A stretch of DNA of 38,840 nt, taken from assembly GCA_002721675.1 (NCBI GenBank), contig PBLC01000004.1, positions 1 through 38,840 on the forward strand, written 5' to 3'. Below, in pieces: positions 1 to 38,840 of this stretch. The DNA is from Chloroflexota bacterium. Its GTDB lineage: Bacteria > Chloroflexota > Dehalococcoidia > Lucifugimonadales > Lucifugimonadaceae. Both the position numbers and the translations under genes were made by a program. The notes beneath the pieces are model-generated. The model saw nothing but the letters and a program-made list of their open reading frames with translations, was not told where the DNA came from and made no database searches. Each line of letters starts with the position of its first letter. The first letter of the stretch is position 1.

Positions 1-941
1 TAAGTATTTATTATTTCAAGATCGTCACAAGGTTTAGCAATTGGAACATCTTCATAAATGCCTAAATCTGCTCCTGCAGGAATAATTTCTACTAATTTTT
101 CCTCTCTTTCAAAGGGATCTATAGACATTCTAACTTTTGAAGCCTCAAGCCCCAATATTTTTCCTGCTTTTCTAGCTGCTTCTACATCACCAAGAAATGT
201 GTGAACTGGACCTTGGTTTCCGGCATATCCTTGAAAAAATAAACACCTTCCTCCTACTATCTCTTCCACAGTCTTTCTCATATGGCCTGGATAATCAGGC
301 GAAATCAGTCTATTGTCTGGACCCAATATATGCGGATGGCAGGCATAACCTACAATTGTTGCAACTGGAGTGCCATCAGCACTATCAAAACCTATTACAT
401 CTACGGAATGATCAACGGGTCCATCCCAATTCCTTCCTGTGAAGAGGGTTCCGCTCTTATCAGCAGGTCTTCTATTAATATTGATATCCGACCGACCATT
501 CCCATATGAAACGTTACAATCTACAACCGAATTTACAGCTTCATCTATAGCTTTAGATATTTTTTCAGGAAATGAGTCATAATATGGATTAATAAGTTCT
601 ACTCCTTCTGTAATCCACCCGGCACCATTTAAATTATCTTTGCCGTATGGAGGACCTGCATGAGTGTGGCTCAGACATATTCTAATGTTCTCTCTAGGAA
701 TGCCTATAGAAGATATTACAGCACCTCTAACCATGTCATCAATCTCCTCACTCATACTACATAAGTCAAAATCAAGTATAACCACTTTTTTTTCAGATGA
801 TTCACTTTCTAGATACATAGCATAGCAATACATAGGCATATCTATACCTTCTGCTACTTGATGAGTAGATGAGCCCCAGTTTGCATGAGGCATTCCAATT
901 GGTGGTGTAATATCTACTCTAGATGTCCCTACTTTTATCAT
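1..941 (-). CDS. Neutral ceramidase-like hydrolase, second tandem copy (partial, cut by window edge)
   Basis: An open frame runs from ATG at 939-941 to the left edge without a stop: 313 codons, C-terminus missing. A ribosome site AAAGGAG sits just before the ATG. The translation begins MIKVGTSRVDITPPIG and aligns without gaps to the first 300 residues of the upstream neighbour at about 77% identity (hand count, 70 differences). Family marks of the neutral/alkaline ceramidase N-terminal domain are present: HTH within SHTHAGPP near residue 92 and the second zinc histidine in YACHPHILG near 202. The motif that holds the nucleophilic serine in characterised ceramidases reads AGNQGP here, so the substrate may not be ceramide. 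It lies 22 bases behind its paralogue, presumably in the same transcript. The family call is firm; the reaction is not. Confidence 0.85.
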   Translation of the reverse strand, partial: MIKVGTSRVDITPPIGMPHANWGSSTHQVAEGIDMPMYCYAMYLESESSEKKVVILDFDLCSMSEEIDDMVRGAVISSIGIPRENIRICLSHTHAGPPYGKDNLNGAGWITEGVELINPYYDSFPEKISKAIDEAVNSVVDCNVSYGNGRSDININRRPADKSGTLFTGRNWDGPVDHSVDVIGFDSADGTPVATIVGYACHPHILGPDNRLISPDYPGHMRKTVEEIVGGRCLFFQGYAGNQGPVHTFLGDVEAARKAGKILGLEASKVRMSIDPFEREEKLVEIIPAGADLGIYEDVPIAKPCDDLEIINT

Positions 942-963
942 ATTTTCTCCTTTATAAGATATT

Positions 964-2361
964 CTAATCGAATTTTTTTATCTCTGAATCACAAATATCA
1001 AGTATTAATTCTTCAGATTCAGGACTCAGAGGGGTGTTTCTTGTTTCATATCCTCCCTCTTCATAAGCCTTTGCAGTAGGAAGATACCCAAGCCAGCCAT
1101 TTGTATATCCTGACCAAAATATTTTTTTATCTGGATTCAAGGATTTAATTTTGTGACTAAATTCCATAAATGGCTCTAAAGGTAACCCTTGAAAAATTAT
1201 ATCCCCTATTTTTATAGTTTGTATCCAAATATTTACTTTTCCTCCCTCAGATATCTCAGTAAGTTTCCTTGTAAAATTAGTCCTCTTCACTTTGGAAACC
1301 ATCTTTTTTATTTCATCCTGACTGCCTGATTCTCTAACTTTTTTTAGGTCTAGCAGTGCATTTTGATATGCTTCAGATGCTTCTTCATATGATGGAAATT
1401 CTAATGAGGGCAAATCAACGTATGTATTTCTTACTTGAACTTCATCATTTGATGATTTCAGCGGAACATCTTCATACATTCCTAAGTCTGCTCCAGCTTG
1501 TATTATTTCAACTAATTTTTCTTTTCTCTCAAATGGATCTATTGACATTCTAACTTTAGAAGCCTCCAGTCCAAGGATTTTTCCGGCTTTTCTAGCTACC
1601 TCAACTTCTCCAACAAAGCCATGTATTGGGCCTTGATTGCCAGCAGCACCTTGTAAAAATATACAACTTCCACCAACTATCTCTTCCACAGTCTTTCTCA
1701 TATGACCTGGATAATCAGGAGAAATCAGTCTATTGTCTGGGCCTAATATAGTGGGGTGGCATGCGTATCCAACTATTGTAGAAACAATATTTTCATCTTC
1801 ATCATCAAAACCTATTACATCAACTGAATGATCTACAATCCCTTCCCAATTTCTACCAGTAAAGAGATTTCCTTTTTCATCTGCTGGTCTTCTATTAATA
1901 TTTATATCAGACCTACCTTTTCCGTATGAAATATTACATCTATTAAAAGAATTAGTAGCCTCTTTAACTGCCTTTGAAATCTTATCTGGAAAACTATCAA
2001 AATATGGTTTTATTAAATCTACACCTTCTGTCAGCCATCCACCACCAGTAGAATCACTTCTGCCATATGGAGGGCCTGCATGAGTATGACTAACACTTAT
2101 TCTGATATTTTCTCTTGGTATATCAATAACGGAAATGACAGAATCTCTAATCATTTGGTCAATCTCATCATCAATAATACATAAATCTAAATCAAGGATA
2201 ATAACTTTATTTTTTGAAGACTCACTCTCAATATACAACACGTAGCAATATAAAGGCATATCTATTCCCTCAGCAACCTGATGAACAGATGATCCCCAGT
2301 TTGCATGTGCTATACCAACAGGAGGTGTTATATCAGCCTTAGAAGTTCCTACTTTTAACAT
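964..2361 (-). CDS. Neutral ceramidase-like hydrolase, first tandem copy
   Basis: 465 residues, much shorter than classical neutral ceramidases (about 650-780) and lacking their C-terminal domain. The likely zinc site can be traced: HTH at 92-94, His202 in YACHPT, Glu396 in GLPLEPF and Tyr419/Tyr426 in SGYTNGWLGY, matching the order His, His, Glu, Tyr of the Pseudomonas enzyme. The usual catalytic serine position falls in GAAGNQGP (239-245) and is not serine. No signal peptide is visible, which suggests a cytoplasmic enzyme. A ribosome site AAGGA precedes ATG at 2359-2361. Tandem with a partial close paralogue downstream and 54 bases behind an MFS transporter, so uptake followed by hydrolysis of an amide or ester substrate is a reasonable guess. 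Family confident, substrate unknown. Confidence 0.85.
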   Translation of the reverse strand: MLKVGTSKADITPPVGIAHANWGSSVHQVAEGIDMPLYCYVLYIESESSKNKVIILDLDLCIIDDEIDQMIRDSVISVIDIPRENIRISVSHTHAGPPYGRSDSTGGGWLTEGVDLIKPYFDSFPDKISKAVKEATNSFNRCNISYGKGRSDININRRPADEKGNLFTGRNWEGIVDHSVDVIGFDDEDENIVSTIVGYACHPTILGPDNRLISPDYPGHMRKTVEEIVGGSCIFLQGAAGNQGPIHGFVGEVEVARKAGKILGLEASKVRMSIDPFERKEKLVEIIQAGADLGMYEDVPLKSSNDEVQVRNTYVDLPSLEFPSYEEASEAYQNALLDLKKVRESGSQDEIKKMVSKVKRTNFTRKLTEISEGGKVNIWIQTIKIGDIIFQGLPLEPFMEFSHKIKSLNPDKKIFWSGYTNGWLGYLPTAKAYEEGGYETRNTPLSPESEELILDICDSEIKKFD

Positions 2362-2415
2362 TTTTTTTCCTTACTAATATTTATATTTATATAGTAATAA
2401 TTATAATTAATAGTG

Positions 2416-3642
2416 TTATTTAAACTTTAACCATGCAAAAAATGCAATTATTGCACCTATTAAAGATAATACCGCAGTAAAAATTATTACACTATTAAAC
2501 CCATTTAAATCGTAAAGAAATCCTGCTAATAATGGTGACATTGATCCAAGTATTGCTCCACCAGTAAATAACAATGAGACAGATGTGCCTTCTGTGCCTG
2601 GAACTGTATACTCCATGGCTGCAGCAGCAATTACAGGAATTATCGCAAACAATACACACCCAAGTAATAAAAGTAACAGTATGAGTATTATTCCTGAATT
2701 GCCTAAATAAATTAATATGATAAATAAACTCGTCAGGAACATTCCTAAAGTAATTATTGGTAATCTTCCAATCCTATCTGACAATGATCCCCATAATGGT
2801 GTAAATATAACACCAGAAATTCCAATCAAAGAATAATGAAAACCTATGGCAACAGCACTAAGATTTAAAGATTCTTTCAAATAAATCAACAAATAAATTG
2901 TAAAAGCTCCATGAACTGCTTGCCTAATTGCATGCAGAGAAACCATTGTTATAACCTCAATTTTTTTTAATGATTCAATTGCTTTAAAAAAGTAAATTTT
3001 GAGATTAATATTATTGTTGGATGAAATTATAATTTTTGAATGAAAAGAAAAAACAACTATTGATAATATTAAACAAAGAATTGATATTAAAATTGCAACT
3101 TCTCTCCAATCTAAATTTAAAGAAAAAATATTTAATATGACTATGCCGCTTAATAGCGCTCCGGTTAGTAATGGCCCAATAGCATTTCCTGCAGAAGCAG
3201 CTGACAAATGCACTCCTAAAGCAAATGCCTTTTTATCGGGATACTTATAATTAAGAACTGCGAAAGCAGGTGGGTGCCAAATATTAGGCCCACCTCCAAG
3301 AATTATAAATGCAATAAATCCTAAAAAAACCCAGTTAGATACTGATAATAATGAAATTAATAGGAACCCTATAAACATAATAAAAGCACTTAAAGATATT
3401 AATATTCCTAGTCTTTTATTAAATAAGTCAGTCAAAAGGCCTGCAGGTACATTTATTAACCCTGAAGAAATGCTATTTGCAGTAGCCAAAGCACCTATTT
3501 GGACACCTGAAAGAGAAAGGCTCTCTTTTATAAAGGGAATCAGGACTTGAACAGATGATGAAAATATATGCTTTACACCATGACCAGCAGATAGTGAGTA
3601 AAGAAATAAGTTTCTTTTAATATACTGAAAACTTAAAGACAA
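2416..3642 (-). CDS. Major facilitator superfamily (MFS) transporter
   Basis: 408 residues, almost entirely hydrophobic, with about twelve membrane segments and a central hydrophilic loop near residues 195-225, the usual 6+6 MFS plan. The second half carries the motif-A-like loop LWGSLSDRIGRLP, and the first half a weaker version, PAGLLTDLFNKR. The substrate cannot be told from sequence. The start is TTG at 3640-3642, six bases after the stop of the PH-domain gene. No strong Shine-Dalgarno is visible, so translation may be coupled to the upstream gene. It precedes the two ceramidase-like genes in the same direction and could import their substrate (inference). Confidence 0.85.
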   Translation of the reverse strand: MSLSFQYIKRNLFLYSLSAGHGVKHIFSSSVQVLIPFIKESLSLSGVQIGALATANSISSGLINVPAGLLTDLFNKRLGILISLSAFIMFIGFLLISLLSVSNWVFLGFIAFIILGGGPNIWHPPAFAVLNYKYPDKKAFALGVHLSAASAGNAIGPLLTGALLSGIVILNIFSLNLDWREVAILISILCLILSIVVFSFHSKIIISSNNNINLKIYFFKAIESLKKIEVITMVSLHAIRQAVHGAFTIYLLIYLKESLNLSAVAIGFHYSLIGISGVIFTPLWGSLSDRIGRLPIITLGMFLTSLFIILIYLGNSGIILILLLLLLGCVLFAIIPVIAAAAMEYTVPGTEGTSVSLLFTGGAILGSMSPLLAGFLYDLNGFNSVIIFTAVLSLIGAIIAFFAWLKFK

Positions 3643-3648
3643 TCTTGA

Positions 3649-4344
3649 TTAATCTGGAAGAAGCCCTCTTAATTCATTTGCCACCGGACCCGGATCAGTT
3701 ATTTCTTCCATTCTGATAGTCATCCTTGCCCCAATTCCGCTTGAAACTACCACACTTCCTCTGCCAGTTACTATTTCAAATAAACTTCTAGCCTCCTGAA
3801 TAGATATTATTCTACCTACAGGTATTTCATTGGTATATAACCATAGGAACTTATACATATGAATTATTCTCCTATCCGTCACAAGATAGGTTATACATAG
3901 ATTTCTTAGGTATCTAGTTGTCCCTTTAAAGAAAAGCCAAAATCCAATTATACCAACTACGAATGGGTATACGTAAGGAGCAAGTGTAACGAAGAATAAA
4001 TAACCAGCAATTGCAAAAAAAGGAACTGATACTAACATCCTAAAATATGCAGGTCTCATTGTTGGGTGCCGCATTATCAATTCTTTCTCTCCTTTTACCA
4101 ACATTGGCATAGGAAAACTTGCTAGAAACCCAAGCACAAAACCTGTGACTAAGAGGAATCCGCCTATTGCGCCACATACAACTGAAGGGAGTAATAAATC
4201 TGTTTTAGCATCTCCTTCAGCAAGAAGTAACCCATAAACAGCAAAAGCTAGGAAAGGTAAAGAAACTAATAAGTTGACAAAAAACTTAACGATAAAGGTT
4301 GAAACCCCTCTTATTTCTGGTGGTACTGTTGTATTTGTAGTCAT
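3649..4344 (-). CDS. Membrane-anchored bacterial PH-domain protein
   Basis: 231 residues. Four hydrophobic segments are visible (roughly 17-40, 53-76, 103-120, 124-143), followed by a C-terminal bacterial PH domain (about 147-231). That domain has the usual core: a strand ending in YLVTDRRII, then NEIPVGRIISIQ, then a GRGSVVVSSG strand, and the closing ITDPGPVANELRGLL. Such bPH2 proteins (YdbS-like) sit in the cytoplasmic membrane and are of mostly unknown function. A good ribosome site, AGAAGGA, precedes the ATG. It lies between the PD40/coiled-coil gene (43-base gap) and the MFS transporter (6-base gap), in one apparent operon. Confidence 0.75.
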   Translation of the reverse strand: MTTNTTVPPEIRGVSTFIVKFFVNLLVSLPFLAFAVYGLLLAEGDAKTDLLLPSVVCGAIGGFLLVTGFVLGFLASFPMPMLVKGEKELIMRHPTMRPAYFRMLVSVPFFAIAGYLFFVTLAPYVYPFVVGIIGFWLFFKGTTRYLRNLCITYLVTDRRIIHMYKFLWLYTNEIPVGRIISIQEARSLFEIVTGRGSVVVSSGIGARMTIRMEEITDPGPVANELRGLLPD

Positions 4345-4387
4345 ATTTTTTCCTTCTCGTTTATTTTAGCCTTAATTAATAAAAATG

Positions 4388-6022
4388 TTAATTACCTCTA
4401 AGCATTTGGAGTAATGTAGCTCCTACAGTTACTACAAGACCAAGCATAGCTAACGTGGTAGGATCCTGCAATCTCTCGTCAAATCCGCCTCCCATCTCAC
4501 AATCAACCTCAGTACCCAAACTTACGTTACCAAAAAGACCTCTGCCTTCTTCTTCATCTTCAACAAAACATTTTTCATCGGGTTCGAAGAAATCATCGCG
4601 ACCTCCTGCTCCATCCATATTTTTCATCATCTCTCTCTGCTGTTCCATTCTCTCTTGTTCCATTCTCATCTGCTCATCCATCATTTCTTTATCCATCCTC
4701 TGCTGTTCTTCTCTCATTTCTCTTTCTTGTTCCATTCTCTCTCTATCGGCCTCCATCTGCATCTCAGTCCTCTCTCTCTCCATTTCCATTCTCTCTCTAT
4801 CGGCCTCCATCTGCCTTTCCATCATTTCTTGATTCATTCTATCCTGCTCTTCCATTCTTTCCCTATCCATCCTCATCTGCTCATCCATTCTATCTTGTTC
4901 CATCTTCATCCTCTCATCATCTTGTCTCTGCATGTCATTCATCATTTGATTGCCTTGCCCCATCATGTCTCTCATGCCGCCCATCATGTTGTTGCCGCCA
5001 CCCATCATGCCACCCATAAATCCTCCACGGCTACCTCGGCCATAATCTACTTTTTCTGCGCCAAGATTAGTGTTTCCATCAGGAAGAAGAATTGCATTAG
5101 ATCCAGGATCACAATGATTTACTAACCCAATCTTACCTCCTTGTTTTGTGGTGAATGCAATGGTACAAGGATCATCCTGTGAGAATGATACAGTGCCAAT
5201 TTCGCCTGGAATTCTTACAGGAAGCTGCTCTTGACTAAAATTATTTTGCCATCCTATATTTGACCAATATAATTGATCATTCTTAAGAAATATAAATTGA
5301 GGTTGCATTTCTCTTGATGGTCGAATTCCCTCATAAGGATGAAAGGCAGGAGATCTCTCATTTTCACCACCTTCTCTTATAGCCCAGTTTCTAAAATCAT
5401 CCATATTGTAACCCCAAATATTCCCATTTGTTACATATGCAAATATATTGCCGTGTGACTCCCCAGCAAACGCAGCTTCAGATTCATCTTGAGGAGTAAA
5501 AGTCATAGGAACTGCTTCGCTTTGCCCTCTCCCTGACTCTTCTGGAGTTCCCCAAATATTTTTTAAAAATATATCTTTATTGCCATTGATATCCGATGAA
5601 AATAACATTTGATCCCAAGGACCCCAATCAGGTTGAGTCTCGTTAGATCCGTTATGGGTCAAATTAAATTGTCTTTCTCCTTGCATATCTTTAACAACGA
5701 TATTAAAGAATCCATCCTCATTTGAAGAATAGGCTACGTGAGATCCATCTGGGCTAAGACTTGGCCATCTTTGGTCAGATGGAGAAAAAGTAATTTGTCT
5801 TAAGTTATTACCACTTCCATCCATGGCATATATATCCCAATTACCATTCATTTTTGAGTCAAAAACCACAGTTCCATCCATATATGGTCTATCAGTAGGA
5901 ATTTGATTATTAAAGTCTAATTCAGTTTGATGGCCAACTGCATTAACATCTTGTGTAATTGAATAAAAAGATCCAACAATTACTATTAACGCAAACAGTT
6001 TTGTGGCTGAACGCTTATACAA
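4388..6022 (-). CDS. TolB-like PD40 beta-propeller protein with Met/Glu/Arg-rich coiled coil and C-terminal membrane anchor
   Basis: 544 residues with an unusual build. Residues 8-28 are a hydrophobic signal or anchor. Residues 50-320 hold TolB-type PD40 repeats (for example NGNWDIYAMDGSG, PSLSPDGSHVAYSS and NGNKDIFLKN). Residues 327-364 are Gly/Met-rich (GGFMGGMMGGGNNMM). Residues 365-470 are a highly charged stretch of Met, Glu, Arg, Gln and Asp, predicted to be a long helix or coiled coil. An acidic segment with two Cys (485, 508) follows, then a C-terminal membrane segment at 522-541. The start is TTG at 6020-6022, supported by GGAG six bases upstream inside the end of the cvpA-like gene (3-base gap). 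It is probably an envelope protein facing outward. The propeller is confident; the role is unknown. Confidence 0.7.
   Translation of the reverse strand: MYKRSATKLFALIVIVGSFYSITQDVNAVGHQTELDFNNQIPTDRPYMDGTVVFDSKMNGNWDIYAMDGSGNNLRQITFSPSDQRWPSLSPDGSHVAYSSNEDGFFNIVVKDMQGERQFNLTHNGSNETQPDWGPWDQMLFSSDINGNKDIFLKNIWGTPEESGRGQSEAVPMTFTPQDESEAAFAGESHGNIFAYVTNGNIWGYNMDDFRNWAIREGGENERSPAFHPYEGIRPSREMQPQFIFLKNDQLYWSNIGWQNNFSQEQLPVRIPGEIGTVSFSQDDPCTIAFTTKQGGKIGLVNHCDPGSNAILLPDGNTNLGAEKVDYGRGSRGGFMGGMMGGGNNMMGGMRDMMGQGNQMMNDMQRQDDERMKMEQDRMDEQMRMDRERMEEQDRMNQEMMERQMEADRERMEMERERTEMQMEADRERMEQEREMREEQQRMDKEMMDEQMRMEQERMEQQREMMKNMDGAGGRDDFFEPDEKCFVEDEEEGRGLFGNVSLGTEVDCEMGGGFDERLQDPTTLAMLGLVVTVGATLLQMLRGN
4730..4814 (-). 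repeat. 31-bp perfect direct repeat, two copies 54 bp apart, inside the coiled-coil region
   Basis: Bases 4730-4760 and 4784-4814 are identical over 31 bases, giving an 18-codon period. Both encode the residues QMEADRERME within the charged helix. The flanking sequence is made of weaker versions of the same unit (ERM, EQDRM, DEQMRM), so the stretch probably grew by slippage or unequal exchange. Confidence 0.8.
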
Positions 6023-6025
6023 CTT

Positions 6026-6643
6026 CTACTCCGAGGCTAAAGATTTCTTCTTGTCTAAAACTTCATAGGCATAAGAAAAGTCACCTGGCAGCATACCAAG
6101 TGCCCCTCCTGGAATACCATTATATACATCTACCACTACGGTAGTAACATCAGATTCTACTAATGTGTCACTCAAGAATCCTTCTCCCATATCCTTAGCT
6201 ACATTAGTTAGTGCTTGCTCAAGGGCATCGCCAGATTTATCTTCAAGTTCTTCTGTTTCGATTGGATATGCAAGAGTAGCTATAAATGACACTACCGCAC
6301 CTACAATTAAGAAACCTGCTACTAATCCTAGGGCAATTCCACCAATTTTATCTAACCATCCCAGCAATACCATGCTAAGCATTGTTTTGAGAATTTTTGC
6401 CACAATTCTTCCAGCAATAAAAACTCCAACATAAATAACTACATAAGATAAAGCAGTGGCTACAGATTCTGCTTCAACATTTTGACTTATAATTCCAACA
6501 ACTCTTTCAGAAAACTGACTGCTAACTAAACTAGCAACATATAAAGAGGCAACAGTCAAAGCACCAGTAATTAATCCTGACCTATAACCCCATAGGGCTC
6601 CTAGGGCAAAGAGTACAATCAAAATCCAGTCAAAAAAGTTCAT
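6026..6643 (-). CDS. CvpA-family membrane protein
   Basis: 205 residues. The N-terminus (NFFDWILIVLFALGALWGYRSG) is the typical CvpA opening: an Asn/Asp pair, a membrane helix and the G-Y-R-x-G turn. Further membrane segments follow at about 28-48, 63-83 and 95-120, then a soluble tail of about 85 residues. CvpA proteins are inner-membrane proteins linked to colicin V production and envelope stress; the exact activity is unknown. The ATG has a strong AAGGGGG ribosome site. It is the first protein gene of the leftward operon after tRNA-Pro and ends three bases before the start of the PD40 gene. Upstream, a TTGACA near 6692-6697 is present but lacks a convincing -10 at 17 bases. Confidence 0.8.
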   Translation of the reverse strand: MNFFDWILIVLFALGALWGYRSGLITGALTVASLYVASLVSSQFSERVVGIISQNVEAESVATALSYVVIYVGVFIAGRIVAKILKTMLSMVLLGWLDKIGGIALGLVAGFLIVGAVVSFIATLAYPIETEELEDKSGDALEQALTNVAKDMGEGFLSDTLVESDVTTVVVDVYNGIPGGALGMLPGDFSYAYEVLDKKKSLASE

Positions 6644-6720
6644 AAAAGCCCCCTTAAATTCATACTTAGGTTATATCTTCTAAATAATCCCGTATTATGT
6701 CAATCTCATAAACTAATTAA

Positions 6721-6797
6721 TGGTCGGGGAGCCGGGATTCGAACCCGGGACCTCCTGGTCCCAAACCAGGCGCGCTGCCAAACTGCGCCACTCCCCG
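6721..6797 (-). tRNA. tRNA-Pro (anticodon UGG), CCA encoded
   Basis: 77 bases on the minus strand. The acceptor stem is CGGGGAG/CTCCCCG with discriminator A and an encoded CCA. The anticodon stem CCTGG/CCAGG encloses the loop TTTGGGA, giving UGG. The T-arm is CCGGG-TTCGAAT-CCCGG, fully canonical. The mature 5' end lies only six bases behind the stop of the aldolase gene, so it is probably processed from a shared transcript. Confidence 0.97.
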
Positions 6798-6803
6798 ATT
6801 GGT

Positions 6804-7568
6804 TTATTTAAGAGCCTTAGCAATACTTTCGCAACCTTGCATATATATTGTTGCGTCAGTATTAATAGATATGTATTGCACTCCTAGATCTTTAAGCCAT
6901 TTACCCATTTCAACATCTTTGGCATAAGAGCCTACTGCTCTACCAGCCCCTCTAGCTTTGTCTGCAGCAATTTTCATGGCATCAGCAACTTTTTTGTCAG
7001 TAACTTGACCAGGAATACCTAGAGACTGCGAAATATCATATGGACCTAGAAAAAGAACATCTATCCCATCTACTTCCATAATTTCATCTAAATTATCTAA
7101 GCCTTTTTTACCTTCAATGTGAACAATTGTCATTGTTTTTTCATTTTGTATATCTGTATGATCTTTGCCTTTATTGACGAAATAATCCCCTGCTCTAGTA
7201 AAAATTGATAATCCTCTGTGCCCAATAGGATCATACTTAGCTGCATTAACTACATCTACAGCATCTTGTTTTACATTTATTTGAGGAACTTGCACCCCAG
7301 TTGCTCCAATATCTAAAGCTCTCAAAATTAATCTCTCATTGTTTTCCCCAACTCTCACTATAGGGTCAACTCCAGTTCCATTTGCAACCATAACTAGATC
7401 AGTGATTGTTTGCATATCCAATGGTCCGTGTTCAGTGTCTAGAATACAGAAATCCATTCCTGAATAACCTAAAGTATCAATCATTGTTCCTGAAGGAACT
7501 ATACAAAAAGGACCTACAACGACTTCTCCTTTTTTAATTCGAGATTTAATTGATTCTTTATTTGACAT
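6804..7568 (-). CDS. HpcH/HpaI family class II aldolase
   Basis: 254 residues, normal length for this family of metal-dependent pyruvate aldolases (2-keto-3-deoxy sugar acid or 4-hydroxy-2-oxo acid cleavage). Recognisable elements in order: DFCILDTEHGPLD with the catalytic-type His47, PIVRV with Arg72, GATGVQVPQI, the KYDPIGHRG loop, metal ligand Glu152 in IEGKKGLDNLDEI, and metal ligand Asp178 in GPYDISQSLGIPG. The family usually has I-E-T where this has I-E-G. ATG at 7566-7568 follows a GAGGTGAT ribosome site. It is transcribed toward tRNA-Pro and diverges from the PhnP-like hydrolase. The family is certain; the substrate cannot be named. Confidence 0.88.
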   Translation of the reverse strand: MSNKESIKSRIKKGEVVVGPFCIVPSGTMIDTLGYSGMDFCILDTEHGPLDMQTITDLVMVANGTGVDPIVRVGENNERLILRALDIGATGVQVPQINVKQDAVDVVNAAKYDPIGHRGLSIFTRAGDYFVNKGKDHTDIQNEKTMTIVHIEGKKGLDNLDEIMEVDGIDVLFLGPYDISQSLGIPGQVTDKKVADAMKIAADKARGAGRAVGSYAKDVEMGKWLKDLGVQYISINTDATIYMQGCESIAKALK

Positions 7569-7594
7569 TTATCACCTCATAGACTTTCATTAGG

Positions 7595-7623
7595 CTTATA
7601 CGATGTTTAGCACAATGTGTTAA
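7595..7623 (-). promoter_or_regulatory. Candidate sigma-70-type promoter for the aldolase/tRNA-Pro transcript
   Basis: On the minus strand TTAACA (7618-7623) and TATAAG (7595-7600) are separated by exactly 17 bases, about 27 bases upstream of the aldolase start codon. Two copies of a TTTAGCA...CACAAT element (7606-7616 and 7624-7637) overlap the spacer and -35 side and could be operator half-sites. Read by eye only. Confidence 0.45.
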
Positions 7624-7667
7624 TTTAGCAACACAATAACAAATAATCAATTATCGAGAGAAAATTA

Positions 7668-8534
7668 ATGATAAATAATGGAAAATTAATCTTTCTAGGT
7701 ACTGGATCTTCAGATGGAGTTCCACGTGTTAGTTGTCTAACTGATCCAAATTCAACTTGCAAAGTATGCATTGATGCTCAAGATCCTAACTCAAAAAATA
7801 GGAGAAGGAATACATCTGTAGCAATAAAATCTATTGATAAAAATGGACTGAATAGAAACATAATAATTGACGCAGGAAAAACATTTTGGGAATCAGCGAT
7901 AAAATTCTTCCCAAAGCATGACATTAGAGAAATAAGTGAAATGATTATTACTCATGCGCATGCCGATGCCATAGGAGGCATTGATTACTTAAGAGATTGG
8001 ACAAATTTTGTACAAAAAACGGTAAAAATAAATTTAAGAAGTCAAGATTTAGAGTCGATTGAAAAAGTTTACTTTTATTTATTTGAGAATGGAAAAGTTA
8101 AAACAAAGGGGCCGATCCCAAAAATTCAATTCAACATTATTGATGAAAATCCCTTTAATATAGGAGATTTGGAAATTACCCCTATACCAGTATTTCATGG
8201 AAATCAGTATATTTCTTTTGGTTATAAATTTGGAAAAATAGCATATATTTCTGATGTTTCAGAAATTCCAGAATCTTCAAAAAATATGCTTGAAGATCTA
8301 GACGTATTAATAATAGATGCTCTAAGACCTGAGCCAGCTTATTTCTCTCATTTTACTTATAATCAAGCCCTAGAAGTAATCAGAGAATTTAAACCTAAAA
8401 AGTCTTTTTTTACAGACATAATGTGTTCTGTTGAACATAATGAAACGAATAATGAACTATCAAAACTACTTGATGCTGAAGGCCTAGATATTCAACTAGC
8501 TTATGATGGGATGATGATAGATTTTAATTACTGA
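7668..8534 (+). CDS. Metallo-beta-lactamase-fold hydrolase, PhnP-like
   Basis: 288 residues. The fold is shown by the N-terminal FLGTGSSDGVPR, the metal motif THAHADAIGGID (His96, His98, Asp100), a late His at H-G-N-Q, Asp in YISDVSEIPES, and a C-terminal H in SVEHNETN. In the canonical motif HxHxDH the last His is replaced by Ala here; the same HADA form is known from other PhnP-like proteins as I recall, so this need not mean loss of function. An N-terminal Cys cluster (Cys23, Cys31, Cys34) followed by NRRRNTS resembles the structural zinc region of PhnP, a cyclic phosphodiesterase. No phosphonate genes are nearby, so the substrate is open. A GAGAG site precedes the ATG. Its 3' end overlaps the convergent RraA-like gene by 7 bases. 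Confidence 0.8.
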   Translation: MINNGKLIFLGTGSSDGVPRVSCLTDPNSTCKVCIDAQDPNSKNRRRNTSVAIKSIDKNGLNRNIIIDAGKTFWESAIKFFPKHDIREISEMIITHAHADAIGGIDYLRDWTNFVQKTVKINLRSQDLESIEKVYFYLFENGKVKTKGPIPKIQFNIIDENPFNIGDLEITPIPVFHGNQYISFGYKFGKIAYISDVSEIPESSKNMLEDLDVLIIDALRPEPAYFSHFTYNQALEVIREFKPKKSFFTDIMCSVEHNETNNELSKLLDAEGLDIQLAYDGMMIDFNY

Positions 8535-9265
8535 CTTTTCTTATATTCTTCGTAAGTTTTTTCATCTGGCGGATAATATTTTCCAGGAGATAAACTTTCT
8601 TCAGACAACTTATTTTTTATCCACTCTTCTAATTTGTCATATTCAATTGCAGCATCTGCAACCTCCTTGCATATCAAGCGCGGAATAACAACGACACCAT
8701 CGTCGTCAGCTACTATATAATCTCCAGGCATGACTAAGATCCCATCTACTTTTACTGGTTCATTAGTCGCGCAAGGAGTGCCAATCATAGTACCTAAATT
8801 AGATGTTTTCCCATAAGCCCATATACGAATATTATATTTCTCAACCGAGCCCATATCCCTAACTCCACCGTCACACACCAATCCATCAATACCTTTTTGC
8901 TTCAACCTCAAAAATTTTATATCTCCACCAATTGACATCATGCTTGTTTCCATAGAATCCATCACAATCACGTCACCTGGGCCTGCAATTTCAAAAGCAG
9001 CATATTCTGGTGATTTCTCATTTTTTGGCTTGATCTCATCAAAATCAGGTCTTGCTGGTAAATATCTTACTGTTATCGCTCGCGCAACAAGTCTATTCCC
9101 ATCATTCAGAGGCTTAACATTATTCATAAGAACATATCTAGGGTTATACCCAAATTGTCGTGCCATTACATCAACAAATGCAGACGTGTTGATTGACTTC
9201 AACTTATTTCTTATTTTTTTATTTAGTCTATGAGAAGGAGTTTTATTTATTTTTTTATTTGTCAT
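8528..9265 (-). CDS. RraA-like / HMG aldolase family protein
   Basis: Belongs to the RraA-like family, which includes 4-hydroxy-4-methyl-2-oxoglutarate aldolases and related decarboxylases. Typical pieces: GPGDVIVMDSMET, the GLVCDGGVRDM loop with the substrate Arg and metal Asp, GTPCATNEPVKVDG, and VMPGDYIVADDDGVVVIP. I place the start at ATG 9263-9265, because GGGAGG lies four bases upstream. An earlier in-frame GTG (9278) or ATG (9275) would add four or five residues but has no such site. It overlaps the end of the SDR gene by 11 bases, so the two are co-translated, and it overlaps the convergent MBL gene by 7 bases at the other end. Likely catabolic aldolase; substrate unknown. Confidence 0.82.
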   Translation of the reverse strand: MTNKKINKTPSHRLNKKIRNKLKSINTSAFVDVMARQFGYNPRYVLMNNVKPLNDGNRLVARAITVRYLPARPDFDEIKPKNEKSPEYAAFEIAGPGDVIVMDSMETSMMSIGGDIKFLRLKQKGIDGLVCDGGVRDMGSVEKYNIRIWAYGKTSNLGTMIGTPCATNEPVKVDGILVMPGDYIVADDDGVVVIPRLICKEVADAAIEYDKLEEWIKNKLSEESLSPGKYYPPDEKTYEEYKKSQ

Positions 9266-10043
9266 CAGGCCTCCCATCACCTAGCCCAGTAGCTATCATG
9301 CCTCCATCAACCAAAATCGTCTCTCCGTTAACATATTCCCCCATTTTTGAAGATAAAAATACTACTGCATTAGCAATATCACTTGGAAGGCCTTGTCTTC
9401 CAGACGGAAACCACGGCATATTTATTGCTTCCGGCTCAATTCTATCGTCATCAGGGATAGTGTTATTTATTGCCCCTGGCGCAATACAATTAGAATTAAT
9501 ACCTGTGCCTGCTAAATCAGCAGCTAAGCCTTTGACCATTCTTCTTATCCCCATCTTTGCAATGCCATAAGGAGTCCAATCTTTAGCAGCCCTAAAAGAA
9601 TGGACACTAGATATACAAATTAAAGAACCTTGAATGCTACGCTTAACCATCTCTTTTGAAGCCTTTTGGCATGCAAAGAAGTAACCTTTAAGAGAAAGAT
9701 CCATCATATAATCCCACCACTCTTCATCAATCTCATTAAAAGGCTTAAGTTGTGGTTGCATAATAGCATTGTTGACCAAAACATCAATCGATCCATGAGA
9801 ATCTAAAAATTCGTCAACCATTGAGTCAATATTATTTTTTTTACTTACATCAAATATATGAGATGAGCATTTCCTGCCTAATGATTCTACTAAATTAATA
9901 GTTTTCTGAGTTTCTTCGTCATCAATATAATCGTTTACACCTACATCTGCCCCTTCCATTGCTACTTTATATGCAATTCCTCTTCCAATTCCTTTTCTTG
10001 CGCCAGTTACTAGGACTTTTTTTCCATCTAATAATCCCAACAC
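9255..10043 (-). CDS. Short-chain dehydrogenase/reductase (SDR)
   Basis: 262 residues, classical SDR. The cofactor motif is TGARKGIG at 13-20, the structural NNA is at 91-93 (NNAIM rather than NNAG), and the catalytic residues are Ser146, Tyr159 and Lys163 in PYGIAK. NCIAPGAINN follows, and the C-terminal VNGETILVDGGM is standard. It oxidises or reduces an alcohol or ketone with NAD(P). The start is GTG (10041-10043) or the adjacent TTG (10038-10040); the AAAGGAG site lies three bases from GTG and six from TTG, so TTG is at least as likely. It follows the nuclease gene by 15 bases and runs into the RraA-like gene with an 11-base overlap, suggesting a two-enzyme catabolic step. Confidence 0.88.
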   Translation of the reverse strand: MLGLLDGKKVLVTGARKGIGRGIAYKVAMEGADVGVNDYIDDEETQKTINLVESLGRKCSSHIFDVSKKNNIDSMVDEFLDSHGSIDVLVNNAIMQPQLKPFNEIDEEWWDYMMDLSLKGYFFACQKASKEMVKRSIQGSLICISSVHSFRAAKDWTPYGIAKMGIRRMVKGLAADLAGTGINSNCIAPGAINNTIPDDDRIEPEAINMPWFPSGRQGLPSDIANAVVFLSSKMGEYVNGETILVDGGMIATGLGDGRPDDK

Positions 10044-10058
10044 AATCTCCTTTCTAAT

Positions 10059-10835
10059 TTATTTTGAACTCTCTCCATACGGACAAATATTCCAATAAAA
10101 ACACCATTTCTTAGAACAGTACCAACTTCCTTCAGGGGCAGGCAAGAATACTCTTTTTCTTATAGCCCCGCTAACACTCCTAATTTTCTGAGAAACAGAA
10201 CTGATTGAAAGTTCACTTACTTCATGAACTATTAAATCAGATTTTGGCTCTTTTGTATCTACAACTTGAGCAATAGCAATTTTATTTATATTTGCAATCT
10301 TTGAATATGTAACTAATTGAATATCTCTACTGAGATCAATTGCTCGGTTTTGAGATCTAACTTTAGTATCTACAATCATGTTGTCTTCTGTAATTAAGTC
10401 TGCAAAACCTATAACAGGAACTTGCATACCCATATCTCCAATTAGTTTTACCTGAATAGACTCTTCAGACTTAGGTACAAGACTTTTCCCATGTGTTTCG
10501 TGATAAAGACTTGAAAGCCTAGAAACAGTATCTCTGCTTTCAGCTTTTGAAACATCTAACTGGACTTCATCCACTAATTCATCATGCTGAACAATGGCCA
10601 AATCTATGAAATCTTGGGGCTTCATGCCAATTCTATTTGAAGCCTTAATTAGGAAATGGCCATTTGCAGCTTTATCAACACTTAGCCCTCTTAACATAGC
10701 ACCATTAAGCGGAGGTTTAATTTCTTCAATGTATCGAAAATAATATTTCATTCCGCATTGTAGATAAGTTCTAATCTGACTTACAGATATATGATCTGGA
10801 AGTAATATATTTCTTTTATTTTTTTTCTCTTCTAT
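10059..10835 (-). CDS. RecB/Cas4-like PD-(D/E)XK nuclease with four-cysteine (Fe-S type) signature; non-canonical start proposed
   Basis: The core shows the PD-(D/E)XK pattern: Gly-x-x-Asp in VIGFADLI (Asp118 counted from the ATG at 10749-10751), Asp128-x-Lys130 in IVDTKV, and Gln145-x3-Tyr149. The tail has Cys212, Cys217 and Cys223. The frame stays open for 31 codons upstream of that ATG and reads DHISVSQIRTYLQC then GMKYYFRYIEE. This is the usual family N-terminus (S-x-S-x-[LI]-x-x-Y-x-x-C) and supplies the first cysteine of the cluster at 10755-10757. No ATG, GTG or TTG exists there in frame. The most likely start is ATA at 10833-10835, with AGAGAG five bases upstream, giving 258 residues. 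The antiporter stop lies nine bases upstream in the same frame. Related proteins process DNA ends; there are no CRISPR genes here. Confidence 0.75.
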   Translation of the reverse strand: MEEKKNKRNILLPDHISVSQIRTYLQCGMKYYFRYIEEIKPPLNGAMLRGLSVDKAANGHFLIKASNRIGMKPQDFIDLAIVQHDELVDEVQLDVSKAESRDTVSRLSSLYHETHGKSLVPKSEESIQVKLIGDMGMQVPVIGFADLITEDNMIVDTKVRSQNRAIDLSRDIQLVTYSKIANINKIAIAQVVDTKEPKSDLIVHEVSELSISSVSQKIRSVSGAIRKRVFLPAPEGSWYCSKKWCFYWNICPYGESSK

Positions 10836-10844
10836 ATTAACTCT

Positions 10845-12140
10845 CTATTTAGGGACCTTATTTTTTCTATAACTTTTTTCTAACATAATTGGCGCTAATA
10901 TTGTCGTAACAATCGTCATTACTATTGTTACTCCAAAAATAGTCTGAGAGATTACTCCGGTTGCTAAACCAATTCCACCAATAATAAGGGCCACCTCACC
11001 CCTTGGCATCATTCCAACTCCAATTCTCCATGAATTTTCTCTGTCGAAACCAGAAATAAGTGCTGGGATTCCTGACCCAATAATCTTACTAATAATTCCA
11101 AAAATCGTAAGTACAAGAGCAAACAACAAGGTAGCGGTTAGCGAATCTGATCCAAATATAGCTTGAAGATTTACCTGCATACCAATAACGGTAAAAAAAA
11201 CTGGAACAACAAAACCATTTATTTTTTGTATTGGTTCTTCGATTTCTTTAAATAAAATTGTTCCCGATAATGCAAGGCCCAATGAATATGCACCGATAAT
11301 CATTGCTAATCCAAAATATTTTTCAGCTACCCCTGAAACTAAAAAGGCAAGGCCAAGTGCTATGCATAAATGAATACTTGGCTCTTTATAGAACCCCTTT
11401 TTTGTACCCAAATTCATAATAAAACTTGAAATCCAAGGTGAAGCCCAACTTCCGAGTATTGTCAGGACTAATAAAAAAGATATGGCTTTAACTGAAATCC
11501 ATAAAATACCTATCCCAGAAACAACTCCAGTAGTCTCAATCCCTACGATTACTGCCAATATTAGTATCCCCAATACATCATCTACTACAGCACCACCTAA
11601 AATAGTAACCCCTACAGAGGAATTCAATTTTCCTAAATCTCCTAAAACTCTGGCTGTTATCCCAACAGATGTAGCGGTCATCATAGCACCCACAAAAAGT
11701 CCCGGGATAAGGCTCTGGATTGACTGGAAGGAAGCAAATCCAAACATTAATGTAGCCAATAAACCTAAAATAAAGGGTAGAAGCACTCCTCCTATTGCCA
11801 CAAAACTAGCAGACCCTATATTTTCAAAGAATCTCTTTTTGTTGGTCTCTAATCCTGCTTCAAATAGAAGAATTACTGCACCAACATTTGCTAAAAAATA
11901 TAGAGATTGAGAAACAGGTATTACAGAATCGTGGCCTACATCTATAAACGGGCCAAAATTTCCTATTGAAAGCCCCCCTAAAGCGTATGGGCCAATTAAA
12001 ATACCAGCCCCAAGTTCTCCAATTACCCTAGGAAGCCTTAAATATCTATAAAAAAATTCTCCTAAAATTTTAGCGCAAATAAGAATCACTGAAAGTAATA
12101 TTATTGATTCTGCTACTAAGGCAAGAGGGGAATCATGCAT
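10845..12140 (-). CDS. CPA2-family cation:proton antiporter (Kef/NapA type)
   Basis: 431 residues with about 12-13 membrane helices and no C-terminal TrkA domain, so it is an NapA-like short form rather than a full Kef channel. Family marks: LPRVIGELGAGILIGPYALG near 36-55, LLFEAGLE at 91-98, TATSVGITARVLGDLGKL at 155-172, and the ion-binding pair Asp187-Asp188 in GGAVVDDVLGI. The double Asp is typical of electrogenic Na+/H+ exchange. A good AGAGG site lies six bases before the ATG. It sits between the di-haem lipoprotein and the nuclease, 22 and 9 bases away. Likely role: sodium and pH balance at the cytoplasmic membrane, which fits a marine organism. Confidence 0.88.
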   Translation of the reverse strand: MHDSPLALVAESIILLSVILICAKILGEFFYRYLRLPRVIGELGAGILIGPYALGGLSIGNFGPFIDVGHDSVIPVSQSLYFLANVGAVILLFEAGLETNKKRFFENIGSASFVAIGGVLLPFILGLLATLMFGFASFQSIQSLIPGLFVGAMMTATSVGITARVLGDLGKLNSSVGVTILGGAVVDDVLGILILAVIVGIETTGVVSGIGILWISVKAISFLLVLTILGSWASPWISSFIMNLGTKKGFYKEPSIHLCIALGLAFLVSGVAEKYFGLAMIIGAYSLGLALSGTILFKEIEEPIQKINGFVVPVFFTVIGMQVNLQAIFGSDSLTATLLFALVLTIFGIISKIIGSGIPALISGFDRENSWRIGVGMMPRGEVALIIGGIGLATGVISQTIFGVTIVMTIVTTILAPIMLEKSYRKNKVPK

Positions 12141-12162
12141 CTTAAACCTCTAACTATTTTAT

Positions 12163-13575
12163 CTACCTAAATGATTTTAAAAACTCAAGCAGGTCTACTT
12201 TTTCAGTTTCTGATAACTCAAAAAAAGCATCTGAAGAAATTTTAGCATCTCCCTGATGCATTTCAATAACATCAACTAAAAGGTTTGATCTGCCATGATG
12301 CAAAAAAGGAGGTTCTGAATAAAAACCCCATAATTTTTTTGTCAACCAATAGTTAGTTGGGACACCTTTTTGGAGAGGTCTTTCATTATCTAGCATCTGC
12401 CCCATATCATGCCTTTTTAAATCACTAAATAAAGGAATAAGGTAATTGCCATCTTTATCTTTTTCAAGTTTACTAACATATTTTTCTAAATCTATAACTA
12501 GATTATTATTCGATTCAGATAATGTTGTGCTTTTCTCAGTATTAAAGGGGCCAGGTTCAACAAATTTCAGACTTTTTAAGGGAAGATCCGATACATGACA
12601 ACTTGAGCAGCCTATATTTTCAAAAATAAGTTCCCCGTTATTTTGGGACTCCCTAACCTTTGGGTTGCTTGAAATATTTCTCTTTGGGTAGTCAAGTGTT
12701 GCTTGAAATAAAGTTATTGCTGTTATATCCCCCTCGGTTAATTCATTAATTATTCCGTCTCTATCAGAATCTGAATTATTTCCAACAAGTTCTTCTGACT
12801 GCATGCCATGATGATGATTCATTGATATATTTGAAAAATCTCTGAGGGAAGTAATAACACCCTTTTGGATAAAAGGTCTAACAATAAAATCGTTATCTAT
12901 ACCATCAACTTCAGAAGTATCTAAAAAACCATTGTTATGGGCAGTTATATAACCAAAACTAATTCCTTTGGACATTAATTCTTTTCTCACTGGCGCATTG
13001 TTCTCTGCTGCATACTCTCGAGCTTCATCCACAATCTGAAGTAGGTCATAAGTCATTTCTCTTGCCAGAAGTTCTACCAACCCATCACCGAAAATTCCAA
13101 CTGTATTTCTCTCATTTGTTATATCTAATACGCTCGAGGAATCATCTTCAGATCCAACTGAGCCTTCAAGAGTTGCAAAGTCTACATCTGAAGCCAAACC
13201 AAACACATTATTTGAATTATCCCCACCACCCCCAACTCTAGGTAAATTATGACAAGCAACACAAGAATTCGCATCAGGTCCTGAAATTCTATTGAAATTT
13301 TGAGGAGATTCTCTTCTAGATCTTTTTTTTGCAGTTCCTGATGACTCAGGCCTTCCAAGTCCGTCTAATTCATTAAAAGATAACGAAAAAAGAAGTTCCC
13401 CATGATCAATCAATTCTTCAACGCTATAATTTTTTATATCTGCCTGTTCGATATGAAAAGGAATTTTAGGACCTTCTCCAATTTTTTCTTCAGATATAGT
13501 TGAAGATTTGCTACACGAAAAGAATAGAAAAAATAGAGACATAATAATCCCAATATAAAAAATATTTTTATACAT
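12163..13575 (-). CDS. Di-haem cytochrome c lipoprotein, DUF1111/thiol oxidoreductase-like
   Basis: 470 residues. The N-terminus is a lipoprotein signal: Lys, a hydrophobic run, then the lipobox FFSC with Cys21. Two c-type haem sites are visible: CVACH at 105-109, followed by NLPRVGGGGD, and CSSCH at 323-327 in the second half. The spacing and the NGELIFENIGCSSCH context match the putative di-haem oxidoreductase/peroxidase family (DUF1111, CcpA/MauG relatives). The C-terminal LHHGRS is a plausible ligand region. The protein is exported, lipid-anchored and probably moves electrons or reduces peroxide outside the membrane. Its haems need a maturation system such as the Ccm genes at 29616-32579. 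It overlaps truB by 8 bases, an odd place for a cytochrome gene. Confidence 0.8.
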   Translation of the reverse strand: MYKNIFYIGIIMSLFFLFFSCSKSSTISEEKIGEGPKIPFHIEQADIKNYSVEELIDHGELLFSLSFNELDGLGRPESSGTAKKRSRRESPQNFNRISGPDANSCVACHNLPRVGGGGDNSNNVFGLASDVDFATLEGSVGSEDDSSSVLDITNERNTVGIFGDGLVELLAREMTYDLLQIVDEAREYAAENNAPVRKELMSKGISFGYITAHNNGFLDTSEVDGIDNDFIVRPFIQKGVITSLRDFSNISMNHHHGMQSEELVGNNSDSDRDGIINELTEGDITAITLFQATLDYPKRNISSNPKVRESQNNGELIFENIGCSSCHVSDLPLKSLKFVEPGPFNTEKSTTLSESNNNLVIDLEKYVSKLEKDKDGNYLIPLFSDLKRHDMGQMLDNERPLQKGVPTNYWLTKKLWGFYSEPPFLHHGRSNLLVDVIEMHQGDAKISSDAFFELSETEKVDLLEFLKSFR

Positions 13576-14452
13576 TTTTCATAACTTTCTTTGGCACTCC
13601 CATACCATCAATTAATAAACCAATTGCAATTAAGTTATTACTGCCGTCTAAAAAAGCTAATTTATCATTTTCTTTATAATTCATGTTCAATTTTATCGAA
13701 GTTCCAGTCAATATTTTTTTTACCCCAAAATCATCAATATTAACTATTTTAAATCCATTAAGTATATCTTGGGCAGGTATTATCAAATCTTTTAAAAGAT
13801 CTTTATCTAATTTATTCTGCGCATTTTCTATACTCACAGATGATTCTATGGAGAAAGGTCCTGACAATGTCCTTCTCAAACCTACCATATGAGATAAAGA
13901 ATTTAATTTTTTTCCTATATCATGAATTAAACTCCTAACGTAAAATCCTTTTCCGCATAAAATTTTAATCTGATAAAAAGGTAGGTCAAAATCAATTACT
14001 TCAGCAGAAAATAATTCAACTTTTCTGTTTTTTGGCTCAAAATCAATCCCCTTCCTTGCAAGATCATACATTCTTCTGCCTTTTACTTTTAAGGCACTAT
14101 AAATTGGTGCCTGCTGTAAATTTTCTCCCATAAAAAAATCTAATATTCCTTCTAAATCTTTTTGATGAATATGATCAAAATTAGCTTTTCCAGTCACCTT
14201 TCCTTCTGAGTCATAAGTATCAGTTTCTGTTCCAAATATTCCCTTAGCAATATATTCTTTTTTATCAGAATTAACTTCACCTGATAATCTGTTCGCAAAA
14301 CCTATACTAATTGGCAAAACTCCAGAAGCCATTGGGTCTAAGGTGCCTATAAAGCCTAATTTAGAATTACCCAAATAAGGCTTTAATTCCCTTATTACAG
14401 AATAAGAAGAAATACCAGAAGGTTTATCAATATTTATAAATCCATTTAGCAA
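13568..14452 (-). CDS. truB: tRNA pseudouridine(55) synthase TruB
   Basis: 294 residues. TruB converts uridine 55 in the tRNA T-loop to pseudouridine. The catalytic Asp39 lies in GFIGTLDPMASGVLP. The other conserved strand APIYSALKVKGRRMYDLARKG and the FYVRSLIHDIG motif are present, with a PUA-like C-terminal part. The start is TTG at 14450-14452, six bases behind rbfA; the site before it is weak (AAAAG), so translation is probably coupled. The position after nusA-infB-rbfA is the conserved bacterial arrangement. Note that the tRNA-Phe in this window has G, not U, at position 55. Confidence 0.95.
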   Translation of the reverse strand: MLNGFINIDKPSGISSYSVIRELKPYLGNSKLGFIGTLDPMASGVLPISIGFANRLSGEVNSDKKEYIAKGIFGTETDTYDSEGKVTGKANFDHIHQKDLEGILDFFMGENLQQAPIYSALKVKGRRMYDLARKGIDFEPKNRKVELFSAEVIDFDLPFYQIKILCGKGFYVRSLIHDIGKKLNSLSHMVGLRRTLSGPFSIESSVSIENAQNKLDKDLLKDLIIPAQDILNGFKIVNIDDFGVKKILTGTSIKLNMNYKENDKLAFLDGSNNLIAIGLLIDGMGVPKKVMKNV

Positions 14453-14458
14453 ATTCTT

Positions 14459-14806
14459 TTATTCTTTAGCCGAAGAAATATTCACTTTATCAATTAATTT
14501 CTGGATTCTTTCAGCTTTTTCAATAGTTTCATCTAAAATAAATATTAACTCTGGAATCTTTCTTAATTTAATGAAATCTGAAATAGAATTTTTTATACTA
14601 CTCTTATTACTTTCTAGATCATCTCTAACTAAATTTTTTAATTCTTTATCCGCCATAACAGATAGATATATCTTTGCCTGGGATAAATCTGGACTAATAT
14701 CAACTTCAACCACAGAAACCAACACGTCAAAATCAAAATTTAGTCTAATTATTTCGCTCAGTGCTTTCTTTAGAGTGTTGCCAACTTTTTCAGACCTTCT
14801 GCTCAT
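14459..14806 (-). CDS. rbfA: 30S ribosome-binding factor RbfA
   Basis: 115 residues, the normal length. RbfA is a cold-shock assembly factor for the small ribosomal subunit with a KH-like fold. The opening RRSEKVGNTLKKALSEII, the strand VSVVEVDISPDLSQAKIYLSVM and the closing RKIPELIFILDETIEKAERI are characteristic. It lies six bases from both infB and truB, as in most bacteria. Confidence 0.95.
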   Translation of the reverse strand: MSRRSEKVGNTLKKALSEIIRLNFDFDVLVSVVEVDISPDLSQAKIYLSVMADKELKNLVRDDLESNKSSIKNSISDFIKLRKIPELIFILDETIEKAERIQKLIDKVNISSAKE

Positions 14807-14812
14807 CAGTCT

Positions 14813-16570
14813 TTAGTTAGTTATTATTTCAAAACACTCAACCAGGTCTCCAATTTCATAATCATTAAACCCATCTACGGTAATACCGCCTTCCATTCCT
14901 GATTTTATTTCTCTCACATTCTCTTTAAGATGCCTTAGAGAAGAAATAGAACCTTGGTGAATCAATTCATCATTTCTGGTAATCTTCACAAGCCCGTTTC
15001 TCTTTATTATTCCTTCAGCAACTCTGAAGCCACCAGCAACTTTAGTTTTTCCAACTGAGAAAGTATCCAAAATCTCTGCAACTCCATGAATCTTTTCCTC
15101 GGTATCACTTTTCTTATTTTTCTGAATCATTTCAGTTAAATCATCAATCATTTCATATACAATGTCATAATTCTTTATAACAATATCATTTGCTCTCGAT
15201 TGCCTTATTGCTCCTTGCTCAATTTGACTCTGAAAACCAATTACTACTGCTTCTGCGGCAGAAGCCAACATTACATCGTTCTCATTTACGGAGCCAGAAG
15301 AGGCATGAGTAATTTCAATTGAGACATCTTCGTTTTTCAAGGTTTCTAATACCTTTTTTACAGCATCAACAGATCCATCAGTACCACATTTAATTATTAT
15401 TCTAAATTTATTCTCGTCGTATTCATTATCAGAATCTCTAATTATCGATTTCACTTGCTCTTTTGTTGAAGTTAATGATTTGTGATATTTCTTTGCTTCT
15501 TTGTCAGATCTGAAAATTCTAAATTCATCTCCTGCTTTAGGAACTGAACTAAGTCCCAAGACCTGGGCAGGGGCTCCTGGTGAAACGTTTTTTACCAATC
15601 TACTAAAACCGTCGGTAAGGCTTTTGATTTTACCAGTTATATCGCCAGCAACAATATAATCTCCAACGCTAACTGACCCTTCTCTGACTAAAATAGTTCC
15701 TAAAGATCCTTTAGATTTATCCAAAAAGCCTTCCAAAATATAACCTTGCCCTAGTACATTTTTTGGAACTTTTAATTCAAGAATTTGTCCTAATAAAACT
15801 ATGGATTCAAGAAGGTCGTCTATACCTTTAGAAGTAGTTGCAGATGTTTCAACACACATAACATCACCACCATAATCTTCTGGAACAATATCATGTTCTA
15901 CTAATTGAGTCTTAACTTTATTTACATCTGCATTTGGCAAATCACATTTATTAATTGCAACAATTAAAGGAGTCCCTGCAGATTTAATATGATCGATTGC
16001 CTCAACTGTTTGCCTCATTACACCATCGTCAGCAGCTACAACTAGTACAGCAATATCGGTTATCTGGGCACCTCTAGCTCTCATAGATGTAAATGCTTCA
16101 TGGCCAGGAGTATCTATAAATGTTATTTTTTCTTTTTCATGAGTTATTTGGTACGCTCCAATACTTTGTGTAATTCCTCCAAATTCGGAATCGGCTATTT
16201 TTGACCCTCTAATTACATCTAATATAGAGGTTTTTCCATGATCTACATGACCTAAAATAGTTATTACTGGAGATCTTAGTATAACTTCGGAATCGGGGAC
16301 ATTTGATAAATCTAATTCCGATTTTAAAGATTTCTTTTCATCAGCCTTAGGTTTTAAGACTTTGAAACCAAACTCATGAGCAACTAATACTGCAGACTCA
16401 AATTCAACTATTTCATTGATGTTGGCCATTACCCCATGACGCATGAGTTCTTTTATAACCTCAGCAGGTGATATATCCATTATCTCAGATAAGTCTCCAG
16501 CAGTAAGTTGTTTGGGCAAATCTAAGAGTTTTTCTTCATTAGAGATTAAATTGTTTTGATTTTCAACCAT
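14813..16570 (-). CDS. infB: Translation initiation factor IF-2
   Basis: 585 residues, a short IF-2 with one N-terminal IF2_N module (about 18-75) and no long charged linker. The GTPase motifs are GHVDHGKT at 107-114, DTPGH at 153-157 and NKCD at 207-210, the last with Cys where Ile or Met is usual. Domains II-IV follow and end in the C2 fMet-tRNA-binding region. ATG is preceded by AAGGA. It stands 12 bases behind nusA; the small ylxR gene often found between them is absent. IF-2 brings initiator tRNA to the ribosome. Confidence 0.97.
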
Positions 16571-16582
16571 TTATTCCTTAAA

Positions 16583-18088
16583 TTAATTTTTCAGATCTTC
16601 AATATCTTCAGCAAATCTTATTACACCTTTATTTGATTTTTTATTTTTCTTTTTCACAATTGAATCTATGTTCCAAATGTCATCTTCTTTAACTTTCTCA
16701 GGTTCTTCTGCTTTATCTGACTCGGGTTCTTCTGCTTTATCTAATGTAACTGAAGATTCAACTATCTCAACAATGTCTTCTTGAGAATATACTTCATTTT
16801 CATTAACAATTTTTTCTGCTAATTCTTCAACTTTTGATTTTTCATCTTTACTAGAAGGCTCTGGTTTTGATACTCCGGGTATTCGAGATCTAACTTCTTC
16901 CAGCCTTTTTTCAGTCATACCTGAAATCTCTAGCAATTCTTTGTCATCCATTTTTTTTATCTGATCTACTTTAGAAACTCCTGCTACCTTCAATATTTCT
17001 TCAGTATTAATATCTATACCATTTTTTGAAAACTCTGTGCCAGAATGATCTGAATTAATTTCTTTGGCAGAATCTGATTGTATGTCTACTTTCCAGCCAC
17101 ATAATTTAGCTGCTAATCTAACATTTTGACCATCTTTTCCAATAGCTAAAGATAGTTGGTTTTCTGGAACTACAACTTGAGCTGACTTGTCTGAAGCATT
17201 AAGTTTGACTGTTTCAACATCAGAGGGGCTAAGGGATTTTATAATAAACTCTACGGGATCTTCGCTCCATTCAATGACATCAATTTTTTCACCTAGTAAT
17301 TCATTTACTACATTCTGAATCCTAAGGCCCCTAAGGCCTACGCATGCACCTACAGCATCAATTCCTTCTTGATTAGAATTAACAGCTATCTTGCTTCTAG
17401 ATCCAGCTTCTCTAACTATATTTTTTATTTCAATAACGCCTGTATTAATCTCAGGGACTTCTATTTCGAATAAGCCTCTCAACAAATCTAAACTTGATCT
17501 AGAAACTATCACTTCAGGTCCTCGCCTTTCTTGATCCAGTTTCGAAATAATAAATTTCAATTGCTGACCCACTCTATATTTTTCAGCAGCAACTTGTTCT
17601 TGAAAAGGCATTACAGCCTCTCCCCTACCTAAGGAAACAATTACATCTCTACCTTCTATCCTTTGAACAGTGCCGGTCATCACCTCTCCTATTCTGTCAG
17701 AATACTCATCTGCAACTAATTGTCTCTCAGCTTCTCTTAATTTCTGAAGTAATAATTGCCTAGAAGTCTGAGCAGTAATTCTCCCTGGGTCAGGCTCAAT
17801 ATAACCAGTAGTAACTTCTTCACCGATAGTTATGTCTGGATAATGAGATTGCGCTTGAGACAAAGAAATTTCCATATTTTCATCTTCTACTTGATCGACA
17901 ACTATTTTTATAGTTCTTACAACTGTATCTCCAGTATCTGGATTTAAATCAACTCTAACTTCCTGACCATTAGCATCTTTTTTATAGGAATGCTCAAGAG
18001 CGAACTGAATTGCTGATAGCACTACGCTTTGAGGTAAACTTCTATCATGTGCAAGCGCAGTTAATGCCAACATCATCTCGTTTTTCAA
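16583..18088 (-). CDS. nusA: Transcription termination/antitermination factor NusA
   Basis: 501 residues. NusA binds RNA polymerase and nascent RNA to control pausing and termination. Visible parts: an N-terminal polymerase-binding domain, an S1 domain around EVMTGTVQRIEGRDVIVSLG, two KH domains (GACVGLRGLRIQNVVNEL and LAIGKDGQNVRLAAKL), then an HhH-like segment (ILKVAGVSKVDQI) and an acidic tail with two copies of DKAEEPE. The start is TTG at 18086-18088, eight bases after AAAGGA; this gives the family N-terminus KNEMMLALTALA. ATG at 18074-18076 would cut it. No rimP precedes it and no clear promoter fits between the proS terminator and this start. Confidence 0.95.
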   Translation of the reverse strand: MKNEMMLALTALAHDRSLPQSVVLSAIQFALEHSYKKDANGQEVRVDLNPDTGDTVVRTIKIVVDQVEDENMEISLSQAQSHYPDITIGEEVTTGYIEPDPGRITAQTSRQLLLQKLREAERQLVADEYSDRIGEVMTGTVQRIEGRDVIVSLGRGEAVMPFQEQVAAEKYRVGQQLKFIISKLDQERRGPEVIVSRSSLDLLRGLFEIEVPEINTGVIEIKNIVREAGSRSKIAVNSNQEGIDAVGACVGLRGLRIQNVVNELLGEKIDVIEWSEDPVEFIIKSLSPSDVETVKLNASDKSAQVVVPENQLSLAIGKDGQNVRLAAKLCGWKVDIQSDSAKEINSDHSGTEFSKNGIDINTEEILKVAGVSKVDQIKKMDDKELLEISGMTEKRLEEVRSRIPGVSKPEPSSKDEKSKVEELAEKIVNENEVYSQEDIVEIVESSVTLDKAEEPESDKAEEPEKVKEDDIWNIDSIVKKKNKKSNKGVIRFAEDIEDLKN

Positions 18089-18120
18089 CTTAATTTTCCT
18101 TTACTATCAATTATTATTGA

Positions 18121-18147
18121 ACAAAAAAAAGTGGGCTCAGCCCACTT
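18121..18147 (-). terminator. Intrinsic terminator after proS
   Basis: On the minus strand AAGTGGGC and GCCCACTT pair perfectly over 8 bases around a TGA loop (18129-18147), followed directly by a run of T (A on the plus strand, 18123-18130). This ends the rpsB-to-proS operon and separates it from nusA. Confidence 0.9.
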
Positions 18148-18218
18148 CTACGTCACAATCTATATATTTTTTATTATTTTACATCACGAAAAAAATTATT
18201 AAAAGTATATCTTGATTT

Positions 18219-19919
18219 TTATATTAACTTAGATAATTCTTTGTTTATATCTTTAATCTTTACCATCTTAAAATCTTCTTTACCTCTCTCTAAAATCTCA
18301 ACTTCAGAATTTTCTAGTGATCTTTTACTTATTACAATCCTTACAGGAACACCTGATAATTCATAATCACTAAATTTAACACCTGGGCCTTCATCTCTAT
18401 CATCAAAAAGAACATCGTAATCTGAATTAATTAAATCAGAATAAACACTATTAGATACTTCTTTCACTTCTGTGTTATCAGAGTTCAAATTTACAAGATA
18501 CACCTGAAAAGGAGATATATTTTTATCTAAAACTAATTCTTTCTCACTTGAATTTGCTTCAATTACTGCGGCAAGTAACCTTCCAACTCCAATGCCATAG
18601 CAACCCATTTCTACACTCTTTTGCTTGCCTTCTGTATCACTAAAATTTAAACCCATCTTTTGACTATATGTATCCCCTAACTTAAATATATGCCCCACTT
18701 CTATTCCCTTGTATTCATTCATGCCTTTACATTTGCTTTCATCGCAATCTACTGAGAGGTCCCCTTTCTTGGCTTTGGCTATATCCTCATAATGCTTAAT
18801 ATTGAATTCTTTGCTAGGTGAAATTCCTTCAATATGAAAATTATTTCTATTTGAACCAACTATGTAATCCGCTTTTAAGTTAATTGAATCATCAACTATT
18901 AAATCAAAATCATTATTAATTGGTGATATAAAACCTGGAACTAACCCTAATTGAATTATTTCATCATTATCTGCCAATCTCACATCATCACCTAATAGGT
19001 TCCTTAATTTAGTTTCATTTACTTCAAGATCTCCGGCTAGTGAAACTAAAATTGGCTTTTTGCCGGAGAAATAAACCATTGTTTTTATGAAATAATGAGC
19101 ATCTAAACTAAAAAAATTGGTTAAATCCTGAATTGATTTAATATTTGGAGTCTCTTTTTCTGATTTTTCCATGAAATTTTCACTATCATTCTTAATTATT
19201 TTTTTGAATTCAGCTTTTTCTTCATTGGCGGCATATAAACATTCATCGCATTTTAGAATTGTATCTTCTCCATTTTCTGCTATAGAAATAAATTCAGATG
19301 ACACTTTACCTCCTATTGCTCCACTATCAGCAGCAACTTTTATCACATCAATTCCACACCTATTAAAAATATTAAAATATGCTTTAGAAAATTCCTCATA
19401 TACTTCATCGAGGCTCTCTTGATTTGAGTGAAAACTATAAGCGTCTTTCATTTCGAATTCTCTAACCCTTAAGAGGCCGCCTCTAGGTCTAGTCTCATCT
19501 CTAAATTTAGTTTGTATATGAAACAAAGAAAAAGGCATATCTCTATAACTATTCACTTCACTTCTAACCATGGATATTACTGATTCTTCATGGGTAGGCG
19601 CAATTATCATAATTTTATCTCTTCTATCTGTAAATCTAGCTAAAGGGGGTATAAAAGAATCAATACGGCCACTTTCTTCCCATATGTCCGAAGGCTGAAT
19701 CACTGGAAAATTTGCCTCATAACAATCAATCGAATTCATTTCAGACCTAATTATATCTTTAATTTTTTCAATTACTCTCCAACCAATAGGAGTAAAACTA
19801 AATATTCCAGCACCTAACTGACTAATATAACCCGACCTAATTAATAGCCTGTGACTAAGCATTTCTGATTCATCAGAAATATTTCTTGAAGTAGACCAAT
19901 AATATTTTGAAAGTTTAAT
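18219..19919 (-). CDS. proS: Prolyl-tRNA synthetase, proposed ATT start
   Basis: Bacterial-type class II synthetase that charges tRNA-Pro. Motif 2 (FRDETRPRGGLLRVREFEMKD), the editing-domain region and motif 3 (GCYGIGVGRLLAA) are present. The first ATG (19860-19862) would begin at MLSHRLLIRSGY and drop the family N-terminus. The frame continues upstream as KLSKYYWSTSRN then ISDESE with no ATG, GTG or TTG. It reaches ATT at 19917-19919, four bases after a perfect AGGAGG. Starting there gives 566 residues, the usual length, so I take ATT as the start. It is last in the operon, 18 bases after ispG and before the terminator. Confidence 0.92.
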   Translation of the reverse strand: MKLSKYYWSTSRNISDESEMLSHRLLIRSGYISQLGAGIFSFTPIGWRVIEKIKDIIRSEMNSIDCYEANFPVIQPSDIWEESGRIDSFIPPLARFTDRRDKIMIIAPTHEESVISMVRSEVNSYRDMPFSLFHIQTKFRDETRPRGGLLRVREFEMKDAYSFHSNQESLDEVYEEFSKAYFNIFNRCGIDVIKVAADSGAIGGKVSSEFISIAENGEDTILKCDECLYAANEEKAEFKKIIKNDSENFMEKSEKETPNIKSIQDLTNFFSLDAHYFIKTMVYFSGKKPILVSLAGDLEVNETKLRNLLGDDVRLADNDEIIQLGLVPGFISPINNDFDLIVDDSINLKADYIVGSNRNNFHIEGISPSKEFNIKHYEDIAKAKKGDLSVDCDESKCKGMNEYKGIEVGHIFKLGDTYSQKMGLNFSDTEGKQKSVEMGCYGIGVGRLLAAVIEANSSEKELVLDKNISPFQVYLVNLNSDNTEVKEVSNSVYSDLINSDYDVLFDDRDEGPGVKFSDYELSGVPVRIVISKRSLENSEVEILERGKEDFKMVKIKDINKELSKLI

Positions 19920-19923
19920 TTTT

Positions 19924-19929
19924 CCTCCT
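19924..19929 (-). promoter_or_regulatory. Ribosome binding site that fixes the ATT start of proS
   Basis: AGGAGG on the minus strand, four bases upstream of ATT at 19917-19919. The next in-frame ATG is about 60 bases further on and has no comparable site. Confidence 0.75.
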
Positions 19930-19937
19930 ATTTATTT

Positions 19938-21152
19938 CTAATTACTCCATCTTTTCTTAACATAATCTTCTACCATTGAGATAAATTCCTTGGCAATACT
20001 ATCCCCTTCTAAAACCCCAACTTTATCACCATCAATAAATATAGGGGCCTTAGGAGATTCTCCAGATCCAGGTAAAGATATTCCAATATCTGCACTTTTT
20101 GATTCTCCTGGACCATTAACCACGCAACCCATGACAGCCACTTTGAGATCAGAAGAACCAGGATATTTCTTGCTCCATATCTTAGAATTATTATCAAGAT
20201 ATTCTTGAATTTCTTCACTTAATTCTCTAAAAAAAGTGGAAGTTGTCCTACCGCAACCAGGACATGAAGTAACCGAGGGTCTAAAATTTCTAATACCTAT
20301 TGATTGCAGAATCTCCTGACTTAATTTTACTTCTTTTGTTCTGTCTCCTCCTACTTCAGGAGTCAGGCTACATCGAATTGTATCCCCTATGCCATCTAAT
20401 AATAAATTACCTAAAGCAATAGACGTTGAAGATACGCCTTTGGTACCCATCCCAGCCTCTGTTAGGCCTAAATGAAGGGGAAAGTTGCACCTATTAGCCA
20501 AGTCTCTATATACCGATATCATTTGCCTTACTCTTGAAACCTTGCAAGAAATAATTATCTTACTCTCTTCTAAGCCTAAATCAATCGCCTTATTTGCACT
20601 AATCAATGCACTATCAACAAGTGCTTCTCTTTCTACTACCTCAGCATCTTCCGGGATCTCTTTCTTGGCATTATTTTCCATTTTAGAATCTAAAAGTTCT
20701 GGATCTAGACTTCCAGCATTTACACCGATTCTAATAGGCTTATCGAATTCTTTGGCAACTCTAATAAACATTTCAAAATTTTCATCTCTTCTATTTCCTC
20801 TACCTACATTTCCAGGATTAATTCTGTACTTATCTAAGTTTGCTGCGCATGATTTGTGAGAAGATAAAAGCCTATGGCCAATAAAATGGAAGTCCCCAAT
20901 AAGAGGAACCGTACACCCTAAATCCGCAAGCCTTTTCTTAATTTCTGGTATCGCCTTTGCAGAATTATCATTATTAACTGTCACCCTTACCAATTCACTT
21001 CCTGCATCATATAAGGCTTTGACCTGAGAAACCGTTGCATTTATATCTGAGGTGTCAGTATCAGTCATAGATTGCACTACAATCTGCGAATCACTTCCAA
21101 TGGGAATATCACCCACTTTTACTAAATTACTTTTTCTTCTGTGAATTTCCAC
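19938..21152 (-). CDS. ispG: 4-hydroxy-3-methylbut-2-en-1-yl diphosphate synthase (MEP pathway)
   Basis: 404 residues. IspG (GcpE) is a 4Fe-4S enzyme that opens methylerythritol cyclodiphosphate to HMBPP, the penultimate MEP step. The TIM-barrel opening VVQSMTDTDTSDINATVSQV is present. The cluster ligands are Cys297 and Cys300 (SCPGCGRT) and Cys343 (GCVVNGPGE), with Glu350 completing the conserved segment. It lacks the large insert of plant and some bacterial forms. The start is GTG at 21150-21152 with only a distant GAGAGG. With dxr in the same operon, two MEP enzymes are together. Confidence 0.96.
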   Translation of the reverse strand: MEIHRRKSNLVKVGDIPIGSDSQIVVQSMTDTDTSDINATVSQVKALYDAGSELVRVTVNNDNSAKAIPEIKKRLADLGCTVPLIGDFHFIGHRLLSSHKSCAANLDKYRINPGNVGRGNRRDENFEMFIRVAKEFDKPIRIGVNAGSLDPELLDSKMENNAKKEIPEDAEVVEREALVDSALISANKAIDLGLEESKIIISCKVSRVRQMISVYRDLANRCNFPLHLGLTEAGMGTKGVSSTSIALGNLLLDGIGDTIRCSLTPEVGGDRTKEVKLSQEILQSIGIRNFRPSVTSCPGCGRTTSTFFRELSEEIQEYLDNNSKIWSKKYPGSSDLKVAVMGCVVNGPGESKSADIGISLPGSGESPKAPIFIDGDKVGVLEGDSIAKEFISMVEDYVKKRWSN

Positions 21153-21176
21153 TTAAATATTATATTCCTCTCAACA

Positions 21177-22529
21177 TTAGCCCACAACATCTACACCTTG
21201 GTAAATTCTAATTATATCTTGGGCAGTTATTATGAATAAAATTGTAAGCATAAAAATAAAACCTAAACCATGAACTATTCTTTCTTTATCCGGAGAAACT
21301 CTTTTTCCATTTCTCGCAATTTCTATTAATACGAACAAGATCCTGCCTCCATCAAGTGCTGGTATTGGTAATAAATTTATAACTGCTAAACTCAAACTTA
21401 TTATTGAGGTAAGTTCAACAAAAATCATTATTTTATCTCTGAATTCAATTTCAGCTACCGCCACTTGTCCAGTAATTTGACTGATGCCAATAGGACCTAC
21501 TGCGCTTGGACCTGAAAATTGAGGATTAGTGCTTCCCCCAATCATAGCTCTCACACTATTTATCGATAAATCAAACAATTGAAAAACACTAAACACAGAT
21601 TCTTTAATAGAGCCAAAGATTCCATAGTCAGAATCAATCTTAGTAAAATTACCAGAATAGATAGATATCCCTAGAGCACCTTGCCCATCGGGAGGATTCC
21701 ATCTAGGCCTAGATTTGAATGTTTTTATATCTCCATTATAAAAGAATTTTTCTTCCCAAGATTTTGAAAAAACATTGGGAATTCCTCTTTCAATTTTAAT
21801 TTCTATATCTTCTCCTAACGAGGACGTTATTATTTTCTGTAATGAGTTCATATTATTCATAGATCTTCCATTAATAGAAAGGACTTTATCTCCTGATTTT
21901 AATCCAGAATTATATGCTGGCGATTCTTTAATTACATCCATAATTATTAAGTCTGATTTCTGAATCTGGCCAGGTAGTAGAAAGGCAATAAAAAATAATA
22001 TAAAAGGCAATAAAAAATTAATCAAAACTCCTGAAATTAATACAATTAATCTTTGATAAGGCTTCTTCATATAAAAACTCTCGGGGTGATCAGAATGTTC
22101 TTCGCCAAAAGGTCTAACAAATCCACCTAGGGGCAAGAGATTAAAGGACCATTGCATCTCTTTAAAATAAATTTTTCCATCTTGATCATAATGAGATGAG
22201 ATTTCTATTGCTTCACTCCTAAGACTCGCAGGAATCTCATTTTTATGATCGAATATATCTGCAACTGACAATCTATCATAAGTTAGTTTAGTGGTAACAA
22301 ATAAGAATTTTTTTGAATTAAAATTTTTATACTTTAATAAAAGTTCTTTCGAAATAAATAAAGAGTTTCTGCCAGACCATATAGAAAATAATCTTGGAGG
22401 AAATCCGAAACCAAATTCTAAAACCTTTATCTTAAAAAACTTAGCCGAAAAATAATGTCCAAATTCATGAAAAATAATAAGAGGTAATAGGACCAAGATA
22501 AAACTTACAATGCTAACAATAACTGTCAT
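21177..22529 (-). CDS. rseP: RseP-type site-2 membrane protease (M50) with PDZ domain
   Basis: 450 residues. An intramembrane zinc metalloprotease that cleaves anti-sigma factors and signal-peptide remnants. The zinc motif HEFGH is at 21-25 in the first membrane helix. The PLGGFVRPFGEE re-entrant segment starts at 133, one PDZ domain (about 195-250) contains SPAYNSGLKSGDKVLSING, and the second catalytic motif LLPIPALDGGRI has Asp393. Between the first helix and PLGGFV there is a region of about 75 residues (53-128) that is much longer than in E. coli RseP. The start overlaps the dxr stop as ATGA. Confidence 0.93.
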   Translation of the reverse strand: MTVIVSIVSFILVLLPLIIFHEFGHYFSAKFFKIKVLEFGFGFPPRLFSIWSGRNSLFISKELLLKYKNFNSKKFLFVTTKLTYDRLSVADIFDHKNEIPASLRSEAIEISSHYDQDGKIYFKEMQWSFNLLPLGGFVRPFGEEHSDHPESFYMKKPYQRLIVLISGVLINFLLPFILFFIAFLLPGQIQKSDLIIMDVIKESPAYNSGLKSGDKVLSINGRSMNNMNSLQKIITSSLGEDIEIKIERGIPNVFSKSWEEKFFYNGDIKTFKSRPRWNPPDGQGALGISIYSGNFTKIDSDYGIFGSIKESVFSVFQLFDLSINSVRAMIGGSTNPQFSGPSAVGPIGISQITGQVAVAEIEFRDKIMIFVELTSIISLSLAVINLLPIPALDGGRILFVLIEIARNGKRVSPDKERIVHGLGFIFMLTILFIITAQDIIRIYQGVDVVG

Positions 22530-23644
22530 TCAATTTCCTTTAGAGTCATTATATAAGACCTCTGAACGGTCTCTTTAATTGTTTCCAAATTGTATTCAAC
22601 AGAAAAATCAAATCTTTCGTAAACTCTCTTCATTGCATCCAGCATACCTGTGTAACTGACCTTCCCTTCTAAAAACATTTCTACAGCAGCCTGATCTGAG
22701 CCTACTAAGAATGAAGGTGCCAATTTTGATGAATTTAATAACTGCATGCCAAAATTAAACCATCCTAACTTCTCTTCTGGAAAAGACTCGAAAGACAAAC
22801 TCTCAATTGATCTAAAATCTATTTTTTCAATTTTAGAACTTGATTTTCTTTCTGGATAGTACAGTCCATACAATATTGGTATTTTCATGTCTGGGTAAGA
22901 TAGTACAGCCAATATATTGCCATCATTAAATTCGGCTAATCCATGAATCAAACTTTGCCTATGAAATAATACTTCTATTTTATCGAGAGGTAATGAGAAA
23001 AGATTAGATGCTTCTTGAACTTCAAATACCTTATTTATGAGAGTGGAAGAATCAACGGTGATTTTTTTTCCCATTTTCCATGTTGGATGAGCTAATACAT
23101 CATCAACGGTGATTTTTTTTAATTCTTCAGTGGCCCTATCTCTTAAGGCTCCCCCAGAAGCTGTTAGAATCACTCTATCAATAGATCCATAATCTTCATT
23201 TTTTATACATTGCCATATTGCGGAGTGTTCACTATCTAGTGGAATTATTTCCCCACCATTATCTTTGGATAATTCAACTATAATATCTCCTCCAACAACT
23301 AAACTTTCCTTGTTAGCTAATAATACTTTTCTACCTTGCTCTAATGAGAAGATTGTAGGATCAATTCCCTCTACCCCTGACAAAGCAATTACTATAAGAT
23401 CAGAATCATCAAACTTTAATATATCTTGATAATTATTAAGTCTTTTGCCATATGAATAATTAAGGTCACTTTTTGAATAATAATATTTTGGTTTAAATTT
23501 ATTTACTTGTTCTTCTAATTTCTTTTCATTTATACCTGCAGTAATTGTAATAAGTTCAAAATCTTTTAAGTTCTCTTCAATCAGATCTAGGCATTGAGTT
23601 CCAACAGAACCTGTGGATCCAAGAATAGAAATTTTTCTTTTCAT
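22526..23644 (-). CDS. dxr: 1-deoxy-D-xylulose 5-phosphate reductoisomerase (MEP pathway)
   Basis: 372 residues, slightly short for the family. Dxr makes methylerythritol phosphate, the first committed MEP step, using NADPH and a divalent metal. Visible: the nucleotide motif GSTGSVG at 9-15, ANKES at 110-114, metal ligands Asp137 and Glu139 in PLDSEHSAIWQC and Glu208 in NKVFEVQEA, TASGGALRD at 161-169, and HPTWKMG at 186-192. It overlaps cdsA and rseP by four bases at each end (ATGA), so the three are translationally coupled. Confidence 0.96.
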   Translation of the reverse strand: MKRKISILGSTGSVGTQCLDLIEENLKDFELITITAGINEKKLEEQVNKFKPKYYYSKSDLNYSYGKRLNNYQDILKFDDSDLIVIALSGVEGIDPTIFSLEQGRKVLLANKESLVVGGDIIVELSKDNGGEIIPLDSEHSAIWQCIKNEDYGSIDRVILTASGGALRDRATEELKKITVDDVLAHPTWKMGKKITVDSSTLINKVFEVQEASNLFSLPLDKIEVLFHRQSLIHGLAEFNDGNILAVLSYPDMKIPILYGLYYPERKSSSKIEKIDFRSIESLSFESFPEEKLGWFNFGMQLLNSSKLAPSFLVGSDQAAVEMFLEGKVSYTGMLDAMKRVYERFDFSVEYNLETIKETVQRSYIMTLKEIE

Positions 23645-24486
23645 AATATTGCCTTTACTAAAGATAATAAGATTAAAACTATAACCATAGAGTCTAGTCT
23701 ATCAAGAATCCCACCATGACCAGGAAGAATTGTGCCAAAATCTTTTACACTGAAATTTCTTTTAACTCCTGAGGCATAAAGGTCTCCTAAAATTGCAAAA
23801 AAAGGTAAAGAAAAAGCCAAAATTAAATTTAAATTAAGTGTATTTATAGGGTTATTAAATAAAAAATTAATAAACAAATAAAAGAGAATGCCTGAGATAT
23901 ATCCTGAAACGTACCCTTCAATACTTTTATTAGGGCTTAAAATAGAAATCAAATTAATTCTGTGTCTGCCAAATTTGGATCCAACTAAATAGGATATAGA
24001 ATCTACAACAAAAACTGTCAAAACAGGTATCAGTATCCATTTAAGATCTGCAAACGACTCATATAAAAATAATATGCTAGAAACACCAGTTATAAAAAAC
24101 AATGAAGATGATTCTCTTAATAGAAATTGGTAAATTCTTCGATCTTCAAAATATGAAAATTGGGATCTATCAATTATTTCATGTCCCCTCCTTCTTATCC
24201 CAAAAAATATTGATAATATTCCTAAGATAAGAGCAAGAAAATGAAAAATTAAATTGGTAAATACAGAATATCCTCCCCACTCTATATAGGATAAGTATAT
24301 TGGGATAATTAGAATAAAGTAGATAAAAGTTCTTAAATTTCTTTTTTCTACAGTTAGCAAAAGATTAGTTTCAATAATAATAAAAAAAATTAATGCTAAA
24401 ACTAATAAAAAAGTAAAAATATTAGACACCAAAGATAATATTAATATAGGCGCTAATATGAATGATGTTCTTATTCTTTGATTCAT
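23641..24486 (-). CDS. cdsA: Phosphatidate cytidylyltransferase
   Basis: 281 residues with about eight membrane helices. CdsA makes CDP-diacylglycerol from phosphatidate and CTP, the branch point of phospholipid synthesis. The family signature is at the C-terminus: VKDFGTILPGHGG then ILDRLDS with Asp262 and Asp265. DSISYLVGSKFGRHR in the middle is also typical. It follows uppS by seven bases and overlaps dxr by four, in the standard uppS-cdsA-dxr-rseP order. Confidence 0.94.
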   Translation of the reverse strand: MNQRIRTSFILAPILILSLVSNIFTFLLVLALIFFIIIETNLLLTVEKRNLRTFIYFILIIPIYLSYIEWGGYSVFTNLIFHFLALILGILSIFFGIRRRGHEIIDRSQFSYFEDRRIYQFLLRESSSLFFITGVSSILFLYESFADLKWILIPVLTVFVVDSISYLVGSKFGRHRINLISILSPNKSIEGYVSGYISGILFYLFINFLFNNPINTLNLNLILAFSLPFFAILGDLYASGVKRNFSVKDFGTILPGHGGILDRLDSMVIVLILLSLVKAIL

Positions 24487-24493
24487 AAAATGA

Positions 24494-25243
24494 CTAATCT
24501 ACTCCAAATCTTCTTCTTCTCTTAGAAAATTCAATCAAAGCCTTAGAAAATTCTGAAATATTAAAGTCTGGCCATAGAACATTACTAGTAAAAAATTCGC
24601 TGTAGGCAGTTTGCCAAATTAAAAAGTTACTGAGTCTATACTCGCCTCCGGTTCTAATCACCAAATCTGGATCTGGAACTCCATCATTTAAGTATTTATT
24701 AAATAAACTCTCATTTATTATAGACGATTCTACCCTACTATCTACGATTTTTTTTGCAGCTTCAATGATCTCCCTCCTGCCTCCATAATCAAAGGCTATA
24801 ATTAAGTTAATATTTTTATTTTCTTCAGTCTTTTTCACTGCTTCTAATATATTTGCTCTAGTTTTAGAATCTAATTTTTTTATACTCCCCTTTATCAGAA
24901 TCTTTACACCTAATTCATGAAGATTAGCAAAATTTTCTGATAGAGATTCTGAAAGTAAAGTTTTAGTAATATAATTAACTTCTTTTTGAGGCCTATCCCA
25001 ATTTTCTGTAGAAAAGGTAAATAGTGTTAGAAATTTAATTTCTAAAGATTTCATAAATTTTACAATTGATTCAATATTTTTAGTTCCTGCTTTATGTCCT
25101 GAAAAAACTGGGATTTTTTTCATAGCTGCCCACCTTCTATTTCCATCCATTATTATGGCAATATGAGAAGGTAATAAAGAAGAATTTTCTTTAAACGAAT
25201 CTAAGACAATAGATTCAAGACTTTTATCGGATTGCTTATCCAA
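24494..25243 (-). CDS. uppS: Undecaprenyl diphosphate synthase (cis-prenyltransferase)
   Basis: 249 residues. Builds the C55 lipid carrier for cell-wall synthesis from FPP and IPP, so it uses products of the MEP genes in this operon. The catalytic Asp33 lies in HIAIIMDGNRRWA, followed by SGHKAGTKN and LTLFTFSTENW. The C-terminal DPDLVIRTGGEYRLSNFL and YSEFFTSNVLWPDF complete the active site. It has a 25-residue N-terminal extension of low complexity compared with E. coli. Six bases separate it from frr. Confidence 0.96.
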   Translation of the reverse strand: MDKQSDKSLESIVLDSFKENSSLLPSHIAIIMDGNRRWAAMKKIPVFSGHKAGTKNIESIVKFMKSLEIKFLTLFTFSTENWDRPQKEVNYITKTLLSESLSENFANLHELGVKILIKGSIKKLDSKTRANILEAVKKTEENKNINLIIAFDYGGRREIIEAAKKIVDSRVESSIINESLFNKYLNDGVPDPDLVIRTGGEYRLSNFLIWQTAYSEFFTSNVLWPDFNISEFSKALIEFSKRRRRFGVD

Positions 25244-25249
25244 AAGGCT

Positions 25250-25807
25250 TCAAACTTCCATTAACTCGTTTTCTTTTTCTTGTGAAATACTAGAAATAAG
25301 ATCAATATTATCGTCCGTATTCTTTTGTATTTCTGACTGAAGTCTTCTGCTATCGTCTTGCGAAATTTCACTTGATTTTTCAAGTAACTTTACCTCATCC
25401 ATTCCATTTCTTCTGGCACTTCTTATCGATATTTTTGCATCTTCGGACTTCTTTTTTAAAGATCTAACCAACTCCAGTCTTCTTTCCTCATTGAGAGGAG
25501 GAACAACAAGCCTAATCGTATCTCCTTCTATTCCAGGACTTATGCCTAAATCAGACGATTCTATTTCTTTAGCAATTGAAGTGACTGCAGACTTATCCCA
25601 TAATTGAATTAGTATCATAGAGCCGTCAGAAACACTTATTTGACCTAAGTCGGATAGCTTCATTTGGGTTCCATGATAATCTACCATTAGCCCTGAAACT
25701 AAACCTGAATGAGCCCTGTTAGTTCTCATTCCTGAAATATCTTCTTGAAAATATTCTATTGTATTAGCCATATTAGACTTAACGCCTGATATCAATTCTT
25801 CACTCAT
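25250..25807 (-). CDS. frr: Ribosome recycling factor
   Basis: 185 residues, standard length. RRF splits post-termination ribosomes with EF-G. The long helix with ISGMRTNRAHSGLV, the hinge around YHGTQMKLSDLGQISV, and PPLNEERRLELVRSLKKKSEDAKISIRSARR are diagnostic. The hinge is more divergent than usual (family consensus Y-G-x-x-x-P-L-x-Q-x-A). It lies one base after pyrH. Confidence 0.95.
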   Translation of the reverse strand: MSEELISGVKSNMANTIEYFQEDISGMRTNRAHSGLVSGLMVDYHGTQMKLSDLGQISVSDGSMILIQLWDKSAVTSIAKEIESSDLGISPGIEGDTIRLVVPPLNEERRLELVRSLKKKSEDAKISIRSARRNGMDEVKLLEKSSEISQDDSRRLQSEIQKNTDDNIDLISSISQEKENELMEV

Positions 25808-25808
25808 T

Positions 25809-26531
25809 TTAAATATCCTGAGTAATTAATGTTCCTAGATCTTCTCCACTTAGGATACCTGATAAAGTTCCTTTATTAAAAATATTAAATACGCTTATAG
25901 GCATATCATTATCCATACACATGGATAATGCAGTACTATCTAAAGCCTTTATTTGCCTTGAAAGAGCATCAATATGAGTGATTTTATTAATTTTCTTTGC
26001 TGAAGGATTAGTCTTTGGGTCGGAATCATATACACCGTCAACATCATTTTTTGACATCATTAGTAAATCGGCAGAAATTTCTAAAGCTCTTAGAGCTGCG
26101 GCAGTATCAGTAGTCATATAAGGATTTCCACTCCCTCCAACTAAAATCACAATCCTACCTTTATCCAAATGCCTTAATGCTCTTCTTCTAATAAATAATT
26201 CTGCAACAGAAGGATTAGAAAGAGCAGACATAGTTCTGACAGGCAGATTTATATTTTCTAGGGCATCTTGTAGAGCCAATCCATTAATCATAGTTGCAAG
26301 CATTCCTGCAGAATCTGCAACTGATCTATCCATGCCTAACTTTTCATAATCAGCACCTCTCCAAATGTTGCCTCCACCAACAACCATTGCGATCCTTATT
26401 TTCTTAAATTTATCTTTCACATCAGAAATCTCTTTAGACAAATAATCGAGAATATCGGTATCTATGCCAAATTTCCTGCCTCCAACAAGCGCTTCCCCGC
26501 TAAGTTTTAGGAGTATAGTGCGAGGTGTCAT
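25809..26531 (-). CDS. pyrH: UMP kinase
   Basis: 240 residues. Hexameric bacterial UMP kinase of the amino acid kinase fold; makes UDP for nucleotide and cell-wall precursors. LLKLSGEAL at 7-15, VVGGGNIWRGA at 50-60, then MLATMINGLALQDALE, the acceptor-site region TTDTAAALRALEI and KNDVDGVYDSDP are all conserved. It lies 12 bases after tsf and one base before frr, the usual order. Confidence 0.97.
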   Translation of the reverse strand: MTPRTILLKLSGEALVGGRKFGIDTDILDYLSKEISDVKDKFKKIRIAMVVGGGNIWRGADYEKLGMDRSVADSAGMLATMINGLALQDALENINLPVRTMSALSNPSVAELFIRRRALRHLDKGRIVILVGGSGNPYMTTDTAAALRALEISADLLMMSKNDVDGVYDSDPKTNPSAKKINKITHIDALSRQIKALDSTALSMCMDNDMPISVFNIFNKGTLSGILSGEDLGTLITQDI

Positions 26532-26543
26532 TATAGATAGATA

Positions 26544-27038
26544 TTAAGATAGATCAAATTTAGTTATTCTTGAAATATTCACGTTTTCTCCTACCTTAGA
26601 GATCATAGATTTAATCATATCCTCAATAGTAAGAGAAGGATCTTTTATAAATGCTTGAGACATTAATATTTCTTCATCAGAAGCCTTGTCTGCACCTTCA
26701 TCATCTTTAGATATAAATAAAGGTCCCATTGCGGCTACCTGCATAGCAAGATCTTTTGCTAAACCTACAAAGTCATCAGTTCTAGCTACAAAATCTGTTT
26801 CACATTTTAATTCTACCAAAGAGCCTATTTTATTCCCCGCATGAATATAACTCTGAACTACACCTTCTGAAGTCTCTCTGCCAGATTTTTTTAAAGCGTT
26901 TGCAAGACCCTGTTTCTTTAAGATTTCCTCAGCCTTATCAGAATTCCCCTTTGACTCATCGAGTGCTTTCTTGACAGCCATCACACCAGCGCCAGTTTTT
27001 TGCCTAAGTTCTTTTACTACATTCAAATCTACTTCCAT
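26544..27038 (-). CDS. tsf: Elongation factor Ts, short form
   Basis: 164 residues against about 283 in E. coli. EF-Ts recycles EF-Tu by exchanging GDP. The UBA-like N-terminus (VVKELRQKTGAGVMAVKKAL) and the exchange motif with ELKCETDFVARTDDF are intact; the second half of the long form's core and its coiled coil are missing, as in the short EF-Ts of Thermus and many Chloroflexota. A strong AAGGAG site precedes the ATG, two bases behind rpsB. Confidence 0.96.
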   Translation of the reverse strand: MEVDLNVVKELRQKTGAGVMAVKKALDESKGNSDKAEEILKKQGLANALKKSGRETSEGVVQSYIHAGNKIGSLVELKCETDFVARTDDFVGLAKDLAMQVAAMGPLFISKDDEGADKASDEEILMSQAFIKDPSLTIEDMIKSMISKVGENVNISRITKFDLS

Positions 27039-27040
27039 TT

Positions 27041-27820
27041 TTACTCCTTATCTTCTTTAGAAGATTCTTTAAGTTGAGATTCTTTCGCTTTCTTTAACTC
27101 TTCTTCTTGGATTTGGGCATATTTTACTTTACCTTCTAAAACTGAATCAGCAATAAACTTAGTTATTATGCTTACGGACCTAAGAGCATCATCGTTACCT
27201 GGAATAGGTACATCGATTTTACTAGGATCACTATTAGTATCAACTACCGCTATAATAGGAATTCCTAGTTTGTTAGCTTCGTTTACAGCATTAAATTCCA
27301 TCTCAGTATCAATCACAAACATTAATTGAGGAGTCTTCTCGATTCCAGTTATTCCTCCAAAAAACTTCTTCAACTTTTTTGCTTTAGTAGCGATTACCTG
27401 AAGTTCTCTTTTGGTATTGGTCTTATCATCTTGTTCAGTAGCCTTGGTCTCAAGATTCTTCAATGTGTCAACTCTTGTCTTCATGGTTTTAAAATTTGTT
27501 AACATACCACCAAGCCATCTCTGGTTTACATAAAAACTTTCACATCTTTCTGCCTCGCTCTGTATGGATGACCTCGCCTGAAGTTTTGTACCTACGAAGA
27601 TACATTCTCCGCCCTTTGACACAATATCAATAATTAATTTTCTTGCTTCTTCAAGTTGAACAAGTGTTTTTTCAAGATTTATAACATGAGATTTAGATTT
27701 TTTGGTAAATATAAAAGAATCCATCTTAGGGTTCCACTTTCTTGTGGGATGACCAAAGTGAACTCCTGCTTCAAAAAGCGTTCTTAAATTTATTTTTTTC
27801 TCTTCAGTTAAATTATCCAA
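27041..27820 (-). CDS. rpsB: 30S ribosomal protein S2
   Basis: 259 residues. Signature segments: [48 protein letters not shown] and [19 protein letters not shown]. The C-terminal tail is charged (Lys/Glu-rich). The start is TTG at 27818-27820 with only a weak site before it. First gene of the ten-gene operon that runs to proS. Confidence 0.97.
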
Positions 27821-27850
27821 TTTACTTTTGTTCTAAAAACTCCGTTGTGG

Positions 27851-27881
27851 AGTATAGCACATTAAAATAGATTAAGTACAA
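27851..27881 (-). promoter_or_regulatory. Candidate promoter of the rpsB-proS operon (extended -10)
   Basis: On the minus strand TGCTATACT forms an extended -10 (TATACT at 27851-27856). A TTGTAC (27876-27881) stands 19 bases upstream, a wide spacing that the extended -10 could offset. Predicted start near 27844, giving a leader of about 24 bases. Confidence 0.45.
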
Positions 27882-27928
27882 GTTTTTATACTGTCGTTAA
27901 GTTTAATTACTTTTAGTAACATTGAAAT

Positions 27929-28789
27929 ATGAAAAAATTAATAACCAATAATCTTATAGTTACTTTTCTCATCACAATAACAATTAGTTTTTTAACTTTT
28001 TATACTGAATTATTCGCTAACACCTATATTAATCAAGTACTAAAAATCTCTAGCGAAGGGTCAAATGCTCTTTCAAGTACTTTAGACATATTTAATTTTG
28101 GATATTCTTTCGTGGCTGGAGTGCTAGCAGCCATTAATCCTTGCGGAATAGTAATGCTGCCAGTTTATTTGGGGTTATATGTAAACAATAACTCAGATTC
28201 TAATGAGATAACAACCCAAAAAAAAATAGTTAATTCTCTGAATATAATTTTATTCGTTGGAATAGGATTTGTGGCTTTATTCTCATTAGCCGCAATTTTA
28301 GTTAGATTGAGTTCAGAATTAATAGGTGATTTAATACCATTTTTATCAATACTACTATCATTAATTATTCTTTATTTTGGAATTGGAGAATTAACTGGAA
28401 AAAAATTTTTTAGCGCTAAAATATCATCAATAAGTTCTAAGATTGGTAACCCGAAAAACATCAACCCTATTGGTTTTATACTTTTTGGGGTAAGTTATGG
28501 CTTGGCTTCAGTAGGTTGCGCTCTTCCGATATTTATTTCTGTTGTTACAAAATCTATTAATTCTCCAAATAGTCAAAGTATTTTTATAGATTTCATTTCT
28601 TATTCATTTGGAATGATATCAGTAATAGCTATCTTAACTTTTGCCACCTTTATATCAGTAAATAGCACTAAAATAATAAATAATTTTTTTAGAAAGTGGT
28701 CATCTTTAATATTTGGTATATTCTTAACATTAGCAGGCATATTCATGTTAAGTTATTGGATATATGACATAAAAATAATATTTAGTTAA
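27929..28789 (+). CDS. CcdA/DsbD-like membrane thiol:disulfide carrier
   Basis: 286 residues with an N-terminal hydrophobic segment and about six more membrane helices. The two redox cysteines of the CcdA/DsbD membrane core are in place: Cys72 in AINPCGIVMLPVY and Cys197 in YGLASVGCALPIF. These proteins pass electrons from cytoplasmic thioredoxin outward, often to keep apocytochrome c thiols reduced, which fits the ccm genes about 800 bases downstream. No ribosome site is seen before the ATG. A TATACT at 27887-27892 is a possible -10. Its stop overlaps that of the convergent FAH gene within TTAA. Confidence 0.82.
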   Translation: MKKLITNNLIVTFLITITISFLTFYTELFANTYINQVLKISSEGSNALSSTLDIFNFGYSFVAGVLAAINPCGIVMLPVYLGLYVNNNSDSNEITTQKKIVNSLNIILFVGIGFVALFSLAAILVRLSSELIGDLIPFLSILLSLIILYFGIGELTGKKFFSAKISSISSKIGNPKNINPIGFILFGVSYGLASVGCALPIFISVVTKSINSPNSQSIFIDFISYSFGMISVIAILTFATFISVNSTKIINNFFRKWSSLIFGIFLTLAGIFMLSYWIYDIKIIFS

Positions 28790-29535
28790 ACACAACGATT
28801 AACTAATTTTCCTATGCCATCAATTTCAATTTCAACTATGTCGCCAGGATTTATCTGTCCAGCAGTGCCAGATGTGCCGGTAAAAATACAGTCACCAGGA
28901 AATAATGTTACATATTTTGTTATAAATTCAACTGTTTTTGGTATAGACCAAATCATTTCACTAGTATTGCAACTTTGTACAACATCTCCATTTACTTTGC
29001 CAGTAATATTTAGGTTTTCAGGGTCTATTTCAGTCTCTATGAAAGGTCCAATTGGAGAAAAAGTGTCTGACGATTTAGCTCTCCACCAACTCTTGTCTCC
29101 TTTTTGCCAGTCTCTGGCGCTAACATCATTCCCGCAGGTATAACCAAAAATATAATCAAAGACCTTATCCTGAGGTACATCTTTAGCAAGTTTTCCTATT
29201 ACCACAACTAATTCGGATTCAGCATCTACTTTTTCAGAATCCCTAGGAATTACTATTTCCTGATCATGTGCTGATATAGATGAGATAGTTTTAAAAAAGG
29301 GCTCGGGTTGTTTAGGAGGTGATTCGCCTTGCAAATGAGAGCCATAATTTTTTGCTAGCGCAAGCATGCTTGATGGTGTCACAGGAGGTAAAATTTTTAA
29401 CTCAGAAATACTATAGATATCTCCAGTTTGATTATATTCATCATTGAAGATATCACCATCAATGCGCTCAACATTATCTCCATCTACTATTCCAATGAAT
29501 CTGTCACCAGATTTTTCAAATGAACCAAACTTCAC
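28786..29535 (-). CDS. Fumarylacetoacetate hydrolase (FAH) family protein
   Basis: FAH-fold enzymes hydrolyse, decarboxylate or isomerise beta-keto acids with a divalent metal. Visible (numbered from the upstream ATG at 29547): AKNYGSH at 65-71, PFFKT, metal ligands Glu110, Glu112 and Asp141 in DAESELVVVIGK and GNDVSARDWQ, FSPIGPF, and the C-terminal FPGDCIFTGTSG. I prefer GTG at 29533-29535 as the start, because GGAGG at 29541-29545 lies five bases before it and overlaps the alternative ATG, which itself has no site. That gives 249 residues beginning M-K-F-G. Likely part of aromatic or keto-acid catabolism; substrate unknown. Confidence 0.87.
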   Translation of the reverse strand: MKFGSFEKSGDRFIGIVDGDNVERIDGDIFNDEYNQTGDIYSISELKILPPVTPSSMLALAKNYGSHLQGESPPKQPEPFFKTISSISAHDQEIVIPRDSEKVDAESELVVVIGKLAKDVPQDKVFDYIFGYTCGNDVSARDWQKGDKSWWRAKSSDTFSPIGPFIETEIDPENLNITGKVNGDVVQSCNTSEMIWSIPKTVEFITKYVTLFPGDCIFTGTSGTAGQINPGDIVEIEIDGIGKLVNRCV

Positions 29536-29615
29536 TATAACCTCCATTTATAAATTACGATTTAAAGAATATAGTCTATTATTGTATAAAACTAAAATTA
29601 TTTCACTTAAAAGAA

Positions 29616-30260
29616 TTGCTTTTAACTGCTAAGAAAATTAACAAAAGTTATCAAGACAATCATGTCTTGCAAGATGCTAATCTAGATATAAAATCTGGAG
29701 ATAGTATTTGTATTTCAGGAGAAAATGGATCCGGAAAATCTACGCTTCTGAAAATTTTTTGTGGGCTTTTAAGACCTGACCTGGGCAAGCTTAGCATTCT
29801 AGATAGAGATCCATATAAACAACCAGAAAACTTATTTATCAAACAAAGAATAGGTGTTCTTATGCATTCAAACATGCTCTACCCTCAATTAACTTTAAAA
29901 GAAAATCTATTATTCTTTTCAAAATTATTAGGAATAATTAACCATAGATCAAGAACTTATGAAGTTACAGATGAATTAAACATTTCAAAATTTCTAGATA
30001 TTGAAATTTATAAACTCTCTAATGGGAATAGAAGGAAAGCGGGTTTTGCTAAAAGTTTACTAAATGATCCAGAAATATTAATAACTGATGAACCTGAAGC
30101 AAACATAGATAGCGATACTATTGAAATATTTTCTAATATATTTTTACAGAGATTAGAGAGATCAAAGGCCAATCTTTTTAAAAGCCATAATGAAAAATTT
30201 TATGAAAAATGTTCTAACAAAAGAATGAAGTTGGAGCATGGAAGGCTCTTAGATTTATGA
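29616..30260 (+). CDS. ccmA: Haem exporter ATPase CcmA
   Basis: 214 residues, ABC ATPase. Walker A GENGSGKST at 35-43, signature LSNGNRRKAG from 134, Walker B ILITDEPE at 154-161 and the switch His191 are present. With CcmB it powers release of haem-loaded CcmE from CcmC in System I cytochrome c maturation. Named as CcmA from the gene order that follows; the sequence alone says only ABC ATPase. The start is TTG at 29616 with a weak site. The stop overlaps ccmB as ATGA. The upstream 68-base gap is very AT-rich and probably carries divergent promoters. Confidence 0.88.
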   Translation: MLLTAKKINKSYQDNHVLQDANLDIKSGDSICISGENGSGKSTLLKIFCGLLRPDLGKLSILDRDPYKQPENLFIKQRIGVLMHSNMLYPQLTLKENLLFFSKLLGIINHRSRTYEVTDELNISKFLDIEIYKLSNGNRRKAGFAKSLLNDPEILITDEPEANIDSDTIEIFSNIFLQRLERSKANLFKSHNEKFYEKCSNKRMKLEHGRLLDL

Positions 30261-30931
30261 AAAATTGGGTAAAAATTCTTCTAACTATTTCATCTAAAGA
30301 TTTGATAATTGAATTAAAATCGAAAGAAATAATTGTGACTATTACTCTTTTCTCTTTGCTTGTAGTCTCCATATTTTCAGTAACATCTTCGAACCCTTCT
30401 AATTTATCTGCAGAGATAGGCGCAGGTATCATATGGGCATCGGTCGTTTTTTCTGGTTCTATAGCAATGTCTAAATTCTTTTCTCATGAAGAAAAAGATG
30501 AAACATTAAACGCCATACTGCTTATGCCTGTTCCTATTGAACTTATTTTTTTCAGCAAAATATTATCTTTATTCATATTTTTGACTATATCTGAATGCTT
30601 GATCATTGGTGCTTTCTCAATATTTTTTAACTCAAACCCTTTATCTATATACATCTTGACCGTAATCCCTATCTTCAATCTAGGATTTAGTTGTGTTGGG
30701 ACTTTCTTTGGGATAATTTCATCAAAATCTAGATCGAATGAAATTTTACTTACTCTGCTTCTTGTGCCAATAGTAATTCCGTTAATAATGTTTGCTACAG
30801 AATTAACTAAAGCAGGCTTGTCGGGAATTCACTCTCCTAATTTTAATCTGTGGCTAAGCCTAGGAATTCTTTTTGATATAATATTCTTAGTAGTCTTAAC
30901 TTTTTTATTTGGAAAAATAATAGATCAATGA
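30257..30931 (+). CDS. ccmB: Haem exporter membrane subunit CcmB
   Basis: 224 residues with six membrane helices. It matches CcmB in the opening (KDLIIELKSKEIIVTITLFSLL), in the middle EEKDETLNAILLMPV (usual form E-x-x-x-G-x-L-x-x-L-L-x-x-P), and in the helix pattern that follows. The four-base overlap with ccmA indicates coupled synthesis of the ABC pair. A short inverted repeat straddles the stop codon before ccmC. Confidence 0.86.
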   Translation: MKNWVKILLTISSKDLIIELKSKEIIVTITLFSLLVVSIFSVTSSNPSNLSAEIGAGIIWASVVFSGSIAMSKFFSHEEKDETLNAILLMPVPIELIFFSKILSLFIFLTISECLIIGAFSIFFNSNPLSIYILTVIPIFNLGFSCVGTFFGIISSKSRSNEILLTLLLVPIVIPLIMFATELTKAGLSGIHSPNFNLWLSLGILFDIIFLVVLTFLFGKIIDQ

Positions 30932-30947
30932 TATATGTTTATCATTG
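30926..30947 (+). other. Intercistronic inverted repeat between ccmB and ccmC
   Basis: CAATGATA and TATCATTG pair perfectly over 8 bases around a 6-base loop (TATGTT); the stem includes the ccmB stop codon. There is no T-run after it, so it is not a typical terminator. It could slow ribosomes or protect mRNA ends. Confidence 0.5.
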
Positions 30948-30970
30948 CATCAATAATTACAAACAATTAA

Positions 30971-31642
30971 TTGCTAATGTTTAGAAACATATATCTTACA
31001 ATATCTGGTGCTATTACACTCCTATCAATATGGATGATATTTATATGGGTACCAACTGAAGTCAACCAAGGTTTAGTTCAAAGAATTCTATATGTTCATG
31101 TCCCTTTTGCATGGGCTTCAATGGTGGCAATAATTGCTGTAGCAATTACAAGTTTAATGTTTTTAGTTACAAAAAAAATATTTTGGGACAACCTTTCTCA
31201 ATCTTTAGCTGAAGTTGGTGTAGTTTCAGCCATTGTAATGCTTTTTTCTGGGATAGTTTGGGCAAAACCAGTATGGGGAGTTTGGTGGACCGGAGAGGCA
31301 AAATTAACTACCGCTTTAATTTTATTTCTAATATATTGTGCCTATCTTGTTTTTAGAAATTATTTTCCACCAGGGGATGCACGAAATAGAATTGCTGCAA
31401 TAATTGCTTTAATTGGGGCTATAGATAGCCCTATAATTTATTATGCGGCTCAAATTTGGCAACAAAATCATCCCCAGGCAGTTGTAGGACCCCTTGCAAC
31501 GCAAGATTCTAGTCTAAGTTCTGAGATGGTAATTACATTATTGACTTGCGTTTTAGCTGTAACATTAATGTTCGTCGGAATAGTTTGGGTTCAATACAAA
31601 ACAGTTTCAAGAAAAGGATTAAAAAATGTACAAATTTCTTAG
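30971..31642 (+). CDS. ccmC: Haem handling protein CcmC, divergent WWD motif
   Basis: 223 residues (221 from the ATG at 30977) with six membrane helices. CcmC attaches haem to CcmE on the outer face. The two external haem-ligand histidines are recognisable: His43 in LYVHVPFAWA and His167 in QQNHPQAVVG. The tryptophan-rich haem platform between them reads WGVWWTGEAKLTT (102-114), where the family consensus is W-G-x-W-W-x-W-D-x-R-L-T; the second Trp-Asp pair is Gly-Glu here and Arg is Lys. The start may be TTG at 30971 or ATG at 30977; neither has a clear ribosome site. It overlaps the next gene by 17 bases. Confidence 0.88.
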   Translation: MLMFRNIYLTISGAITLLSIWMIFIWVPTEVNQGLVQRILYVHVPFAWASMVAIIAVAITSLMFLVTKKIFWDNLSQSLAEVGVVSAIVMLFSGIVWAKPVWGVWWTGEAKLTTALILFLIYCAYLVFRNYFPPGDARNRIAAIIALIGAIDSPIIYYAAQIWQQNHPQAVVGPLATQDSSLSSEMVITLLTCVLAVTLMFVGIVWVQYKTVSRKGLKNVQIS

Positions 31643-32105
31643 CCTATTGGTAGTTACTATATTTCTAGGAATTAATCCCATCAGTTTAAATGCTGATGAT
31701 GGAAAACAAATTACATCAGGCGTAATAAGCAATTTAGAAGAAGGTGGTGGTAAATCTTCTAAAATATCCATACTTACAAACGAAGGGGAGATAGAAACTT
31801 TCCAGATAAATAATGAAAATAATTCCACCAAATTCGGACTCGAAAATATTGCTGGAGAAAGATGGACTGGAAATCAATCAGAAAATGGCGGAGAGGCACT
31901 TAAAAGGTTAAAACAACATCAATCTAGATTAGCTCCTATCACAATTGTTTCTGAAAACGGATTAGCTGCAGAAATTGTTGATATGGAAAGTAGAAATGTT
32001 AGAACTAACTTGTGGTATTTATTTGCTTGCTTTACGGTTGCTTGGATTGCTTTTTTTGTATACTTGATAATTATTAATGGGAGATTAAGTAAAGCATCTA
32101 AATAA
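31626..32105 (+). CDS. CcmD-like protein with an exported N-terminal domain
   Basis: 159 residues. Residues 1-23 form a signal peptide ending near SLNADDG; residues 24-125 are hydrophilic, Asn/Glu/Gly-rich and unrecognised. One membrane helix at about 127-151 (LWYLFACFTVAWIAFFVYLI) is followed by a short basic tail (NGRLSKASK). That C-terminal part matches the size and pattern of CcmD, a roughly 50-residue helper that holds CcmE to CcmC/CcmAB, and the gene lies exactly in the ccmD position of the ccmABCDE order. The extra domain is not part of ordinary CcmD. The CcmD assignment is an inference from position and the helix. Confidence 0.6.
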   Translation: MYKFLSLLVVTIFLGINPISLNADDGKQITSGVISNLEEGGGKSSKISILTNEGEIETFQINNENNSTKFGLENIAGERWTGNQSENGGEALKRLKQHQSRLAPITIVSENGLAAEIVDMESRNVRTNLWYLFACFTVAWIAFFVYLIIINGRLSKASK

Positions 32106-32108
32106 ATA

Positions 32109-32579
32109 ATGAGTAATAACAGCCAAAAGTCAAAAGAATTGACTCAATTAAGACCAGCTTATATCTCTTCAAAATTAAAGATTTTAGTTGCTTTATTATC
32201 AATCATTATCGCAGTTTCATACTTAGCTATTTCGAGTTTTGGAACAGCAACCACAAAGTATATGAGTGTCCAAGATGCTATTAATAAATCTGAGAACGAA
32301 AACAAGGGTAGTCTGGGGGTAATTGGAAAACTTGTTCCAGATACTTTTCATAGATCTGCTGATGGGTTGACCGCCTTTTTTAGCATTACCGATGATGAGT
32401 CCTCAGGAATAATGCCTGTTTCCTACTCTGGAGAAATAGGTGAAATATTCTTTAATGAAAATGCAGAAATAATAATTCAAGGCACTATTAAAGAAGATGG
32501 GATTTTCGAAACTACCTCGCTTTCAATCAGATGCCCTTCAAAGTATGTTGATAGGATAGAAGAAAGTAATGACATTTAA
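32109..32579 (+). CDS. ccmE: Haem chaperone CcmE, cysteine (CxxxY) type
   Basis: 156 residues: a cytoplasmic N-terminus, an anchor helix at 24-43, then the beta-barrel domain. CcmE carries haem covalently to the ligation complex. In most bacteria the haem attaches to His in HxxxY; here the motif is Cys142-Pro-Ser-Lys-Tyr146, the CxxxY variant known from Desulfovibrio and archaea. The domain pattern (SLGVIGKLVPDT, FFSITDDESSGIMPVSYSG and IIIQGTIKEDGIFETTSLSIRC split across strands) supports the family. The stop overlaps the Nudix start by one base (TAATG). Confidence 0.88.
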   Translation: MSNNSQKSKELTQLRPAYISSKLKILVALLSIIIAVSYLAISSFGTATTKYMSVQDAINKSENENKGSLGVIGKLVPDTFHRSADGLTAFFSITDDESSGIMPVSYSGEIGEIFFNENAEIIIQGTIKEDGIFETTSLSIRCPSKYVDRIEESNDI

Positions 32580-33037
32580 TGAATAAATCTTCAATTGACG
32601 GAAAAGAATATTATTCTAATCCTGATGTTTGGTCTGCTGGAGGTGTAATTATCAGAAGTAATAGAGGTATTTTTGAGGTTATACTATGTGAAAGGTCATC
32701 TGAAGATTTAGTAGCTCTCCCAAAAGGTAAACCAAATGAAGGAGAAAACGAATCCGAGACGGCTATGAGAGAGGTAAAAGAAGAAACAGGAATTACTGTG
32801 AACATTATAAAGAAAATTCAGGAAATTTTTTACTCTTTTAGATCTTTTGAAAACACAATAAATAAGAAGGTTTCATTTTTTCTTATGGAGCATACTGGAG
32901 GCAATATTCTGGAACATGATGATGAATTTGATAAAGTATATTGGGAACAGATAGATTCTGCTTTGAGAAAATTAACTTTTCAAGGGGAGAAAGATGTACT
33001 GGAAGAAGCTATTAAATTGGTCAAAAACTCCAAATAA
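32579..33037 (+). CDS. Nudix hydrolase
   Basis: 152 residues. The Nudix box GX5EX7REUXEEXGU is complete, running from Gly in PKGKPNEGENE to REVKEETGI, so metal-dependent hydrolysis of a nucleoside diphosphate derivative is expected. The opening SAGGVIIRS and the region around SFFLMEHTGG fit the diadenosine-polyphosphate-like branch, but the substrate is not fixed by sequence. It is coupled to ccmE by a one-base overlap and to the GNAT gene by a 44-base overlap; probably downstream housekeeping rather than cytochrome assembly. Confidence 0.87.
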   Translation: MNKSSIDGKEYYSNPDVWSAGGVIIRSNRGIFEVILCERSSEDLVALPKGKPNEGENESETAMREVKEETGITVNIIKKIQEIFYSFRSFENTINKKVSFFLMEHTGGNILEHDDEFDKVYWEQIDSALRKLTFQGEKDVLEEAIKLVKNSK

Positions 33038-33584
33038 TGAAAAGCCTGTAGAAATTGAAGGCTTAAATATAAATTTGCGCTCCAAAAAAATTGAAGATGC
33101 CGAACAAGATTATGAATGGAGGTCAGATCCAGAGCTTTCAGCCTTGGATGCAACGGTACCTATAAATATCTCTTTGAGAGAATATATTTCTCATTTTAAA
33201 GACGAACTAAAGTATCCTGTGCCCTGGTCAGTTAAATATGCTATAGAAACTAAAGAAGGCAACCTAATTGGAAATATAATGTACTACGACATTGACCCAA
33301 TAGATAAAGAGGCTGAAATTGGGATTATAATTGGTGATAAATCATTTTTAGGAAAAGGGTATGGAACCGATGCATTGTCAACTCTTGCTTCTTATGTATT
33401 TGATACTACTAACATTATCTTGTTGTACCTACATACACTTACAACAAATGAAAGGGCAATAAAGGCATTCAAAAAAGTTGGATTTAAAGAATCTGGGCCT
33501 GTTAGAAAAGAAGGTATGAATTTTATAAAAATGAACCTACTTAAAGAGGATTGGGAAAAGACTAATCTTCAAAATAGCCACTAA
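32994..33584 (+). CDS. GNAT N-acetyltransferase (RimJ/RimL-like)
   Basis: 196 residues. GNAT core: NINLRSKKIEDAEQDYEWRSDPE at the start (broken here into NLRSKKIEDAEQ and DYEWRSDPE), AEIGIIIGD, the acetyl-CoA loop GKGYGTDAL, and the late NERAIKAFKKVGFKESG. Closest in pattern to RimJ/RimL-type protein or antibiotic acetyltransferases. ATG at 32994 has GGGGAG four bases upstream, which supports this start despite the 44-base overlap with the Nudix gene. Its last 23 bases overlap the convergent helicase gene. Confidence 0.83.
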   Translation: MYWKKLLNWSKTPNNEKPVEIEGLNINLRSKKIEDAEQDYEWRSDPELSALDATVPINISLREYISHFKDELKYPVPWSVKYAIETKEGNLIGNIMYYDIDPIDKEAEIGIIIGDKSFLGKGYGTDALSTLASYVFDTTNIILLYLHTLTTNERAIKAFKKVGFKESGPVRKEGMNFIKMNLLKEDWEKTNLQNSH

Positions 33585-35892
33585 AATCGTCATCGCCTAC
33601 TGAGTCTTCGCCAGATATTTCAAAATCTTTTAAATAGTCGAAACTATCTTCTTCATTTTGGTTTTCTTTATGTATTGATCCAAAGGCTGGAAGTATTAGT
33701 TTAGGCTCGTCAATATCGTCAAACTTTATTAATAACTCATCTTCATCATTGTTTCTATCAACAGAAACAACAATCCCTCTCCCAAAAATTTTATGAATTA
33801 CTACGTCTGAAACATAAAAATTTGAATGTTTTATGTTTATTCTTTTTTCAGTTTTTACATAATCCTCTTTGTTGAAATTCTTTTCTGTATAATTAATTTT
33901 TCCAAAATCATCATAATCTGCTGTTTTAAGAAACTCTTTTGGTATTTCGGATAAGAATTGAGATGGGACTTGGCTTTGAGAAAACATATTTTTGCCTTGA
34001 TTATTCCATGTAACCCTATTTAAGCAGTTGGTAAGATATATTCTTTCTTTTGCTCTGGTAATTCCGACATAACATAACCTTCTTTCCTCCTCCATTTCTT
34101 TATGGTCATCAAGCGATCTTATATGAGGAAGCATTCCTTGCTCAAAACCTATTATAAATACAACGGAATATTCCAATCCCTTTGCTTGATGAAGTGTAAT
34201 CAGTGTCACTTTATCTGACTCTTGGTCTGTCTCAACAGAATCATCTACCTTTGTTATTAGTGCAAATTTTTGGACAAATTCTACGGTTTTATCAAAAGGG
34301 TCAGTTATATCTAAAGATATTTCTCTAGCCTTGACTTTCAATTCTTCAATATTCCTTAGCCTGTTATCATAATCTGGATCTGCCTCAAGGTATGTTCCAT
34401 ACCCAGAGGCTTCAATTATTTCTGAAATAAGGCTTTCAGTACTTAATACTTTTACCTTATGCACCATTCCCTTAATCATTTCAGCAAATCTGTCTAATGC
34501 TGCTTCAGCCCTCTTATTAACTTTAAAATCTTCCTTCCACGGCCTACTAAGTAAATATCCCAATATGCTTTCATACTGACTCTGAGACATAAATGCCTGC
34601 CTAAAAGATAAATAGGTCGCATCACTTATACCCCTTCTAGGAGTATTAATGATTCGAGATAAAGAAACTTCATCGTTATGATTAATGAGTATAGAAATAT
34701 ATGCGAGCATATCCTTGATTTCTCTTCTCTCTCTAAAACCAAGTGCTCCTATAAGTCTGTAAGGAATCTGTAACTCTTCAAGTTTATCTTCCATATTCCT
34801 AGATTGAGAATTAACTCTGTACATCACTGCAATCTCTTCAGGGGAAATTCCTTTATTAATTAAATAACTTAATTCCCTAGTAACAAATTCTGCTTCTGAA
34901 GAAGGGTTTCTGGCTGTAACCAAAACTGCATCATTACCGTCTTTATTCCCTGTCCAAAGTTCTCTTTTAAACCTTTCCGTGTTGTTTGAGATCAATTTAT
35001 CCGCTACCGCTATGATTGATTTAGTCGACCTATAATTTTGGTCTAATTTAATTATTGAAGCTTCAGGGAATAGTTTCTCAAAATCCAATAAGTTTCTTGG
35101 TTCAGCATTCCTCCAAGAATAAATTGATTGATCAGGATCCCCAACCACAAAAAGGTTTTTATTTTTTTCAGTTAGTTTTTTTGATATTTCTAATTGCAAC
35201 TTATTTGTATCTTGAAACTCATCTACCAGAAGATACTGATATCTTTCCTCTATTTCATTTCTAATATCTTCAAAATTTTCAAGTAATAAAACAGTTTTCA
35301 ATAGCAGGTCATCAAAATCCAATGAATTTGCTATCCTGAGAGCTTTCTCATAACTATCATAAATCTCATAAATAATTTGAGAAAACAAAGCCCCATCAGG
35401 ATCCTTTTGTTCTCTAGAAATATATTCTGCTGGGGCCAGTTTATTGTTTTTTGCAACTGAGATTTCTGAAAAAAATGTTGAAATCTTAAATGGAAGTTTT
35501 TTAGGATCCTTATTCATGTCTTTCAAAATTCTTTTAACGAGCCTGGTCTGGTCAGAATCATCATAAATCGAAAAATAAGGATCAATATTTATCCTTGATC
35601 CGTATTGACGTAGCAAAGATACACACAAACTGTGAAATGTAGAAATATTCAGATCAGATTTATTTGTGAGAGCTACACATCTCTCTCTCATTTCATCTGC
35701 TGCTTTATTTGTGAAAGTCACTGCAAGGATCCTTTCAGGAAATATTTTATGCTTGCTTATTAAATAAGAAACTCTATTAGCGATAACTCTTGTCTTTCCT
35801 GACCCAGGTCCAGCAATAATCATAGCAGGCCCATCCTTATGGATTACAGCCATCTTTTGAATTTCGGATAGATTGTCTAATTCTTTTAACAT
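33562..35892 (-). CDS. pcrA: UvrD/PcrA-type DNA helicase
   Basis: 776 residues, full-length superfamily 1A 3'-5' helicase. Motifs: Q-motif LSEIQKMAV, Walker A GPGSGKT at 28-34, Ia VTFTNKAADEMR, II DEFQD at 224-228, III GDPDQSIYSWR at 251-261, IV LDQNYRS, V TLHQAKGLEYSVVF and VI CYVGITRAKERIYL. The C-terminal VIHKIFGRGIVVSVD then DELLIKFDD is the Tudor-like domain of PcrA that contacts RNA polymerase, so PcrA is a better name than Rep. Acts in repair and in clearing stalled polymerase. The acidic last 30 residues are typical. Confidence 0.94.
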   Translation of the reverse strand: MLKELDNLSEIQKMAVIHKDGPAMIIAGPGSGKTRVIANRVSYLISKHKIFPERILAVTFTNKAADEMRERCVALTNKSDLNISTFHSLCVSLLRQYGSRINIDPYFSIYDDSDQTRLVKRILKDMNKDPKKLPFKISTFFSEISVAKNNKLAPAEYISREQKDPDGALFSQIIYEIYDSYEKALRIANSLDFDDLLLKTVLLLENFEDIRNEIEERYQYLLVDEFQDTNKLQLEISKKLTEKNKNLFVVGDPDQSIYSWRNAEPRNLLDFEKLFPEASIIKLDQNYRSTKSIIAVADKLISNNTERFKRELWTGNKDGNDAVLVTARNPSSEAEFVTRELSYLINKGISPEEIAVMYRVNSQSRNMEDKLEELQIPYRLIGALGFRERREIKDMLAYISILINHNDEVSLSRIINTPRRGISDATYLSFRQAFMSQSQYESILGYLLSRPWKEDFKVNKRAEAALDRFAEMIKGMVHKVKVLSTESLISEIIEASGYGTYLEADPDYDNRLRNIEELKVKAREISLDITDPFDKTVEFVQKFALITKVDDSVETDQESDKVTLITLHQAKGLEYSVVFIIGFEQGMLPHIRSLDDHKEMEEERRLCYVGITRAKERIYLTNCLNRVTWNNQGKNMFSQSQVPSQFLSEIPKEFLKTADYDDFGKINYTEKNFNKEDYVKTEKRINIKHSNFYVSDVVIHKIFGRGIVVSVDRNNDEDELLIKFDDIDEPKLILPAFGSIHKENQNEEDSFDYLKDFEISGEDSVGDDDFSGYFED

Positions 35893-35938
35893 AAATTTAC
35901 CTGTTAAATGATTCCTACCTGCTAACGCAAGTTACACG

Positions 35939-36901
35939 CTAAAGAGTATTTAGTTCCAAGGCTTTGTCAACGGCATCTTGACTCATGTTATCCTTAAAAT
36001 AACTAAGGCAAGAATTCAGTTTATCAGGATGATCAAATATAGATTTGGAAACTATTCCTGAAATTTTATCAGCCGTATCATGAGTGTCAGAATCAACTAA
36101 TATTAATGGAATTTCAAGTTTTTGAGCTTCATAAAATACATACTCAATGGGCTCTATCCCTTTAGTTAATACAAGCCCCTTAACATTGCCCCCTGCCTGC
36201 ATTGCTCCTAATTGAAGATCTGGCCTATCTCCTCTTATAAGTGCCAAAACATCTTTCTGGGACTCATAATATAAAACACTCCAATCAAGAACTATTCCTC
36301 CTATAAGAACGTTAAGGACGAGTTCGTTTTTCTTCTCAGATTCATAAAGATATTTGCCTTTAAGGTGCTTAACATATTGATCCACAGTGCTTGAAACCAT
36401 AAACCTATTTTCTGGAATTATACTTATAACGTCGTTTTGTTTCTCAGACTTCAGTGAGTCAACCTTATGGCGAGGAGTATTGTTATATATAATTCCTACT
36501 AAATATTCTCCTAACTCACTCCTTATTTTGTCTATATTATCTTTTGCGTCAGTAACTAATAGAATCTTTGATTTACTAGCTTCTGCAAGGTTTCTATTGA
36601 AGTTCATGTCGGTCGAATTAGATTCAGAAATAAGGATATTTTTCTTAGAATTCTTAGATATAAGATCTGAAATTTTTTGAGAATATTGATCAGGCATATT
36701 TTTCATATCAATATCCTCAAACCCCGGTATGATTTCTGCTTCAGATAATTCTAATCCCTCTTTAACAGAAGAAGGTATTTTAGAAAAAGAGGATATTGTT
36801 GATACTGAAATACCAGCAGATTTTAAATATGACAAGATCACTGATCGAACCATAGTTTTTCCGCTATTTGATTTGTCGGATGCTATTATTATTGAAGGCA
36901 T
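35939..36901 (-). CDS. BioD-like P-loop and DRTGG domain protein
   Basis: 320 residues in two parts. Residues 1-170 are a dethiobiotin-synthetase-like NTPase with P-loop SDKSNSGKT (8-16). Residues about 198-320 are a DRTGG domain (LALIRGDRPDLQLGAMQAGG, GLVLTKGIEPIEYV, PLILVDSDTHDTADKI). This is the same pair found in front of the catalytic domain in long phosphotransacetylases; stand-alone versions occur widely and are thought to sense or regulate, but no reaction is established. The ATG has no ribosome site and lies seven bases after a -10 box, so the mRNA is probably leaderless. Divergent from tRNA-Phe, 46 bases upstream of the helicase gene. Confidence 0.75.
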   Translation of the reverse strand: MPSIIIASDKSNSGKTMVRSVILSYLKSAGISVSTISSFSKIPSSVKEGLELSEAEIIPGFEDIDMKNMPDQYSQKISDLISKNSKKNILISESNSTDMNFNRNLAEASKSKILLVTDAKDNIDKIRSELGEYLVGIIYNNTPRHKVDSLKSEKQNDVISIIPENRFMVSSTVDQYVKHLKGKYLYESEKKNELVLNVLIGGIVLDWSVLYYESQKDVLALIRGDRPDLQLGAMQAGGNVKGLVLTKGIEPIEYVFYEAQKLEIPLILVDSDTHDTADKISGIVSKSIFDHPDKLNSCLSYFKDNMSQDAVDKALELNTL

Positions 36902-36908
36902 AAATTAA

Positions 36909-36937
36909 ACTATATATTTTTACATTTCGGTCATCAA
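36909..36937 (-). promoter_or_regulatory. Candidate promoter giving a leaderless transcript
   Basis: On the minus strand TTGATG (36932-36937) and TATAGT (36909-36914) are exactly 17 bases apart. The ATG of the BioD-like gene begins eight bases after the -10 box, about where transcription should start. Confidence 0.55.
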
Positions 36938-36993
36938 GAATATTTTAACACTTGAAAAGAATTGAAACCTAAAATAACATCTGATGATTGCGT

Positions 36994-37069
36994 GCCTCGG
37001 TAGCTCAGTTGGTAGAGCAATGGACTGAAAATCCATGTGTCGGCGGTGCGAGCCCGCCCTGAGGCACCA
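36994..37069 (+). tRNA. tRNA-Phe (anticodon GAA), CCA encoded, unusual T-loop
   Basis: 76 bases. Acceptor GCCTCGG pairs with CTGAGGC (one G-U), discriminator A, then CCA. D-loop has the usual GG. Anticodon stem ATGGA/TCCAT encloses CTGAAAA, giving GAA. The T-arm is GGCGG-TGCGAGC-CCGCC: the loop starts T-G-C instead of T-T-C, so position 55 is G. A TAAAAT at 36970-36975 is a weak candidate -10. Confidence 0.95.
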
Positions 37070-37089
37070 CTTTTCTAAGGGAGGAAACA

Positions 37090-37968
37090 ATGAAAGTACT
37101 CGTAACTGGAGGTAGCGGAAGAGCAGGAAAATATGTAATTAGAGAACTTCTAGATAACGGACATAGTGTAGTAAATGCAGATGTGGTAAATGGATATCTT
37201 GAAGATAGAAATCCAGAACTTTCTTACAAGAAAATAGATTTTACAGATTATGGAGAAACTGTTTTTGCAACTTCAGGTTGTGATGCGATCATACATCTTG
37301 CAGCAATACCTAGTCCTGGAGTAATCCCAAATCAGGAAATATTCAGGGTTAATATGATTTCTACATTTAATGTTCTTGAGGCTGCTGAGGAAAAAGGAAT
37401 AGAAAAAATAGTTCTTGCTTCATCTGTAAATGCCCTAGGAGCTGGATGGCCAGCAACCCTATGGGGAGAACCTCCTATCCCGCCAGAATATTTTCCTGTG
37501 GACGAAAAACATCCAACTAGAAATAAGGACGTATACAGTATGACTAAGTGGCTTGGCGAAGAAATGGGCGAGTCTTTTGCAAGAAAAAGAAAGGTTCAGA
37601 TCTCAAATATGCGTTTTCATGGTCTTTGGGATGAGGAGATGGCTAAAAATTATTTGAAGGCTGAGAAAAAAATGGATCTTACAGGACATAATGCTGCAGG
37701 TTTTTTTGCATGGACCGACAGAAGGGATGCTGCATCTGCGTGCAGGCTCAGCATAGAAGGTGACTGGACGGGGCATGAAGCCTTTTTCATAAATGGTAAG
37801 GATACAGTTCTTGAGATTCCCACCAAGGATGCCACCAATGAACTATTCCCAGATGTTCCCTACGTGAAGGAAGTAGAAGAATACGGAACTTTGTTAGATA
37901 TCGATAAAGCAAAAGAAATACTTGGATGGGAACCAAAGTATTCTTGGAGAGACGCCTCGGACTGGTAA
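37090..37968 (+). CDS. NAD(P)-dependent epimerase/dehydratase (extended SDR)
   Basis: 292 residues. N-terminal Rossmann motif VTGGSGRAG (5-13), AAIPSPG near 71, and the catalytic Ser111/Ser112, Tyr149 and Lys153 in YSMTKWLGEE. The C-terminal part holds substrate-pocket features (WTDRRDAASACRLSIEG, then a closing ILGWEPKYSWRD), as in sugar-nucleotide epimerases and related uronate-type dehydrogenases. The sugar or acid substrate cannot be told. A strong GGGAGG site lies six bases before the ATG. It begins 20 bases after tRNA-Phe and ends 37 bases before tRNA-Gly, so all three may share a transcript. Confidence 0.85.
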   Translation: MKVLVTGGSGRAGKYVIRELLDNGHSVVNADVVNGYLEDRNPELSYKKIDFTDYGETVFATSGCDAIIHLAAIPSPGVIPNQEIFRVNMISTFNVLEAAEEKGIEKIVLASSVNALGAGWPATLWGEPPIPPEYFPVDEKHPTRNKDVYSMTKWLGEEMGESFARKRKVQISNMRFHGLWDEEMAKNYLKAEKKMDLTGHNAAGFFAWTDRRDAASACRLSIEGDWTGHEAFFINGKDTVLEIPTKDATNELFPDVPYVKEVEEYGTLLDIDKAKEILGWEPKYSWRDASDW

Positions 37969-38005
37969 AAAAAGGTGTTTTCTATTAATATTTTTTAACT
38001 AAAAT

Positions 38006-38080
38006 GCGGCTATCGTATAATGGTTATTATGGAACCTTGCCAAGGTTCAGATACGGATTCGATTTCCGTTAGCCGCTCCA
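38006..38080 (+). tRNA. tRNA-Gly (anticodon GCC), CCA encoded
   Basis: 75 bases. Acceptor GCGGCTA/TAGCCGC with discriminator T and encoded CCA. Anticodon stem GAACC/GGTTC encloses TTGCCAA, giving GCC. T-arm ACGGA-TTCGATT-TCCGT is canonical. The D-stem is weak, with a U-U opposition. Confidence 0.95.
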
Positions 38081-38088
38081 ATAAACGC

Positions 38089-38172
38089 TTATCCCATACC
38101 ATCGCATATAGAAACTACCAACCCTAAAAGCATTATCCAAAGTAACGCAGATACTGGGCTAGTAAATTTCAA
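38089..38172 (-). CDS. Possible 27-residue membrane peptide behind the orphan gene
   Basis: The frame starts at TTG 38170-38172, overlapping the stop of the 168-residue gene as TTGA, and ends at TAA 38089-38091. It reads MKFTSPVSALLWIMLLG then LVVSICDGMG: a single hydrophobic helix with a basic N-terminus. A GGA stands seven bases upstream. Too short to be sure; the argument is the stop-start overlap plus the clean membrane helix. Not recognised as any known family. Confidence 0.35.
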   Translation of the reverse strand: MKFTSPVSALLWIMLLGLVVSICDGMG

Positions 38173-38675
38173 CTTGACGTCCAATTCTTAAGTCCATTAA
38201 TTCTCGCCTTATTAATTATTTTTATAATATTATTTCTCTTTAGTAAAAATTCATCATCCTCTTCAAATTTATTCCTCATTTCATTTAGATTAGGAGAGTC
38301 ATATGGATAGAAATAATCATAAATTTCAGTTTCATGCCAGTTTATTAAATGTACTGGGCATTCAATTCCATCTGGATCGTTCGAATAATGAAAAAATAAA
38401 AGATCATAAATATATTTATCCCAATGCCCTGGGTCATCAAGATAAATCTCAGACATCTTAAATAAAGAAAAATACTCAGCATCAGTACAACCAAACTCAT
38501 CACTAATTTGAGAATTAATTCTATGGCCTGTAGTAGAAAATTTATTTGATTGATGTAAATATGATTTCATTTTTACATCTCCATATGACATGTTTAAATT
38601 AGCAGGTGTTTTAAATCCAAGAATCAAGTCTTCATAATTATTATAAACAATATATTTACCATTATTTTTTGACAA
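38169..38675 (-). CDS. Unrecognised 168-residue protein behind a strong promoter
   Basis: No family recognised. The protein is soluble by eye (no membrane segment or signal), acidic in the middle, rich in Tyr, Phe, Asn and Asp, with two Cys (84 in GCTDAE, 122 region in IECPVH) and a His/Trp stretch (CPVHLINWHETEIYDYF). The C-terminus is a basic helix (LLKRNNIIKIINKARINGLKNW). The start is TTG at 38673-38675, seven bases after a good AAGGAG site. A near-consensus promoter with an abutting palindrome lies upstream, so expression is probably regulated. A possible membrane peptide overlaps its stop. Confidence 0.65.
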   Translation of the reverse strand: MSKNNGKYIVYNNYEDLILGFKTPANLNMSYGDVKMKSYLHQSNKFSTTGHRINSQISDEFGCTDAEYFSLFKMSEIYLDDPGHWDKYIYDLLFFHYSNDPDGIECPVHLINWHETEIYDYFYPYDSPNLNEMRNKFEEDDEFLLKRNNIIKIINKARINGLKNWTSS

Positions 38676-38709
38676 ATAAAAACTCCTTAAAGAAAGAAAA
38701 ATTGAAATT

Positions 38710-38743
38710 TATAACTGTTTGAAATGACTATCAAACTGTTATA
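38710..38743. promoter_or_regulatory. Operator-like imperfect palindrome over the predicted transcription start
   Basis: Arms TATAACTGTTTGA (38710-38722) and TCAAACTGTTATA (38731-38743) are inverted repeats matching at 12 of 13 positions, separated by 8 bases. The element directly abuts the -10 box and covers the predicted start site near 38737, a classic repressor position. It also contains AACTGTT/AACAGTT direct units. Confidence 0.6.
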
Positions 38744-38773
38744 ATTATATCATATTAACAGCATATATGTCAA
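38744..38773 (-). promoter_or_regulatory. Near-consensus sigma-70 promoter for the orphan gene
   Basis: On the minus strand perfect TTGACA (38768-38773) and perfect TATAAT (38744-38749) are separated by 18 bases. Predicted start near 38737, leaving a leader of about 60 bases before the TTG. The remaining bases up to the window end (38774-38840) hold nothing I can assign. Confidence 0.8.
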
Positions 38774-38840
38774 ATTATTTGAAGTAAAATAAACTATTTA
38801 TTAGAATCTTTCATCTAAAATATCAGCAATATTTTATAAG

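Follow-up and report, generated by a model that had tools for sequence, protein, structure and literature searches.

The nuclease gene that directly follows an antiporter gene in this Chloroflexota genome most likely begins, on the evidence of its sequence and that of its relatives, at an AUA codon (positions 10833-10835). The full account that we favour, to which we assign a probability of about 0.8, is that an intact Cas4-like (RecB-clade) exonuclease starts at this AUA, would be translated by re-initiation coupled to the antiporter at a low, IF3-sensitive level, and is one instance of a start type that recurs in the lineage. The window, meaning the whole analysed stretch of 38,840 nucleotides, belongs to a genome (G000) of 0.98 Mb, 77% complete and with 33% GC, whose small size and base composition would fit the streamlined marine SAR202 bacteria (PMC11994032). 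G001-G009 denote its relatives within the genus, and G067 a genome from another genus of the family. All genomes compared are metagenome assemblies, and the comparison of nuclease start codons covers six species. Coordinates refer to the window and its features lie on the minus strand unless a locus is named.

The Cas4-like/RecE-like PD-(D/E)XK nuclease occupies 10059..10835, 258 codons from the proposed AUA to the stop TAA at 10059-10061, within an open frame (10059-10844) that begins directly after the antiporter stop TAG (10845-10847). The codons after this TAG read AGA GTT AAT ATA GAA GAG AAA AAA AAT AAA AGA AAT ATA TTA CTT CCA GAT CAT ATA TCT ... TGC GGA ATG. The proposed start ATA, followed by GAA, is codon 4 of the frame, and a second in-frame ATA (10806-10808) is codon 13, nine codons further downstream. 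A sequence-only reading of this DNA had claimed that the conserved N-terminus is preceded by no standard start, that the TAG stands nine bases before the ATA in a frame shared with the antiporter, and that a run of eight A lies at 10819-10826; every coordinate of this description was confirmed in G000, where the frame stays open for 31 codons up to the first ATG (10749-10751) and none of the 31 is ATG, GTG or TTG. NCBI table 11 allows ATA, ATT, ATC and CTG as starts, and ordinary gene callers accept ATG, GTG and TTG only. The lack of a canonical start over 31 codons is by itself not rare by chance; it gains meaning because it recurs in three other species and because the stretch carries protein sequence under purifying selection.

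The pattern of substitution indicates that the codons following the candidate start, up to the first ATG (10749..10832, the ATG codon included), are translated. In the four species that have no canonical start, 14/14 nucleotide variants in codons 14-29 (LLPDHISVSQIRTYLQ) are synonymous, against 23% expected (binomial P 1.1e-9, a guide, with the variants taken as independent), as are 5/5 in the codons for LLPDH alone (P 5e-4). The three codons between TAG and ATA hold 2 variants, both of them replacements. Since codons 14-29 vary only synonymously, translation should begin at or before codon 13. Codons 10-11 also show synonymous changes (AAA/AAG, AGA/CGC), with little power. Across the gene body, the three closest species give dN of 0.02-0.05 and dS of 0.65-1.1, for a dN/dS of about 0.03-0.08.

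Near the 5' end of the frame, the first ATG is the only canonical start, and initiation there would make the upstream conservation incidental and the protein one without its first Cys. The synonymous pattern argues strongly against this, as does the position of the domain: PF12705 (PDDEXK_1) matches over its full profile (1-247, E 1.7e-14) from open-frame residue 18, so that the first ATG, residue 32, falls inside the domain, 14 residues after its beginning. In addition, homologues with canonical starts all begin upstream, and all homologues seen, including two phage proteins with canonical starts, contain the first Cys; we therefore consider a start at the first ATG highly improbable. The upstream Cys (Cys30, 10755-10757) had been read as completing a four-Cys set, and indeed all four are invariant in eight homologues, the two phage proteins included, with the C-terminal three in 10083..10118 (open-frame Cys243, 10116-10118; Cys248, 10101-10103; Cys254, 10083-10085). 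None of the homologues seen starts at the downstream Met without the first Cys. The predicted nuclease peptide upstream of the first canonical Met is LLPDHISVSQIR.

From the antiporter stop through codon 13, G000 offers two near-cognate codons and no others, the ATAs at codons 4 and 13. A weak Shine-Dalgarno (SD)-like element, GAGAG (10841..10845), which overlaps the antiporter stop, lies five bases before the first ATA. In three species it pairs with the anti-SD at -3.0 kcal/mol, compared with medians of -0.6 kcal/mol for random positions of the window and -2.3 kcal/mol for the first canonical starts of G000. By this measure the first ATA outscores the other in-frame candidates in both G000 and G004 (-3.0 kcal/mol). 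In G001 the best candidate is an ATC preceded by GGGAG (-6.8), and the spacing is the same in GAGAG-TTAAT-ATA (G000) and GGGAG-TTTAA-ATC (G001). We take AUA, or AUC in G001, as the start because the candidates are few, the second ATA is replaced by TTC in G001, the SD-like pairing is best at this place in G000, G004 and G001 and the spacing matches.

The second ATA would give a product beginning M-LLPDHISVSQ... that retains the family domain and Cys30, and it is kept in G000, G008 and G004. In G008 its SD-like energy (-2.9, shared by a downstream CTG) practically equals the -3.0 of the first ATA. Against it stand the TTC in G001, the weak pairing in G000 (-0.9) and the absence of pairing in G004 (+1.6), and the synonymous changes at codons 10-11 suggest earlier initiation, although with little power. 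Initiation at the second ATA is thus unlikely in our judgement.

The nuclease gene occurs in 6/10 genus genomes, all ten of which are incomplete, and in 0/240 other genomes searched in the order. The two sister genomes were deposited separately (G008 matches JAAZYI010000020 and G004 PBNX01000012); G001 matches PACM01000025. The codon at 10833-10835 was to be compared in sister genomes, and the same ATA follows the same antiporter TAG in both of them: G008 and G004 (90% identity) read TAG AGA GTT GAT/AAA ATA GAA and are likewise without a canonical start. The codon before the ATA varies among G000, G008 and G004 (AAT/GAT/AAA), and ATA GAA is constant. The more distant G001 (72% identity) reads GGGAG TTTAA ATC GAT AGA ATA AAA AAA AAT and also has no usable canonical start; a TAA two codons after its in-frame upstream ATG separates that ATG from the nuclease, its counterpart of ATA GAA runs into a TAA, and its sequence has scattered Ns. 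Hence a near-cognate codon stands at one place in four species, as ATA in three and, at the SD-matched place, as ATC in the fourth. With G001 included, what is conserved is the start position and the codon class, not the identical codon; the class appears constant in that ATA and ATC both differ from AUG at the third base only.

G003 and G002 (53% identity) serve as the outgroup and have ATG AAG AAA AAA GAA GAT AAA within a few codons of the same place. The AUA start suggested by the sequence-only reading is supported by its retention in three species, by SD-like pairing that in G000 and G004 exceeds that of every other in-frame candidate, and by the ATG that the outgroup carries at about the same place. 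The further suggestion of a mutated ATG holds in part: the outgroup does have ATG, but the substitution is an old one that several species share, and is no defect of G000.

The same comparison bears on two routes to an antiporter-nuclease fusion: reading through the antiporter stop TAG, and frameshifting in the A run. The nuclease does lie in the antiporter frame in G000, G008 and G004, with no further stop after the TAG, but the chance of a shared frame is one in three. The nuclease of G001 is not in the antiporter frame and has an in-frame TAA just upstream, and in G003 and G002 the two are separate genes, with a gap of 60-70 bases and an ATG. As for slippage, the run of eight A is present in G008 and broken in G004; it is not conserved, no role for it is supported, and no upstream frame offers a start. 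Readthrough and slippage, both raised in the sequence-only reading, can be set aside as barely credible.

Decay of the gene, or a missing ATG produced by an assembly error in G000, is similarly remote. At one site or more, G000 probably does contain a wrong base or a nonsense change (the in-frame TAG in glyS); nevertheless, the start is likewise missing in three other assemblies, and strong purifying selection acts over the whole gene (dN about 0.05 versus dS 0.65-1.1), with only synonymous changes at the N-terminus.

The protein itself appears intact. The PD-(D/E)XK motif (D149, D159xK161 in the open frame) and the QxxxY motif that follows the active site (Q176...Y180) are invariant, PF12705 scores above its cut-off, and a fold search agrees, with matches to ACE1 (9iab, E 1.5e-5), Cas4 SSO0001 (4ic1, E 2.6e-4), RecE, lambda exonuclease and a putative exonuclease (3l0a); the model behind these matches has a mean pLDDT of 71, a medium confidence, with values below 50 in the Cys regions. 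The protein also matches PHROG exonuclease families, and a search of solved structures by sequence with the nuclease profile gave no match. Probably, as judged from this model and the motifs, the nuclease is an exonuclease of the RecE/lambda-exonuclease/Cas4 group, with its one N-terminal and three C-terminal Cys forming a putative 4Fe-4S cluster.

With Cas4 and ACE1 the nuclease shares the fold match, the PD-(D/E)XK and QxxxY motifs and the four Cys, but no cas or Argonaute gene was seen among its neighbours. Assignment to CRISPR Cas4 proper was rejected, with a score of 32.9 for the cas4 NCBIfam model against a cut-off of 65 and with an antiporter, an SDR and an RraA-like gene as neighbours, the search for cas genes being confined to this neighbourhood. 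Closer relatives are RecE-like/RecB-like exonucleases of phages (IMG/VR L012 and L013), which show 32-33% identity over nearly the whole protein, the same four Cys and a common C-terminal APEGSWYCSxKWCxYWNIC; a tblastn search of phage records with the nuclease gave no match. The L012 protein belongs to a PHROG exonuclease family and adjoins a RecT-like gene. Both phage copies have canonical starts and are paired with RecT-like genes, whereas the chromosomal nuclease has no RecT beside it and sits between the antiporter and the SDR.

The upstream gene (10845..12140) is a Na+/H+ antiporter (PF00999, E 4.6e-61) and is the same in all six species; downstream lies a short-chain dehydrogenase (SDR; 9255..10043, PF13561). 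The order antiporter-nuclease-SDR-RraA-like is also found in G001, G003 and G002, where the gene after the SDR is one that we take, from its sequence, to be RraA-like.

This arrangement suggests how the start might be used. The 30S subunits would end translation of the antiporter nine bases upstream and then re-initiate at AUA or AUC, with the GAGAG/GGGAG element holding the 30S while fMet-tRNA is placed on the codon. Because IF3 would destabilise such near-cognate start complexes, synthesis of the nuclease would stay low, respond to IF3 and keep pace with that of the antiporter. Re-initiation by 30S subunits just past a stop is possible and is opposed by IF3 (PMC2268962), and near-cognate starts in general show lower initiation, are sensed by IF3 and are aided by strong SDs (PMC13009471, PMC5472188).

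Such starts are already known from other bacteria, and their usual interpretation is that they hold expression low via IF3. In Staphylococcus aureus, infC and ccpN have AUA starts with extended SDs and reduced efficiency, and cvfC1 has AUU (PMC13009471); in Streptomyces, sigR has a GTC start repressed by IF3 and infC an ATC, and in Escherichia coli, infC and pcnB start at AUU (PMC5472188). The S. aureus genes resemble those of our lineage in that conserved AUA or AUU replaces AUG, with infC at AUA in S. aureus and at AUA/AUC in most infC genes read in this family, but they have extended strong SDs and proof by Ribo-Ret, in contrast to the nuclease, which has a weak SD-like element and a start proposed from sequence; moreover, the nuclease, proS and the permease are different genes from the S. 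aureus set. The GTC/GTT class of sigR is kept across related species, as is the ATA/ATC of the nuclease. IF3 control is demonstrated for infC and sigR and would apply to the nuclease by analogy. In the open-access literature we found no report of such starts in these bacteria and nothing relevant on ACG starts in bacteria or on SAR202 start codons. The type of start is already known, and the nuclease, proS and the MFS transporter are new cases of it.

We surveyed 564 kb of G000, 315 kb of G008, 385 kb of G003 and 330 kb of G067 for homology upstream of the first canonical start. By eye, five or six of the 537 frames in the G000 sample have candidate near-cognate starts, or roughly 1%, a figure drawn from genomes of this lineage only; some flagged ORFs were dropped as having canonical starts, antisense frames or Ns.

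The best cases are proS, an MFS transporter and infC. The window holds another gene that lacks a canonical start, proS (proline-tRNA ligase, 18219..19919), which is predicted to begin at ATT (19917-19919) with an AGGAGG (19924..19929; -10.2 kcal/mol) four bases before it, 18 bases after the stop of an ispG-like gene. It matches the NF006625 equivalog at E 1e-194, with profile position 2 at residue 2 counted from the ATT, and has a predicted N-terminal peptide LSKYYWSTSR. The start is ATT in 8/10 genus species and ATG in two; in the other family members read, it is ATG or GTG in nearly all.

An MFS transporter on contig C9 of G000 (L039 17752-19032, minus strand; predicted peptide FFYGWK) is predicted to begin at ACG, 8 bases after the stop of an SDR-like gene, and GGAGG or GGGGG precedes the ACG by four bases in six species (G000, G006, G008, G007, G005 and G001). 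Variants in the codons for FYGWKIVGAGA are synonymous in 10/10 cases. G005 also has an in-frame ATG further upstream, G009 has the same ACG out of frame through an A run one base shorter, and G003 and G002 have ATC/ATT instead. The closeness of proS and the MFS gene to an upstream stop, shared with the nuclease, is not telling in a compact genome.

For infC, which is missing from the G000 assembly, the predicted start is AUA in 7/9 genus genomes (L020-L028) and TTG in G002 and G003, and it is AUA or AUC in most family members with a readable start (L176-L205). The species with an ATG in the nuclease are those with a TTG in infC, and this correlation was discarded, since infC AUA/AUC is common family-wide and the coincidence proves nothing. 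Two TauE/SafE-like permeases of G000 (L064 6753-7607 and L036 13128-13922, minus strand) have no usable ATG, GTG or TTG and are weaker cases: one has ATT or ATA in G000, ATT or TTA in G004 and ATG in five relatives, and the second has a CTG overlapping the upstream TGA. Also among the weaker cases, ATT is the apparent start of recF in two genera (G008, L078 17457-18596, plus strand; G067, L120 14862-16016, minus strand). Further candidates are an amidase (ATT) and an ABC ATPase (GGAGG-AATT-CTG) in G003 (L101 4372-5745 and 6878-7582, plus strand) and a methyltransferase without a canonical start in G067 (L112 9404-10579, plus strand).

Tentatively, and at slightly under even odds, we propose that the lineage holds a standing set of genes (infC, proS, MFS, nuclease, recF and permeases; roughly 1%) with species-conserved near-cognate starts, ACG among them, which would form an IF3-responsive regulon or reflect relaxed discrimination and would go unseen by standard callers. 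The start of the nuclease could also be non-regulatory, in a lineage that tolerates near-cognates and in which AUG drifts to AUA, AUU or ACG without selection for low expression; this alternative concerns the cause and not the start codon. It accords with the number of unrelated genes affected (infC, proS, MFS, a TauE permease and recF) and with codons that differ among relatives (AUA/AUC in the nuclease; ATG to ATA or TTA in TauE). On the other hand, the AUU of proS and the ACG of MFS are kept over many species and look selected, very strong SDs accompany both in G000, and the anticodon stem-loop of the initiator tRNA is the usual GGGCTCATAACCC where found, in 3/10 genomes, which are incomplete; an altered initiator tRNA as the cause is unsupported on the evidence of these three. 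We take drift seriously as an explanation, while judging it somewhat doubtful. The IF3 of G008 aligns over its full length with known IF3.

To our knowledge, starts outside AUG, GUG and UUG have been established for few bacterial genes, mostly in model organisms. Here several such starts, those of the genes for an aminoacyl-tRNA synthetase and a DNA nuclease among them, are conserved across species of an ocean lineage that has hardly been cultivated (SAR202 cultivation: PMC10444878). What is surprising is the number of genes that share near-cognate starts, proS among them, and an ACG conserved over six species. Callers limited to ATG, GTG and TTG would trim the first cluster Cys from the nuclease, the first 19 residues from proS and the start of the first membrane helix from the MFS transporter. 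Work in a reconstituted system showed that IF3 accepts no start codon unless its first two bases form Watson-Crick pairs (PMC10158994). The conserved ACG, mismatched at the second base, is hard to square with this result, and start-codon discrimination in the lineage is therefore directly testable.

Two further observations concern the G000 assembly. The glyS gene on contig C11 (L074 14592-15869, minus strand) has its in-frame TAG near the start and is intact in seven relatives; the TAG is probably an assembly error or a nonsense change. The same stretch, with an EamA/DMT-like permease frame that has no canonical start for 50 codons, occurs on contigs C7 and C12 (L037 838-1740 and L042 12151-13053), and is either a repeat or a duplicated assembly end.
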